Shown here piece by piece: positions 1-47,401 of a DNA stretch of 47,401 nt. The notes under the pieces are model-generated. The model was not told where the DNA came from and did not search any database. It worked only from the letters and a program-made list of their open reading frames with translations. Made by a program: the position numbers and the translations under genes. Origin of the DNA: a virus; IMG/VR virus record IMGVR_UViG_3300036791_000683, positions 1-47,401 of that record. One strand, written 5' to 3'. Within the stretch, counting starts at the first letter, position 1, and the number at the start of each line of letters is the position of its first letter.

Positions 1-23
1 CGCAATTCACCAAGGATGCTTTG
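1..23. repeat. Terminal direct repeat, left copy
   Basis: The first 23 bases are identical to the last 23 (47379-47401). The match stops exactly at the window ends. Together with the gene that reads through the join, this indicates a circular or circularly permuted molecule closed with a short overlap, or a very short true terminal repeat. The sequence alone cannot tell these apart. Confidence 0.9.
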
Positions 24-323
24 GCTTATCGTCGCTTTGCCAAGCAGGCCACCGCTCAAGGCTTCATTCAGGTGTCTGAAAACGGATCACCGCTTTGGAA
101 ATTCCAAAGAGGTTCTTGGACCCAAGAACGCATAACTGACGTGATGATCGGCATAGACGGCAAAACGATCTGGATCAAGCACACAGGGAAATCAGACCCC
201 ATCTCTATCCCTACTGCTTGGGACATTCCCCGCGCTCTTAGAGGTCGGACTCCACAAGAGCCCGCGCATGATCGAGCGCTACACTCATTTACGGAAGATA
301 CGACATGTGTCCAGCAATCTTAG
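1..323 (+). CDS. Hypothetical protein, 3' part of a gene spanning the ends
   Basis: The frame is open from base 1. Joined to the right end, it starts at ATG 47369 and encodes 110 residues beginning MRVTQFTKDALAYR. TTG at 21 is the only start inside this end and is probably not used, because the upstream part continues in frame with a natural N-terminus. The middle contains alternating hydrophobic and polar residues with a WIKHTG segment that looks like beta strands. No family is recognised. The last 19 bases overlap the next gene. The gene right before it across the join stops two bases before its ATG, so it sits in the rightward operon. Confidence 0.75.
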   Translation, partial: QFTKDALAYRRFAKQATAQGFIQVSENGSPLWKFQRGSWTQERITDVMIGIDGKTIWIKHTGKSDPISIPTAWDIPRALRGRTPQEPAHDRALHSFTEDTTCVQQS

Positions 324-499
324 ACGCCGCGGTGAAGCGGATCAAGGCGAAGGGTCGTTCGACCAGCAGCGCCTATGCGATTGCGACCAGCACGTTGCAG
401 AAAGCGGGCGAGCTGAAGAAGGGTCACAACACGCCGACGGCGAAGGGCGTGAAGCGTGGCAATATGACCCGAGCCCAGAGGCGCAAGACGCCGCCGTAA
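305..499 (+). CDS. Small basic phage protein, 64 aa
   Basis: ATG at 305 follows a GGAAGAT Shine-Dalgarno-like stretch at about 293 and overlaps the end of the preceding gene by 19 bp. The protein is Lys/Arg rich. It has an N-terminal helical part with the pattern AYAIATSTLQKAGELKKG, which I recognise as typical of small conserved phage proteins of unknown role, and a disordered basic tail. A nucleic-acid contact is possible given the charge, but no motif proves it. Confidence 0.7.
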   Translation: MCPAILDAAVKRIKAKGRSTSSAYAIATSTLQKAGELKKGHNTPTAKGVKRGNMTRAQRRKTPP

Positions 500-520
500 T
501 CATTCAAGCGAGGTTGGACA

Positions 521-712
521 ATGGCAAAAATGTCTAAGGGTCAAGGCTCGGCCAATTGCGGCGCAAAGAGCATGTCGAGCTACGCCAAACGGCCGCCGAA
601 GAGGAGCGGCGGCGTCGCCAATGACGTGGCTCAATGGGCTCCGCGATCGGCTGTGATGCCTCCGCCGGCCAAAGACACGACTTACCGCCGCGGCGGCAAG
701 CGAGGAGGTTAG
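521..712 (+). CDS. Small basic hypothetical protein, 63 aa
   Basis: ATG 521 lies 22 bases after the preceding stop, with an AGGTTGG ribosome site in front. The product is rich in Ser, Lys, Arg and Gly, probably disordered, and ends in a basic RRGGKRGG tail. It looks like a small nucleic-acid-binding or virion-associated protein, but no family is recognised. It is the last gene before a 148-bp gap holding hairpins and a promoter. Confidence 0.6.
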   Translation: MAKMSKGQGSANCGAKSMSSYAKRPPKRSGGVANDVAQWAPRSAVMPPPAKDTTYRRGGKRGG

Positions 713-771
713 GGAACGCCCGCCCAGGAGAAACCAAGCGAGCGTCCCCCGGAGCGGTGCTTCGCCCCGGC

Positions 772-796
772 GGTCGGGTCCGTGGCGGTCCCGACC
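772..796 (+). other. Hairpin before the 825 promoter
   Basis: GGTCGGG (772-778) and CCCGACC (790-796) form a 7-bp stem with an 11-base loop. A weaker GC-rich fold lies just upstream at about 749-770. No U run follows, only ACAATTTC, so it is not a classical intrinsic terminator. Its place between a gene end and a new promoter fits a transcript boundary. Confidence 0.35.
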
Positions 797-824
797 ACAA
801 TTTCAAGCTCTACCACATTTTGGC

Positions 825-853
825 TTGACTGTCTTATTTTTTTTCCATAAATT
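825..853 (+). promoter_or_regulatory. Sigma70-like promoter TTGACT-N17-TAAATT
   Basis: TTGACT (825-830) and TAAATT (848-853) are separated by 17 bases including a run of nine T. The same spacing and -10 hexamer occur at 6403-6431 and 39825-39853. The expected transcription start, about 860, coincides with GTG 861, so the transcript would be leaderless. Confidence 0.6.
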
Positions 854-860
854 ATTCACC

Positions 861-1349
861 GTGAAAACCGACACCAAAGCCGCAGCTCAGCTCGCCGATG
901 GCCATCTTTCCGAGACGCTCGAAAGGATGGTTAAAGAAAGCTATGAGCTGATAGAGAAAAAAGACCTTCCCGCGACAATTTCGCACTTCGCCGAAGCGCG
1001 CGAAATTGTGCGGGAATTAATAAGGCGAGCTGAAGAATTAAAAGAGCATATTGATCGGCTGAGCCATGAGCTGCTGCCGACGATGTTTGAAAATTCCAGC
1101 GTCAAAACCATCAATGTCGTAGGGGTTGGCCGGGCCACCGTTAATGACCACTGGTTCGTCTCTCTGGTTGACAAGCAAACCGGGCTCGATTGGCTGCGTT
1201 TGACCGGCAATGAGGGGCTGATTATCGAAACCGTGAATTCTCAAACGCTGGGCGCATTCGCCAAAGAAGAAGTTAAAGCCAAAAGATCGCTGCCAGACGA
1301 TATCTTTAGGGTTTACACTCAGCCGTATATATCGATCACAAAAACATGA
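861..1349 (+). CDS. Hypothetical helical protein, 162 aa
   Basis: The N-terminal two thirds is a charged helical region, probably coiled coil, with the segment REIVRELIRRAEELKEHID. The C-terminal part is mixed and beta-like. The frame is open back to a TTG at 825, but that lies in the -35 box and would add a Phe-rich leader. GTG 861 sits about 7 bases after the -10 box and is the likelier, leaderless start. The stop overlaps the ATG of the longer version of the next gene (ATGA). No family is recognised. The neighbouring SSB-like gene suggests a DNA-metabolism operon. Confidence 0.7.
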   Translation: MKTDTKAAAQLADGHLSETLERMVKESYELIEKKDLPATISHFAEAREIVRELIRRAEELKEHIDRLSHELLPTMFENSSVKTINVVGVGRATVNDHWFVSLVDKQTGLDWLRLTGNEGLIIETVNSQTLGAFAKEEVKAKRSLPDDIFRVYTQPYISITKT

Positions 1350-1396
1350 ACTACGATAAGCCGCATTATCGCTGGAATGGTCAAAGGTACGTCATC

Positions 1397-2266
1397 ATGG
1401 CAAACGAGATCGTCAAGCAAGAGAACGCCGCGGTCCCCGATTGGATGCGCGAAGCATCGACCGGCGCGAGCATCGGCAATATCGATGCGAGCGATCTGAA
1501 GCCGCCGCGGCTTAAGGTTCTCGCTGGCATGAGCCCGGAAGTCATGGACGGCGTTCCCAACGCCTTGCCTGGCAATTTTTGGCTAACCATCCTCAACCTC
1601 AATCTCGGCAAAGAGGTGACCGGTTCCCCGATCATGCTCAAAAAGACCTATCAGCTGTGGGCGCCGCGAGTCAGTGGCGGCGAAGTAAAAGGGCCGTTGG
1701 CGACGGCGTCCGACGCCATTCATTGGGATATTCCCAATCAGGTGTTCGAAGTTCAATTCCAAGGCAATCCGAAAATCTACAAATGGCATATTAAGAACAC
1801 CGTGTTTGAGAACCGGATGAACGAATTTGGATCGAGCCAGGACGACAACCCGGACTCCAAGCCGGCGGCCATTCTGACCTATGACGTGTTGTGGCTGATC
1901 GACATGCCGCATGGTCGCAAGCAATTGTGCGTCTTCACCAACAGCCGGACCGGAACCGCCAAGACCCAGAATTTCATCACCGCGACCAAGGCCATGGGCG
2001 TTGATCATTTCTATCAACGCTATCGCATTGGTATCCAGAAAAAGACCGGACCAAGTGGAGACCCGTATTTTACCTACGATTATAATTATCTCGGCAATGT
2101 CCAAAATCAACAAGAGGCCAAAGAGCATCGGGCGCTCTATGACCAATATTCCAATAGCGGCTTTGTGACCGACGTGGCCGCGGAAGCTGACGCGTTACAG
2201 GCTGAGAAAATCAGGAAATGGGGCAAGCCGCCGAGCGAGGACGATAAAGAAGAGATTCCATTCTGA
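1397..2266 (+). CDS. Putative phage single-stranded-DNA-binding protein, 289 aa
   Basis: The protein begins MANEIVKQENAAVPDW, continues with a DLKPPRLKVLAG segment typical of a conserved phage family, and has a central region rich in aromatic residues and beta strands. It ends in an acidic tail, DDKEEIPF, which closely resembles the DDDIPF tip by which bacterial SSB recruits partner proteins. SSB function is an inference from this tail, from size and from position beside helicase, nuclease and methylase genes. ATG 1397 has an AAAGG site 9 bases upstream. An in-frame ATG at 1346, overlapping the preceding stop but without a ribosome site, would give 306 aa. Confidence 0.65.
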   Translation: MANEIVKQENAAVPDWMREASTGASIGNIDASDLKPPRLKVLAGMSPEVMDGVPNALPGNFWLTILNLNLGKEVTGSPIMLKKTYQLWAPRVSGGEVKGPLATASDAIHWDIPNQVFEVQFQGNPKIYKWHIKNTVFENRMNEFGSSQDDNPDSKPAAILTYDVLWLIDMPHGRKQLCVFTNSRTGTAKTQNFITATKAMGVDHFYQRYRIGIQKKTGPSGDPYFTYDYNYLGNVQNQQEAKEHRALYDQYSNSGFVTDVAAEADALQAEKIRKWGKPPSEDDKEEIPF

Positions 2267-2286
2267 AATGGAGGTTAAGAATAAAA

Positions 2287-2457
2287 ATGATCCAGCGTCC
2301 AGTCGACGATAAATGCTATGCGCTCGCCAATGATTTCCTCAGGATCAAGGGCGCGACCGAGGACGAAGTGTGGGAGTTAGCTAAGATATTGCAAGATGCG
2401 TGCGAGGACGCCTGCCGCAAAGTCGAAAAGAGGAAGCCGAACGATGTTGCGGAATAA
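2287..2457 (+). CDS. Small acidic helical protein, 56 aa
   Basis: This short gene starts at ATG 2287, 12 bases after GGAGG (2270-2274), and ends TAA 2455-2457. The product starts MIQRPVDDKCYALANDFLRI and is amphipathic and helical, with three cysteines and a charged tail. It lies in the operon direction right after the SSB-like gene and fills a gap that would otherwise be about 280 bp. No family is recognised. Confidence 0.65.
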   Translation: MIQRPVDDKCYALANDFLRIKGATEDEVWELAKILQDACEDACRKVEKRKPNDVAE

Positions 2458-2541
2458 AAGGAGGTGATGCCCGATCGAACCTGACCCCGCAGACATAACA
2501 ACCGGCCCCGGCTAATACCGGGGCCAACAAAAAGGGTGCTT
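2456..2541 (+). promoter_or_regulatory. Leader with extended SD, hairpin and GGGTGCTT box
   Basis: AAAAGGAGGTGAT (2456-2468) matches almost the whole anti-Shine-Dalgarno complement, but the only nearby ATG (2467) opens a five-codon frame and is too close to the site. Then comes a perfect 8-bp hairpin, GGCCCCGG (2504-2511) with CCGGGGCC (2518-2525), followed at once by AACAAAAAGGGTGCTT (2526-2541) and ATG 2547. The same AACAAAAAGGGTGCTT precedes the gene at 9161. It is probably a translation-control element. Confidence 0.5.
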
Positions 2542-2546
2542 TAAAA

Positions 2547-2759
2547 ATGCCAATCGAACCGATCGACCCCACGGAATACGAACGCATGACCGCAGAAGTG
2601 ACCCGCACCATCATCAGCCGAAGCATCGAGATCGCCTATCCGATGTTTTCCTCTCAAGATCGCGAGGCTATGTTTGTCGGTGTGATCGACCGGCTAGCGC
2701 GCATGCGCGGCTGGTCAATTCGGCGCGATTTCATTCGAGGGGAGGACAACGATGAATGA
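2547..2759 (+). CDS. Hypothetical protein, 70 aa
   Basis: ATG 2547 follows the GGGTGCTT leader shared with two other genes. The protein (MPIEPIDPTEYERMTAEVTR) is predominantly helical, with a charged C-terminus RGEDNDE. Its first codons resemble those of the 9161 gene, MAIEQI, although the two products differ afterwards. Its stop overlaps the next start by 8 bases. No function is recognised. Confidence 0.65.
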   Translation: MPIEPIDPTEYERMTAEVTRTIISRSIEIAYPMFSSQDREAMFVGVIDRLARMRGWSIRRDFIRGEDNDE

Positions 2760-3174
2760 CGCCAGGCTTGCCAAGATCCGGGCGCTGGCCAGCGATCCGC
2801 GCGGCGACCCGGCCATTCGGGCCATTGCTCAATCGACGCTGAAACGCTTCGGCGCTCCTGAGAAAGAGGAGCCGCGCGCCGCCAAGCCATGGCGCGATCC
2901 ACGCCATCCCGGGGTGAAGACGTCGGCCGAGTATGATCGTTTTCGGTTCATGGATCTCGGATCGTGGCGGCAAACCGAGAATGGCAATCCCACTTTCACC
3001 ATCTCTCTTAAAGGCCATTCGTGGCGCGTGGTCTTGTTTAAGCATAAAAAAAGACCAACTTATGGCTGGATGTTGACTGACGCGATTTATGATAAGCCCC
3101 CAGAATTTTCTCACCCATTCGAGACCATGGCGGAGGCGCATGAGGATGTATGGAGGACATTGAACAAGATATAG
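2752..3174 (+). CDS. Hypothetical phage protein, 140 aa
   Basis: The N-terminus, KIRALASDPRGDPAIRAIAQ, is a helical pair reminiscent of the start of DUF2786-like proteins. The C-terminal half (residues 65-140) is a compact mixed domain with several Trp and Phe. The family link is weak and I assign no function. Start and stop overlap both neighbours (8 and 25 bp), as expected for a tightly coupled early operon. Confidence 0.65.
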   Translation: MNDARLAKIRALASDPRGDPAIRAIAQSTLKRFGAPEKEEPRAAKPWRDPRHPGVKTSAEYDRFRFMDLGSWRQTENGNPTFTISLKGHSWRVVLFKHKKRPTYGWMLTDAIYDKPPEFSHPFETMAEAHEDVWRTLNKI

Positions 3175-3371
3175 ATTATGCGTTCCATCTAACGATGTAC
3201 GAAGTGCTCGAACTGGCCCTTCACCATTGCGATCAGGCTAAGAAGGCTGAGAATCTTATAATAATGGGTTTTCGTTTAAAGCAGGCGTCGCGCGCTTTGC
3301 GTTCCGCCTTGGAGATCTATGGTTCACACTTAGAAGAGGTGCTTAAAAGAGGAACAGAGGAACAGAAATGA
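3150..3371 (+). CDS. Small helical protein, 73 aa
   Basis: The start overlaps the preceding gene by 25 bp. A GAGG ribosome site lies just upstream and supports ATG 3150. The product is almost entirely alpha-helical with alternating Leu/Ala and charged residues, compatible with a helical bundle or dimer. Its stop overlaps the next ATG as ATGA. No family is recognised. Confidence 0.6.
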   Translation: MEDIEQDIDYAFHLTMYEVLELALHHCDQAKKAENLIIMGFRLKQASRALRSALEIYGSHLEEVLKRGTEEQK

Positions 3372-3754
3372 ACAGGTATACGCTTACCATCCAGCTGGAC
3401 AATAAGGACCAATTCCAGCATTTCGTTGATGAAATCGGTCCGCTTATCGGGACCGTGGTCCTTAAGGTTACGCACGACGCCGGCATCGATGAAGTCCAGC
3501 CCGCCGCCGCCTCCATGCATACGATGCGCGCGCCGCGCGCGCCGCGCGTTTCGAAGGTCAACACCGCCATTATCAACGCGCTGCGCAGCGGCGACAAGGG
3601 GGTCAAGGAACTCAAGCAGGCGCTTGAGGACGCCCGCCTATCGCCCGGCTCGCTGTCGACCGGGCTCGCACAGCTGCAAAAAGCGGCGCAAGTCGAGCGC
3701 CTGGGCGGCGGCCTCTACGGGCTCCGCAACGACGTCAAAGAAGCGGCGGAGTGA
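3368..3754 (+). CDS. Putative winged-helix protein, 128 aa
   Basis: Residues 1-45 form a small beta/alpha domain. Residues 50-60 are a Pro/Arg linker (MRAPRAPRV). Residues 62-120 read as a winged helix: a first helix with NTAIINAL, a second with GVKELKQALEDA, a recognition helix with SLSTGLAQLQKA, and a wing with ERLGGGLYGL. It is therefore a likely DNA-binding regulator or accessory factor of the early region. Start (ATGA) and stop (GTGA) overlap both neighbours by 4 bp. Confidence 0.65.
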   Translation: MNRYTLTIQLDNKDQFQHFVDEIGPLIGTVVLKVTHDAGIDEVQPAAASMHTMRAPRAPRVSKVNTAIINALRSGDKGVKELKQALEDARLSPGSLSTGLAQLQKAAQVERLGGGLYGLRNDVKEAAE

Positions 3755-4116
3755 AAAACGAAGCCGACTATAAGCGCGAGCTGGTCGCGGAGGTGAAAGC
3801 CCTCCGCGGCGGCTGGGCGCGCCGGATCGAAGATCGCTGGGCGGTCGGCGTGCTCGATCTGATTTTGAAACTTCCAGATCATCCGCCGATCTTCGCGGAA
3901 GGCAAGATGATCGATGGACACAAATTTGGGCCGACCGAGCGGCAATGGGTCGAAGGCGAGCGCATGCAGCACGCAGGCTTGAAGGTCTTGCTGCTAGGCT
4001 GGAGAGAAGGAATCATGTCAGTTTCGCCCTGGGTCAAACAAGCCGACCGGCGCAAATGTGCAAATGGCGTCGACTTTATCCAAACCCTAAAGGAATATCT
4101 CAATGAACCTCGATGA
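3751..4116 (+). CDS. PD-(D/E)XK nuclease, VRR-NUC-like, 121 aa
   Basis: The length and pattern match small phage VRR-NUC or Holliday-junction-nuclease-like proteins. The core is visible: Asp36 in GVLDLIL, the E50-G51-K52 E-x-K motif after a beta strand, and Gln65 in the following PTERQ helix. These residues coordinate metal and cut DNA in the family. The start is GTG 3751, overlapping the preceding stop (GTGA). It probably acts in recombination, repair or packaging of replicative DNA together with the SSB-like protein and helicases of this arm. Confidence 0.7.
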   Translation: MKNEADYKRELVAEVKALRGGWARRIEDRWAVGVLDLILKLPDHPPIFAEGKMIDGHKFGPTERQWVEGERMQHAGLKVLLLGWREGIMSVSPWVKQADRRKCANGVDFIQTLKEYLNEPR

Positions 4117-4450
4117 TCATCTCCGCGACCGGCAGAACGCTTACGGTCCCTTTGAAGAGACCGCGGCGATCGCCCAGGCTCTTAAGCTATTGGTGCGCCG
4201 CGGCAAGAATTGGGACGCCCTCAGCAACGAGGGCAAAGAGGCGCTGGAGAACGTTTGCACCTTGATCGCTCGGATCTTGACTGGCGACGGCGCCGATCCG
4301 GAGCATTGGAACAACGCCGCCGGGTTCATGCGCATGCGCGGCGTCGCGCTCAGCTCTTCGCTCGAACTCGGGATCTCGCGCATCACCAATCGGCTGCGAA
4401 CGCGCACTTTAGAGCCGGTCAAGTCAGAGGATGGGGATGGCGCGGCATGA
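4103..4450 (+). CDS. DUF6378-like phage protein, 115 aa
   Basis: The protein shows the order typical of this phage family: R.NAYG near the N-terminus, a central helix, then RILTGDGADPEHWNNAAGF. The residues DPEHW..AAG match the DHW.DIAGY signature of DUF6378. Function is unknown. The C-terminal 40 residues are charged and probably disordered. It overlaps the nuclease gene by 14 bp and the next gene by 4 bp. Confidence 0.6.
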   Translation: MNLDDHLRDRQNAYGPFEETAAIAQALKLLVRRGKNWDALSNEGKEALENVCTLIARILTGDGADPEHWNNAAGFMRMRGVALSSSLELGISRITNRLRTRTLEPVKSEDGDGAA

Positions 4451-4653
4451 AATTCCCCAACCTGAACGAACGGCAGGAGCTGACCATGAATGACGCGCTG
4501 GAATCGTTGAAGGCGGTTGGTGTTTCTTATGTGCTGTTCGCCAAGGGTGAGGGGCCGGCCTGCGTGATGGTTAGCAACATCGAGGTGGAGAGCGCCTTTT
4601 CGCTGGTTGAAGAAGGCTTGAAAGTGGCGAAGAGCGATGCGCGATTTAACTGA
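4447..4653 (+). CDS. Small hypothetical protein, 68 or 55 aa
   Basis: ATG 4447 overlaps the previous stop as ATGA, giving 68 residues. ATG 4486 has a better ribosome site (AGGAG seven bases upstream) and gives 55 residues starting MNDALESLKAVG. Both may be used. The shared part forms an alpha-beta-beta-alpha pattern with SYVLFAKGEG and VMVSNIEVE strands. No family is recognised. Confidence 0.55.
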   Translation: MKFPNLNERQELTMNDALESLKAVGVSYVLFAKGEGPACVMVSNIEVESAFSLVEEGLKVAKSDARFN

Positions 4654-4999
4654 GCTCAATAGTTTTCGCGATCGCTCCCAGCATGTGTTCGAGCGCTACG
4701 GGACTTTCGGCGATGATAAGTCTGGCGCGTTTCAGATCCCGCATCCCGCCACCGGAGTGAAGCTTACATGTATAGCGGCGGCCGGTGACGGTTGGGATCA
4801 CGTTTCCGTAAGCTTATCTAATCGCTGTCCCAACTGGGTGGAAATGGAGTTTGTCAAACGCCGCTTTTTTCGTGACGACGAAGTCGCCATGCAGCTGCAT
4901 GTGAAAGTTAAAGATCATATCAACGTTCATCCTTATGTTCTGCACTTGTGGCGTCCGCACCATCAACCAATCCCTGTCCCGCCAAAGGAGTATGTGTGA
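4637..4999 (+). CDS. DUF7694-like phage protein, 120 aa
   Basis: The order WDHVSVSLSNRCPNWVEMEF (residues 53-72), then FFRDDEVAMQLHV and HPYVLHLWRP near the C-terminus, is the signature I associate with DUF7694 phage proteins. The family is common in phages of Proteobacteria and has no known function. Conserved His, Trp and Cys residues suggest a compact beta domain. It overlaps the preceding gene by 17 bp, and its stop shares a base with the next ATG (TGATG). Confidence 0.7.
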   Translation: MRDLTELNSFRDRSQHVFERYGTFGDDKSGAFQIPHPATGVKLTCIAAAGDGWDHVSVSLSNRCPNWVEMEFVKRRFFRDDEVAMQLHVKVKDHINVHPYVLHLWRPHHQPIPVPPKEYV

Positions 5000-5199
5000 T
5001 GCCAATCGCCTGGGTCAGTCCGCCGAAATGGGAATATTTAATCGAACGGTTTCCGGGCGACATGGACGCTATCGAAGTCGGCGCAATGTGCAATGAGCGG
5101 GGCGGGCAAGGTTGGGAATTGGTTACAGTCGACGTCAGCACCCGCTTGGCTTGGTTCAAGCGTATGATCCCCAAGGAACCGTCTGATGATGACGAATGA
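4999..5199 (+). CDS. DUF4177-like small protein, 66 aa
   Basis: KWEYLIERFP, a helix, then GGQGWELVTVDVSTRLAWFKR matches the short DUF4177 pattern (KWEY...GWELV...). The fold is probably one helix against a sheet. Function is unknown. ATG 4999 overlaps the preceding TGA, and an AAAGGAG site lies at 4984-4990. The C-terminus overlaps the next gene by 14 bp. Confidence 0.65.
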   Translation: MPIAWVSPPKWEYLIERFPGDMDAIEVGAMCNERGGQGWELVTVDVSTRLAWFKRMIPKEPSDDDE

Positions 5200-5398
5200 A
5201 GACGCTGCGATTATCAAAGGCATGCTCAGGCGTGGAGACAAGCAGCAATGGATAGCCGCTTGGTTCGGGGGAGAAATCAACTCCGGCAGAGTTGCGGAGA
5301 TATCGACGGGGGCCAAATTTGCCGAGATTAACGCCGCTGCCGAGGAAGATCTCCCGCCGCCTGGCCCGTACATCTCTGGGCGCGCCGCTCGGGAGTGA
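5186..5398 (+). CDS. Small HTH-like protein, 70 aa
   Basis: The pattern DKQQWIAAWFGGEINSGRVA followed by EISTGAKFAEI reads as a short helix-turn-helix, after which comes an acidic and Pro-rich tail (EEDLPPPGPY). Related small proteins are common in phages of Alphaproteobacteria. It may bind DNA, but no target can be proposed. ATG 5186 or the adjacent ATG 5189 could be used. Confidence 0.6.
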   Translation: MMTNEDAAIIKGMLRRGDKQQWIAAWFGGEINSGRVAEISTGAKFAEINAAAEEDLPPPGPYISGRAARE

Positions 5399-5404
5399 GG
5401 ACAA

Positions 5405-6397
5405 GTGGAGCTGGTCAGATACAACGCGGCGCGCCAGGCGCTAGCGGAAGCCCATCGCGTCGACGAAGCTAAGAGCATCCGAGACAAGGCTGTCGCCATG
5501 CAGGCGTATGCGCGCCAGGCCAAGGACGGTGAATTGATCGCAATGGCGACTGAGATCCGTCTGCGCGCCGAGCGCCGCGCTGGCGAGCTTCTGATCGAGA
5601 TGCGTGAGAGCGGGGAGCGCGCGTCGGGCGGCGACGTAAGAAAAGAGTTTCGGCCCGCTACTCTTTCCGACATCGGCGTGACCAAGACGCAATCGTCACG
5701 CTGGCAAAAGCTCGCGCAGATGCCCGATGATACGTTTGAGACACGCCTTGAGACACTGAAGAGCGCAGTCGTCCGTTCAGTCGAAGCGAGCGCTGCTGAG
5801 CGTACCGCTGAGAAGAAGGAAGAGCGCGAGGCCCGCGAACGGGAGCTGGCTGCCCAGCAGACCGCGCTGCCGACTAAGCGTTATGGCGTCATCCTGGCTG
5901 ACCCCGAATGGCGCTTCGAAGTCTATAGCCGGGAGACCGGTATGGACCGCGCGGCTGATAATCACTATCCCACATCGGTCACGGACGAGATCTGCGTTCG
6001 TCCGGTCTGGAGCATAGCGGCGGACGATTGCGCGCTATTCCTCTGGGCGACAGTCCCTATGCTCCCTGACGCCCTGCGTGTCATGGAGGCTTGGGGGTTC
6101 GCCTACAAGTCCCATTGCGTCTGGATAAAGAATCGCATCGGGACTGGCTATTGGTTCCGCAACAAGCATGAACTTTTGCTGATCGGGACTAAGGGGTCGA
6201 TCCCGGCCCCGGCTATGGGAGCACAATTCGCCTCGGTGATAGACGCTTCTGTCAGCGAGCATTCAGAGAAGCCCGATGTTTTTCTTGAGCTGATCGACAG
6301 CTATTTTCCAAATCTTCCCAAGATCGAGCTAAACGCTCGCCGTTGTCGCAATGGCTGGGATGCTTGGGGCTATGAGGCTCCAATCCGCGATGAATAA
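5405..6397 (+). CDS. MT-A70 family DNA N6-adenine methyltransferase, 330 aa
   Basis: Residues 1-150 are a charged helical N-terminal domain that may read DNA or bind partners. Residues 155-320 are an MT-A70 methyltransferase domain, with the catalytic DPPW-type motif present as D166-P-E-W169, then an LFLWAT strand and a [15 protein letters not shown] segment. DPEW in place of DPPW occurs in a phage subgroup, so it need not mean loss of activity. The likely reaction is SAM-dependent methylation of adenine N6 in phage DNA, for restriction evasion or for control by methylation. The start is GTG 5405 with a GTGAGGA site upstream. Confidence 0.85.
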
Positions 6398-6402
6398 AAA
6401 TC

Positions 6403-6431
6403 TTGACAACCTGAACCGATGGGATTAAATT
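6403..6431 (+). promoter_or_regulatory. Sigma70-like promoter TTGACA-N17-TAAATT
   Basis: A perfect -35 TTGACA (6403-6408), exactly 17 bases, then TAAATT (6426-6431). ATG 6438 follows six bases after the -10, so transcription would begin at or near the start codon. No ribosome site is present, which supports leaderless initiation of the helicase gene. Confidence 0.7.
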
Positions 6432-6437
6432 CCTAAC

Positions 6438-7862
6438 ATGTCCACACTCGATCCCGTCCAAATCGCCGCCCTGGACTTCGCTCGCGATAAGCGGGGCGTC
6501 GGCTGGTTTATTGAACAGGGCATGGGCAAGACGCTATGCGCGCTCGCCGAGTTCTCCTGGTGTCATAAACTAGAAGACGCCAACCGAATGATCGTCGTCA
6601 CCCCCAACAGCTTCAAACAGGGCTGGGTCGACGAAATTGAAAAACATGGGTTCGATTTCTGCTGGCATGTTTATCGATCGTCGCAAAAGGCCGCGGCGGA
6701 TATCTTTTTTAACAACGAGCCAGCCAAGCCGCCCGTTCTCATTATTAACTACGAAGCGCTCCGCTTGCCCGCGGTGTTTGCGACGGTGGCGAAATGGGCG
6801 GCTGCTGGCAAGACTTATTTGGCGATTGACGAGTCGATCAACATTAAAGGTCACAGCGCAGCGCAAACGCGCGCAGCGCATAGGCTAGCCTTGCTATGCT
6901 GCTTTGTGCGCCTCCTGACCGGGCGCCCGCAAACGCAAGGCCCGCATGACCTGTGGGGGCAGCTGCGCGCCATCGGGCTCTATGCCGATCGCAATTATTT
7001 TTCTTTCCGCGGAGCGTTCTGCGTCATGGGCGGCTGGAAAGACAAACAAGTGGTCGCAGCGAAGAACGTCGGCATTCTCGCCGACGCGATGAGGCCGGCG
7101 GTGTTTCAAGCGAAGAAAGCCGATTGGCTGCCCGAACTGCCGCGTAAGGATTACACCATTCGCGATTATTATATGTCGACCGAGCAGCTCAAACAATACC
7201 AGCAGATGGAGCATCAATTTTTGTTGGAAATTGAGCGCGGCGAATATGTCACCGTCGACGTGGCGATCGCCAAATACGCCAAGCTGGCACAAATCCAGTG
7301 TGGATTTATTTATGACGATGACCATTATATCCACACATTGGTGCGGCCGGAAAATAATCCGCGTCTCAATCTCCTCCTGCAATTGTTAGAGGAAGAAGTG
7401 GCCGGCAAAGCCTGCATCGTCTATCGGCATCGAGCCGTGATCGATATCTTAACGCGCGCCCTAAACGCTTATGACCCGGCTTGGATCATGGGGCGAATGA
7501 ACCCAGAGGACGTGAGCGAACAGAAAGAGCGCTTCAATAAGGACCCGCATTGCCGGGTCATCCTTTTGCAGGCCGAAGCCGCCAAATTTGGCCATACGCT
7601 GCTGGGCGGTCCAGGCTTGGAGGATTTGTGCCGAACCATGATTTTCTTCGAGAATTCCTATTCGATGGATACTCGCTCGCAGCTGGAGGACCGCATTCAT
7701 CGGCGCGGCCAGACCGGCGAGAGCGTATTGTATATTGACTTGTCGGGCTCGGCGTTGGATCGTCGGATTGTCAAAGCATTGCAACATAAAGATGCTTTGT
7801 ACCGGTCGGTGTTCACAAACCTTAAGCCCGTCAAGCCTATGGAGGCTCATTATGCTTCGTAA
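6438..7862 (+). CDS. SNF2-like DEAD/DEAH helicase, 474 aa
   Basis: The protein has the SF2/SNF2 motifs in order: Walker A GMGKT at residues 28-32, a TPNSFKQGW motif Ia region, D131-E-S in place of DEAH (motif II), a TGRP motif III near 160, and QLEDRIHRRGQ (motif VI) near 430, with a second RecA-like domain from about 300. It is close to the minimal size of phage SNF2-type proteins. It would use ATP to move on or remodel duplex DNA during replication or recombination. It is the first gene behind a strong promoter and appears leaderless. Its end overlaps the next gene by 11 bp. Confidence 0.85.
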   Translation: MSTLDPVQIAALDFARDKRGVGWFIEQGMGKTLCALAEFSWCHKLEDANRMIVVTPNSFKQGWVDEIEKHGFDFCWHVYRSSQKAAADIFFNNEPAKPPVLIINYEALRLPAVFATVAKWAAAGKTYLAIDESINIKGHSAAQTRAAHRLALLCCFVRLLTGRPQTQGPHDLWGQLRAIGLYADRNYFSFRGAFCVMGGWKDKQVVAAKNVGILADAMRPAVFQAKKADWLPELPRKDYTIRDYYMSTEQLKQYQQMEHQFLLEIERGEYVTVDVAIAKYAKLAQIQCGFIYDDDHYIHTLVRPENNPRLNLLLQLLEEEVAGKACIVYRHRAVIDILTRALNAYDPAWIMGRMNPEDVSEQKERFNKDPHCRVILLQAEAAKFGHTLLGGPGLEDLCRTMIFFENSYSMDTRSQLEDRIHRRGQTGESVLYIDLSGSALDRRIVKALQHKDALYRSVFTNLKPVKPMEAHYAS

Positions 7863-8502
7863 CATCCTTCTCAGCACGGTTCTTTTCACCACTCCCGCGG
7901 CAGCGGGGCTGGTCAATTGGGATCTCCCGGGTCCGCAAGGCAATCTCGGCGACAGCCATAATTTTCTCGCCAAGGGGATCGCCCTCGCAGTGAGCGGCTT
8001 CGCCTCGATCGGCGGTCCGGGAACGGCCTTGTTCGCCAACGATCGCGGCCCCGGCGAAACCGGGCTCGGCCTGGCCGACGATCCGACGGGCGATGACGAG
8101 ATCTCAGGCAGGAATTTCATTCAGCTCAATGTCAGCGGTCCGCTCGCGTCCCGCGTCGACAAGTTCAGTTTCGCCATGGAATCGTCCACTCAGGGGGAGC
8201 AATGGTCGGTGTTCGGCGCGACCGGCAATGACGGATCGGGATTGACGCCGCTGTTTGTCAATTTCAGCGATGAAAACACTCACACCCTGCCGGATGGGTT
8301 CAAGTTTTATGATTTCTTCTACAGCGGGGCGCCGATCGGTCAATGCGGCCGGGGCTGCAACGCCAATGTGCTATTGGGTTCGTTTTCCGGCGTCCAGGCG
8401 ATCCCTGAGCCCTCAACTTGGGCTATGGGGGCGCTGGGCTTCGGATTGCTGGCGTTCCTAGGCGTTCGTCGTCGTAAGCGTTCAAGTGCGTTCGCTCATT
8501 GA
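7852..8502 (+). CDS. Secreted protein with PEP-CTERM sorting signal, 216 aa
   Basis: A Sec signal peptide occupies residues 1-18 (MLRNILLSTVLFTTPAAA). A beta-rich Gly/Asp/Asn-containing domain follows. Residues 185-187 are Pro-Glu-Pro, then a hydrophobic helix (191-205), then R206-R-R-K-R210. This is the complete tripartite PEP-CTERM signal by which exosortase processes and anchors bacterial surface proteins. No exosortase is present in the phage, so host exosortase would be needed. ATG 7852 has GGAGG (7841-7845) and overlaps the helicase gene end, so it is co-expressed. Such a protein is unusual in a phage. Surface alteration or exclusion of other phages are hypotheses only. Confidence 0.8.
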   Translation: MLRNILLSTVLFTTPAAAGLVNWDLPGPQGNLGDSHNFLAKGIALAVSGFASIGGPGTALFANDRGPGETGLGLADDPTGDDEISGRNFIQLNVSGPLASRVDKFSFAMESSTQGEQWSVFGATGNDGSGLTPLFVNFSDENTHTLPDGFKFYDFFYSGAPIGQCGRGCNANVLLGSFSGVQAIPEPSTWAMGALGFGLLAFLGVRRRKRSSAFAH

Positions 8503-8531
8503 GTTGTAAATTCCTATAGGAGGGCTAAAAA

Positions 8532-8999
8532 ATGGCAGCGGTACCAGTAGAAATTCGTGCGACGCTCTATGATTTGCAGAGTAAATCGTCTCGGGAGGTT
8601 TTCATTCAGGGCATGGCTGCGCTGACTGGCCTTGGCGTCGGCGGCGGGCCGATTATCCCCCCAAGTAATGGCGGGCAGCCGCCGGTTGATTGGGGTCCGG
8701 GCGGGCCTCCGCATCCGGCCTTTCCGATTTGGGGCGGACCGGGCGCCGGCTTCCCTGACAAGCCTGGTTATCCGCCGGTCGTTGGCGGCGGGCCGATCAT
8801 CCCGCCTAACGTGCCTCCTGGGCTACAGCCGCCGGCGCCGCCGAACCCCGGCGATCCGACGACGATAGTGCCGCCTCCCGCTGGCAGCCCTGGCTGGCCG
8901 GTGCAGCCGATCGCTATACCGCCGTACATCATCGTCAACTATCCGGGCGTCGGTCCGGTGGTGGTTGCGCCGCCGGCGCAGGCGCCACCGAGTGCGTAA
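8532..8999 (+). CDS. Pro/Gly-rich low-complexity protein, 155 aa
   Basis: After an ordered start, VPVEIRATLYDLQSKSSREV, almost the whole protein is Pro, Gly and hydrophobic residues. It includes two copies of GGGPIIPP (near residues 37 and 85) and a C-terminal IPPYIIVNYPGVGPVVV stretch. ATG 8532 has a strong AGGAGGG site. There is no signal peptide. Composition suggests an extended, possibly structural or interaction protein. No family is recognised. It follows the PEP-CTERM gene in the same operon. Confidence 0.7.
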   Translation: MAAVPVEIRATLYDLQSKSSREVFIQGMAALTGLGVGGGPIIPPSNGGQPPVDWGPGGPPHPAFPIWGGPGAGFPDKPGYPPVVGGGPIIPPNVPPGLQPPAPPNPGDPTTIVPPPAGSPGWPVQPIAIPPYIIVNYPGVGPVVVAPPAQAPPSA

Positions 9000-9005
9000 A
9001 CGAAC

Positions 9006-9126
9006 GTCAAGCTCGCCGTAGGCCCGTCGAGCTTGACTAGAGGAGCGAGGGCGCCACGCGATTTGATCGGAGGGTTCCTGTCGGTTCCCCTCTGAAAAGC
9101 CCCAATCGCGATGCCTCTCGCTCCTC
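9006..9126 (+). ncRNA. Candidate structured RNA (two hairpins)
   Basis: Hairpin 1 pairs GTCAAGCTCG (9006-9015) with CGAGCTTGAC (9028-9037). Hairpin 2 is long: GAGGAGCGAG (9040-9049) pairs perfectly with CTCGCTCCTC (9117-9126). Inside it GGC/GCC (9050-9052/9113-9115), CGCGATT/AATCGCG (9057-9063/9104-9110) and GAGGG/CCCTC (9070-9074/9088-9092) also pair. It fills the 161-bp gap before the last gene of the arm. It may be a leader, a processing signal or a small RNA. No U run follows hairpin 2; an A-rich stretch does. Confidence 0.45.
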
Positions 9127-9141
9127 GATCACAAGAAAAAA

Positions 9142-9157
9142 AACAAAAAGGGTGCTT
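9142..9157 (+). promoter_or_regulatory. Leader box AACAAAAAGGGTGCTT
   Basis: Identical to 2526-2541 over 16 bases and followed, as there, by A-rich bases and an ATG (9161). GGGTGCTT appears to serve as an atypical ribosome-binding site. It lies 15 bases after the long hairpin. Confidence 0.5.
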
Positions 9158-9160
9158 AAA

Positions 9161-9370
9161 ATGGCAATTGAACAGATCGCCTCATGGCTGATCATTATCT
9201 TGATCGCCGGCATTGGTCTAAGAGCTATAATCGGAAGTGTAATAGCGCTAGATCGTAAAATTAAAGACGTCACTTATTCTGAGCACGCAGGCGAACCGCT
9301 TCTAACCCTTACGACGACAATCTATTTGATATTCATGACGATCTGTATTCTCTATCGCGAATTTGGCTGA
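9161..9370 (+). CDS. Small two-helix membrane protein, 69 aa
   Basis: Two hydrophobic helices, residues 6-30 (IASWLIIILIAGIGLRAIIG core) and about 48-66 (TLTTTIYLIFMTICIL), flank a charged loop (DRKIKDVTYSEHAGEP). The size and topology would suit a holin-like or inner-membrane protein, but no family identity is certain. The ATG at 9161 behind the GGGTGCTT box is preferred over the in-frame GTG at 9152. It is the last gene of the rightward arm, and its 3' end overlaps the convergent gene by 19 bp. Confidence 0.6.
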   Translation: MAIEQIASWLIIILIAGIGLRAIIGSVIALDRKIKDVTYSEHAGEPLLTLTTTIYLIFMTICILYREFG

Positions 9371-10797
9371 TTGCCTGCCAATCGCCCATAAAGAAGATTA
9401 GCGAGATAGTCGCCTACGCGACCGGTCGCCGTCGTCATAGGTTGACCGGTCGCAATCGCATAGCGCGCGGCGTTGAGAGCTGATTTCGGTCTGGCCGCGG
9501 CCAAAGCCTTGCCCCCGCCAAAGATCGCAGCGCCTTCAAGCGCTTCCTTACCTGCCGTTACCCATGGGTTTTGACCTTCGGCTGGATTGAGGTATCCTTC
9601 AGCTCCGCCTAAAGCCGCGCCAACAAGCGGCGCCGCCATATGTCTGGCGGCGTAAAAATTAAAACGTGGCTGAATAGCCGCGGCTAAATCACTCAGCGTC
9701 TGACCCTGTATGCTATCCGGTTTGTGAAATTGCTGAGTCTGTTTGATCTTGACGCTGGTCAAAGCGCTTGGATCTTCGCCGAGCCGTTCAAGATCCTGAA
9801 TGCGTTGATGCCAGAGATCGCCAGCCAACTTCGCCGCGCCCGCCTCGCCAGCCTGTCCGCCCTGCAGCGGCTGAGCATTATTGAGCACGTTATCGAGCGC
9901 ATCAGCATAGCGGTGTCCCGTCCAATCGCCGCTATCGCGTAAATTCCTGCTCGCTTTTTGTAGATTGGAGCCGGTAGAAATTGGATTGCTGTAAATATTT
10001 CCGACTTGCTTGCTGACGTCATCAGGAACGTTAAGATCAGCCCCAAGCCCGGCTGGATCGCGAACCGCCTTAATAGTGCGCCCTGCTTGATCGAGCGCTG
10101 CTGAAGTGGTTGGGTTATCGAAATAGATGCTATCGAGCGGCGCATACTCCTGAGCTTTTTTGGCATACATGCCAGTAGCTGGGCCAGCTGAGCTTTGCGG
10201 CGAACCGACTTCCGGAACTTTCAGTTCTGATCCCATGCCGCCTGTCGCGCCCGCTAGTGCGCCGCCAACGCCGCCGACCAGCGCGCTCTTGACGATGTCG
10301 CCAGTATCGCCGCCATGGCCTTTCGCGCCTAAACCGCCAGCCCCCGCCCCTTCTAAACCGCCAGCGGCGATCGATCCGCCGAGGCCAGTCAAACCGGCTG
10401 CGCCGGCTACTTTGCCCGCCAGTGGTCCGAGGATTCTACCGGGAAGAGCCATATAGCCGATCATTTGAGCAGCAGGGTCCATCGGTCCGAGATTTTGATG
10501 CGCCTGCGCGACCGCGCCTTTAAGAGCCGATGGAACGCCATAGCCGAGAGTGGCGGCGTCATAGGCGGAGAGCCCATAATCCCGCATCGCTGGAAGAACG
10601 CCTTCATCAGCCGACGCCCATCTGCTGGCCGGCGGAGTCGCCGGCTTGGTGAGGGCGTTCATGATGGAGTCGTCCCACGAAGACGCAGTCGGCGCTGCGG
10701 GCGCTGACGCGGCCGGCTTAAAACCAAAAGGAGCTGGCGCATCAGTTGTCGTCGTCGGAGTTTGAGCCGGCTTAAAACCAAAAGGAGCGTCGGTCAT
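9352..10797 (-). CDS. Large Ala/Gly-rich protein, possible internal/ejection protein, 481 aa
   Basis: The N-terminus carries two copies of APFGFKPA (residues 4-11 and 22-29). Residues 110-190 are Gly/Ala-rich and hydrophobic, with possible membrane-active segments (LAGKVAGAAGLTGLGG, SALVGGVGGALAG). The rest is helical with another hydrophobic Gly/Ala stretch near 390-440. It is the last gene of the late operon, after a transglycosylase and other large low-complexity proteins, a position often held by internal virion proteins in podoviruses. No family is recognised. It starts one base into the end of its upstream neighbour. Confidence 0.65.
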   Translation of the reverse strand: MTDAPFGFKPAQTPTTTTDAPAPFGFKPAASAPAAPTASSWDDSIMNALTKPATPPASRWASADEGVLPAMRDYGLSAYDAATLGYGVPSALKGAVAQAHQNLGPMDPAAQMIGYMALPGRILGPLAGKVAGAAGLTGLGGSIAAGGLEGAGAGGLGAKGHGGDTGDIVKSALVGGVGGALAGATGGMGSELKVPEVGSPQSSAGPATGMYAKKAQEYAPLDSIYFDNPTTSAALDQAGRTIKAVRDPAGLGADLNVPDDVSKQVGNIYSNPISTGSNLQKASRNLRDSGDWTGHRYADALDNVLNNAQPLQGGQAGEAGAAKLAGDLWHQRIQDLERLGEDPSALTSVKIKQTQQFHKPDSIQGQTLSDLAAAIQPRFNFYAARHMAAPLVGAALGGAEGYLNPAEGQNPWVTAGKEALEGAAIFGGGKALAAARPKSALNAARYAIATGQPMTTATGRVGDYLANLLYGRLAGNQPNSR

Positions 10798-12239
10798 TAC
10801 AGCCCCTCAGTGCTAACACCCTGGCTGCGCATATGCTCCAGAAGTGGTCCACGCTGCTCTGGATGCTCAGCAAGATAAGCCTTGGTCTGAGCCATCTCGC
10901 TTTCTGTCGGCGTGCGCAAAGACTCTTCCGTCGCTCCATTGTAATAAGGATTGCTGGGATTCAAGAGATCCCGATTGCCGCGTCCGACCAGATCGCCGGT
11001 GAGCTTATGGCCAACCGCCATCTCTGAGGTCGCCTGAGCATCGAGGAATTTGTTTTTGATGTCTTGAAGCGCTGACTGGAGCCCTTGGGGGGAATTGGCA
11101 GCGTCGAGCCCGGCGGTTGCTGCTTGCCCGAGAGTGGCGAATTCTCTTTGGTTACGAACATTCTTCACATTTTGCAGGCTCGCGCCGGTAAGGCTAGCCC
11201 TCAATTGATTGAGTGCGAGAGCCTGATTTTTGACATCCTGCTCCACCGGCGACATCGCCCCGATCTTGCCGGTCGTCATGAATTCCGGATATTTGAGCGC
11301 CGCCATAGTCGCGTCGGGATTCTTAAGCAGCTGATCGACCAAGGCTCTGCTCTTGGTGTAAGTCGTATTGAGATTGGTGTAGTCCTGCGTCGCGCTGTCC
11401 TTAAAATCCTGAACGTCTTTCGCCTGCGTCACCATCGCCGTTCCGGCGGCTTGGTGCTGCGCTTTCCAAGTGTCGATATCGACTGGCGTCTTGCCTTGGG
11501 CCTGCTGCCCCCACGCATATTGCAAATATTGGTGATCTTCGAGCGAGGCGTTCGGCCCGAGCATGACGGACTGGGGCGGCATAAGCGCATCGATCTGACT
11601 GTCGCTCATGCCTTGGTTTTTCATGACTTGGCGCGTCTGAGTGTAAGTCCTGACCGCTTCGGTCGGCTCCATCGCTCTGAAATGCGTCTGCATGATTTCA
11701 GGCAGCTGTCCCGAGTCCGCCAGCCATCCGCCCTGACCCGGCTTGAGGCCGAGGAGCTGCTGCCCCATGATGTCGGCGCCGGCCAGGAAGCGCTGATGCT
11801 CGGCAAGCTGCTGTTGTCCCGCTTGCACCTTCTGAATCTGCCCCAGCGCCGCCAAGCGATCATCCTGGATGCCGCCGAGCGCTTGCAGCGCCGCCATCTT
11901 GTCGTGCTGCTGCTGAGCGGTGCCAAACGACGCGCTGACGCCGGCGATCCGATTGTTGAGGTCGGACGACAAGGCGTCCTGCTGGTGCACCCTCAGGAGC
12001 AGCTGAATGGTGGAGGCGTTGGCCGGGTCAGGGGCGTACGCCTGGGCGGGAGGAAGCTGTTGGGCAGGCTGAGGAGCCCCCGCTCCCGGCGATGGCCCTC
12101 CCGGGCCTCCCTGAGGGCTTGGCGGGCCACCAGCTCCCGGCTGTGGATTAGGCTGCGGCCCGGCCAGCGCCCGCGCCATTTGTGCGTTCAGATCGCCGCC
12201 CAGCCCTTCCGCTAAGAGGCCGCCGATCCCGACCGGCAT
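10797..12239 (-). CDS. Large helical Gln-rich protein, possible internal virion protein, 480 aa
   Basis: A Pro/Gly-rich disordered segment (residues 28-70) is followed by a long helical region rich in Gln, Ala and Leu with coiled-coil character (for example RLAALGQIQKVQAGQQQLAE near 130-150). I see no catalytic motif or signal peptide. Length, composition and position between two similar proteins suggest a virion internal core or DNA-ejection protein. Function is inferred only from context. Confidence 0.65.
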   Translation of the reverse strand: MPVGIGGLLAEGLGGDLNAQMARALAGPQPNPQPGAGGPPSPQGGPGGPSPGAGAPQPAQQLPPAQAYAPDPANASTIQLLLRVHQQDALSSDLNNRIAGVSASFGTAQQQHDKMAALQALGGIQDDRLAALGQIQKVQAGQQQLAEHQRFLAGADIMGQQLLGLKPGQGGWLADSGQLPEIMQTHFRAMEPTEAVRTYTQTRQVMKNQGMSDSQIDALMPPQSVMLGPNASLEDHQYLQYAWGQQAQGKTPVDIDTWKAQHQAAGTAMVTQAKDVQDFKDSATQDYTNLNTTYTKSRALVDQLLKNPDATMAALKYPEFMTTGKIGAMSPVEQDVKNQALALNQLRASLTGASLQNVKNVRNQREFATLGQAATAGLDAANSPQGLQSALQDIKNKFLDAQATSEMAVGHKLTGDLVGRGNRDLLNPSNPYYNGATEESLRTPTESEMAQTKAYLAEHPEQRGPLLEHMRSQGVSTEGL

Positions 12240-12243
12240 CGCC

Positions 12244-12894
12244 CTATCTCCTGCCCAGTGCGTTCAGAGTGTCGAAGAAGCCAGTATTGCTATAATTGCC
12301 CGCGCCCGTTCCGCCGTGCTGGCTGGCCAGGAACTGTTGCAGCACGCTCGGCTGATTGCCGATCTGCGATTGCGGCACGGTCGCGCCCGGCGTGGTCACC
12401 TTGCCCGGATTGGAGAGGAGCGAGACCGCCTGCTGCCACGAGCCGGGCGCCGCGGAGGCGGCTTGCGCCGCCGGCGCGGCTCCTCCTGCGGCGGCCCATC
12501 CTCCTCCCTGAGCGGCCTGCTGAGCCATCGCCGTCTGAGCGGCGTCAACCGTCGGGTTGCCGGTCGAAAGGCCGCCGCCAGTCAGACCCCGATAAGCATT
12601 CGCCTGCTGAGTGCCCATCCCCTGCGCCGCCAGCGCGGCGAACTGTCTTTGCAGCGCCGCATTGGCCGCCGGATTGTTGGGGAAGACGTTCAGCCCCGAA
12701 GACGGCGCGGGCGGCGGCGCGGCGGGCTGGCTGTTCAGCGTCGTGCCGGGCGGCGGCTGAATGGGACGGCCCAGCGCGTCGGTCGGCGTTCCGGCGTAGC
12801 CCGGCAGGGGAATCCGTCCCTGATATTGGCTGTACGGGTTTGGCCCATACATCCCGCCCATAAGCTCTTGTTGGTAGACGTCCTGAGCCGACAT
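12244..12894 (-). CDS. Pro/Ala/Gln-rich virion-module protein, 216 aa
   Basis: The protein is of low complexity throughout: a Tyr/Gly/Pro-rich N-terminus (GMYGPNPYSQYQGRIPLPGY), an Ala/Gln-rich centre and an Asn/Gly-rich C-terminus. It lies 2 bp after the transglycosylase gene and 4 bp before the next gene, so it is co-expressed with the putative ejection proteins. No family is recognised. A structural or scaffolding role inside the particle is plausible. Confidence 0.6.
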   Translation of the reverse strand: MSAQDVYQQELMGGMYGPNPYSQYQGRIPLPGYAGTPTDALGRPIQPPPGTTLNSQPAAPPPAPSSGLNVFPNNPAANAALQRQFAALAAQGMGTQQANAYRGLTGGGLSTGNPTVDAAQTAMAQQAAQGGGWAAAGGAAPAAQAASAAPGSWQQAVSLLSNPGKVTTPGATVPQSQIGNQPSVLQQFLASQHGGTGAGNYSNTGFFDTLNALGRR

Positions 12895-12896
12895 TT

Positions 12897-13679
12897 TTAA
12901 GCCCCATACTGGTATGGGTTAAGCTGGCCGAGCGAATTCAAGGTGAGGCCAGGCGCCGCCTGCTGGCCGGCGAGGCCGGCCCCGTAGGGCTGAGACGTCC
13001 AGCTGAGCGGCTTGGCCAGGCTAGCCGCGAACAGCTGCTGCGCGGGGGCGGCGAGGGCCATGCTCTGATCCTGCGGCGCTTGCAGCATCGGCGCGGGCTC
13101 CCGCATGCCCTGCTGTTGTTGCGGGCCGAAGGCTTGGCCGAGCTTCTCGAGCGGGCTCTCCCCTTTCTTGTCCTCTGAGGTCAGCCTGGCCAGCGCGTCG
13201 CCGACGCTGGTCGGCGGCCCGGGCGTCGGGGCGGGAGGCGTTGCAGCAGAAGGCGTGGGCGTTGCGGCGGGAAACGTCATGCCTGTCGCGGGGCGCGCCG
13301 GCGTCTTCGAACCGCTCACTCGATTGGCGACATCCAAGGCGTAGGACGAGACAAACTTGCCGTTCGGGTCGTGATAGTCGTGAATGTAGGGGGTCGGCGA
13401 ACCGGGCGGCGCGATGTTGCCCGGTCCCGAGAAATAGCCGACTGCGACCCGCGCCGGATCGCCGCCCGCCTTGGTGTAGAGATCCTGAACGACCCGCCGG
13501 CCGACCGCCATGTTGTCATCCGGATTGTCGATCCGTTCGCCCGGCTTGGCGTATTGGGCGAAGGTCGCTGGCTCGATCTGCATGCCCCCGCGCGCCCCGG
13601 TCACGCTAGTGGCGGTGTTGGCTCCGCGCCCGCTCTCCTGGCCATAGATGGCGTTGATCAGATCGTCGACGCTAGCCAC
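12897..13679 (-). CDS. Lytic transglycosylase (SLT domain), virion-associated, 260 aa
   Basis: Residues 5-110 are a lysozyme-like SLT domain, with catalytic Glu15 in YGQESGRG, then TGARGGMQIEPATFAQYAKP and VGRRVVQDLYTKAGGDPARVAVGYFSGPG. These are the usual E-S-G, G-x-MQI and AYN-like blocks. Residues 130-260 are Pro/Ala-rich and disordered. It would cut the glycan strands of peptidoglycan. Position in the late structural operon suggests a tail or internal enzyme that opens the wall for DNA entry. As no other endolysin is visible, it may also serve in lysis. Confidence 0.8.
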   Translation of the reverse strand: MASVDDLINAIYGQESGRGANTATSVTGARGGMQIEPATFAQYAKPGERIDNPDDNMAVGRRVVQDLYTKAGGDPARVAVGYFSGPGNIAPPGSPTPYIHDYHDPNGKFVSSYALDVANRVSGSKTPARPATGMTFPAATPTPSAATPPAPTPGPPTSVGDALARLTSEDKKGESPLEKLGQAFGPQQQQGMREPAPMLQAPQDQSMALAAPAQQLFAASLAKPLSWTSQPYGAGLAGQQAAPGLTLNSLGQLNPYQYGA

Positions 13680-13724
13680 CGAGCGCTCCTTTCATTCCCA
13701 TCAAAATTGTGTTAAGAAAGCGCC

Positions 13725-13759
13725 GGGACAAAGAGACGCCGCAAACGTCCCTTCGTCCC
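13725..13759 (-). other. Hairpin in the gap before the transglycosylase gene
   Basis: 13725-13738 and 13746-13759 form a 14-position stem with a 7-base loop. On the minus strand both non-Watson-Crick positions are G-U pairs. On the plus strand they are mismatches. The structure therefore favours minus-strand RNA, as a leader or attenuator upstream of the transglycosylase start at 13679. A T-rich TTTCTTAACAC follows on that strand, so a weak terminator for upstream transcripts is also possible. Confidence 0.45.
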
Positions 13760-13789
13760 TGACCACATGCGAGGAAAGGAGCCTCAGAC

Positions 13790-14029
13790 ATGGCTGACCC
13801 CAATCATACCACTATCAGGCCACTCAATTACCTGTATGAAATGCCAAAAGCGCAATTTCCACATCATATTATCGTCCACAACAATATAAAACCAACACGA
13901 CGATTAAACTTAAATGGATTTCGCGTTTGGATAGATCCTGTTGATGAATCGAATCGTGAGATCTGTCCCTGCAATTGGGCTCCCGAGCTTGGGCCGCATT
14001 ATCGCGTTGCTTCTCGCTATAAAACCTAG
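13790..14029 (+). CDS. Orphan plus-strand gene in the late operon, moron-like, 79 aa
   Basis: ATG 13790 has a strong AAAGGAGC site. The product contains many His, Asn, Pro and Tyr residues (for example FPHHIIVHNNIKPTRRLNLN), unlike the Ala/Gly/Gln-rich neighbours. The DNA is visibly AT-rich against GC-rich flanks, and the gene points against the surrounding operon. Orientation, composition and position mark it as a late acquisition. Its stop overlaps the convergent neighbour in the bases CTAG. No family is recognised. A role in host fitness or exclusion is possible but unproven. Confidence 0.65.
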   Translation: MADPNHTTIRPLNYLYEMPKAQFPHHIIVHNNIKPTRRLNLNGFRVWIDPVDESNREICPCNWAPELGPHYRVASRYKT

Positions 14030-15294
14030 CCACCGAGCGCCCCTATCACTTTAGGCCCCCTGACCGTGCGCGCTTGGCCCCGTCTGCCGAGCGCGCCCAG
14101 CGGGGGGCCGCCAGCGAAGGCTAGATGCCCAGCTACCGAAGGCGTCGCCTTGATCATGGTGGAGCGCGGCATGCCTCTGAGCCCGCCCCTTACCGAGGTT
14201 GAGCCCGGCATGGCCTTCTCGACATCCTGAGCCAATGGCCCAACGAGCTTCGGCGCCGCCGCCGCCTGCCCCTTGAAATGGAAGCTCTTGATCGGGACGC
14301 CGGTCGCCGGATCCGAACCGAGCGAGGTGATGTCTTTCTTCGCCTTCACATCCGACATCTTCCAGACGTCCGCCGCCGCGCCCAAGCCCTGCGTCAGCAC
14401 ATTGGCCCAGTCGGTCGGGGTGGTGGTCTGAGTCTGCTGCGAGCCGGTGGTCGAGGTGTCATGCGGCGTCATGCCGAGCGCCGACAACAGTGTCCCCAAT
14501 TGCTGCTGGGGATAGTTCACCGCCTGCTGGAATTTCGCCATCTGCGCATTGATCTGGTTTTGCGCCTGCATGCTCTGTCCCGCTCCGGACGAGGTCAGCA
14601 TGTTGTAGTTCTGCAAGTTCGCCTGGTTGAGCGCGTTGCCGGTGTTCATCAGCCCTTGCGACGCCAGGATGTCGGAATTGATCTTGTTCTGCTGCGCGGT
14701 CTGATTGGCGGTCGAGGCGGTCAGCCGGTTGGAGATGTCCTGCGCCGCCGCGCTCTGCGCCTGGCCGAAATTGGCCTGGTTCAGCTGCTCCGCCATCTGG
14801 GCCATGTTCTGCGCGCCCTGCGCCTGGGTCACGCCCTGCTGGATCGCCTGGCGCGAGCCGCCGTAAGCCCCGGCGCCTGCCGCCTGCGACTGATTGCCGA
14901 TCTGCTGCTGCCCGAGCTGCTGCTGCATGATCGGCAGCGTGGCGTTGATCACGCTCTGAGTGTAGGGATTCATATACGGTTGCAGATTAGTGCTGCTCAG
15001 CTGCCCGGCATTGACGCTCGCCGGCGTCTGGCCGAGCGCGCCAAGATAGCCCGCGGTCGAAGCCCCGTACTGATCCTGGCCGACATTGCCGCTCGACGCC
15101 GCGAGGTTCCACGCCTGCTGAGTCTGCGGCGCGACGTCGGCGACCATCTGGCCCTGGTACTGCTGCAACGGCAGCCCGGCGACGTCCTGAGCGTAGCCGT
15201 AATTCTGCTGCCCGGCCTGCTGCATCCATTGCGGGATCTGAGTGACCGACTGGCTCGATTGGTTCTCGGTAGTGGTGCCGCCACTCATCGTCAC
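14026..15294 (-). CDS. Gln-rich virion protein with C-terminal S74-type chaperone, 422 aa
   Basis: Residues 1-300 are Gln/Ala/Asn-rich and helical with many short repeats. Residues 312-365 match the intramolecular chaperone (peptidase S74): MSDVKAKKDI at the expected self-cleavage Ser-Asp, then a lattice of hydrophobics ending KLVGPLAQDVEKAMPG, the usual G-x-IAQ-EVE block. Such chaperones trimerise a tail protein and then cut themselves off. The remaining 55 residues are basic and low-complexity. The long helical part is unusual for a fibre, so it may be a tail needle, tail tube or internal protein. Confidence 0.7.
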   Translation of the reverse strand: MTMSGGTTTENQSSQSVTQIPQWMQQAGQQNYGYAQDVAGLPLQQYQGQMVADVAPQTQQAWNLAASSGNVGQDQYGASTAGYLGALGQTPASVNAGQLSSTNLQPYMNPYTQSVINATLPIMQQQLGQQQIGNQSQAAGAGAYGGSRQAIQQGVTQAQGAQNMAQMAEQLNQANFGQAQSAAAQDISNRLTASTANQTAQQNKINSDILASQGLMNTGNALNQANLQNYNMLTSSGAGQSMQAQNQINAQMAKFQQAVNYPQQQLGTLLSALGMTPHDTSTTGSQQTQTTTPTDWANVLTQGLGAAADVWKMSDVKAKKDITSLGSDPATGVPIKSFHFKGQAAAAPKLVGPLAQDVEKAMPGSTSVRGGLRGMPRSTMIKATPSVAGHLAFAGGPPLGALGRRGQARTVRGPKVIGALGG

Positions 15295-15646
15295 ATGTCC
15301 TTTTGGTAAACGTAGCTTTTGGCCTTGACTCTCCAGCCGCGGCGCTTGGCGTCGGGGAGCCAGCCCTTGCGGCCGTAAGCCTGGACCACCGAAGCGCCGA
15401 CCTCCTCCGCGAAGGCCAAGAGCCGATCGTGCAGGACGCGGGTCTCCTCGAGGTCGCCGAGCGCCACCAGGATATTCAGCACCTTGGCGCGCGGATAGAC
15501 GGTGATCTCGGTGATCGCCCAGCTGTCGCCCTCCACGAAGCTCTGCATCTTGCCAATCGCAACCGCGGACAGAATGTCCTGGACGGTGTAGTAGCCGCCC
15601 ATGCGGTCCAGAACCCGCGCCAGTTTTTTGTGATAGGGATGCTGGG

Positions 15647-15650
<4 letters not shown>
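15291..15650 (-). CDS. GNAT-like phage protein, 119 aa
   Basis: The C-terminal half, LLAFAEEVGASVVQAYGRKGWLPDAKRRGWRVKAKSYVYQKDM, has the order of GNAT-like folds: a long helix, a strand, then a GRxGW turn and a final strand. Related short proteins lie next to tail genes in many short-tailed phages. No acetyl-CoA-binding R/Q-x-x-G-x-G/A loop is obvious, so enzyme activity is doubtful. Start and stop overlap both neighbours by 4 bp. Confidence 0.6.
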
Positions 15651-15888
<238 letters not shown>

Positions 15889-15892
<4 letters not shown>

Positions 15893-17430
15893 CGATCGCC
15901 CCTGACCGCGAAGTCGACCAGATGCTGGCCAAGGGTGAATTTGTTGATCTGCGGCCCAATGCAGGAGATTTTCATCCGGATGTCGCGGCCGGTCACCCGC
16001 GCGTCGACATAGCCGTCCGGCCGAATGGGAACCGGCGTCGTCCATTGCTCGGGATCGCCCCGCGAGCGCGTGCGCTGCGAGCTGAATTGAAACTGAACCC
16101 CGGCTGCCTGCGCCGCGTCGCGCAGATCCGGAATGACCTGCTTCAAGGTCACCAGCCGCACGCCGCTGGTGAGATTGAGATCGTAAGTCTCCGCCCAAGG
16201 CGGATCGGCGTGCGAATAGACCGCGCCCAGCTCATGCTGGAAGGCGACTGTCCCATCGGCCATGATCGGCTGCACGGTGTAGCTGGAGGTGACGGTGGCG
16301 GAACGCGCCATCTGCCCCTCGCTCCACCATCCTTCCTTGTAGTTATAGATCACCACCCGAGTGTTATAGAGCTGCCCATTCTGCGGATAAAACCACCAGA
16401 ATTCGTTGAAATTGGCGACATGCCCGGCGCAAGTTTGCTCACGCGCATTGGCGACGTCGATATCGTTGCCGATAAACGGCCGCACCGAACAGGCAATCGG
16501 TAACAAATTCGAGCCGTCGAACGAAAATAAGCCTTGTTGGCTCATCCATAGCACATTGGATGACGTCGAAGTGATCGAGGCCGGCGAGTAAGGCGTGCAC
16601 TCATCGGCCAGCTCAAGATAATTGTAGATGTAGGGCAGACCGAGGTAGCGGCTGACATAGGCTTTCTTGGCGGTGAAAAAGAGCGTTCCAAACCGCCCGT
16701 TGTCGGCGCAGATGATTGGCGAGGCGGGCTCGATGTCGAGAAAACCAGCTTGCGAATTGACGTTAGAGAAATCCCATTGCGAACGCGCCTCCTGATTGCA
16801 CCAGCCGAACCGCCGCGCCGAGCCGCCGTCGAGCGTGCCGTCAGCATACATGCCGAAGATCATGACGAAGCGCTCTTGCGTCACCACAAAAGAACGGCCC
16901 AACGGCGAGGTCGGCGTTTGCGTCAATAGCGTTCCGGCGGGCGCAGTCGGATCCCATTCGAGCAGCCGGCCGTCGACCGAAGTCATGACCAATAGGATCT
17001 GGCCGAAATTATCGACTGACCAGCAATTGGGAATGCGATCGATGCTGAGAAAGACGCTCGACGCGCGCGGGTCGCCGTAAGTGTCGTCGCCGTAGTTCAA
17101 GTCGCCGTAGCCGCCCTGCGTCGGCAGGGCTGGCGGCGGCAAGCCGCCGATCGGCGTGATGTCAACCAGCTCGCCCAAGGTGTCGACGTACACATGCTGC
17201 TCGCAAACATAAGCGACGTGATAGACGCTATTGAGATCATACCAGCCATGAATGCGCTTGCAGCGCGAGGCGAAGGTATAAACATATTGCGACTGGCCTC
17301 CGATCGGTTGCAGCTCGCCCTCAATCCAACGCATCAAATTAACTTCCGCCCAATTCGAAGAACGCATGTTCTTCGTCGGGGTGGCGACCACGCCCGGAGG
17401 AATTTGGATCGGAGTGAAATTCGTGCTCAT
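15889..17430 (-). CDS. gp10-like tail hub / DNA-stabilisation protein, 513 aa
   Basis: The length and pattern resemble the P22 gp10 family (packaged-DNA stabilisation or tail hub). They include a short N-terminal strand region, repeated beta blades with W and G residues such as CKRIHGWYDLNSVYHVAYVC and SARRFGWCNQ, a central FTAKKAYVSRYLG segment, and a C-terminal beta domain with QFQFSSQRTRSRGDPEQW. It would sit below the portal and close the head while carrying fibres. Family identity is by architecture, not by a catalytic motif. Both ends overlap neighbours by 4 bp. Confidence 0.7.
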
Positions 17431-18218
17431 AGCAATCTAATGATGAAACCGATGACAAGATATGGCGGTAGATTGTTATGTGCTGCGCCGCCGCCGGCGT
17501 TCTGCATAGAAACGCCCGTCGCCGCGCCGCCGATGAAGACGCCAGTCCCCGCGCCGTTGATGCTGACATTCGCATTCGCCCCAGCGATGCTAATGCCGGT
17601 TCCGGCCGCCCCGGTGTTTCCTATAGCCGGGGCGAAACCAGCTCCAGGAGCCAAGTTTGCTCCGCCTTGCAGCCCCGTTACGACGCCGCCGTGCGCATGG
17701 CCAGCGTCATTGACGCCGTGGGTATGCGGAGACTGACTGACGCCGTGGGTATGACCCGGGTCGCCGACGCCATGGACGTGGCCCGGATCATTGACAATAT
17801 GGGCGTGCGCCGGCATTTCAGCACTAGAAAGAACATGGGTCGCCTCTCCGCCGAGTTCCCCCATTGGCGAACCGCCGCCATAACAAAGTGGAACGCGGCC
17901 GAACATGTTGGGTAGATTAAAAGTAGTCGTTCCGTCACCAGAGCCGAAGCTCGTGCCGATAACGCTAAATAGAATCGGGTAATCCGATCGTTTGACAGCA
18001 TCACCCGAGCACCACCACCAACCGTTCGGCGGGCTCGCACCGGCCCACATCACGATTTGGCCGATCAAAGTGCCTGACGATGCGACCGCATCGGCGTTGG
18101 TTTTCACCTGCGCGTCAATCAGGTCCAGATCTGAATTAAGCTTATCTCCCCAAGTCGTCGAGCTGGCGTGAACCTCAGGCTTAACCCAGTTATAATTTTT
18201 CGTGACTGTGTCGGCCAT
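17427..18218 (-). CDS. Phage collar / microcystin-dependent-like fibre, 263 aa
   Basis: Residues 50-110 match the Phage_Collar domain (GQIVMWAGASPPNGWWWCSG...FNLPNMFGRVPLCYGG). Residues 137-180 carry five His-x-His motifs (HAH, HVH, HTH, HTH, HAH), each in a repeated G-H-x-H-G frame. In trimeric fibres of this type such His pairs line the axis and bind metal ions. The end is Gly/Ala-rich and closes with NNLPPYLVIGFIIRL, the usual C-terminus of this family. It is a tail fibre tip or short fibre. Confidence 0.8.
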   Translation of the reverse strand: MADTVTKNYNWVKPEVHASSTTWGDKLNSDLDLIDAQVKTNADAVASSGTLIGQIVMWAGASPPNGWWWCSGDAVKRSDYPILFSVIGTSFGSGDGTTTFNLPNMFGRVPLCYGGGSPMGELGGEATHVLSSAEMPAHAHIVNDPGHVHGVGDPGHTHGVSQSPHTHGVNDAGHAHGGVVTGLQGGANLAPGAGFAPAIGNTGAAGTGISIAGANANVSINGAGTGVFIGGAATGVSMQNAGGGAAHNNLPPYLVIGFIIRLL

Positions 18219-18224
18219 TTCGAA

Positions 18225-19796
18225 TCACAGCTCCGCATTCAGTGAAGCAGTCAATGACGCCAACCAACTGCCCGTCGCTGTAACCGTGACTCCGGGATAA
18301 AAGGTTTCTGGGCCTTGCACGGTCGCCGTAAACGCCGAAGCGTTGCTGTAAGTAATTGATCCAATGGGCGCATAAGTCGGCGAGGCGCGCATCTGCGGAA
18401 AGGAAAAGCTTCCTGAGCAGGGAGAAATCGCTCCAGCGGCGGCATATCCGCCAACTGCATACGGGAACACGTTGTAATACCTTTGGCACAGAGCGAATTC
18501 TGCTCCAAACGGCCGCAGATCAAACGGCGTCGATTGGGTTCCCATTTCAAACTGTACATTAGAGACTGCAAAGTTCCGTCCAATGGCGGAGCAGGCATTC
18601 GCTGACCCGGTCACGCCGGTATAATTCGCGCTCGCCCATGCGTTGGCGGGGCCGCGAAGCGTCGCGCCAGCGCCTAAGTCGAAATGAACGATCATGGTGA
18701 CGGCGTTTCCGGCCGTGTACCAAACCCCGGTCGTCTCCCCAGGAATATTGAAAGAGAAATAAGTCCACACATTTGATGGAAGAACGAAGCTGAATGGATA
18801 TGATCTTGTGCCGTCGGCATTGCCAATTGATCCGGAATAAGTTCCAGCCGTAGCCGAGAAAGCCCAGAATGACAGTGCGGCCGGAGACGCATTCGCGCGC
18901 CCCCATTGAAAATCGGGGGCATGGACGAATTCAATTCTCTGAATGATCGCCATGTAATCAGTGCTGCTAGGAGTCGTGGCGGCTGATGACGTCATCAGCA
19001 GACTCCCGCCTAATCCTGGCGGCAAGGCAGCATTGAACGCACTTATCTGCGACGAAAATTTATTAGTCAGCGTTGCAGTAAACGCCCACCTGTCAGCTAC
19101 GTATTGATTATTGGCCGGGGTGATGCTCGCGCCATTATTCCGCTGATCGATAAGAAAGCCGCCATTGATGATTCGATTGCGGTTCTGGCGGCCTGAGACT
19201 GTGCCAAACTGCTGTTGAACCCAAGCCGTGGTGGCGATCTTGGTCGAAATGTCGGCCGCCGCCACGGTCGGCGCGGCCGGGGCTCCCGTAAACGTCGGCG
19301 AATTAAGCGGGGCAAAAGACGTCGCGACAAAGGCCGTCGTGGCGATCGAGGTGTCGTTGTCGCCGGCCGCCGCGGTCGGAGCTGTTGGATTGCCAGTAAG
19401 AGCTGGCGAGGCAAGCAGGGCGCCGCCCGCCGCCGTGACGTCCGCTGTCGTCAGCGTCACCGCGCCGGCGCGGGTGTTGAAGCTCGAAACGCCTGCCGGC
19501 GGAGTGGCGGCGATCGCCGCGCCGACGAAGGCCGTGGTCGCGATGTTCGTCGAGTTGTCGCCCGGAGCTGGGGTCGGGCAGGTCGGGCTTCCGGTGAAAT
19601 CAGGATCGGCGAGCAGCGCGCCGCCCGCAGACGCGACATCTGTGCTGGCGAGCGTCACCGCGCCGGTGCGGGTGTTGAAGCTCGACACGCCGGCCGCCGC
19701 GCCAGCCTCGGACATCCTGGTCCACTTCACACCGTCCCACTTCCAGTTGAAGTAGGTCTGACCAGATGCTGGATTGGGTGGAAATTGAAGCGCCAT
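18225..19796 (-). CDS. Tail fibre with N-terminal repeats, 523 aa
   Basis: The N-terminus (FPPNPASGQTYFNWKWDGVKW) is a small attachment domain. Two copies of VSSFNTR(T/A)GAVTL and three copies of a module ending A(T/D)(N/D)xSTxIATTAFV or WV follow (residues 37-195), the typical shaft repeat of phage fibres. From about residue 205 a jelly-roll-like C-terminal domain begins (NRIINGGFLIDQRNNG, YVADRWAFTA), a carbohydrate-binding fold. It is likely a receptor-binding fibre. Confidence 0.75.
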   Translation of the reverse strand: MALQFPPNPASGQTYFNWKWDGVKWTRMSEAGAAAGVSSFNTRTGAVTLASTDVASAGGALLADPDFTGSPTCPTPAPGDNSTNIATTAFVGAAIAATPPAGVSSFNTRAGAVTLTTADVTAAGGALLASPALTGNPTAPTAAAGDNDTSIATTAFVATSFAPLNSPTFTGAPAAPTVAAADISTKIATTAWVQQQFGTVSGRQNRNRIINGGFLIDQRNNGASITPANNQYVADRWAFTATLTNKFSSQISAFNAALPPGLGGSLLMTSSAATTPSSTDYMAIIQRIEFVHAPDFQWGRANASPAALSFWAFSATAGTYSGSIGNADGTRSYPFSFVLPSNVWTYFSFNIPGETTGVWYTAGNAVTMIVHFDLGAGATLRGPANAWASANYTGVTGSANACSAIGRNFAVSNVQFEMGTQSTPFDLRPFGAEFALCQRYYNVFPYAVGGYAAAGAISPCSGSFSFPQMRASPTYAPIGSITYSNASAFTATVQGPETFYPGVTVTATGSWLASLTASLNAEL

Positions 19797-19801
19797 GGCT
19801 C

Positions 19802-21982
19802 TCAGTCATTCGGATGATAGATGTGAACGGTCGAAGGGGCCGCGAATGTGTCCGAAAACACTCCATTGCTGGTTGTGAGGGTCTTGGCAAAGACGATGTC
19901 CATGACGCAGGGGCGAAGCCCTCCTCCTCCGGTCGGCGGGCAGCCGGTGAAGGTTGGGTCAAAGGCCCCTGCCGGGACGGCTTGGCCCGACAGCGGCGTG
20001 ATGACCAGCGTGTTGCCGCCCCACGACTGCATCGTCCCAAGCACTTTTTCAGTGGCGTTCTTATCTGTGCTCGAATCATAAGTCCGGAGCGTCACTGTCG
20101 CCCCCGCCGTAGCCCAGCCGGGGTTGGCGTGGTTCATGGTGACGCTGACGTTCGCTCCAACCGCGCCGGCGGACCACGGCGTCGTCGAACCGGAAACCCC
20201 AAGATAAGAAGTGATGGATTTCGCGTTCTTGTCCGCGATGGTGAAAGTGACATTCAGCGGAAATGAAACTGTCGGCGAGGTCTCGCTGTAGCGCGTCGCG
20301 GCAAAAATGTAGAAACCAAATGGGAAATAAACCGCGCTTCCGGTCGCCTGCTGACAACTAAAACATCGGGTCGAAACCTCAATGCCATCGTTGAGCCAAT
20401 TGCTGCTGTAGTTTGGCCAATCGTAGCCGAGAGCGGGAGAGGTCGATTGAACGTAACTCTGGTGATTTTTGAGCGCCGCCGTGAACGGCATGTTTAGGAT
20501 GACCGCCATCTTCCAAATCATCGCGCCGGTGTCAGCCGCTTGATCATAGGGAGAAATGGTCTGCCCGCCGGCGACAGTAGCCGACGGAATGCCGCTGTCC
20601 CATTCGAGCACACGCGCGCCATGAATGATGGACGACCAGGCGGCCCAATTCATCTCGGCCGGCGTAATGAGGTTAGAGTTGCCGGTGATGTCTCCCGTCC
20701 CGCTCTCAACCATGCCAATAAGGGCTGTGGAGGCGTTCAAGGTGTCCGTTCCAAAGGCCGGGCTCCACGCATGACAAGAGCCGCTATTCGAGCCGTTCGA
20801 CCAAGAGCGCTCGCAATCGATCATGTCGCCATAGAACGAACCACGTCGCATCTGCGCCGATGTCGCCGCGCCTGGCAATCCTAAAATCTGGCCAGCCTTG
20901 GTTTGATTGGCGCTGACTGTCGCGCCTGCGAACCAAGGGAAGAACACGCCGAAACGGCTAATATGGCGCGTAGCCTGTGACCATGTCGGCGTCGCGCCTG
21001 AAGCCGGGCAATTGGAGCCATCATTGTTAGGTCCAGCGATCGGCGTCGGCGGCGTCTTGATATTAAACTCATACGGCTTAGGCGGATAAAGCTGCGACAG
21101 ACTGAGAATTTTATCCATCGTCACAGCTGGGCTGCCGCTCGACCCGTCAATGAGCACCTGCGAATTGGGCGCCCATTCAATAGGCCTGCCTCCCGGTGTC
21201 CAAGTCGGACAATTGTGCCCGCTATAAGCAAATGGATTCCATTGCCCGCCAAGAGACAGCCAATCGACATTAGCGATGGTCGCGGCAAAATCTAAGCCAT
21301 CGATGCGAAAACCGTCATAAGGCTGATCGCTGCCTCCCGGATTGTATCCGGCCTTATCGACAGTCGGCGTCGGCGGCGGCGTGACATCCGTTTGCACCAA
21401 CGGCGTCGGCGTCGGACTGCCAGGAACCCTATCCCGTGAGGCATCCTCAATCGCCTGGCCTGAAGTCCATGTCGGACCGACCCCGGCCAGCATTTTAAGC
21501 GGCGTCCCAGTTGCGGCCACATTGGCGGCCGTAGGCGTAGCCTGACGAGCCGAAACCAACGAGCCGAGCGCTCGCATTTTGTTGTAATTTTGAACAGTGT
21601 CGCAGCCGCAACCTTGATGAATATCGATAGGATAAAAATTAATATCGTCGTGAGCGAGGCCCCAGCCCGTCCAATCCCAACGACCGCCGAAAAGTTCGTA
21701 AAATCCCTTCATCATCGCCGGATGGAGCGACTGATACAATTGCAGCGGAATCGTCGGATCGGCCGGATCGCCGGGGAGACCCATCCCGATCCAACGTGTG
21801 GACGGATTATTGCCAGGCTCTCCATCAAGAGGCTGAAATATGAGGCCACCGAGCACTGTGCGCGGAGGCAGGAACGGCAGCGCGCTGATTGGCGGCATAT
21901 AGCCGGTCATGTTCGCGGCCATCTCCTGTCCCCCGGCAGGAACGGCGATCAGGCATCCGAGAAGGGCGAGGGCTCGCCACAT
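19802..21982 (-). CDS. Large exported tail-region protein, hydrolase-like, 726 aa
   Basis: From ATG 21982 the protein begins MWRALALLGCLIAVPAGGQ, a Sec signal peptide. This start overlaps the previous stop as ATGA. The frame extends 12 codons further, but that start lies inside the upstream gene. The middle resembles a TIM-barrel glycoside hydrolase: GDMIDCERSW, then NWAAWSSIIHGARVLEWDSG, like the W-x-x-x-x-HGA block of several families. The C-terminal 170 residues look like one or two beta-sandwich domains. About ten cysteines occur. Carbohydrate hydrolysis is inference. A signal peptide is odd for a phage tail protein. Confidence 0.65.
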   Translation of the reverse strand: MWRALALLGCLIAVPAGGQEMAANMTGYMPPISALPFLPPRTVLGGLIFQPLDGEPGNNPSTRWIGMGLPGDPADPTIPLQLYQSLHPAMMKGFYELFGGRWDWTGWGLAHDDINFYPIDIHQGCGCDTVQNYNKMRALGSLVSARQATPTAANVAATGTPLKMLAGVGPTWTSGQAIEDASRDRVPGSPTPTPLVQTDVTPPPTPTVDKAGYNPGGSDQPYDGFRIDGLDFAATIANVDWLSLGGQWNPFAYSGHNCPTWTPGGRPIEWAPNSQVLIDGSSGSPAVTMDKILSLSQLYPPKPYEFNIKTPPTPIAGPNNDGSNCPASGATPTWSQATRHISRFGVFFPWFAGATVSANQTKAGQILGLPGAATSAQMRRGSFYGDMIDCERSWSNGSNSGSCHAWSPAFGTDTLNASTALIGMVESGTGDITGNSNLITPAEMNWAAWSSIIHGARVLEWDSGIPSATVAGGQTISPYDQAADTGAMIWKMAVILNMPFTAALKNHQSYVQSTSPALGYDWPNYSSNWLNDGIEVSTRCFSCQQATGSAVYFPFGFYIFAATRYSETSPTVSFPLNVTFTIADKNAKSITSYLGVSGSTTPWSAGAVGANVSVTMNHANPGWATAGATVTLRTYDSSTDKNATEKVLGTMQSWGGNTLVITPLSGQAVPAGAFDPTFTGCPPTGGGGLRPCVMDIVFAKTLTTSNGVFSDTFAAPSTVHIYHPND

Positions 21983-24531
21983 CAATAAGCTCCAATGTTC
22001 GGCGTTCCGCCTGGCCATGGAGTCCCTGATTGATTGACCGGAGGCACAGTGAGGCTAGGCCATTGCGCCTGCGTCGAGACTTGAGCACTGGTTGAACCGC
22101 CGCCGACAAGCGGATTGTTGGCCAGGCGCGGATTTGGCGTCAGGTCGAAATTGGATGAGGTAATCAGCATATTGCCCGGCGGGTTGTAGGCGTTAAAGAC
22201 GCCATTGGAGCTGCTTGGGTCCGAATTGTCGATGAACACGCCATCAGTCGGATTGGCGCTGACCATCTTCAAGCCGCCTTGGCAGGCGCTGACGTTCGGA
22301 GTCGAAAACGGATTGTCGCCTTCGATGTACCCGATTGCATAGTTCGTCATGAACGTCGAACCATCAGCGCAGGCGGCGCGGGAAAATCCATTCGCTACGT
22401 TATTGGCGAAAATCTGATCGCCATTCACGTAGCCGCCCATCCATATTTCCGCGCTCGCGCCCGCCCGGCCTCCGCCCGCTAAAGAATTGTTAGCGACGAG
22501 ACCTTCCGGCGACCGCAGATTGATGGCCGTGCCGGAAGAAGTGGTCCCAATGACGTTGTCAAATATGTCAAAACGGTTGTAATTGCCGTCGGTATTAAAC
22601 AATCCAGTGTTGTATCCCCAAGTCTCATTACCGGCCGGATCGATCGGCATCGAGGCGTCAGTGCGCCCGAGAAGCGTGTTGTAAGCGACGACAAAATTAG
22701 AAAACGTCCATTGCTCATAATTGAAATTCGACACCGCCCATTGCATGGCGTCCGGATGATCGCCATCCCTGCGGTCAACCCGGTCAAGAATGAGATTCTT
22801 AGCGATAATGAGATTGCCAACCGTGTAAAGGTCGAAACCGTCCCCGGTGAAGTATCTCAACTCGTTACCGTAAAACACGCCCTTCTCGACATTGGCCATG
22901 CCAATGGCGCGGCTTGTCCAGCGCACCGTATTGCCGATGACGGACCAGCATATTGGACTGTTAACATGATTTATGGCCGCGGTGCTTCCGGTGATGGAAA
23001 TGCCATTGCTGGAACCGGCAGCTCCGCCCCAGAGTCCCCGATTGGCGGTTGGGCAGACCGCGTCATGCGGTTCAGCGATGGTGCATACGTTCCACGGCGT
23101 TCCGTTTGAATCCTTTGGATAGGCCGGCGTCGAAGGGCCGTAGCGGTTAGGCAGGCCCTGCGACGGATCCCAGCCGCCGATATTCAACCCAACCAAGAAA
23201 ATATCCTTGTTCGAATTGTTGCAGCATATCGAGACGATTTTCGCTACCGTCATGTCACTGGCGGCGCTGACGTCGAAGTCCCTAAAAACAAACCCTGTCG
23301 CCGTTATGGAAATATTCGGAGTGAACGTCGCCCGCGCGCCGGCGTCGCCGTGCATGAAGACGAATTTCGTATTTCCATTGGCGTCCGCGTTAACCGGAGA
23401 GCCCATGTTATTGCTTGTGGCGAACGAGCCATAGTTCCCGCTTTCCAGAATAATTTCGTCACCAGGATTGATCCTGGTCGGATCGGGCGTGTGCGGGTAC
23501 ATATCGCCGACCTGATAACCGGACGGCGGCGTAGTCGCAGTGATGACGCCCCAGTCCGGTCCGCTACTAGTTCCGTTAACCGGCGACGACCCAGTCCCGC
23601 CTTGCACGCCGACACGATGATCGGACCATATTGTCGACAGAAGCGGCGGAAAGCCAGTGTATCCAGTCGGCGGCTGCGCATTAAAGTTCGCCCCAAACAC
23701 GCCGTACTTGACATTGTCATACGGGTGCTGCGCGTCGCCGACATAGCCAGATGTTGGGGGATTATTCGCCCAATATTGCGCCGTATGACCCGGATATTGC
23801 GTCGGCGAGACGCCCGCCGTGTTGGGATTGAAATACCATTTCTTTCCTGACGCCTGCTCCGGCGGCTGCGCGCACGCCGGATCCGGATAAGTCAAATCCG
23901 CCAATTTCGGCATGACGCCGACTGGCGTGACCAGCGTCCAGGCGACGCCATTGCTCGCGCCGTTGCCGGTCGTAACGACGACCGGGCCCGTCGTCGCACC
24001 TGACGGCACGGTTACGATAATCTGGGTGGCGTTCCACGAGGTCACGCCCGCGGCTGTCCCGTTGAATGTGACGGCCGAAGACCCCTGCGTCGCGCCGAAG
24101 TTCGAGCCGCCAATGGTGACCGAGTCGCCAATATTGCCGGAATTCGGAGAGAGCGAGGCGATCGTCGGCATTGGCACCGTAACGGTGAACGGCAAGCCAT
24201 TACTCTGGCCGCCGCCGGTGATGACGATGACACTGCCGGTCGTCGCCCCATTCGGAACCGGGGTCACGATCTGGGTGTCGTTCCAGCTGGTCGGCGAGGC
24301 CGCAAAGCTCGCGAAGGTTATGATTGATGACCCTTGATTGGCCCCAAGATTCGTTCCCGATATGGTCACAACCGTCCCCGCTACGCCCGAGGTAGGCGAT
24401 AGCGACGTCAATGACGGGGGCGGAACAGATTGAGTCGCCCTCACGCCATGGCCCGGGCCTTGGAAGAATTGCGCAAAAGCCGAAGAGGCTAACGTCAGGG
24501 TGAGAATAGCGATAACGAGAAGCCATCTCAC
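21982..24531 (-). CDS. Exported IPT/TIG plus beta-helix protein, likely depolymerase, 849 aa
   Basis: The start is GTG 24531, which overlaps the preceding stop (GTGA) and gives a clean signal peptide, MRWLLVIAILTLTLASSAFA, with cleavage before QFF. Residues 38-205 hold two IPT/TIG beta-sandwich repeats, each opening with SLSP(T/N)SG. Residues 230-790 include a right-handed parallel beta-helix like pectate-lyase or tailspike domains: repeated short strands with stacked Asn (NTVRWTSRAIGMANVEKGVF, NLIIAKNLILDRV). It probably binds or breaks host surface polysaccharide. The cysteines and signal peptide point to export. Confidence 0.75.
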   Translation of the reverse strand: MRWLLVIAILTLTLASSAFAQFFQGPGHGVRATQSVPPPSLTSLSPTSGVAGTVVTISGTNLGANQGSSIITFASFAASPTSWNDTQIVTPVPNGATTGSVIVITGGGQSNGLPFTVTVPMPTIASLSPNSGNIGDSVTIGGSNFGATQGSSAVTFNGTAAGVTSWNATQIIVTVPSGATTGPVVVTTGNGASNGVAWTLVTPVGVMPKLADLTYPDPACAQPPEQASGKKWYFNPNTAGVSPTQYPGHTAQYWANNPPTSGYVGDAQHPYDNVKYGVFGANFNAQPPTGYTGFPPLLSTIWSDHRVGVQGGTGSSPVNGTSSGPDWGVITATTPPSGYQVGDMYPHTPDPTRINPGDEIILESGNYGSFATSNNMGSPVNADANGNTKFVFMHGDAGARATFTPNISITATGFVFRDFDVSAASDMTVAKIVSICCNNSNKDIFLVGLNIGGWDPSQGLPNRYGPSTPAYPKDSNGTPWNVCTIAEPHDAVCPTANRGLWGGAAGSSNGISITGSTAAINHVNSPICWSVIGNTVRWTSRAIGMANVEKGVFYGNELRYFTGDGFDLYTVGNLIIAKNLILDRVDRRDGDHPDAMQWAVSNFNYEQWTFSNFVVAYNTLLGRTDASMPIDPAGNETWGYNTGLFNTDGNYNRFDIFDNVIGTTSSGTAINLRSPEGLVANNSLAGGGRAGASAEIWMGGYVNGDQIFANNVANGFSRAACADGSTFMTNYAIGYIEGDNPFSTPNVSACQGGLKMVSANPTDGVFIDNSDPSSSNGVFNAYNPPGNMLITSSNFDLTPNPRLANNPLVGGGSTSAQVSTQAQWPSLTVPPVNQSGTPWPGGTPNIGAY

Positions 24532-26345
24532 TGGTTGTGCTCCCAAACCACGACGATGCCTTGGCCGCCGGTTGCGCCATTGCCGGCTGTGCACGGACCA
24601 GCTCCGGTCGTGTAGCCACAACCGCCGCCCCCTGAGCCGCCCGCCCCATATCCGCTAAAGCCGCCGTTGCCGCCATTGCCGGTGATGCTGCCGCCCCCGC
24701 CGCCGCCAGAGCCGCCGCCAATCACGCCATTCGGGGTCAAGATGGGGATAGAGTCGCCAAGCGTTGTGTTGGCGCCATCAGCGCCATTAGCGCCGGTGTT
24801 CGGACCGCCGGAACCGCCGGTCGCGCCAGTCGCGAAACCATCCGGCGCGGTTCCGTTGCCGCCTCCAGTCGCCACGGCGGCGGCAGTAACGCCACCGCCC
24901 GAAGCACCGCTAACCGCGCAGAGTCCACGGGAGCCGGCGCCTCCATTACCAGTGGCTGAACTCATTGAATTGCCGCCCGGTCCTGCGCAAGGCCAAGCAG
25001 CCGTTCCGGCCCCCTGGCTGTTATTGAGACCGGTCGCGCCGCCCAGATTTCCAGCAACACCGCCAGTATTCGTATTTGCGGTCGCGTTGGCCCCGCTCCC
25101 GCCTAAACCCGCGCCTCCGCCGCCCGCGCCGCCAGTGCCGCCGCCTCCGCCGCCGCCGCCGCCGCCATTACACGCCATCTTGGTGCCGCCAAATTGAGTA
25201 CTAATCGTCGGGACCGCGCCGCTTGTTCCGGGAGCAAGCGTGTTGCCGGAGGAGGTCCCGCCCGTGCCGGCCGCGCCACCCGTAGAAATCTGGTAGGGAA
25301 CGCGCGCCGGCGTCCCAGTTGCGACCGCAAGCAATTCAGCTCTGGACCAGCGCGCTGTCTTTGACGCGCCCGCCCCTCCTCCACCACCGCCATAAATGAG
25401 AGCGCCGGTCGCGTTGGCGCCGCCCCCGCCGCCGCCGCCGCCACCTCCAAGACAACCGACATCGGCCCATACCAGACGAGAATTCGGCAGATAGCAGCTG
25501 GCGCCAGAGCAAACGCCAAGCGTGGTGAATTGAAGCACCTGGTCACCGCTGCCGCGGCTCCGGTAATAACTCGTGCCCGTGCCCGTACTGGTGCCGTTGT
25601 AAGAGAACGAGGTCGAGCTGCCCGGAGGCAGGTAGAGCGTGTTCGCGCCATCGATGAGCGTCGTGCCAGGCGCCTGAACCGTCAGCCCGGCTGTGCTCGT
25701 CATAGCGACCGAGACCAGGCCAAGGTAATAGCCGGCGCTGACCGTCGCGCCTGGCAGGGTCAATGTGCACGCCGTCGCGCAGTTGAACTCGAACCAGCCA
25801 CCGCAGTCGGCAGCCGCCGGACTGAATGACGCCGTTTCCGGCGTCGGGATCGCGCCGGTGTTGAGGGTCACCGCGCCAGTCAGCGGGCCTGCCGCCGGGC
25901 AAGTCGAAGTCACGCTGGTGACGCCGCCTCCGCTGCCGCTCGCGTTGGCGACCAGGATCCAGTTGGTCGACCCGCCGTCGCACAGGAACTGCGCGGTGCC
26001 GCGGTTGGTGTTGATGACGACCGGTGTCGCCGAGCCGTTAATCGTGCTGCCGCCGGGAGGCGCAATGGAAATGTTGTTCGCCTGCGCGGTGCCCTGACCG
26101 TCCGAGATGCCGATGCCCAGCCCGTTCGCCTGCGTATTGCATGCGACCAAGGTCTGGGTTTTGGCGCTCGACGCCGTGGACTTCCAGATAACCCATCCAC
26201 CAAGATCTTTGGCCGTGGCGGTGTCGGTCGTCGCGGTGCCGGTGACGGACCGCGGCGGGATAGGTCTCCCCGCTGTGGTCTGCGCGAACGCCCAATTGGG
26301 AACGAGCGCAAGCGCGGCGAGGGCAGAAAGAAGTTTGCGCATCAT
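24528..26345 (-). CDS. Exported Gly-rich adhesin-like tail protein, 605 aa
   Basis: MMRKLLSALAALALVPNWAFA is a Sec signal peptide with AFA-Q cleavage. Residues 90-300 are beta-rich. Residues 310-600 are a Gly-rich region with many GGGGG runs ending NGATGGQGIVVVWEHNQ, the layout of Gly-rich polyglycine-type adhesins found at fibre tips. More than a dozen cysteines are spread through the protein, which suggests disulphides formed after export. Start and stop overlap both neighbours by 4 bp. It is probably a receptor-binding or surface-coating protein. Confidence 0.7.
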   Translation of the reverse strand: MMRKLLSALAALALVPNWAFAQTTAGRPIPPRSVTGTATTDTATAKDLGGWVIWKSTASSAKTQTLVACNTQANGLGIGISDGQGTAQANNISIAPPGGSTINGSATPVVINTNRGTAQFLCDGGSTNWILVANASGSGGGVTSVTSTCPAAGPLTGAVTLNTGAIPTPETASFSPAAADCGGWFEFNCATACTLTLPGATVSAGYYLGLVSVAMTSTAGLTVQAPGTTLIDGANTLYLPPGSSTSFSYNGTSTGTGTSYYRSRGSGDQVLQFTTLGVCSGASCYLPNSRLVWADVGCLGGGGGGGGGGANATGALIYGGGGGGAGASKTARWSRAELLAVATGTPARVPYQISTGGAAGTGGTSSGNTLAPGTSGAVPTISTQFGGTKMACNGGGGGGGGGGTGGAGGGGAGLGGSGANATANTNTGGVAGNLGGATGLNNSQGAGTAAWPCAGPGGNSMSSATGNGGAGSRGLCAVSGASGGGVTAAAVATGGGNGTAPDGFATGATGGSGGPNTGANGADGANTTLGDSIPILTPNGVIGGGSGGGGGGSITGNGGNGGFSGYGAGGSGGGGCGYTTGAGPCTAGNGATGGQGIVVVWEHNQ

Positions 26346-28006
26346 GGCACCGTGAGAATGCGAGAGGCCGAGAATCCCAAAAGGGAAGCGGTTGTGTCCG
26401 GCATAAGGGAAATGGCCGTATTGGCGGCGAGGCTATTGATGGCCCCACCAGTCGGCGGATAGATGTTGATGATATTAACCGTGGAATTATGCACATAGAT
26501 GCGCGCGCCAGCCTGCAATTGTGGCGTATCCCAACGCACGCCGCCGGTGCCGCCGCTGATGTCGACCATGAGGGTTGGCCCAGTGAAAGACGGAATGGCC
26601 TGAGCATTCGATTGCGTGGTGCCTGCGGCGCTAATGGTGGCGGTCGCCGCCAGGCCGCTTTCGTATTCCCATTGAGTAACTGCTGGATTCCAGGCCAGGA
26701 ATCCCCACGCGCTCGCGCCGGTCGGCCTTTGACCTCCGGTCGTCCCGATGGGCTGACCTTGCAATTGAGACACAACCGACGCGTTGCTAGGACCGGTGAC
26801 TTCGCCGCCCATAGTCACCGATGTCACCGCGGACGCGGGCGTCGCCGCGGCCCAGTTGGTGCCGTTATAGGTCAGCACCTGGGTGTTAGTCGGAAGAACC
26901 GAAGAAATCGGAATATTCTGAAGAGCCGTGACCTTCGAAGTGTTGGAGGGTCCAGAAACGTCGCCGGCCATAGTGACCGCGGTGACGGGCGCCGTCGGGG
27001 CCCAGGCCGACCCGTTGTAGGCCATGATCTGATTTAGGCTCGGCGTGGTCGCCGAGACGGCGATGTTCTGGACCGCCGTCACCTTCGAGGCGCCCGAATT
27101 GCCGGTGACGTCGCCGCCCATGGTGACCGACGTGGTCGGCGGGGTGGTTGGCACCGCCGCCGCCGCCCAGTTGGTCCCGTTGTAGGTCAGCACCTGAGTG
27201 TTGAGCGGTGCGGTGGAGGCGACCGCAACGCCTTGCAGCTTAGCGACGACCGCAGAGGCGGAATTGCCCGTCACGTCGCCACCCATAGTGACCGAACTGA
27301 CTGAGGCGGGTGATGCGCCGGCCCAATTCGTGCCGTTGTAAGTCAGGACTTGGCCATTAACCGGCGTCGTGCCGGAAAGATTGACGCCGCGCAGCGCTTG
27401 AACGATCGAAGCCGCCGCCGTGCCGCCAACGTCGCCGCCCATGGTGATGGAGCCGGGAGGCGAGGCCGACCCCGGTTGTCCTTGTGGGATGGTGAAATTC
27501 AAGGTGTAGTTTGGCGACGCGCCGCTAATGGTCACGCTGGCCGGATCGGTCGGCGCGCCGGTCGTGGTCGAGCCAACGGTGAGATTGGGCGCCGGACCAG
27601 TCGCCCCGGTCGAGCCCGGAATGCCTTGCGGAATAGTGAAATTCAGCGAATAAGTCGGCGAGTTGCCGGTGATGGTGACAGCGGCGTTGGTGCCTGCGCC
27701 GCCGGTCGTCGTCGAGCCAATACTCAGGTTGGGGGCCGGGCCGATCGCGCCGTTCGCGCCCTGAGGAATGGTGAAAAACAAGGTGTAATTCGGCGCGGTC
27801 CCGGTCATGGACACATTGGCGTTGGTGCCGGGCGAACCGGTCGTGGTCGAGCCAACTGTCATAGTGGCGGGCGGCCCGGCCGGCCCCTGCGAGCCGCCGG
27901 ATTGCAGCGCCGAAATCTCGGACTTGATGACCGAAAAGTTATTCCGAACCGAGAGCGTGGTCGGAGTGCCTTGAACCGGCACGGTCGCGTCGACGTTCGA
28001 GGTCAT
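26342..28006 (-). CDS. Modular repeat tail fibre, 554 aa
   Basis: The start is ATG 28006, just after the upstream stop; the frame extends further upstream only as a shadow. Residues 45-190 contain three copies of a GPAPNL(T/S)(V/I)GSTTTG ... NYTLNFTIPQG module with short GPAG/GSTGATGP collagen-like joints. Residues 195-420 contain five copies of a (S)VTMGGDVTG ... QVLTYNGTNWA module. The C-terminal 130 residues form a beta domain ending ASRILTVP. This is a classic elongated fibre built by repeat duplication. The protein lacks cysteine and a signal peptide, unlike the next three genes. Confidence 0.75.
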   Translation of the reverse strand: MTSNVDATVPVQGTPTTLSVRNNFSVIKSEISALQSGGSQGPAGPPATMTVGSTTTGSPGTNANVSMTGTAPNYTLFFTIPQGANGAIGPAPNLSIGSTTTGGAGTNAAVTITGNSPTYSLNFTIPQGIPGSTGATGPAPNLTVGSTTTGAPTDPASVTISGASPNYTLNFTIPQGQPGSASPPGSITMGGDVGGTAAASIVQALRGVNLSGTTPVNGQVLTYNGTNWAGASPASVSSVTMGGDVTGNSASAVVAKLQGVAVASTAPLNTQVLTYNGTNWAAAAVPTTPPTTSVTMGGDVTGNSGASKVTAVQNIAVSATTPSLNQIMAYNGSAWAPTAPVTAVTMAGDVSGPSNTSKVTALQNIPISSVLPTNTQVLTYNGTNWAAATPASAVTSVTMGGEVTGPSNASVVSQLQGQPIGTTGGQRPTGASAWGFLAWNPAVTQWEYESGLAATATISAAGTTQSNAQAIPSFTGPTLMVDISGGTGGVRWDTPQLQAGARIYVHNSTVNIINIYPPTGGAINSLAANTAISLMPDTTASLLGFSASRILTVP

Positions 28007-28010
28007 GAGC

Positions 28011-28454
28011 CTAATCCCACGTTGTCGCGCCGCCATCCCAAATCGAGGCGCCGCCATCCCACTGAGACCCGCCGGTCGGCGGCGTGATGGGAACGGCGCC
28101 GCCGCCAACCACGTCCACCCAAGCCGAATTGTTTGTGGATTGATACCAAATGTACAAATTGCCCCCAGTCGAGTCCCACCAGAGATTGCCGGCTGTCGGC
28201 GCGGTCGGCGGGGTCGGCGAAACGGTGACGCTCGCGCCGCCGCCGCCGATGACGATGGTCCAAAGCCCGTTTTGCCGGGCATAGAGATTGTTGTCGATCG
28301 GCGCTTCGCCGACTTTGGCGTTGGCCAGCGTCGACAGACCCTTGACCGTCGAGTCGATGCCGTCAAAATTGGAATTGAGCTCGACGCCCCAATGATCGTC
28401 GTCGCCGCCAATGTCCGGCTTCTGCCAACCATAATTGGTCGTCAGGCTCGACAT
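28011..28454 (-). CDS. Tail-fibre-associated protein, 147 aa
   Basis: The start, NYGWQKPDIGGDDDHWGVELN, resembles the N-terminus of the collar fibre at 18218 (NYNWVKPEVHASSTTWGDKLN), so the two share an attachment domain. A helix, a Gly-rich joint and a beta domain (GNLWWDSTGGNLYIWYQ) follow, and the end is a repeated W-D-G-G-A motif. It is a short fibre or fibre adaptor in the tail module. Confidence 0.7.
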   Translation of the reverse strand: MSSLTTNYGWQKPDIGGDDDHWGVELNSNFDGIDSTVKGLSTLANAKVGEAPIDNNLYARQNGLWTIVIGGGGASVTVSPTPPTAPTAGNLWWDSTGGNLYIWYQSTNNSAWVDVVGGGAVPITPPTGGSQWDGGASIWDGGATTWD

Positions 28455-28714
28455 CAGGCCGCCTTCCGAAAGTGAATAGACATGCGTCTTTGTGGATTGG
28501 GCGCTGGGACGATGAAGGCCGGGAGCTGCGTTTGACGCCAGGTGACCGCCGGGCAGAGCGGCGACAAGATCCAGCCCGAACCGGCTGACGGCGCGCCCGC
28601 GCCCTGGCTGTAGGGCCCCACGCTATAGGGCCCAGTGCTGTAGCTCGACGGCGTGTAGGGCTGCGGCGGCGCGACCGCCAGCGGCTTGCCCACCAGTTTG
28701 AGCCGAATCTTCAC
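28454..28714 (-). CDS. Small Pro/Tyr-rich virion-module protein, 86 aa
   Basis: The N-terminus (MKIRLKLVGKPLAVAPPQPY) is followed by a repeated (S)YSxGPYS motif (SSYSTGPYSVGPYSQGAG) and a basic end. It stops one base into the next gene's start (TGATG) and begins as the adaptor gene ends. No family is recognised. Position suggests a minor tail component. Confidence 0.6.
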   Translation of the reverse strand: MKIRLKLVGKPLAVAPPQPYTPSSYSTGPYSVGPYSQGAGAPSAGSGWILSPLCPAVTWRQTQLPAFIVPAPNPQRRMSIHFRKAA

Positions 28715-29340
28715 TAGCCAAAACTCCTCGCCCGACCGCGGCTTAAGCGCGAGCCCGAGGCGCGCGCGCGCAAATGATCGGCGTTAAGCTTGGTGATCGT
28801 ATCCTCAACCAATTGCTTCAGGCTCGCCGCCGTGTTTTCCTCTCCGACCGCGTGCAGATCCGCATGCATCAGGGAGGCGAACAGATAGAGGCTGGGCTGC
28901 TTGGTGTAGACCCATGAATCCACGGTGTCGGAGAAAACCGGCACTTCAGCATAATAAACCAGCTTAAAGTTGATACCATTCACAGCATCCGGCGCGCCGC
29001 CAAAATAAATCTGTCGACCTTCTATGGTATAATAACCATAAGCATACTTGTCTTTCATACTGTAAAACTGATGCCGCGGTTTGTATTCGATCGGGTACCA
29101 GCCGTCGGCGGCGTTGGGGTTTTGGATCCGCACTAGATCCATTTCCAACCAATCATCCGGCAGCGGCGCGCACCGATTGATGATGATCGCCTCGATGGCC
29201 GAGAGCATCCGATCGACGCGCAGCTCGGCGTTGATCTTAGCCTCCGCCATTCTGACAAACGAGGTGACCAGCGCGTCCGACCAGTCTTGGCGATTTGCCC
29301 AATCTGCGATTTGCGTTTTCAGATCAGCAAAATCGGTCAT
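28714..29340 (-). CDS. SU10-type head-tail adaptor protein, 208 aa
   Basis: MTDFADLKTQIADWANRQDW, then SFVRMAEAKINAELRVDRM, followed by a beta-rich RIQNPNAADGWYPIEYKPRHQFY block, is the pattern of the phage adaptor family (SU10_adaptor type). It joins the portal to the tail in short-tailed phages. Length is typical. The C-terminus is a long helix with a basic tail. It overlaps both neighbours. Confidence 0.8.
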   Translation of the reverse strand: MTDFADLKTQIADWANRQDWSDALVTSFVRMAEAKINAELRVDRMLSAIEAIIINRCAPLPDDWLEMDLVRIQNPNAADGWYPIEYKPRHQFYSMKDKYAYGYYTIEGRQIYFGGAPDAVNGINFKLVYYAEVPVFSDTVDSWVYTKQPSLYLFASLMHADLHAVGEENTAASLKQLVEDTITKLNADHLRARASGSRLSRGRARSFG

Positions 29341-29555
29341 CGCAACCTCAGCACCGGCAGGCCGGGCTCAAAGACGCCAAAAGCCTGACCAACCAAGGCA
29401 ATTAAAAAAAGGACTAAAATGATAGCTAGAACAGCTTGGATCACCCGCGGGGCCGGTTCTGGGAGGGGAAACAAGCCCAGCAGGTACTGAACTAACCACC
29501 AGATCAGCCCAAAAATGATGACGTAAAGAACGAGGGTGAGAAGGGCGCCGATCAT
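29337..29555 (-). CDS. Small two-helix membrane protein, 72 aa, holin-like
   Basis: MIGALLTLVLYVIIFGLIWWLVQYLLGLFPLPEP holds the first membrane helix and RVIQAVLAIILVLFLIALVGQ the second, with a short Pro-containing turn between. I know this pattern from podovirus late operons, where such proteins are often called holin-like or small membrane proteins. Lysis function is plausible but not proven. It overlaps the HTH gene and the adaptor gene by 4 bp each. Confidence 0.65.
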   Translation of the reverse strand: MIGALLTLVLYVIIFGLIWWLVQYLLGLFPLPEPAPRVIQAVLAIILVLFLIALVGQAFGVFEPGLPVLRLR

Positions 29556-29695
29556 CGCCTTACGCCTCTCAGGATGCGGCTGACCGCGCCTTGCGTGATC
29601 CCCATCTCGCCGGCGATCTCCTCCTGCGTCTTGCCTTCCGCGCGCAGCGCCTTGACGCGATCAATCAGCCCCTGATCGATTTTCTTTTGGGTCAT
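29552..29695 (-). CDS. 47-residue helix-turn-helix protein
   Basis: The protein is MTQKKIDQGL, then IDRVKALRAEGKTQEEIAGE, then MGITQGAVSRILRG, a textbook helix-turn-helix of the Hin/resolvase or sigma-region-4 type. The recognition helix is GITQGAVSRILR. It lies between a small membrane protein and a lipoprotein gene and overlaps both (ATGA and TGATG style). It could regulate the late operon or bind DNA during packaging. No catalytic domain is attached. Confidence 0.75.
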   Translation of the reverse strand: MTQKKIDQGLIDRVKALRAEGKTQEEIAGEMGITQGAVSRILRGVRR

Positions 29696-29934
29696 CGCGC
29701 TAACTGCCTCACCAAAGTTCGTGTTTGCTGCGCCTGCGCCAATCCGGTCAGCACGGTTTCGATCGGCGCGGTTTGAATGATCTCTTCGCCATTCGGCTCA
29801 ATCACCGCCGTCGACCCGGCGGGAGGTGAAACAATTTGCCGCGCGCCCGGACGCGCGACTTCGAAACTGGCGCTGCAACCGACGAGCGCGATAACGAGCG
29901 CGCTCATCAGAGCCTTCCAGACCAAATCCGCCAT
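29692..29934 (-). CDS. Small lipoprotein, possible outer-membrane spanin, 80 aa
   Basis: From ATG 29934 the protein has a signal with lipobox L17-V-G-C20 (MADLVWKALMSALVIALVGC), so it would be lipidated and anchored. The mature part is short, Pro-containing, and ends with an Ala/Gln/Arg-rich helix. Size and type match Rz1-like o-spanins, but no i-spanin partner is visible, so the call is tentative. A nine-residue longer form is possible at 29961. It sits in a putative lysis cluster. Confidence 0.6.
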   Translation of the reverse strand: MADLVWKALMSALVIALVGCSASFEVARPGARQIVSPPAGSTAVIEPNGEEIIQTAPIETVLTGLAQAQQTRTLVRQLAR

Positions 29935-30200
29935 GGATTGGCCTCTGTCGTATTCCACCACCGGTCGAAGGCGTCCCGGTCGTCGTAAATCCCGCGCTTG
30001 ATCAGATCTTCGACGACGATCATCGGCAGGCGGCCGAGGAGCTTGTTGTCTCCGTGCGGCATGATCTCCCGATCGCGCGCGATGGAGTCGAGAACAGGCT
30101 CGACGTCCTGCTTCGTCTCGATCGTGAATTGCTCGCCATCGAAGATCGTATCCCGCGAGACGCCATCGCGGAAGAGGTAGCGGCGGCGGGCCTCACCCAT
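29907..30200 (-). CDS. Conserved small podovirus head-tail-module protein, 97 aa
   Basis: The sequence FTIETKQDVEPVLDSIARDRE followed by LPMIVVEDLIKRGIYDDRDAFDRW and NPWRIWSGR matches a small protein that I recall between the capsid and adaptor genes in several short-tailed phages (QDVEPxLD pattern). Its role is not known. It is probably a structural or assembly factor. It is the last minus-strand gene before the plus-strand HNH island. Confidence 0.65.
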   Translation of the reverse strand: MGEARRRYLFRDGVSRDTIFDGEQFTIETKQDVEPVLDSIARDREIMPHGDNKLLGRLPMIVVEDLIKRGIYDDRDAFDRWWNTTEANPWRIWSGRL

Positions 30201-30289
30201 GACGCCCCCATTGTGCTAGAATGGCGAAGCAACGCCGGACGGCAATCCGACGCCGCTTCTTGACAAAGCCGCTCGGAAGGAGAGCCGCC

Positions 30290-30505
30290 GTGCCCAACCA
30301 AAAGAATGCCCGCAAAGCGTGGGCGGCAATGATTAAATTCGCCGCCGACCAGCCATTAACCCCAAAAGAATGGGACGCCTTAAGCCAGCTCACATTGATC
30401 GATCGCGCGCGGCTTGAATTCGAGCCGGGGAACGTTCGTTGGGCTGCGAATGAAGCCGAACGCATAGACAACCTCGTATTTTATCGACGTCTAGGCGTAC
30501 ATTGA
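30290..30505 (+). CDS. HNH-companion small protein, 71 aa
   Basis: GTG 30290 follows a strong AAGGAG (30276-30281) and gives MPNQKNARKAWAAMIKFAAD. An upstream in-frame ATG at 30221 would add 23 basic residues without a ribosome site. The end, RLEFEPGNVRWAANEAERID, is like the last part of some HNH endonucleases (GNVRWAT..E...N). It is either a degenerate HNH relative or a partner of the next gene, which it overlaps (TGATG). Confidence 0.6.
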   Translation: MPNQKNARKAWAAMIKFAADQPLTPKEWDALSQLTLIDRARLEFEPGNVRWAANEAERIDNLVFYRRLGVH

Positions 30506-31023
30506 TGCCCAGCTTCATCGATCTGAGTGGCCTCCGTTTCGGACGGCTGATAGTGGTTGAACGCGCTTCCCGTTACGGCGAAAGACGCATGCTGTGGCGC
30601 TGCCAATGCGATTGCGGCGTTATTCACGTCGCTAGAGGCGATCTGCTGAAGAGAGGGGAGGTTACTAGTTGCGGCTGCTACGGTGCGGAAGTCGTCAAAA
30701 CCCGATTTTTGCGGCACGGACATGCCACGAGAAACGCGCGAACGCGATTTCATCGGGTATGGGCGCAAATGAAAGATCGAATTCTCAACCCCAACCATCC
30801 GCAATATGCGGATTATGGAGGTCGAGGGCTCGATCTTGATCCGCGCTGGCACACCTTTGAGAATATCCTTGCTGACATGGGAGAACCAGCGCCGGGAATG
30901 ACGCTTGAGCGTATCAACAACGACCTGGGATATTGGCCAAGTAATTGTCGATGGGCTACCCGTCTCGAACAAGCTCAAAACCGGCGTCCTAAGCGTAAGA
31001 AAGAAAGACAGAATAGTACATAA
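30505..31023 (+). CDS. HNH homing-type endonuclease, 172 aa
   Basis: The protein has an N-terminal zinc-ribbon-like part (CQCDCG ... TSCGC, residues 34-60), then the HNH core, including YADYGGRGLDLDPRWHTFEN and the terminal TLERINNDLGYWPSNCRWAT. This layout is typical of free-standing phage HNH endonucleases that cut DNA of related phages and spread by repair. It lies on the plus strand, against the late operon, right beside the capsid gene end. Confidence 0.8.
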   Translation: MPSFIDLSGLRFGRLIVVERASRYGERRMLWRCQCDCGVIHVARGDLLKRGEVTSCGCYGAEVVKTRFLRHGHATRNARTRFHRVWAQMKDRILNPNHPQYADYGGRGLDLDPRWHTFENILADMGEPAPGMTLERINNDLGYWPSNCRWATRLEQAQNRRPKRKKERQNST

Positions 31024-31029
31024 CAAGTA

Positions 31030-32010
31030 CTATTTCTGTATGCCATTAAAGAGGACGTGCGCCAACGAGTTCCTGCATTCGAAACCCCATTCAACTACAA
31101 GCATTCTCGTCTCCGCGTCGCCCGTGCGCGCCATCATATACTGCCTGAATGATCTGTAAAACGCTACGGCGGCATAGTCCTGATCGATCAGCAGGCCGAC
31201 GTCGACCGGAACCCAGCGCGACGGGATGACTTTCACTCGGCCGAAATCGGTGGCGATCACGTCGACTGTGCTTACGACTTCTGTCTTGCCGACGAGAACC
31301 TGCGTGGTGCTGCGACCCACGAACGAAGAAATGGTTCTTTTGGGGCCCGGAGGCACCACCCAGAGGGTTGGGCTCGCGCCGTTGGTGTAAGCCTTCTGCA
31401 TTGCGTCGCCGAGCATCGCCTCGGTGATGGTCACCGGCGTACCAGGGGCGGCGAAGGCGTCGGTCGCCAGCGTCGGCAAACCGGTGATCGAGGTGCCGGG
31501 CGCGATCGCGCCGGAGGTCGCCCCGAGCTTGTCCTTCGCGCGGCCAAGCCAATGCGAGAACGCCTCAGTGACACGCGCGGCCGGTCCGGTGTCGTTGCCA
31601 TCGTTACGCGCCTGGCGCGAACACAGGATCGACTCGACGTCCGACTTGAGCACCTTGGCCGCCATGGCCATCTGATGGGCCATTTCCGAGCCCTTGCCGG
31701 CGGCGTCGGCCTCTTCCTGCGAGCCTGACACGGTCGCGTCGCGCTCGCTGATCTGAGCCACGTTGTTTTGCCGGATGGTCGGCTGCGCGGGGCTGTTGGC
31801 GAGGACGAAGCCTTCGACCTGGGCATTGGCGAGATTGACCGTAGGCAGAAATTCAGTCTGCCAATCAAACAGCCGATTTTTGACATTGCGGCGGCGGATC
31901 GCCGACATCACCGGGGTGTCGAACGGATCAATGTTGTAGATGACATTGCTGAGATCTTCTCTATTTCCCACCGCCTGATATGTAGTAAACGCATTTGTCA
32001 CTTTAGGCAT
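31030..32010 (-). CDS. Major capsid protein, SU10 type, 326 aa
   Basis: The start, NAFTTYQAVGNREDLSNVIYN, then FDTPVMSAIRRRNVKN and FDWQTEFLP, is the recognised signature of the SU10-type major capsid family. Length fits. The body has the expected mix of long helices and beta regions of HK97-like folds. A GAGGAG ribosome site at its start overlaps the end of the HNH gene upstream. It would form the icosahedral shell. Confidence 0.85.
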   Translation of the reverse strand: MPKVTNAFTTYQAVGNREDLSNVIYNIDPFDTPVMSAIRRRNVKNRLFDWQTEFLPTVNLANAQVEGFVLANSPAQPTIRQNNVAQISERDATVSGSQEEADAAGKGSEMAHQMAMAAKVLKSDVESILCSRQARNDGNDTGPAARVTEAFSHWLGRAKDKLGATSGAIAPGTSITGLPTLATDAFAAPGTPVTITEAMLGDAMQKAYTNGASPTLWVVPPGPKRTISSFVGRSTTQVLVGKTEVVSTVDVIATDFGRVKVIPSRWVPVDVGLLIDQDYAAVAFYRSFRQYMMARTGDAETRMLVVEWGFECRNSLAHVLFNGIQK

Positions 32011-32011
32011 G

Positions 32012-32446
32012 TTAAATCTCCTCGGCCCGTTGGGCCATTCTGGCGGCTATCATCTTCAGCGCGCCGCGTCGGATGCCTTCCGGCGTCCTTGCCGCCCGCA
32101 TTTTGGCCGCGTGAGCCTTACGCACTTCAGGAGATCTTTTAGCGTTAGCCTCTACCGCTATGGCACGGCGCTTCTCAGGCGCAATGTCATAGTGGTTCTG
32201 CGATGGCGTCCCGATTTCCAAGTGAAACGGGTTCACACAAGCAGGATTGTCGCACAAATGCCTAACGTACATTCCCTCTGGAACTTTTGCATGGAAATGT
32301 TCGTAGACAAGGCGGTGAGCGTACTGAACCTTATTCCCCACGCTCATGTGACCGTATCCCGCCCTCGTCTTGGACCCAGTCCAAACGATGCAAGAACCGC
32401 CATGAGCGGTGTTCTTTAGGAATCTAGCCCAGTCTTTGGCTAGCAC
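32012..32446 (-). CDS. HNH endonuclease inserted between scaffold and capsid genes, 144 aa
   Basis: The protein shows the HNH core: CIVWTGSKTRAGYGH, then AHRLVYEHF and RHLCDNPACVNPFHLEIGT...N. The Cys and His residues form the zinc and metal site. The C-terminus is basic (DNA-binding tail). The start is GTG 32446 with AGGGGAAAC in front. It stands in the same direction as the head genes and lies one base from the capsid start, so it must be carried in the same transcript. It is a likely mobile element. Confidence 0.75.
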   Translation of the reverse strand: MLAKDWARFLKNTAHGGSCIVWTGSKTRAGYGHMSVGNKVQYAHRLVYEHFHAKVPEGMYVRHLCDNPACVNPFHLEIGTPSQNHYDIAPEKRRAIAVEANAKRSPEVRKAHAAKMRAARTPEGIRRGALKMIAARMAQRAEEI

Positions 32447-32461
32447 ACACGTTTCCCCTGG

Positions 32462-33574
32462 TCAGAACATTCGACGAAGAACTTCCGCGGCGTCTTCTAG
32501 CTTGCCGCTGCTCGCCAGCTTGCGCTGTGCGTCGTCGAAGCCTGACCTGCGCGCATTCCCTAAGGGCGTAGCCGCGCCGGGGGTCAACGTTTTGCCTCTG
32601 CTCGGATCCACAGGTTTGAGGCGGTTTGCCTGTGCCCGGTCGTACTTGCTCGCCTTCAACAGAATGGTGAGCATTCTAGGGTCGTAAACTGTTTCGACTT
32701 CAAAATCAGAAAAACCAGCAGCTTTTGCGGTGCCCCGCATCCACCGAAGATTCTTCTGTAACGCTCGGTTGTCGTGAAACCACCTTTTTCGGTGCATCTC
32801 GACGAACTTCTCGAAACCCTCTACCGCGTATTTATTCAGCCGTCTAGTGTCCTCCTCCTTCTGCGCCGCATCACGATCGGCGCGCGCCTTCTGCGACGCC
32901 GCTAGCTTCCCATACAAAATCTGATAAGTCCGTTGCTGCCGGTGAGCGGCATGCGGGTCTTTAGCAAATTCGTCATCCCAGTTTGGCTCCCTGGGAATCA
33001 TATTGGAGAAATCCTCCTCGTAATCCCGGCGCGCCTTGTCCCAAAGCTGCCAATTCGATTGTAATCGCTTGTATTCGTCCTCTAAGCCTTGTTGAACATT
33101 CATCAGCGCAGCTTGACGCTTGTGAAAAGTTTCTTGGCGAATATAACCAGCAAGCGCCTCTTTCAGCGTCACCTCATGCGATTCACCATCAACGGTCACT
33201 TCATATCTTTCGCCGCTGTCCGGCTCCTCGCGCTCCTCGCGCTCCAGCTCCTCGTCGTCCTCGTCGTCGGACTCTTGCGGCCCATGCCCGATCTCGTCGG
33301 GCTCAAGCTCGTTGTCTTCGACTTCAGAATCGTCTGGCTCGCGCAGGGCGGGCTCGCGCTTGGCGATCTCACGCTCATGACGCCTTAAGCGCGGATCGTC
33401 GCCGCCATCCGAAGTGTCGCCCGTCTCCGGATCGCCTTCGATCGGGCGCGCGCCGAACATCGGCTCCGGCTTCTCTTTGGTGGCGACGAATTTTCCGCCC
33501 TGATCGCGCGGTCGAGTTTGCGGCGCTATCTCGCTGGCGAATGCCGCAGCCGCTTCATCCACGCCCTCGGCCAT
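32462..33574 (-). CDS. Scaffold protein, 370 aa
   Basis: The first 130 residues are highly acidic (for example DDEDDEELEREEREEPDSGE), followed by a long helical coiled-coil stretch (residues 140-280) and a short basic C-terminal helix (DAQRKLASSGKLEDAAEVL). Acidic, helical, low-complexity proteins directly upstream of the capsid gene are typical scaffolding proteins. They drive shell assembly and leave before packaging. The start overlaps the preceding gene by 20 bp. Confidence 0.7.
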   Translation of the reverse strand: MAEGVDEAAAAFASEIAPQTRPRDQGGKFVATKEKPEPMFGARPIEGDPETGDTSDGGDDPRLRRHEREIAKREPALREPDDSEVEDNELEPDEIGHGPQESDDEDDEELEREEREEPDSGERYEVTVDGESHEVTLKEALAGYIRQETFHKRQAALMNVQQGLEDEYKRLQSNWQLWDKARRDYEEDFSNMIPREPNWDDEFAKDPHAAHRQQRTYQILYGKLAASQKARADRDAAQKEEDTRRLNKYAVEGFEKFVEMHRKRWFHDNRALQKNLRWMRGTAKAAGFSDFEVETVYDPRMLTILLKASKYDRAQANRLKPVDPSRGKTLTPGAATPLGNARRSGFDDAQRKLASSGKLEDAAEVLRRMF

Positions 33575-33827
33575 GATGCCCTCGCTGTGCTAGTTCCTCG
33601 TCCTTCGCCATGCTTCTCAGCCGCATTGGAATTTCTTCCAGAGCGGCCAGCTTGGCGCGGAGTTCAAGCACCCGAGACTTCTTCAAACCATCACGCATCA
33701 ATTCGCCGTAATACTGGGCGTGCAAGGCCCGCAGCGCGAGGGTGAACACGCGCTCCTCCACGAAGTCGCCCGCCTCGCGCGAAATCGCCTTGCGCAGTTC
33801 GGGATCGACTTTCGGGATCTCGTTCAA
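33555..33827 (-). CDS. Small helical protein between portal and scaffold genes, 90 aa
   Basis: The protein is nearly all alpha-helical and charged (KVDPELRKAISREAGDFVEE, ELRAKLAALEEIPMRLRSM), with a basic His/Gly tail. It lies 3 bp after the portal gene and overlaps the scaffold gene. A portal or scaffold accessory role is likely from position, but no family is recognised. Confidence 0.65.
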   Translation of the reverse strand: MNEIPKVDPELRKAISREAGDFVEERVFTLALRALHAQYYGELMRDGLKKSRVLELRAKLAALEEIPMRLRSMAKDEELAQRGHHGRGRG

Positions 33828-33830
33828 CGT

Positions 33831-36578
33831 TCATTTCTTCGGTTTCGGTTTCATCTTGGCGAGCGCCTGCTGACTGGTCAGCGTCGCCGCAGTCGTGCGT
33901 TCAGCGCTGTCGCGATTGAGCGCATTCTGCTGCGCCTCGTGCATTCGCTTAGCGGTGTCGGACAGCGCGCCGACGATCAGCTTGGAGTTGGAATTGTGCA
34001 CGCCGGCCGCATGCCCTTGCATCGCCGCGTGATGCTGGGCCGCCATTTGGGTCATCGCCTGCACATGGTTGGAATCAATCTGCGCCATGTTCTGCGAATG
34101 CTGCGACAAGGTCTGCGCCGCTTTCAGCTGCGCATCGTTCTCGGCTTGCCGGCCCTGCTGCGCTGCCTGGTCTTGCTGGGTCTGCGCCTGCTGCGCCTTA
34201 ATCTGCGCGTCTTGATCGGCGGCGTCGCTGTCCTGCTGGTCCTTCATCAGCTGGCTGGCCAGCTGAGCAAGCTGAACATGCCGGTCGACCCCGATCTTCT
34301 GACCCTCGAGATCGAGCTTCTGCAAATCGATCGCCGTCTTCGAATGCAGCGCCTGGTGCTTGTACTGCGTCTCGGCTTGCAGCTTGGCTTGATCGAGCTG
34401 CTGTTGAGCAAGCGCCTTGGCGCTGTCGGAACGAACCTTCTCAATTTGCGCCTGCGCGGCGACCGCCATCGGATCGGGCGCTTTCGGCTGCGACGACATC
34501 GCTTGCAGCTGCTGCGGACCTGGCGTCTTGAAATAGCGGCCGACGTTTTTGATGTTGGCCAGCGCCAGCAAATCGGTCTGAGTGTTTAGCATCTCCATCA
34601 CGCCGCAGATCGGATTGCTGATGCCCATCTGCGCCACCAGCATCTGCTGTTTTTGATCAATCTGATTGAGCGCCACTGCTTTGATCAGATCGGAGCCCTT
34701 GCCCATGTTCTGGTTGACTTCGACCGCCATAGTCGAGTCGAAAGTGCTGGTGTCATAGGGAATGAACTTGCCGCGAATTTTCAGCGTCCGAACCTGGTTT
34801 GGATTCTCGCACACCTCGTTGTAGAGCCCGGAGAACAAATCCTTGAAACCGGTCTCGCACAAGACGCGAGCGACCAGCTCGGTGCGCTCCTGCGCCCCAT
34901 TGATCACCGCCTCGACGCCCAGCTCAGTCGACGATTGCAGCGCCTTCGGATCGAGCCCCTTCGCCGCGTCGCTCAGTCCCGTGCGCCGCTGCAACTGCTC
35001 GTTGAGCATTTCGATCACCGGCATCGCCTGCTGACCGAGGAACGGAACGTTGGTGAACATCACGCTCGCCGACGGATCGCCGCGCGTGCGGATGATCGCG
35101 CCCAGATCGTCGCTCATCGCGTCGTCGATCGTCACCATCAACTCGTTGACCACCGTCTTCGGATTGATGCTCTCCGCCGCGCTGTCGAGAATGGAGCGCA
35201 TCATGTTGGTCTTGATGCGCTGGATGTCCTCCGTGTAGTCGGCCAGGCTGTCGCCAATGATGGTGTGCGAAATCGGATCGCAGCCAAACACCGCAAATTT
35301 GATCCGGTTCGCCTCTTCGTCAGAAACAATGATGTTCTCGTCGCCAAACGTGCAGACGTGACGCAGCTCGGGAACGCCATCGCCATCCCGATCGACCTTG
35401 ATGAACCATTCGCCGTACTTCACCCCATCGCCGAGACGCGTGCCCATGAAGCGGCCCGGATTGCGCAGCTGCGGCTCAGTGGTGAAGGCGCTTTCCGAAG
35501 TCTGAATGTGATCGAGACATAGCTCGCGCGGATAGCCCATCGCAATCAGCTGATCGACCGCCACGATGCGCTGATGGCCAACGATGCGGCTGTCCTGAAA
35601 GGCGCGCGCATAGCGGTCGAGCCGCATTTCCTCCGGCGGCACGCCGGCGATCTTGATCAGCGGCTTCGAGACCTGGAACTCGACGATCGCGTAATCGTAG
35701 GTCGGCGGCGCCGGCTGGGCGGCCGCCGGCGGCAAGGACGGAGGCGGCGCGCCCGCCATCGGCCCGAGAGGCATCCCAGGCGGACCTGGCGAAGGCCCGC
35801 CTGCTGCCAGAGCGCGGGGAGACCCGCCGGGCAGAGCCTGCGGCAGCTGGGGGTTCGCGCCGCCGGCTGGCATCGGCAACCTTGATTGCGAGACCGGATT
35901 GCCGATTTCTAAAATTCGAGCGTGCGGCTCCTCGCTCAGCATCATCTGCAATTGCTCGGCAGTGACGTTGAGGAACCGCTTGCGCTTGACTTCCTTGAAA
36001 TCCTCGCTCCACCATTTGACGAAGCCGGCCTTCACCGTAAGCGCGTCCTTAATCGCGCCATAGAGGATCAGAAAACCGGGATTGTCGTTCCAAAACACGT
36101 AGTTGACATAATCCGTTCCCTGTTCGGCCAGGTCGGTCTCCGCCTCGGTGCGCGGGACCAGATAAACCGGGTTCTCCGACGCCCCGAACAGCCGGATTAG
36201 GCTCGGCAGCATCATCATGACCGCATCTCTCACGTCAGTAGAGACGTAAGTCGAGCGATTGGGATGATTGGTGTCATCCTTGTTAAGAATTTCCCCTAAA
36301 GTGGCGGTCGGGTCCTCGCCAATATAGGGGCTGCCAGGCGTATAAGGCCCAATCCACGGCTCATAACCATAATAATACAATTGGGCGTTGTTGCGATCGA
36401 CCTGTAAAAACGCGTTTTCATAATCGACTGAGTCCGCCATCATCGAGCGAATGTATTGATCATAGCTTTCCGGATCGGACGGGTCGTAAGACGAGGTGGC
36501 GGGCGAGGCCGAGTCTTTGAAATGGGCGAACAGCCTTTCCATGGCCCTACGCTCAATCGCCTCCCAGCTTGCTTCCAT
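33831..36578 (-). CDS. Portal protein, long podovirus type, 915 aa
   Basis: The N-terminal 550 residues have portal features: an early YYYGYEPWIGPY segment, RSTYVSTDVRDAVMMMLPSL, the wing-like AEQGTDYVNYVFWNDNPGF, and QRRTGLSDAAKGLDPKALQSSTELG in the stem region, all typical of P22/SU10-like portals. A Pro/Ala linker lies near residues 230-300. The last 250 residues are a Gln/Ala-rich coiled coil, like the barrel of long portals. It would form the dodecameric ring for DNA entry. A later start at 36542 is possible. Confidence 0.8.
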   Translation of the reverse strand: MEASWEAIERRAMERLFAHFKDSASPATSSYDPSDPESYDQYIRSMMADSVDYENAFLQVDRNNAQLYYYGYEPWIGPYTPGSPYIGEDPTATLGEILNKDDTNHPNRSTYVSTDVRDAVMMMLPSLIRLFGASENPVYLVPRTEAETDLAEQGTDYVNYVFWNDNPGFLILYGAIKDALTVKAGFVKWWSEDFKEVKRKRFLNVTAEQLQMMLSEEPHARILEIGNPVSQSRLPMPAGGANPQLPQALPGGSPRALAAGGPSPGPPGMPLGPMAGAPPPSLPPAAAQPAPPTYDYAIVEFQVSKPLIKIAGVPPEEMRLDRYARAFQDSRIVGHQRIVAVDQLIAMGYPRELCLDHIQTSESAFTTEPQLRNPGRFMGTRLGDGVKYGEWFIKVDRDGDGVPELRHVCTFGDENIIVSDEEANRIKFAVFGCDPISHTIIGDSLADYTEDIQRIKTNMMRSILDSAAESINPKTVVNELMVTIDDAMSDDLGAIIRTRGDPSASVMFTNVPFLGQQAMPVIEMLNEQLQRRTGLSDAAKGLDPKALQSSTELGVEAVINGAQERTELVARVLCETGFKDLFSGLYNEVCENPNQVRTLKIRGKFIPYDTSTFDSTMAVEVNQNMGKGSDLIKAVALNQIDQKQQMLVAQMGISNPICGVMEMLNTQTDLLALANIKNVGRYFKTPGPQQLQAMSSQPKAPDPMAVAAQAQIEKVRSDSAKALAQQQLDQAKLQAETQYKHQALHSKTAIDLQKLDLEGQKIGVDRHVQLAQLASQLMKDQQDSDAADQDAQIKAQQAQTQQDQAAQQGRQAENDAQLKAAQTLSQHSQNMAQIDSNHVQAMTQMAAQHHAAMQGHAAGVHNSNSKLIVGALSDTAKRMHEAQQNALNRDSAERTTAATLTSQQALAKMKPKPKK

Positions 36579-36786
36579 GCGGACGGTTGGCTTCGGGTCT
36601 ATTCATAACCTCGAAGTATTCCTCGGCCCGCTCGCACAAGCGCCTGACCCCGATCCAGCGCTTGTCGCTGCTATCGCGCTCTTCGGCGATCCGCTTCAAT
36701 TCGCGAATGAGGGTTTCCGGCTCGTCGAGCGCCGCCGCCAGGTCTAGACAGGAGGCGGCCGCGGACTGGCCTGAAAGTGCTTGCAT
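36553..36786 (-). CDS. Small helical protein before the portal gene, 77 aa
   Basis: ATG 36786 gives MQALSGQSAAASCLDLAAAL and a charged helical body (TLIRELKRIAEERDSSDKRW). The frame is open upstream to 36891, but that part would overlap the next gene by 148 bp and is low-complexity, so I prefer 36786. It overlaps the portal gene by 26 bp. No family is recognised. Confidence 0.55.
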   Translation of the reverse strand: MQALSGQSAAASCLDLAAALDEPETLIRELKRIAEERDSSDKRWIGVRRLCERAEEYFEVMNRPEANRPHGSKLGGD

Positions 36787-37004
36787 GCTGGCGCGGCGTG
36801 CGGAATCGGCGGCGCTCCTTTCAGCGCCTTCCGGCAACGCGCCGCCTTCAGGTTCCCCGCCCGGTCCCGCTCGCCCCTCTGGTTCGGCCATGATTCACAC
36901 TCGCGACAAGTATGCTCGGTGTCGGCCAGGGCGAAATGCGCCTGGCCAGGATGGGTCATGATGTGGGCAAGATTCTCGTCCGTCAAGTGCGGCGCGCCGA
37001 TCAC
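36744..37004 (-). CDS. Small Cys-containing protein, 86 aa
   Basis: Cysteines in the order C-x-x-C (TCRECESW), then RCRK and ACKHF suggest a small zinc-binding domain, with a conserved HLTDENLAHIMTHPGQAHF start and a Pro-rich end. It starts 4 bp inside the end of the terminase gene. The role is unknown. A head or packaging accessory is likely from position. Confidence 0.6.
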   Translation of the reverse strand: MIGAPHLTDENLAHIMTHPGQAHFALADTEHTCRECESWPNQRGERDRAGNLKAARCRKALKGAPPIPHAAPACKHFQASPRPPPV

Positions 37005-38257
37005 ACCAGTCCCCTGATCCGCCGCCTCAAGCGGCCAGTATGGCGCATCGACGACACCATGGCAATCCCGACACAGCCAGTACGGAAGGCGTCTGCTGCG
37101 TCTTCCGCCTCGTCGGGGACCGCGATCCCTGATTTGCCGCGCCGATAAGATCTGAGCCGGGCCAGCCCGCGCCGCGTGGCGAGGGCGTCAAACCACGAGG
37201 CGCCGAGCGTGGCCCGCACCACGGTGATCCCATCCTCGGTGTTGTGATTGGGCACGGTGATCACCGGTTCGGGCATCAGATTGGCCAGTTCGTGCCGCCG
37301 GCTCATTCCGGTCGATAATTCCCGCACCTCGACGTCATGCGGGAGGAGATGGCAGCGATAGCGATAGCCCCCGGCCCTGGCTTTGAGGCCAAGCAGGTCG
37401 GTGTAATGGCTCAGGCTCTTGCCGGTCCCTTCGATGTAGTCGATCCAGTGCACTTCGCGGCCGGCCAGCTGGAACAGCCAAATGCATTGCAGATGCCGAA
37501 TGCCCAAGTCCCACGCCGTGATCACGTCGGCGTTGAGATCGGGGCTGACTTTGCACACCCGGTTCTGGCTTTGCAGGGCGTTGAGGGCGTCGGCGTAATA
37601 GGCCCCCTCCACCGGAGCCTCGAACGAGTTCATCATTTCGCGCGCAAACTCGTCCGGGCTCATGTCCTTGCGCATCTCCTCGACTTCGGACGGGCTGAGG
37701 GCGTCCGATCCGGTGTCGGAGATCTTGATGTCGAAGATGTCCCAGTCCGGATCTTCTGAAGCGCGGAGATAAAGTTTGTGAAAGTGATCGTCACCTGCAC
37801 TTGTGCCGGAGATGATGGCGAAACCTCGATAGTCAGCCAGACAGGGTCGGACGACGCTCGTAAAAGCTTGAGGAGCCAGGAGAGGGTACTCGTCGAGCAC
37901 GGCGCCGTCGAGATAGATCCCGCGCATCCGCTCGTAGGCGAGCGCGCCACCGTAAAGTCTGATGTTAGCTCCGCCAGGGAAAACACAGGTCAGTTCTCCT
38001 TCCAGATAGCGAACGTCGGGAACAGTCGCGGTGTAGGCTTTCAGATATTGCCAGACCAGATCCTTGGTCTGATCGAAGCTGGGTCCGATATACGCATAAC
38101 GGGGCAGCGGCGTGGTTCTGTTGTTTTCCAGACAAGCCTTGATCAGGGTGTTGGCCAGCGCCACGGTTTTCCCCGCCCGCCGATGGCAGACGGCGAAGAT
38201 CCAGCGCTTCCTGCTGGCGTGCAGGGGGAGGAAATGCCGCCGCGGCCGGTAGGGCAG
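37001..38257 (-). CDS. Terminase large subunit, about 418 aa, start unclear
   Basis: The frame shows LPYRPRRHFLPLHASRKRW, Walker A CHRRAGKT (codons at 38188-38165), a PRYAYIGPSFDQTKD segment, Walker B with VLDEYP, and an RNase-H-like nuclease half with TAWDLGIRHLQ. It packages DNA by ATP hydrolysis and cuts concatemers. No ATG, GTG or TTG occurs in frame upstream of Walker A. 38257 is a CTG at the usual family start, and the frame is open to 38323. GTG 38271 overlaps the preceding stop (GTGA) but is one frame off. The start is therefore non-canonical, frameshifted or affected by a sequence error. Confidence 0.8.
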   Translation of the reverse strand: MPYRPRRHFLPLHASRKRWIFAVCHRRAGKTVALANTLIKACLENNRTTPLPRYAYIGPSFDQTKDLVWQYLKAYTATVPDVRYLEGELTCVFPGGANIRLYGGALAYERMRGIYLDGAVLDEYPLLAPQAFTSVVRPCLADYRGFAIISGTSAGDDHFHKLYLRASEDPDWDIFDIKISDTGSDALSPSEVEEMRKDMSPDEFAREMMNSFEAPVEGAYYADALNALQSQNRVCKVSPDLNADVITAWDLGIRHLQCIWLFQLAGREVHWIDYIEGTGKSLSHYTDLLGLKARAGGYRYRCHLLPHDVEVRELSTGMSRRHELANLMPEPVITVPNHNTEDGITVVRATLGASWFDALATRRGLARLRSYRRGKSGIAVPDEAEDAADAFRTGCVGIAMVSSMRHTGRLRRRIRGLV

Positions 38258-38267
38258 CTCGACGACG

Positions 38268-38759
38268 TCACTCGCCGGGGGCGGGGCTGTCTGGGCCTGG
38301 GTCAGGATCTTGCCACTTGAAAATCAGAGTGCGCTGCGGGGCGCTGAGGGTGAGATTGGACTGGATCGAGGCCGCCGGGGCCGGGCTGAGAGGATGCCCC
38401 TGGGCGATGCGAGAGCTGAGCAGCTTGGTGCTGGCCCATTCGAGCCGCCGATCCGTGGCAGCCGGATCATAGAGGGTGCGGATGGGGATCGAGGCGGCCC
38501 TGATCAGCGTGTGGCCGAGCGCCTCGTCGAGGACCCGCTGAAGGCGCGGGCTGTTGCGCAAGAGCCGAGTGAGGCGATGGATTGGGGTTTTGAGCAGCGA
38601 GGCCGCGCCGTCCAAATCGCCATGCGCGAGATGAATCGCCGTCGCACACTCGTCGCTGTCCAAGGGAAGGGTCAAAGGCCGCTCATCCCATGGATAATGG
38701 GGGAGCTGGACAAATTCTTCAGCCTGAGGGTCGAGCTCGGGGTCCACCAAGGTCAGCAT
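38268..38759 (-). CDS. Putative terminase small subunit, 163 aa
   Basis: The central part, AIHLAHGDLDGAASLLKTPI followed by HRLTRLLRNSPRLQRVLDEAL, is a helix-turn-helix plus long helix, typical of small terminase DNA-binding domains. The last 40 residues are Pro-rich. It lies directly before the large terminase gene, and its stop falls where that gene should start. It would recognise phage DNA for packaging. Sequence identity to a named family is not certain. It is the first gene of the leftward arm, and ATG 38759 lies seven bases after a TATACT box. Confidence 0.65.
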   Translation of the reverse strand: MLTLVDPELDPQAEEFVQLPHYPWDERPLTLPLDSDECATAIHLAHGDLDGAASLLKTPIHRLTRLLRNSPRLQRVLDEALGHTLIRAASIPIRTLYDPAATDRRLEWASTKLLSSRIAQGHPLSPAPAASIQSNLTLSAPQRTLIFKWQDPDPGPDSPAPGE

Positions 38760-38766
38760 GTACTAC

Positions 38767-38796
38767 AGTATAGCGCATGTCGGGGAGGAAGGACAC
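38767..38796 (-). promoter_or_regulatory. Leftward promoter with TATACT -10 box
   Basis: On the minus strand TATACT (38767-38772) lies seven bases before ATG 38759. A weak -35 match (GTGTCC, 38791-38796) lies 18 bases further upstream. If used, the mRNA would start at about the ATG, making the first gene of the late arm leaderless, as seen for 861 and 6438. Confidence 0.4.
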
Positions 38797-38863
38797 CCCG
38801 GCTCCGGTCCTGAGACCACCCCACCGTGGGGAGGGTCAAACGCTTCGCCGCCAGGCAAAACCG

Positions 38864-38890
38864 GGTCCGTTTAGGTCCGTATTAGGTCCG
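38864..38890. repeat. Phased GGTCCG iterons
   Basis: GGTCCG occurs at 38864, 38874 and 38885, spaced by 10 and 11 bases, i.e. once per helical turn, so that a bound protein would face the same side. An AT-rich segment follows. Confidence 0.6.
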
Positions 38891-39037
38891 CAACGTATTG
38901 GATTGAATTTGATTATGCAACGATATCAATGCGTTAGCTTATAACACCAGCTTACTACCAATAAGCGAATTCATACGTTTGGCCATCCTTAGGGCATTCA
39001 CGCGCCGACTTTGGGTAGCTGCGCAGGGCCGGCAAGG

Positions 39038-39063
39038 AAGGGCGAGACCACCGCCTCGCCCTT
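39038..39063. other. 9-bp hairpin beside the iterons
   Basis: AAGGGCGAG (39038-39046) and CTCGCCCTT (39055-39063) are perfectly complementary with an 8-base loop, and TTTGAATTCC follows on the plus strand. It could terminate transcripts or be part of the origin structure. Confidence 0.5.
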
Positions 39064-39072
39064 TGAATTCCA

Positions 39073-39112
39073 CCTCCGATGGCCTCCGATGGCCTCCGAT
39101 GGCCTCCGATGG
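39073..39112. repeat. Four tandem 10-bp repeats CCTCCGATGG
   Basis: Four perfect head-to-tail copies start at 39073, 39083, 39093 and 39103. A near copy, AATGGCCTCCGAG, lies at 39164-39176. The 10-bp period equals about one turn of DNA, which is typical of initiator or regulator binding arrays. Confidence 0.85.
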
Positions 39113-39120
39113 CGTTTGCC

Positions 39121-39185
39121 CTTGCCTTCTCGCTCGCTTTGGCGTATAACTCCCAGTTGCAACCAATGGCCTCCGAGAAGGCAGG
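39121..39185. repeat. Inverted repeat next to the iterons
   Basis: CTTGCCTTCTCG (39121-39132) is complementary to CGAGAAGGCAGG (39174-39185) at 11 of 12 positions, with a 41-base interval that holds the partial iteron. Confidence 0.6.
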
Positions 39186-39239
39186 TTGTAGAGCAAAACC
39201 GCTCTATCTTTACCTCACATAAAACATCCCGAGCTTTAA

Positions 39240-39353
39240 CGTCTTTACTGATGCTATTTACGCGTGCGCGTAAAATATTCATCTTCTACATATCTTTTCT
39301 GTTACTAAAGCCTTTTAAATTCTCCGCACGCGTAAATAGAAGGAGTAAAGACG
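39240..39353. repeat. Long two-block palindrome with AT-rich centre
   Basis: CGTCTTTACT (39240-39249) and CTATTTACGCGTGCG (39254-39268) are exactly complementary to AGTAAAGACG (39344-39353) and CGCACGCGTAAATAG (39325-39339). A 4-base unmatched spacer lies between the blocks on each side. The 56-base centre is AT-rich. The left arm also contains a smaller palindrome, TTTACGCG-TG-CGCGTAAA (39257-39274). The right arm ends 3 bases before a -35 box. Confidence 0.85.
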
Positions 39354-39356
39354 CTA

Positions 39357-39386
39357 TTGACTAGAGTGTTTCATGTATGCTAAAGA
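39357..39386 (+). promoter_or_regulatory. Rightward promoter beside the palindrome
   Basis: TTGACT (39357-39362), 18 bases, then TAAAGA (39381-39386). Start of transcription near 39393 leaves a leader of about 38 bases before ATG 39431. The palindrome arm ends three bases before the -35 box, so a bound dimer could block or help RNA polymerase. Confidence 0.45.
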
Positions 39387-39430
39387 AAAAAGCCCTAATA
39401 AATACAGACTACTCAACTTGGAGTTGAAAT

Positions 39431-39850
39431 ATGACCGACAAACAACCAAAATCCAACCCACCCTTGGAGGACAAGCTAGAAGAGTGGAGGGCTTTCTCCG
39501 AGCGCTACTACCAATACCACGTTCACCGCCGGCGATTGTCCCTGCCGGCGCGCTGCACGGTTTACGCCATGGTCTATATGGGTTTTCGCCATGTCGACAT
39601 CGCGCACGCCATCGGCATTTCAAAAGCGAGCGTTGGGCAGATCGCGCGCGCATCGTGCGAAGGCTATTACGCCAAAGTCCGGCAGGAGTTCGAACGCCTA
39701 GGCCCGGATGATTTTTGCCGCACATATCTCTACGAGGACGCCAAAACCCGGCTGCTGCGCTTGCGCTTGCAAGCCAATGAGCCCAAAGCGACCGAAGAAT
39801 TTTTGAACAACCGCGACAATTATCTTGACAAAGAAAACCAAGAGGACTAA
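39431..39850 (+). CDS. HTH DNA-binding protein, first gene of rightward arm, 139 aa
   Basis: Residues 47-75 (YMGFRHVDIAHAIGISKASVGQIARA) form a helix-turn-helix. The first 40 residues are charged and helical, and the C-terminal half is a long charged helix (RTYLYEDAKTRLLRLRLQAN). As the first gene behind the control region it is a good candidate for a regulator of the palindrome or iterons. ATG 39431 has GGAG about ten bases before it. Its stop codon is part of the next promoter's -10 box. Confidence 0.7.
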   Translation: MTDKQPKSNPPLEDKLEEWRAFSERYYQYHVHRRRLSLPARCTVYAMVYMGFRHVDIAHAIGISKASVGQIARASCEGYYAKVRQEFERLGPDDFCRTYLYEDAKTRLLRLRLQANEPKATEEFLNNRDNYLDKENQED

Positions 39851-39853
39851 ATT
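39825..39853 (+). promoter_or_regulatory. Sigma70-like promoter TTGACA-N17-TAAATT
   Basis: TTGACA (39825-39830), 17 bases, TAAATT (39848-39853), the same pattern as at 6403. It lies in the end of the HTH gene, whose stop TAA (39848-39850) is within the -10. A leader of about 42 bases with an AGGAGAAAA ribosome site follows before ATG 39902. Confidence 0.7.
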
Positions 39854-39901
39854 AAAGGCGTTCACAGCGAGCGATCAGCTCGAAACCAGGAGAAAACCGA
39901 C

Positions 39902-40945
39902 ATGGCCCACAATCTTGAATTCCGCAACGGCGAATATTCGTTCGCCTTCACCGGCGACCGCGGCGCCGTCTGGCATAGGCTCGGCCAGCAAATGGCCGAC
40001 GGCGCAACCGCAGCCGAATGGATCGCAGCCTCTGGCTTCGATTATCGCGTGCTCAAAGTCCCGGCCGTCGCTTCCCTGATCGGCCCGGACTTCGATCACC
40101 TCAGCGGCCGCTTCGCCGAAAGTGATAAGAAATTCATCGTCCGTCAGGACAGCGGCCGCGTGCTCGGCATCGCCAGTGACGGCTATAAGCCGGTTCAGCC
40201 TGCCGATGTCTGGGAATGGTTCGAGCGCTACATCACCATCGATGAGCGCTTCCATATCGACGCCGCCGGCGTGCTTGGCTCCGGCGAACGGCTTTGGATC
40301 AGCGCTCAATTTCAGGGCGACCAAACCATCGCCGGCGACCGCCATCTCGCGCGCCTCCTGATGTCGACCTCGTTCGACAGTTCACAGGCGACCCGCAACG
40401 AAGCCACCATGACCCGCGTCGTATGCCAGAACACCTTGCGGCTCGCGCACGCCAACGCCAAGGCTCTGATCAAAACCCGCCATTCGACCGCCTTCAACGG
40501 CGCCGCCGTGGCGCGCGAGCTGAGCCAAATCGCCTCCTCGTTCGCCGAATTCAAGGCGATGGGCGACGCGATGGCGCAAGTGGCGATGACCGGCCAGCAG
40601 GTGTCGGACTTTTTCAAGCGCTTGCTTGATGTCGATCCGGCCGTGAATATGCGCGACAAAGACAAGGTCTCCACCCGCACCGCTAACATCTTTGATGGGC
40701 TGAAGACCACTTGCCGGATCACTCAGCAGGAGCGCAACTCGGATCAGCATGACGTGTGGACGGCGTTGCAAGCCGTGACGCGCTACGTCGACCATGACCG
40801 GACCGTGCGCAACGCGTCCAATGAAAATGTCGGACGCTTCGACAGCGGAACCTTCGGCAGCGGCGACGCCATGAAGGGCAAGGCGCTCGAATTGCTCTTG
40901 CCGATGGTCGATAAGAGCCTGTTTCGCGCGCCGGTTGCGGCCTGA
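39902..40945 (+). CDS. DUF932 (phage/plasmid-like TIGR03299) protein, 347 aa
   Basis: The start MAHNLEFRNGEYSFAFTGDR, then AVWHRLGQQM, then VRQDSGRVLGIASDGYKPVQ and the block LLMSTSFDSSQATRNEATMTRVVCQNTL are the signature of DUF932. The family is found on phages and plasmids and is of unknown molecular function, often near replication genes. Its own strong promoter suggests high early expression. Length is typical. Confidence 0.85.
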   Translation: MAHNLEFRNGEYSFAFTGDRGAVWHRLGQQMADGATAAEWIAASGFDYRVLKVPAVASLIGPDFDHLSGRFAESDKKFIVRQDSGRVLGIASDGYKPVQPADVWEWFERYITIDERFHIDAAGVLGSGERLWISAQFQGDQTIAGDRHLARLLMSTSFDSSQATRNEATMTRVVCQNTLRLAHANAKALIKTRHSTAFNGAAVARELSQIASSFAEFKAMGDAMAQVAMTGQQVSDFFKRLLDVDPAVNMRDKDKVSTRTANIFDGLKTTCRITQQERNSDQHDVWTALQAVTRYVDHDRTVRNASNENVGRFDSGTFGSGDAMKGKALELLLPMVDKSLFRAPVAA

Positions 40946-40953
40946 TCGCAGTT

Positions 40954-40983
40954 TATGCGCGTCCCGTCACAAGGGCGCGCATA
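40954..40983 (+). other. Hairpin after the DUF932 gene
   Basis: TATGCGCG (40954-40961) pairs with CGCGCATA (40976-40983). After a bulged T, CCC (40963-40965) pairs with GGG (40973-40975), leaving a 7-base loop. The 11-bp stem has no U tail, so it may protect or process the mRNA rather than terminate it. Confidence 0.5.
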
Positions 40984-41013
40984 TGCGGCGGCCATGCCGA
41001 TAGGAGAAAACCA

Positions 41014-41226
41014 ATGATGTATGCTTGCGACAATTGCGAATGGACCGGTCAAAAGCGGGAGTTGCAGCCCATCAAACGATATTGGGAACGTGTGGATGAG
41101 GATAGCGGTCATGAGCCTGACGGGGAATGCCCTAAGTGCGGCTGTCTCGCTTATGCGCGCCCCGACGACGGCGACGACGGCGAATTCGGCGCCCGGGTCG
41201 ACTTCGAGTTTGACAAAACGCGATGA
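41014..41226 (+). CDS. Zinc-ribbon protein, 70 aa
   Basis: CDNCEWTG near the start and ECPKCGCLAY near residue 40 form the two Cys pairs of a zinc ribbon. The last 20 residues are very acidic (DDGDDGE) and end FDFEFDKTR-like. Such proteins often bind nucleic acid or partner proteins. ATG 41014 follows TAGGAGAAAA. It overlaps the next gene by 4 bp. Confidence 0.7.
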   Translation: MMYACDNCEWTGQKRELQPIKRYWERVDEDSGHEPDGECPKCGCLAYARPDDGDDGEFGARVDFEFDKTR

Positions 41227-41459
41227 CCCGGCAGCTGAACCGGCCCAAAACGCCGGATGATTGGCGCGAGCGCCTAGCCACGTTCGAACGCCATCATCCG
41301 GATGACGAATCTGGCAAGCGCGTTTCGGTCTTGACCGTCGACGCCTATATGGCCAAACGCCGCGCCTCACGGCGGCCCGCGCTCCTTCGCATTGGGGCGT
41401 TCCTATGGGCTTTGCTGATTTTGGCCGCCCTTATCGTGATCCTCTATGATCAGGATTGA
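41223..41459 (+). CDS. Small C-terminally anchored membrane protein, 78 aa
   Basis: Residues 1-52 are charged and soluble. Residues 55-75 (LLRIGAFLWALLILAALIVI) form a single membrane helix near the end. The topology suggests a tail-anchored inner-membrane protein. ATG 41223 overlaps the preceding stop as ATGA, and its end overlaps the GcrA-like gene by 14 bp. No family is recognised. Confidence 0.6.
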   Translation: MTRQLNRPKTPDDWRERLATFERHHPDDESGKRVSVLTVDAYMAKRRASRRPALLRIGAFLWALLILAALIVILYDQD

Positions 41460-41772
41460 CGCCATCGCCAAGCTCTGGACGCAGGGCCGGTCCCTGACCG
41501 AGATTGGCCTTGCGCTCGGCCTAAGCCGCGGCGCCGTCGCCGGCGAGATCAATCGCGCGCGCCTTCGCCGCGACCCGCGTTTTTTAAAGTTTCGTCTCAG
41601 CCCGTTCGCCAAGCCGCCGCTTCCGCCGCGCGTCCTGGTCGACCTGCGCTTGCACGATTGCCGCTGGGCGGTCGGCCTGACGCCTGACGACCTGCACCTG
41701 TTTTGTGGCCAGCCTCAAGCCGCCGGCTCGCCTTATTGCGCCAAGCATCGGGATCGGGCGCAGCGCGGTTAA
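41446..41772 (+). CDS. GcrA-like regulator, 108 aa
   Basis: The N-terminus (residues 5-40, AIAKLWTQGRSLTEIGLALG then LSRGAVAGEINRARL) is the helix-turn-helix of GcrA-type proteins. The C-terminus keeps the family pattern C72-R-W, F-C87-G and P-Y-C98-x-x-H101, probably a zinc site. In Alphaproteobacteria GcrA binds sigma70 RNA polymerase and activates promoters with CcrM-methylated GANTC. A phage copy could redirect host transcription to phage promoters or tie it to methylation. Function here is inference. Confidence 0.75.
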   Translation: MIRIDAIAKLWTQGRSLTEIGLALGLSRGAVAGEINRARLRRDPRFLKFRLSPFAKPPLPPRVLVDLRLHDCRWAVGLTPDDLHLFCGQPQAAGSPYCAKHRDRAQRG

Positions 41773-41796
41773 TTGTCCTTTTTATTGTTTTTATTG

Positions 41797-41825
41797 TTGA
41801 CAAGTTCAAGAAATTGTTCTACGTT
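41797..41825 (+). promoter_or_regulatory. Sigma70-like promoter TTGACA-N17-TACGTT
   Basis: TTGACA (41797-41802), 17 bases, TACGTT (41820-41825). A T-rich stretch with a duplicated TTTTTATTG lies just upstream (about 41778-41795) and could act as an UP element. The leader carries a CAGGAGA site before ATG 41849. Confidence 0.5.
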
Positions 41826-41848
41826 TCCCTTGGTTCAGGAGAAGCGTT

Positions 41849-42055
41849 ATGTCCGCTCAATCTCAATATCGATCGCCAAAAACGATCTTCATTCGCGCCG
41901 TTAACCGAAAAACCAACTTGCTTTGGCGCGGCACGCTGGCTGAGTTTTTCGATGAATTTGGTTTTCCCCATGAACAGCAAATCAATGTGCTGAGTGAGGT
42001 TTTGCGCACCTTTCAGCATTTGGGAGAAACGTGGGTTATTGAAGTTACGGGTTGA
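41849..42055 (+). CDS. Small hypothetical protein, 68 aa
   Basis: MSAQSQYRSPKTIFIRAVNR, then a Phe-rich amphipathic middle (LAEFFDEFGFPHEQQINVLS) and WVIEVTG at the end. It has no membrane segment or known motif. It has its own promoter and a good ribosome site, so it is expressed apart from the regulator upstream. Function is unknown. Confidence 0.6.
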   Translation: MSAQSQYRSPKTIFIRAVNRKTNLLWRGTLAEFFDEFGFPHEQQINVLSEVLRTFQHLGETWVIEVTG

Positions 42056-42060
42056 AATGG

Positions 42061-42072
42061 GGGGCCGGCCCC
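42061..42072 (+). other. Perfect 12-bp palindrome GGGGCCGGCCCC
   Basis: This lies 5 bases after the preceding stop and 32 bases before the next ATG. In RNA it can form only a tight stem or a dimer. It may be an operator or a processing site. No T run follows. Confidence 0.4.
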
Positions 42073-42104
42073 GATCAGCCGCCCAACCATGAAGGATGGG
42101 AACA

Positions 42105-42347
42105 ATGTCAGTCCGAGAAATTGTAACGTGGCAATTTTACGATTACAACCAAAATTTATGGCTTAGCGGCGAGCCGAGCGTTCACGCGGTTTGGATCGAC
42201 GCCGAGCATTGGCTGAGGGCGCGCGTGGTGACGCCCGAGGCTGATTTGGTCTCTATGAGCCAGGACCCGCTGTCGCTGGCCATAACGCTGATCGTCAGTT
42301 GTTCGCCCGAAACCGCAGATTGGCTTTACGCTCATGGTCAAGCTTAG
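42105..42347 (+). CDS. Small hypothetical protein, 80 aa
   Basis: ATG 42105 follows AAGGATGGG; an in-frame TTG at 42096 is less likely. The product has many Trp, Tyr and Asp residues (WQFYDYNQNLWLSGEPSVHA) and an alternating pattern of a small alpha/beta domain. No family is recognised. Its end overlaps a tiny membrane-protein gene. Confidence 0.6.
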   Translation: MSVREIVTWQFYDYNQNLWLSGEPSVHAVWIDAEHWLRARVVTPEADLVSMSQDPLSLAITLIVSCSPETADWLYAHGQA

Positions 42348-42453
42348 CGCTACGCTCCTGATCATGACGTTCATTGCTTTTTGCTTTTTTGTGTTGGGCT
42401 TTGCGCTCGGTTTATTCGTGGCCTATCCGGCCCATGAGACCTGGGCGGGTTGA
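42334..42453 (+). CDS. Tiny membrane protein, 39 aa
   Basis: A short frame from ATG 42334 to TGA 42453 encodes a single-helix protein: MVKLSATLLI, then MTFIAFCFFVLGFALGLFVA, with a polar end (YPAHETWAG). It overlaps the preceding gene by 14 bp, as elsewhere in this operon. Without sequence relatives, it could be a small inner-membrane peptide or a chance frame. I favour a real gene from the tight overlap and the clean hydrophobic profile. Confidence 0.45.
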   Translation: MVKLSATLLIMTFIAFCFFVLGFALGLFVAYPAHETWAG

Positions 42454-42478
42454 AATACAGGATAAAATAGACTAGACA
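42450..42478 (+). promoter_or_regulatory. Weak candidate promoter TTGAAA-N17-TAGACA
   Basis: TTGAAA (42450-42455) and TAGACA (42473-42478) have 17-base spacing, but the -10 matches the consensus poorly. A leader of about 30 bases with an AGGGGG stretch follows before ATG 42516. Confidence 0.25.
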
Positions 42479-42515
42479 AACAAAGGGGGACTAAAAACCT
42501 GAGGATTTTCACACT

Positions 42516-42857
42516 ATGCCATCCGTTAGCTTGAACGAAACTCTAATCTACCGCGCCAGACGACGCACGCGTGAAGATGGCCTGAGCGTTGAAGAACGGG
42601 TCGCCATCAACCTGTTCCGGCGCCGTCACGTGCGTGTGCCGACTTTAGCCGCGGCCTTCGAGGTGTCAAAAAACACCATTTATTATAAATGCTTAAGAGG
42701 AACAGACAAAGCCGACGAAGTTAACGGGCTGATCAGCCGATTAGGCGAAAAGCAAGCCTGGAACCAATTCGTCACTGATGAAATGGTGAATAAAGTCAAT
42801 ACCCAAATGGCTTTGGAAGTCCAGGTGAGGGAGGACGAGGAGCGTGACGCCACGTGA
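42516..42857 (+). CDS. HTH DNA-binding protein, 113 aa
   Basis: Residues 35-62 (RRRHVRVPTLAAAFEVSKNT, then IYYKCLRG) are a helix-turn-helix in which the recognition helix begins SKNTIYY. The first 30 residues are basic and helical, and the C-terminus is a long charged helix ending in an acidic stretch (REDEERD). It may be a regulator of the primase gene downstream. It overlaps the next gene by 14 bp. Confidence 0.65.
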   Translation: MPSVSLNETLIYRARRRTREDGLSVEERVAINLFRRRHVRVPTLAAAFEVSKNTIYYKCLRGTDKADEVNGLISRLGEKQAWNQFVTDEMVNKVNTQMALEVQVREDEERDAT

Positions 42858-43371
42858 AGCCGCCGCAATCGAATACGATGAGCCCGATTGGTGCGAAGCG
42901 TTCGAACAGGAATGCGCGCGCCATCCGCAATGGCCGCGCTATTTGCAGCAAGCCGGCGCCTTCGAGGCGGTGCTGCGGCGCTGGCGCCGGTTTCATTGGA
43001 CGCCGGTCGAGATCGAGGGCGAACAGAAGAGGGCGCCGGCCGGCGCCGCGCAGGCGATGCTCGCATTGGCTCAGCTGGGAATCATGCCTCCGCGCTCCGA
43101 ACTCTTAGACCTTCCGCAGGGCGGCCTGGCGCTCGGCTATCAGCATGACGACCACATGTGGCTCAGCGTCGCCGGCGAGCAATGGCGGATTACGGCGATC
43201 GAGGATAGGATGTTGTTTTTAGAAAAAATGGAGTTCGGCGCCGCCAAGCCCGAAACCCGTCAAATCGACCTCAATCGCGCCGATTGGACGAAACACACGG
43301 AGGCCGCGGTGGCGATTTTGGAGGCGCTTGCTAAAAGAAGGGGCCCACGACAAGAAACTGGCAATTCTTGA
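42844..43371 (+). CDS. Hypothetical protein before the primase-helicase gene, 175 aa
   Basis: The start is GTG 42844 in the end of the HTH gene. Residues 1-60 are acidic/aromatic and helical (EPDWCEAFEQECARHPQW), the middle is Ala-rich, and residues 95-135 look beta-rich (GLALGYQHDDHMWLSVAGEQ). The C-terminus is helical and basic. No family is recognised. Position suggests a replication accessory role. Confidence 0.6.
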   Translation: MTPREAAAIEYDEPDWCEAFEQECARHPQWPRYLQQAGAFEAVLRRWRRFHWTPVEIEGEQKRAPAGAAQAMLALAQLGIMPPRSELLDLPQGGLALGYQHDDHMWLSVAGEQWRITAIEDRMLFLEKMEFGAAKPETRQIDLNRADWTKHTEAAVAILEALAKRRGPRQETGNS

Positions 43372-43492
43372 TCGCAGGCCCCACGCCTATGGTTTTGGAA
43401 GCCGGGTGCTTAAGCCGTATAGCCTCCAATTTTCTGATTAGCATTGTTCTCCCCAGCTGTCCACAGCGATGTTTGACAATGCTCCTGATCGG

Positions 43493-43521
43493 CCCGAAGG
43501 ATTGGCCCCTTCGGGGTGCTT
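43493..43521 (+). promoter_or_regulatory. Hairpin plus GGGTGCTT box before the primase-helicase gene
   Basis: CCCGAAGG (43493-43500) and CCTTCGGG (43508-43515) form an 8-bp stem with a 7-base loop. GGGTGCTT (43514-43521) begins in the stem end and is followed two bases later by ATG 43524. The same box follows a hairpin at 2504-2541 and at 9150-9157. A DnaA-box-like CTGTCCACA lies at 43457-43465 in the same gap. Confidence 0.5.
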
Positions 43522-43523
43522 CC

Positions 43524-46034
43524 ATGCCATCAGATCAGCGAACCGTTCAAAGATTTTTAACGATTGAATTTATTACCAAAAGGAAACTTAGAGTTCAAAC
43601 GATTTGGCTGCGGCCAGAAGCGGCTGCGCCATCGCCCGAAGACGCGGTAAAACCGACGGAAAACCTAGCCTGCGACCCCCACGACTGGATCGATGAACGC
43701 AATCTCGGCGCCCGGCTGGCAGACGGCTTTATTGAGGTGAAAATCCAAAGTCCAGATGATATATGGGCGCAATGTTTATTCAAGGCTTTCCGATGCCTGG
43801 GTGTCGACGCGCGGGCGGCCTACGGGTCTCAGGGGCGGCCGATCAGTTCAGTCTTGCTTCGGATCGCCGACCCGCAATCGATCGATCGTTGGGAGAACCT
43901 TTGGCCGCATGGCCATCGGGACAAGGCCGGCCAATGGGTGGAGACCAAATTCGCCTATTCGCTCGCCCCGACCCCGCGCGCCAAGCCGGTCTGGCGCAAT
44001 TCAGCGCCCTTGCCCGGCTCGTATTTCAACGGCGCCCTGGTTGAATGGCGGCCGTTTGGCAAGCCGGCCGCAGACCTGGAAGAACTCGGCCTGGAGGACC
44101 TGGAGCCGCGCGAGATCGCCCCGACCCAAATGGAGCTGATTTGCCGCGCGATCGCCTTCGCCACCCTTGGCTATTACATCGGGGTCTATCTCGACGGCCT
44201 GACTCAATGGGACGAAAGTCTCACCCGCACCGTTGGCGGCTGGATCGCTCGGCTGGTCCCCGAGGGCATGGCGATCAACGCCCAAGGCCAGAGCCTGGAA
44301 GGGGTTTGCTGGGCCCCGATCGATAGCGAGGCCACGGCTCGGCAATTGCTGGCCTATCTCGGAAATTACGGCGCGCCGCGCGAACTTGACGTGGCTTACT
44401 CGCATGCGCAAGCGCGCTTGGAGCATAACCCGCAGGCCCTCATTCCCGGCTGGAAGACGATCGAAACCTGTTTTGGCCCGCATGCTCGCGCCGGACTGCG
44501 ATCGGCGTTCAAAGCTGGATTGAATATCGATGTGTTGGAGCAAATGTCCGAACAGTATTTTTTTGATCGCTCGCTTCATCGTTATATCGATCGTCAAATG
44601 ATGTTAGACGAAAATATTTTCGAATTCAACACCGCAAATTTGATCGAACGGCATGAGCCCGATCCTAAGCTTTGGATCACGCCGCGCAAGAGGGTCAATC
44701 CTTTTCGGCTTTATTCTACTTCCAGCCTTCGCTCAGATGTCAATCGGCAAGTTTTTCTCCCCGGCGAAATGCCGGGCGGCGTGGTGCGTTTTTCGCGGGT
44801 TCATGAATTGATCAAGAGCGAGAATCGCCAAGCGGATGAATATCTCGCGTTTAATACTTTTCCTGGTTTCGCCATTAAGCCGGTCTCCACCATCAACCCG
44901 ACCGTCATGCAATCTGCGGTCAGCTTGTTGGATCGGGCGTTAGGATTGGTGACTAAAAATAACGACGAACGTATGCTATGGTTGAAAAAATTCATCGCTC
45001 ATATGGTTCAATATCCAGGAGAGAAACCACAGGTTTGCCCCATTCTGGTTGGCGGTCAGGGGATCGGCAAGAGCATGTTTGGTAGCGAATTGATGCGGGC
45101 TCTCATTGGGAGAATGGCCGGCAACGCCAATGCTGGTGACTTCAGCAACAATAGATTCATCATTGAGCCATTTATTAGAAAGCTTATTGTTTTCATCGAT
45201 GAAGTTCGATTAGAGTCGATTGAAGCCATCAATAATATTAAAAAAATCATTCGTTCCAGCCAATTGTCAGGGCAGGAAAAATTTGAGCATCAACGTGATT
45301 ATTATATTCCGGCTCGATTGTTGGTGGCGACCAATTCGGCCGATATTGGATTGACCCCGGCCGACGCCGGCGATCGAACATTCTTTTTCATCATGAGTTC
45401 AACGGCTGAAAATATGAGAATGAGCGAGCGCGAATTCATTGGCTGGGCCAACGGGTTCAAGCCTTTTTACAACGATTTCGCCACCGCTCTCAAAAGTCTC
45501 GAAGTGCGCCAGCATCTCATGCGTTATTTCATGGAAATTGAAGTCGAGCGCGCCGAACTGGAAGATCTCACCCATTCGTCCAGCGGGGATGAAAACGTTG
45601 TTATGGCCACCATGTCGCCGGCGCGGCGCGTCGCTCGCCAAATTGTGGCGGACGCTCATGTGATCTGGGCGTTCGACATCACCGCGTGGTTTAACGACAT
45701 TCAGCTGCGCGAGGCGATCAAGCGCGTCGATGGACCGCGCTCCCGCGTCGAGGCGTCCGAGGTCAGGCTGGAATTTGAGCGCGCCGACGTCATCACCAAA
45801 CAACGGGGATATTATAGATTCAAGTGGGGATATGGCAAATTGCTGAAAGAGCTTGGCCGGGCGCATGCCTTGCCGATCGAGCAAGTGTGGGATTTCCAGC
45901 CTGGCGATTTCGACGACAATTCGGTGATGTCGCCTCACATCGCGCCGCCCTGGCGTGGGCTAAAACAGGGGCAGCCGCGCGAGGAGCCGCGCTACAATCG
46001 AGACCGTGATCCAGACTATATGGAGCCGGAATAG
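43524..46034 (+). CDS. Primase-helicase with SF3/AAA ATPase domain, 836 aa
   Basis: From ATG 43524 the protein begins MPSDQRTVQRFLTIEF. An upstream TTG at 43368 would add 52 unnatural residues across the hairpin. Residues 1-450 form a large N-terminal region in which a primase or DNA-binding domain would be expected, but no catalytic motif is certain. Residues 480-640 are the helicase: Walker A GGQGIGKS near 509-516, Walker B IVFIDEV near 553-560, and sensor LVATNSAD near 602. It resembles D5/DUF5906 helicases of phages and plasmids. It would unwind DNA at the fork and is the only replicative enzyme visible. Confidence 0.75.
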   Translation: MPSDQRTVQRFLTIEFITKRKLRVQTIWLRPEAAAPSPEDAVKPTENLACDPHDWIDERNLGARLADGFIEVKIQSPDDIWAQCLFKAFRCLGVDARAAYGSQGRPISSVLLRIADPQSIDRWENLWPHGHRDKAGQWVETKFAYSLAPTPRAKPVWRNSAPLPGSYFNGALVEWRPFGKPAADLEELGLEDLEPREIAPTQMELICRAIAFATLGYYIGVYLDGLTQWDESLTRTVGGWIARLVPEGMAINAQGQSLEGVCWAPIDSEATARQLLAYLGNYGAPRELDVAYSHAQARLEHNPQALIPGWKTIETCFGPHARAGLRSAFKAGLNIDVLEQMSEQYFFDRSLHRYIDRQMMLDENIFEFNTANLIERHEPDPKLWITPRKRVNPFRLYSTSSLRSDVNRQVFLPGEMPGGVVRFSRVHELIKSENRQADEYLAFNTFPGFAIKPVSTINPTVMQSAVSLLDRALGLVTKNNDERMLWLKKFIAHMVQYPGEKPQVCPILVGGQGIGKSMFGSELMRALIGRMAGNANAGDFSNNRFIIEPFIRKLIVFIDEVRLESIEAINNIKKIIRSSQLSGQEKFEHQRDYYIPARLLVATNSADIGLTPADAGDRTFFFIMSSTAENMRMSEREFIGWANGFKPFYNDFATALKSLEVRQHLMRYFMEIEVERAELEDLTHSSSGDENVVMATMSPARRVARQIVADAHVIWAFDITAWFNDIQLREAIKRVDGPRSRVEASEVRLEFERADVITKQRGYYRFKWGYGKLLKELGRAHALPIEQVWDFQPGDFDDNSVMSPHIAPPWRGLKQGQPREEPRYNRDRDPDYMEPE

Positions 46035-46091
46035 ATCTTGCGTTTTTGTCCAGTTCCGCGCAATGTTCGCCAACCCTGAAGGAGGCGTTTT

Positions 46092-46373
46092 ATGACGACT
46101 GATCCAGCCAAGGCCCCCGCCCCCGCGCATAAACCGCTCGCCGATCCCCAGGAGGAAAAGCTCCGCCTCGCCAAGGAAGAGGCCGAGCAGCGCGCCAAGA
46201 TCGCCGACCCGCCAGTGAAGACAGTCGCCGACGAACAGCGCGAGCGTTCGGCGGAGATCGAGCAGGAAGGGGTCGAGCCGTGGAAGGAAAAGCGCGATAT
46301 GCGCCCGCCGGACCAGCGGCCGCAACAGGTTGCCGGAGTCTCTAAAGATGCCGGTCATCCCGCTAAACAGTGA
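46092..46373 (+). CDS. Charged Pro/Lys/Glu-rich protein, 93 aa
   Basis: ATG 46092 has GGAGGCG in front. The protein is extremely charged and disordered (DPQEEKLRLAKEEAEQRAKI, then EQRERSAEIEQEG). It has no recognisable domain. It may be a flexible linker or coat protein, or a DNA-mimic-like or scaffolding protein. The start of the next gene overlaps its end. Confidence 0.55.
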   Translation: MTTDPAKAPAPAHKPLADPQEEKLRLAKEEAEQRAKIADPPVKTVADEQRERSAEIEQEGVEPWKEKRDMRPPDQRPQQVAGVSKDAGHPAKQ

Positions 46374-47046
46374 CGGCGCGCCTCTCGCCCCGCAACCGCG
46401 TTGGGGGCCCTGGCATGCCGGCGGAAGCCCATCGGGACCAGTCGTCCCGAGCGGACTAACCTTGAACAATAGCGGAGCGATCGATCCAGCTCTGTTGCAA
46501 GGCGCGGGCGCGGGCGGTCCGCCCTGGTGGCTGAGCCTTCTGCCCGGCATGGGCGCGAGCCGCGCCGCGATGGCTGCCGGAGCGATGCTACAGCCAACCT
46601 CAACCGCTAACGACGCGGCGCCGACCAATCTGCCGATGCAAAGACCTAGTGGCGTCGGCATGATGCCAGGACCCGATCCCGACGCGCTTGGGTCGAGCGT
46701 GACCATGAATCCGGCTCCAGTCCCTCCAGCGCCTACGCCAGCGCCAGGCGCGCTCACGATGCCCTCAAGGCCAGTCACGCCCACGCCTGCGTCTCCAGTA
46801 GCCGCCATGCCCTCAAGGCCAGTCACGCCCACGCCTGCGTCCGCCTATCCTGGCCCGCTAGCAGATGCGCCGCTGCCGCCTTCGCGCCCCAAGGGGATCG
46901 ATCCGAGGAAGGTCAATCTGGGTTACGGCGCGCCCTTCACTCAAATCTACCGGCCGAACGCTGATCCGGCCAACCCGCGCAGCGGCGGCGCCCCGAAGAT
47001 GAGCGCGCTCGACCTGAGCGGGCTGTTTCAAAGGAGGCAAGCTTGA
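46348..47046 (+). CDS. Pro/Ala/Gly-rich low-complexity protein, 232 aa
   Basis: The ATG at 46348 (MPVIPLNSDGAPLAPQPRWG) is preferred over one at 46330. The protein is Pro/Ala/Gly-rich with one ordered-looking stretch (LLQGAGAGGPPWWLSLLPGM, residues 50-70) and a repeated MPSRPVTPTPAS. The end is more ordered (KVNLGYGAPFTQIYRPNADP). Such proteins often belong to the virion or to surface display, but no family is recognised. The stop overlaps the TTG of the next gene. Confidence 0.6.
   Translation: MPVIPLNSDGAPLAPQPRWGPWHAGGSPSGPVVPSGLTLNNSGAIDPALLQGAGAGGPPWWLSLLPGMGASRAAMAAGAMLQPTSTANDAAPTNLPMQRPSGVGMMPGPDPDALGSSVTMNPAPVPPAPTPAPGALTMPSRPVTPTPASPVAAMPSRPVTPTPASAYPGPLADAPLPPSRPKGIDPRKVNLGYGAPFTQIYRPNADPANPRSGGAPKMSALDLSGLFQRRQA
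46759..46841 (+). repeat. 35-bp direct repeat in a coding sequence, period 48
   Basis: A perfect 35-base block, ATGCCCTCAAGGCCAGTCAC and the next 15 bases, occurs at 46759-46793 and 46807-46841. It encodes two copies of MPSRPVTPTPAS in a Pro-rich protein, so length change by slippage or recombination is likely. Confidence 0.8.
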
Positions 47047-47366
47047 CTTACCTCGTTTCCGATTTTCAAACTGCTGTCGCCCTTGAATGCCAGATCCATT
47101 TCGCCAACGCTAACCGCGCAACCGAACTCACGGCGATGGCGACTGCGCTGGGGAGCGACGCTACCAAACATGACAAGACGATCGAGGCGGCGCCGGCTGG
47201 CCTAGTGGCGGGTTCGCCGTCAAACACGCGTTTCACCAATGACGTCTTGCTACAGGTTAACAAGGGCAAGGGTGGCGGCTTGACGCCGGCGCAGATGGCG
47301 ACGGTGCTTACTGCCTTGGCCGCTGCGCCGCCCAACCCGTCGCCGATGGTCAATCGTCAGTTGTGA
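47043..47366 (+). CDS. Hypothetical protein, 107 aa
   Basis: TTG 47043 overlaps the preceding stop (TTGA), and a strong AAGGAGG (47031-47037) lies six bases before it. The protein has two helical stretches (SDFQTAVALECQIHFANANR; TPAQMATVLTALAAAPPNPS) linked by a loop with Ser, Asn and Gly. No family is recognised. It ends two bases before the gene that spans the join. Confidence 0.65.
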   Translation: MTYLVSDFQTAVALECQIHFANANRATELTAMATALGSDATKHDKTIEAAPAGLVAGSPSNTRFTNDVLLQVNKGKGGGLTPAQMATVLTALAAAPPNPSPMVNRQL

Positions 47367-47368
47367 GA

Positions 47369-47401
47369 ATGAGGGTTACGCAATTCACCAAGGATGCTTT
47401 G
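47369..47401 (+). CDS. 5' end of the gene spanning the ends
   Basis: ATG 47369 starts a frame (MRVTQFTKDAL) that runs off the window and continues at bases 24-323 once the 23-base repeat is counted only once. The full product is 110 residues. See the entry at 1-323. Confidence 0.75.
   Translation, partial: MRVTQFTKDAL
47379..47401. repeat. Terminal direct repeat, right copy
   Basis: Identical to bases 1-23. It supports a circular or permuted genome of about 47,378 unique bases. Confidence 0.9.

Follow-up and report, generated by a model that had tools for sequence, protein, structure and literature searches.

The window analysed here, meaning the whole stretch of 47,401 bases that makes up one IMG/VR virus record, is a podovirus genome encoding an SU10-type portal (PF23899, E 1.6e-147), an SU10 adaptor, a major head protein, a scaffold and a terminase, together with tail fibres, an ejection protein and a DNA primase. 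Among isolated phages, the portal finds its best matches in Ochrobactrum and Sinorhizobium phages. The genome also carries a GcrA-like cell-cycle regulator gene (41446–41772, + strand; PF07750, E 4.8e-16), and since GcrA is a regulator of the class Alphaproteobacteria, this points to an alphaproteobacterial host. An SNF2-type helicase gene (6438–7862, + strand; PF00176, phrog_62 DNA helicase) overlaps by 11 nt an open reading frame at 7852–8502 (+ strand), which begins with ATG, encodes 216 amino acids, scores above the PF07589 (PEP-CTERM) cut-off and has full-length relatives. Its likely ribosome-binding site, GGAGG (7841–7845, + strand), sits inside the 3' end of the helicase gene, 6 nt ahead of the ATG, and a hairpin over this site was no better than in shuffled sequences (z -0.9). 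A longer form starting from TTG at 7735 was rejected, as this start lies inside the helicase gene and the signal peptide is not at its start, and on the opposite strand stops break the frame in the same register. The sequence-only reading of this DNA had described the gene as translationally coupled to the helicase under a strong promoter. The overlap agrees with the coupling, whereas the promoter-like site (TTGACA-17-TAAATT, 6403–6431, + strand, just upstream of the helicase and matching the consensus at 10 of 12 positions) is a near-chance match: the region has seven such sites where chance alone would give 4.6 +/- 2.3. An MT-A70 type methyltransferase gene (PF05063, 5405–6397) lies upstream of the helicase, and a proline-rich ORF of 155 amino acids with no family match (8532–8999, + strand) lies downstream of the PEP-CTERM gene.

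The protein has three parts. Residues 1–18 (7852–7905, + strand; MLRNILLSTVLFTTPAAA) form a short Sec-type signal peptide of basic, hydrophobic and AAA segments, recognised on inspection by hydropathy, the AAA motif and a position shared by all relatives, with cleavage after AAA called by eye. The body spans residues 19–182 (7906–8397, + strand), and residues 183–210 (8398–8481, + strand), which are AIPEPSTWAMGALGFGLLAFLGVRRRKR with a preceding Ala, make up the sorting signal, with PEP at 185–187, a hydrophobic stretch and RRRKR at 206–210, followed by a final SSAFAH. PF07589 matches residues 183–208 at 31.3 bits (E 1.9e-7; gathering score 20.7), while at the same place two of the three signal models, TIGR02595 (14.1 against 16) and NF035944 PEPxxWA (21.6 against 35), give scores below their cut-offs. 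Both the Sec signal and the complete PEP-CTERM signal that the sequence-only reading had proposed are thus present, with PF07589 but not TIGR02595 passing its threshold, and identity of the product as a PEP-CTERM protein is near certain. Judged by its signal, it is an exosortase substrate encoded by a genuine podovirus. A PHROG search gave no match for the protein, and among isolated phages there was no match to the protein, to its 34-residue tail or to members of the families fam0, fam1 and fam2 described below.

We found full-length relatives of the window protein, whose body family we call fam3, in five sequences (L002, L003, L159, L081 and L082). Two phage contigs (L002 and L003) encode relatives with 47% identity, next to helicase, primase, recombination and virion genes, and a 69-kb contig (L159) encodes one with 32% identity. 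Bacterial relatives occur in a Sphingomonadales genome bin (36%) and in Bradyrhizobium erythrophlei (31%), and the family is rare in bacteria, being detected in one of 200 Bradyrhizobium-family genomes and in 2/385 Alphaproteobacteria, one of these two matches being marginal. The signal is retained in the relatives, which are not tail proteins, so that the body search came out in favour of the earlier proposal.

A first scan of viral sequences returned 79 contigs with proteins in several unrelated body families, but its patterns included PEPSTWAM and were therefore biased to the signal, and body-only scans with the signal removed took its place. These recovered fam1 in 64, fam2 in 53 and fam0 in 65 uncultivated viral contigs, 182 in all, of which three had the gene cut by the contig end, leaving 179 complete genes. 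A PEP-CTERM-like signal ends 178 of these, as PEPxTW in 131, as PExxTW with the third Pro replaced in 41 and as PEP with other residues in six. In the sixth member of this last group (L322) the matched stretch had overrun the end of the gene, which itself terminates in EPSQWAM followed by a basic tail. The third Pro is absent in about a quarter of relatives, some of which may have a degenerate signal, and the scores of PExxTW members (16.6 and 17.1) fall short of the Pfam cut-off of 20.7. Relatives in L172, L016, L021, L159 and L077 pass TIGR02595. In three contigs (L333, L335 and L337, PEP-CTERM gene near 4001–4600) the fam0 body carries VPEPASLG-type tails, not PEPSTWAM, and this one body therefore occurs with two signal subtypes, as one would predict if the tail has to match the exosortase of the host. 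The finding is thus broader than the sequence-only reading saw, taking in several body families in unrelated phages, with a Sec-type signal in nearly all members and the PEP-CTERM signal as the sole part common to all body families. The sole exception among the 179 (L229:1294–1998) joins a fam1 body to a different hydrophobic and basic anchor, VPGPVVGAGLPGVIVGCGFLVLLAMTRRK, in place of PEP-CTERM. This protein has no Pfam or NCBIfam match, and its anchor may represent a further type of sorting signal or a membrane signal.

The bodies are under purifying selection, as median dN/dS is 0.13 in fam1 and 0.26 in fam2, and fam1 bodies have a mean column identity of 85%. We did not find fam0, fam1 or fam2 in the sampled alphaproteobacterial genomes, in a search that lacked a positive control for the three families; the same method recovered fam3 in B. 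erythrophlei. Bodies of fam1, fam2 and fam4 faintly resemble bacterial FxDxF PEP-CTERM proteins over their full length (NF038126; E 1e-6 to 1e-10, all below the curated 50-bit cut-off), which makes a bacterial origin of these families likely, while the window protein itself matches NF038126 in the tail only. Taken as a whole, the pattern leads us to lean slightly towards a class of exosortase substrates that recurs among phages and is largely specific to them, in which unrelated bodies would occupy interchangeable slots and bear a host-matched PEP-CTERM label for delivery to the surface by the exosortase of the host.

Examination of the surrounding genes showed that the order helicase, PEP-CTERM gene and convergent virion operon recurs in the window and in six other contigs (L020, L026, L032, L037, L041 and L056), and the body in this slot differs by phage, being fam3, fam1 or fam0. 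In other lineages the gene adjoins terminase or portal or separates the two (e.g. L039, L043, L053, L075 and L076), or comes just ahead of the capsid gene (L058, L059 and L074), and in L335 a fam0 gene sits between a gene in scaffold position and an SU10-type capsid gene, directly before the latter. Phage marker genes were found no more than about 4 kb away at 50 of 64 fam1 loci and 32 of 53 fam2 loci; three contigs (L029, L036 and L037) each have two different PEP-CTERM genes in tandem, and in some phages the gene is on the strand opposite to the virion genes. A search for integrase (PF00589) gave nothing in the window and a score over the cut-off in 6/39 records, so that lysogenic conversion does not account for every case. 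Genes for NusG/RfaH-like antiterminators (PF02357), a kind of regulator frequently associated with operons for polysaccharides, lie near the PEP-CTERM gene in two contigs (L159:9363–9878 and L337:2061–2636).

We also searched for the partner enzyme. Exosortase (PF09721) was found in none of 50 related viral records and in 22/25 bacterial genomes with PEP-CTERM relatives. This supports the earlier proposal that the phage has no exosortase of its own and, if the signal works, it must rely on that of the host. In bacteria, PEP-CTERM proteins follow a route of Sec export, retention by the C-terminal helix and exosortase-dependent sorting (PMC1569441, PMC9850573, PMC12188702), and have roles in adhesion at the surface and in flocculation (PMC9850573, PMC12188702). 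The window protein shares with the PEP-CTERM/exosortase (EpsH) system of Haft et al. 2006 (PMC1569441) the Sec-type signal, the PEP motif, the hydrophobic helix and the basic end; in that system, however, the bacterial genome also encodes the exosortase, whereas here the gene is viral and no exosortase was found in the viral records. PepA, a flocculation-associated protein (PMC9850573), is likewise a small exported PEP-CTERM protein and models an extracellular role, but its gene is bacterial and RpoN-dependent whereas the window gene is viral, and the PepA model meets the window protein in the tail only, far below cut-off (18.7 against 80 bits).

AlphaFold2 modelled the window protein as an all-beta sandwich (core pLDDT mostly 82–92) with a C-terminal helix. 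Foldseek returned weak, repeated matches of this model to carbohydrate-binding modules of galactose-binding-like fold, several of them among its top matches, with query TM-scores of about 0.3 and no match in this search at E <= 0.001 (best E 1.5e-3). Pfam identified no carbohydrate-binding module in the protein and a sequence-profile search of the PDB found no relative; going by the predicted fold, the body is possibly a sugar-binding module. Among viral proteins, the model of the window protein came structurally closest to A0A3G5AHA6, an uncharacterised protein of Sylvanvirus (E 4.1e-7, query TM-score 0.57). A fam1 model was too poor (pLDDT 56) and was set aside.

Our preferred reading, to which we give a probability of about 0.5, is that the window gene product is a phage-made substrate of the host exosortase that becomes anchored at, and masks or remodels, the surface of the infected cell. 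The protein would be translated together with the helicase of the replication operon and exported by host Sec, after which its C-terminal helix and basic tail would hold it in the inner membrane. Host exosortase would then cut near the PEP motif, a likely step, and release the protein to the outer surface or the exopolysaccharide, where the beta-sandwich body, if sugar-binding, may coat or cross-link surface glycans of the infected cell. The benefit to the phage may be surface remodelling, a block to superinfection or receptor mimicry, and the likeliest would be that phage receptors or capsule are masked or altered, so that competing phages are kept out and progeny do not stick to the dying cell. 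The location in the head module of several phages could mean late expression, with less room for superinfection exclusion, and is compatible with a late function, for instance one that keeps progeny from sticking to debris. A lipoprotein of phage T5, Llp (PMC9586334), offers an analogy in superinfection exclusion, since the job proposed for the window protein is likewise to reach the host surface by a host sorting route and block the receptor there, although Llp uses lipoprotein sorting, not exosortase, and is unrelated in sequence to the window protein.

We judge surface masking or exclusion to be the most likely role, with matrix remodelling second. Under the latter, which we regard as clearly less likely, the phage protein would join the host exopolysaccharide and alter aggregation, thereby aiding spread or protecting infected cells, and the blocking of other phages would be secondary. 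With PepA, more polymer is bound and flocs form again (PMC9850573), a cyanobacterium without exosortase loses biofilm and motility (PMC12188702), and both the carbohydrate-binding-like fold of the window body, itself based on weak Foldseek matches, and the NusG/RfaH-like genes adjoining PEP-CTERM genes are consistent with such a role; however, no polysaccharide gene adjoins the window gene, and the NusG-like gene was seen in no more than those two contigs. That the substrate simply floods the host exosortase and leaves host PEP-CTERM proteins unsorted, making the body irrelevant, would account for a signal that alone is common to all body families. Such a decoy has no need of a folded body of 160–200 residues, and as the bodies are strongly conserved and the families maintained, a pure decoy is improbable. 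A structural or decoration protein of the virion with a chance hydrophobic tail could fit the genes found between scaffold and capsid or beside portal and terminase, but we consider it very improbable given the Sec-type signal of nearly all members, the replication-operon location elsewhere, the window included, the occasional placement opposite the virion genes and the lack of a PHROG match for the window protein. Misassigned host DNA, or a passing insertion without function, is suggested by three contigs that look host-derived near the match and hold several PEP-CTERM genes (L011, L023 and L050) and by the 31–36% identity of the bacterial relatives, and is equally improbable, as the window gene overlaps a phage gene in a coherent phage genome of similar composition, the body-only scans placed fam0, fam1 and fam2 in 182 viral contigs and the sampled bacterial genomes yielded none of them, and the bodies are under purifying selection.

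If the surface-anchored substrate that we prefer is right, viruses appear to exploit an entire surface-sorting pathway of bacteria, much as phage T5 relies on the sorting of lipoproteins for Llp. In agreement with the sequence-only reading, which knew of no phage use of this system, we found no description of phage or viral use of PEP-CTERM or exosortase in the open literature, which takes in only a minority of subscription papers and preprints. The nearest published hint is a list of viral gene acquisitions in hot-spring contigs, which includes 13 TIGR03118 proteins with a putative exosortase-interaction end (PMC11003980); they appear there as an acquired cellular family, with no analysis of signal conservation or genomic context. 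The occurrence of PEP, PEA, PET and PES ends on one body provides small natural probes of exosortase specificity, and phage PEP-CTERM proteins offer a way to test the surface roles of PEP-CTERM proteins and possibly a new route of superinfection control in exopolysaccharide-making bacteria.

Two further kinds of gene were seen beside the phage PEP-CTERM genes. Small, apparently secreted Cys-containing proteins (ACHxxSxWxYPxPQxC) are encoded near them in four contigs (L016:8972–9286, L062:3543–3833, L060:10380–10670 and L012:1939–2235). Likewise, Pro/Gly-rich ORFs are frequent neighbours, those of cluster 5 (e.g. L076:3503–4159) having PDQGLPG repeats, and the proline-rich ORF at 8532–8999 of the window holds a comparable place.

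Follow-up and report, generated by a model that had tools for sequence, protein, structure and literature searches.

The open reading frame at 41446-41772 of the phage DNA analysed here is, on sequence and predicted fold, a real phage GcrA homologue of known kind, compact and divergent, and it probably helps the virus to redirect transcription. A role in transcription is plausible because the protein is related to GcrA in both respects and because its setting is alphaproteobacterial. GcrA is statistically independent of phage DNA methylases in a terminase-matched set of phages, and the account towards which we lean is that compact phage GcrA serves as an early sigma70 cofactor, using host methylation or none, while the MT-A70 methylase of the same genome is an independent accessory.

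The phage and its variable slots

The stretch analysed in full (the window) comprises 47,401 bases of one virus record, a complete-looking phage contig with a 23-bp terminal repeat. Its backbone is shared with four near-complete kin (G051, G052, G056, G060), and in G051 the genes from both window ends run in one continuous order. When the ends are joined accordingly, gcrA and the MT-A70 gene share a strand and are separated by about 11 kb. Named-phage relatives of the portal include Ochrobactrum phage vB_OspP_OH and Sinorhizobium phage phiM5; relatives of the methylase in bacterial genomes are alphaproteobacterial at all 6 of 6 loci, the taxa being Bradyrhizobium, Bosea, Pelagibacterium and Xanthobacteraceae. 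The virus infects soil bacteria. The features referred to below are:

3751-4116, + strand: conserved endonuclease-like gene that bounds the methylase's variable slot on the left
5405-6397, + strand: MT-A70 methyltransferase, 330 aa, catalytic motif DPEW, matching PF05063
6438-7862, + strand: conserved SNF2-type helicase, right border of the methylase slot
37001-38164, - strand: large subunit of the terminase, the first of the conserved genes in the late block, which runs leftward
41014-41226, + strand: 70-aa ORF with a CxxC..CxxC pattern and no Pfam family, just upstream
41223-41459, + strand: small ORF of 78 aa that ends in a hydrophobic C-terminus and shares 14 bases with the gcrA start
41446-41772, + strand: gcrA-like gene, 108 aa, matching PF07750, with an HTH, a short linker and a C-terminal domain of sigma-interacting type
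42516-42857, + strand: conserved small HTH gene that bounds the variable slot of gcrA on the right

The gcrA gene occupies a variable slot bounded by the terminase side and by the HTH gene that starts at 42516, and its 14-base overlap with the preceding ORF makes it probable that the two belong to the same operon.

A compact GcrA homologue

A sequence-only reading of this DNA had seen in the 41446-41772 product the HTH of GcrA and a C-terminal Cys/His pattern, and had named failure to match GcrA profiles as a refutation. The protein does match: Pfam PF07750 (GcrA) is hit at 60 bits (E 4.8e-16), the curated cut-off being 26.9 bits, in two stretches that correspond to profile positions 7-53, the HTH, and 100-145, the C-terminal domain, with the linker (54-99) unmatched. 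The lack of this linker, which in Caulobacter is disordered and about 60 residues long, does not exclude the protein from the family, because linker length varies among its members. In the window protein the HTH spans residues ~3-39 and the sigma-interacting-type domain ~62-105, with ~22 residues between them. Caulobacter GcrA is the top match of a phmmer search of PDB sequences (7ye1, E 2.8e-7; 5yix, SID, E 0.0015). The Cys/His pattern is also as described: in an alignment of 19 phage sequences C72, C87 and C98 are nearly invariant, and H101 occupies the CxxH position.

An AlphaFold model, made with the window protein and 18 phage relatives as input, has a mean pLDDT of 85.7 and a pTM of 0.45, with pLDDT >90 in blocks covering residues 11-40 (the HTH). 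The first three PDB chains that Foldseek returned for it are all Caulobacter GcrA (7ye1_G, E 0.0025; 5yix_B, E 0.031; 7ye2_G, E 0.22), none of the PDB matches being at E <=0.001; 5yix_B aligns with a TM of 0.76 by target and 2.0 A over 47 columns. Among viral models 11 matches were found at E <=0.001, of which 7 are named GcrA and 4 are without a name.

No close relative of the window protein was found in IMG/VR by a single-sequence scan, and no phage record in INPHARED was matched by tblastn. This isolation, like the gene's position in a variable slot, is what would be seen if gcrA were passive cargo, recently gained and of no lasting function in this phage. We judge that explanation very improbable: the frame is open, and R28, G33, R37, C72, C87 and C98, the residues conserved across the family, have all been kept in an otherwise divergent sequence, which points to selection on the gene.

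The MT-A70 methylase and its specificity

The second gene singled out by the sequence-only reading, an MT-A70 methyltransferase at 5405-6397, is equally real: it scores 75.9 bits against PF05063 (cut-off 23.9), Pfam gives the MT-A70 family alone, and the solved structures nearest to it in sequence are those of m6A enzymes from the MT-A70 family. The proposal built on it, that the phage's own methylase supplies the mark on which its GcrA acts, would require a phage m6A enzyme with the specificity of CcrM. Enzymes of this kind have been described: passages of PMC5537653 report phage methylases acting on GANTC (phiLM21_p027, phi2LM21_p21, phi3LM21_p21 and Paracoccus prophage enzymes) with the motif NPPW/F/Y. 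They belong, however, to another family, and the window enzyme, with DPEW and no NPPW/F/Y, does not fit the phiLM21_p027 type. The phage MT-A70 enzyme for which we found a published specificity, PhiBZS1_p32, is GATC-specific according to the portion of PMC7556043 that deals with it, which argues against the window enzyme as the source of a GANTC mark.

Compared with the phage MT-A70 DNA methylases PhiBZS1_p32 and HK639, the window enzyme has ~150 extra N-terminal residues and DPEW rather than DPPW; the catalytic domain of the HK639 enzyme is 28% identical to it. DPEW is a clade feature of the window methylase and its relatives, replacing DPPW in 32 of the 39 relatives examined, a set found partly by this motif. 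Reading the specificity of the enzyme from site counts was tried and abandoned: GATC is present at 1.24x its expected number in the window, an excess that tells us nothing because the four kin of the same backbone, which have no methylase, show 1.09-1.19. A wider palindrome scan for the methylase target yielded no clear candidate. Certain palindromes are rare in the window (GAGCTC 3 vs 12 expected, CTGCAG 1 vs 10, CTCGAG 3 vs 14) and on average are not depleted in its four kin.

Co-occurrence of GcrA and methylases

Among 51 distinct viral contigs related to the phage through its portal or its helicase (from 20 of 52 portal loci and 42/42 helicase loci, 11 contigs being in both sets), GcrA was found in none and MT-A70 in one; the positive control for this search gave a signal in 41 of 43 records. 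Both genes are therefore accessory. That they should nevertheless be present together here is one reason to consider a self-contained epigenetic switch, in which the phage MT-A70 enzyme would methylate a site read by the phage GcrA, and methylated phage promoters would thereby be activated. Other contigs appear to offer the same combination: those with an MT-A70 relative had GcrA in 12/41 cases at E <=0.01 and in 11/41 over the cut-off, compared with 1/40 among portal or DUF932 relatives (p 0.003; drawn from 20 of 52 loci for the portal and 20 of 22 for DUF932). Contigs with a methylase of the phiLM21_p027 type, from 50 of 80 loci, had GcrA in 11/50, 8 of these over the cut-off.

A neutral marker removed the association. 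We used the terminase of phiLM21, with 44 of 80 loci and longer contigs picked, and in these 44 terminase-matched contigs GcrA was over the cut-off in 17, MT-A70 in 11 and phiLM21_p027 relatives in 12. MT-A70 was present in 5/17 GcrA-positive and 6/27 GcrA-negative contigs (Fisher p 0.72), the phiLM21-type GANTC methylase in 3/17 and 9/27 (p 0.32), and either methylase in 8/17 and 15/27 (p 0.76). The first contrast thus reflected phage lineage, and joint acquisition of GcrA and MT-A70 as a module was discarded as an explanation. MT-A70 was found in 2 of the 10 named GcrA phages searched; the other 8 do without it.

Where both gave clear matches, GcrA and a methylase lie on one strand in 16/17 deduplicated contigs, with a median gap of 1.06 kb and a gap <=2.5 kb in 12/17 (Fisher p 1e-8 against uniform placement; G028 and G029 were left out as duplicates of G024 and G027, and the weak matches G001, G124, G142 and G145 counted only in the row for all contigs). 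We rejected this adjacency as proof of coupling because both are early genes, which accounts for their proximity. Real pairs do exist, but not above chance in the matched set: gcrA is directly upstream, within ~30 bases, of a phiLM21_p027-type (GANTC) methylase at L287:4312-5645 and L255:4387-5630, and at L036:586-1704, in a viral contig, it precedes an MT-A70 gene by ~30-65 bases. These pairs speak for the self-contained switch. In the window, though, the two genes are 11 kb apart and, together with the matched-set result, the named phages lacking MT-A70 and the GATC specificity of the characterised enzyme, this makes such a switch improbable. Of the earlier proposal of methylation-linked transcription run by the phage itself, then, the transcriptional role stays plausible for a GcrA homologue in Alphaproteobacteria, and the supply of methylation by the phage's own enzyme is not supported. 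The open-access papers that we searched gave no example of a phage GcrA working as a late activator or coupled with a phage methylase.

GANTC sites in the window and its kin

GANTC is depleted in the window, with 78 sites against ~193-222 expected, and is no more frequent between genes than expected (9 of the 78 in noncoding sequence vs 10.0, counted with a hand-chosen gene set), which also speaks against coupling of GcrA to the phage's own methylase. The depletion extends to most related contigs, with or without GcrA or a methylase, and passages of PMC9516812 report it for pelagiphages. A cluster of GANTC in the window's terminase-portal gap (36803, 36892, 36971) was considered as a candidate and dropped, since GcrA-free kin show GANTC there too. 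Scanning 38100-42600 for promoters produced 4 matches vs 2.0 expected, which we do not use as evidence. Two contigs have hardly any GANTC: G070 (L165-L167, 42.8 kb) has 0 vs ~149 expected and G068 (L163-L164) has 4 vs 146. This looks like general restriction-site avoidance, because both also lack several 6-base palindromes (CAGCTG, TGATCA, ACCGGT).

GcrA upstream of the terminase

GcrA phages have so far been noted singly, and it was guessed that they drive the cell cycle of the host. In the group with phiLM21-like terminases gcrA is common (17/44 contigs) and its position is constant: in 17/17 GcrA-positive contigs it is on the TerL strand, 2.4-9.5 kb upstream of the terminase. The stretch upstream of the terminase is the usual place of late-gene activators, and at the place where the control contigs have gcrA, phiLM21 has a NusG-like antitermination gene.

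GANTC density in this region also differs. In the interval 3 to 1 kb before the terminase, a stretch picked after a first look at the bins, there are 2.18 sites per kb in GcrA-positive and 1.15 in GcrA-negative contigs (Mann-Whitney, uncorrected p 0.001; 14 and 26 representatives respectively, 4/44 having been dropped as near-duplicates). The excess is confined to this interval (p 0.005, 0.019); the same comparison showed no GANTC difference within the terminase or farther upstream. CTNAG, GTNAC, CANTG, AGNCT and GATC show no difference between the two groups in the stretch before the terminase, and TCNGA differs in the direction opposite to GANTC (p 0.022). Related contigs have several of these GANTC sites at the same fixed offsets, and the excess may alternatively be shared by descent, or by transfer of a block together with gcrA; we regard it as a lead.

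The upstream position, the greater number of GANTC sites nearby and the lack of linkage to phage methylases together point to regulation of phage genes by host methylation. It can be proposed, at low probability, that many alphaproteobacterial phages use GcrA as a transcription switch acting at methylated GANTC. From its place just upstream of the packaging genes GcrA would activate late or middle genes of the phage through the host RNA polymerase, and methylation of GANTC by the host (or the phage) would tie the phage programme to DNA methylation; the window copy would be a compact one, moved to the early block in a phage family otherwise free of GcrA. In the window gcrA belongs to the early block, whose direction diverges from that of the late block, and it is not directly upstream of a co-directional terminase, so that a role there like the one suggested by the control set would be an inference.

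A proposed model for the window protein

The early-cofactor account that we prefer would work as follows. Made from the rightward (early) genes, GcrA would bind domain 2 of the main host sigma factor through its C-terminal domain and would use its HTH to direct the polymerase to certain promoters, to the advantage of phage genes or chosen host genes. Any m6A that it reads would most simply come from the host's CcrM; the phage MT-A70 gene would be an accessory independent of it, with DNA protection as the likeliest function. Against this account stand the departure of the recognition helix from the bacterial form, the scarcity of GANTC in the window with no excess between genes, and the position of gcrA away from a co-directional terminase.

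Comparison with known GcrA systems

Caulobacter crescentus GcrA (PF07750; PDB 5yix, 5z7i, 7ye1) has, like the window protein, an HTH and a C-terminal sigma-interacting Cys/His domain. The sections of PMC7403470 on its architecture present it as a sigma2-binding activator with a DBD at 1-45, a linker at 46-107 and an SID at 108-173. The window protein has 108 residues to its 173 and almost no linker, most of which, by comparison with the Caulobacter layout, it has therefore lost.

The recognition helix differs as well. The best-scoring copy in each of six named bacterial genomes reads TRNAVIGK, whereas the window protein has SRGAVAGE, that is RG..E (RGAVAGE) in place of the RN..K (RNxVxGK type) of bacterial copies. 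Reading of m6A-GANTC by the window protein can thus not be assumed, and from its helix it may recognise another site or none. Phage recognition helices are variable in any case (RHph_Y1_10 SRGMISGI, phiCbK TKSAVCGK).

A host-like SID, a lost linker and an altered HTH would suit a protein that opposes the host cell cycle or takes it over, a short GcrA that competes for sigma70 or mimics host GcrA, so that the host is pushed into S phase or its GcrA regulon is blocked. A role in the cell cycle was proposed for phiCbK gp222, in the part of PMC3556154 concerned with it. We think the antagonist reading rather unlikely here: the HTH, superfluous for a pure competitor, has been kept and is confidently modelled, and many phage GcrAs are full length.

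Phage proteins of the same family, published or annotated as such, include, besides phiCbK gp222, Agrobacterium phage Atu_ph08 gp5, Brucella phage Y17 ORF4/5 and the GcrA of Rhizobium phage RHph_Y1_10. A different arrangement is seen at L006:3805-4773, a 323-aa phage protein with the GcrA unit at its C-terminus and other HTH-like stretches N-terminal to it. Four records labelled as Synechococcus or Nostoc phages (PP438432, OM868079, OP858991, PP438413) encode GcrA or a GANTC-type methylase; these host names may be mistaken, or an accompanying alphaproteobacterium may be the real host. The RHph_Y1_10 protein has the RG and CRWA variants in common with the window protein but is longer, and for the window itself the result is a modest one: another, shortened, phage GcrA.
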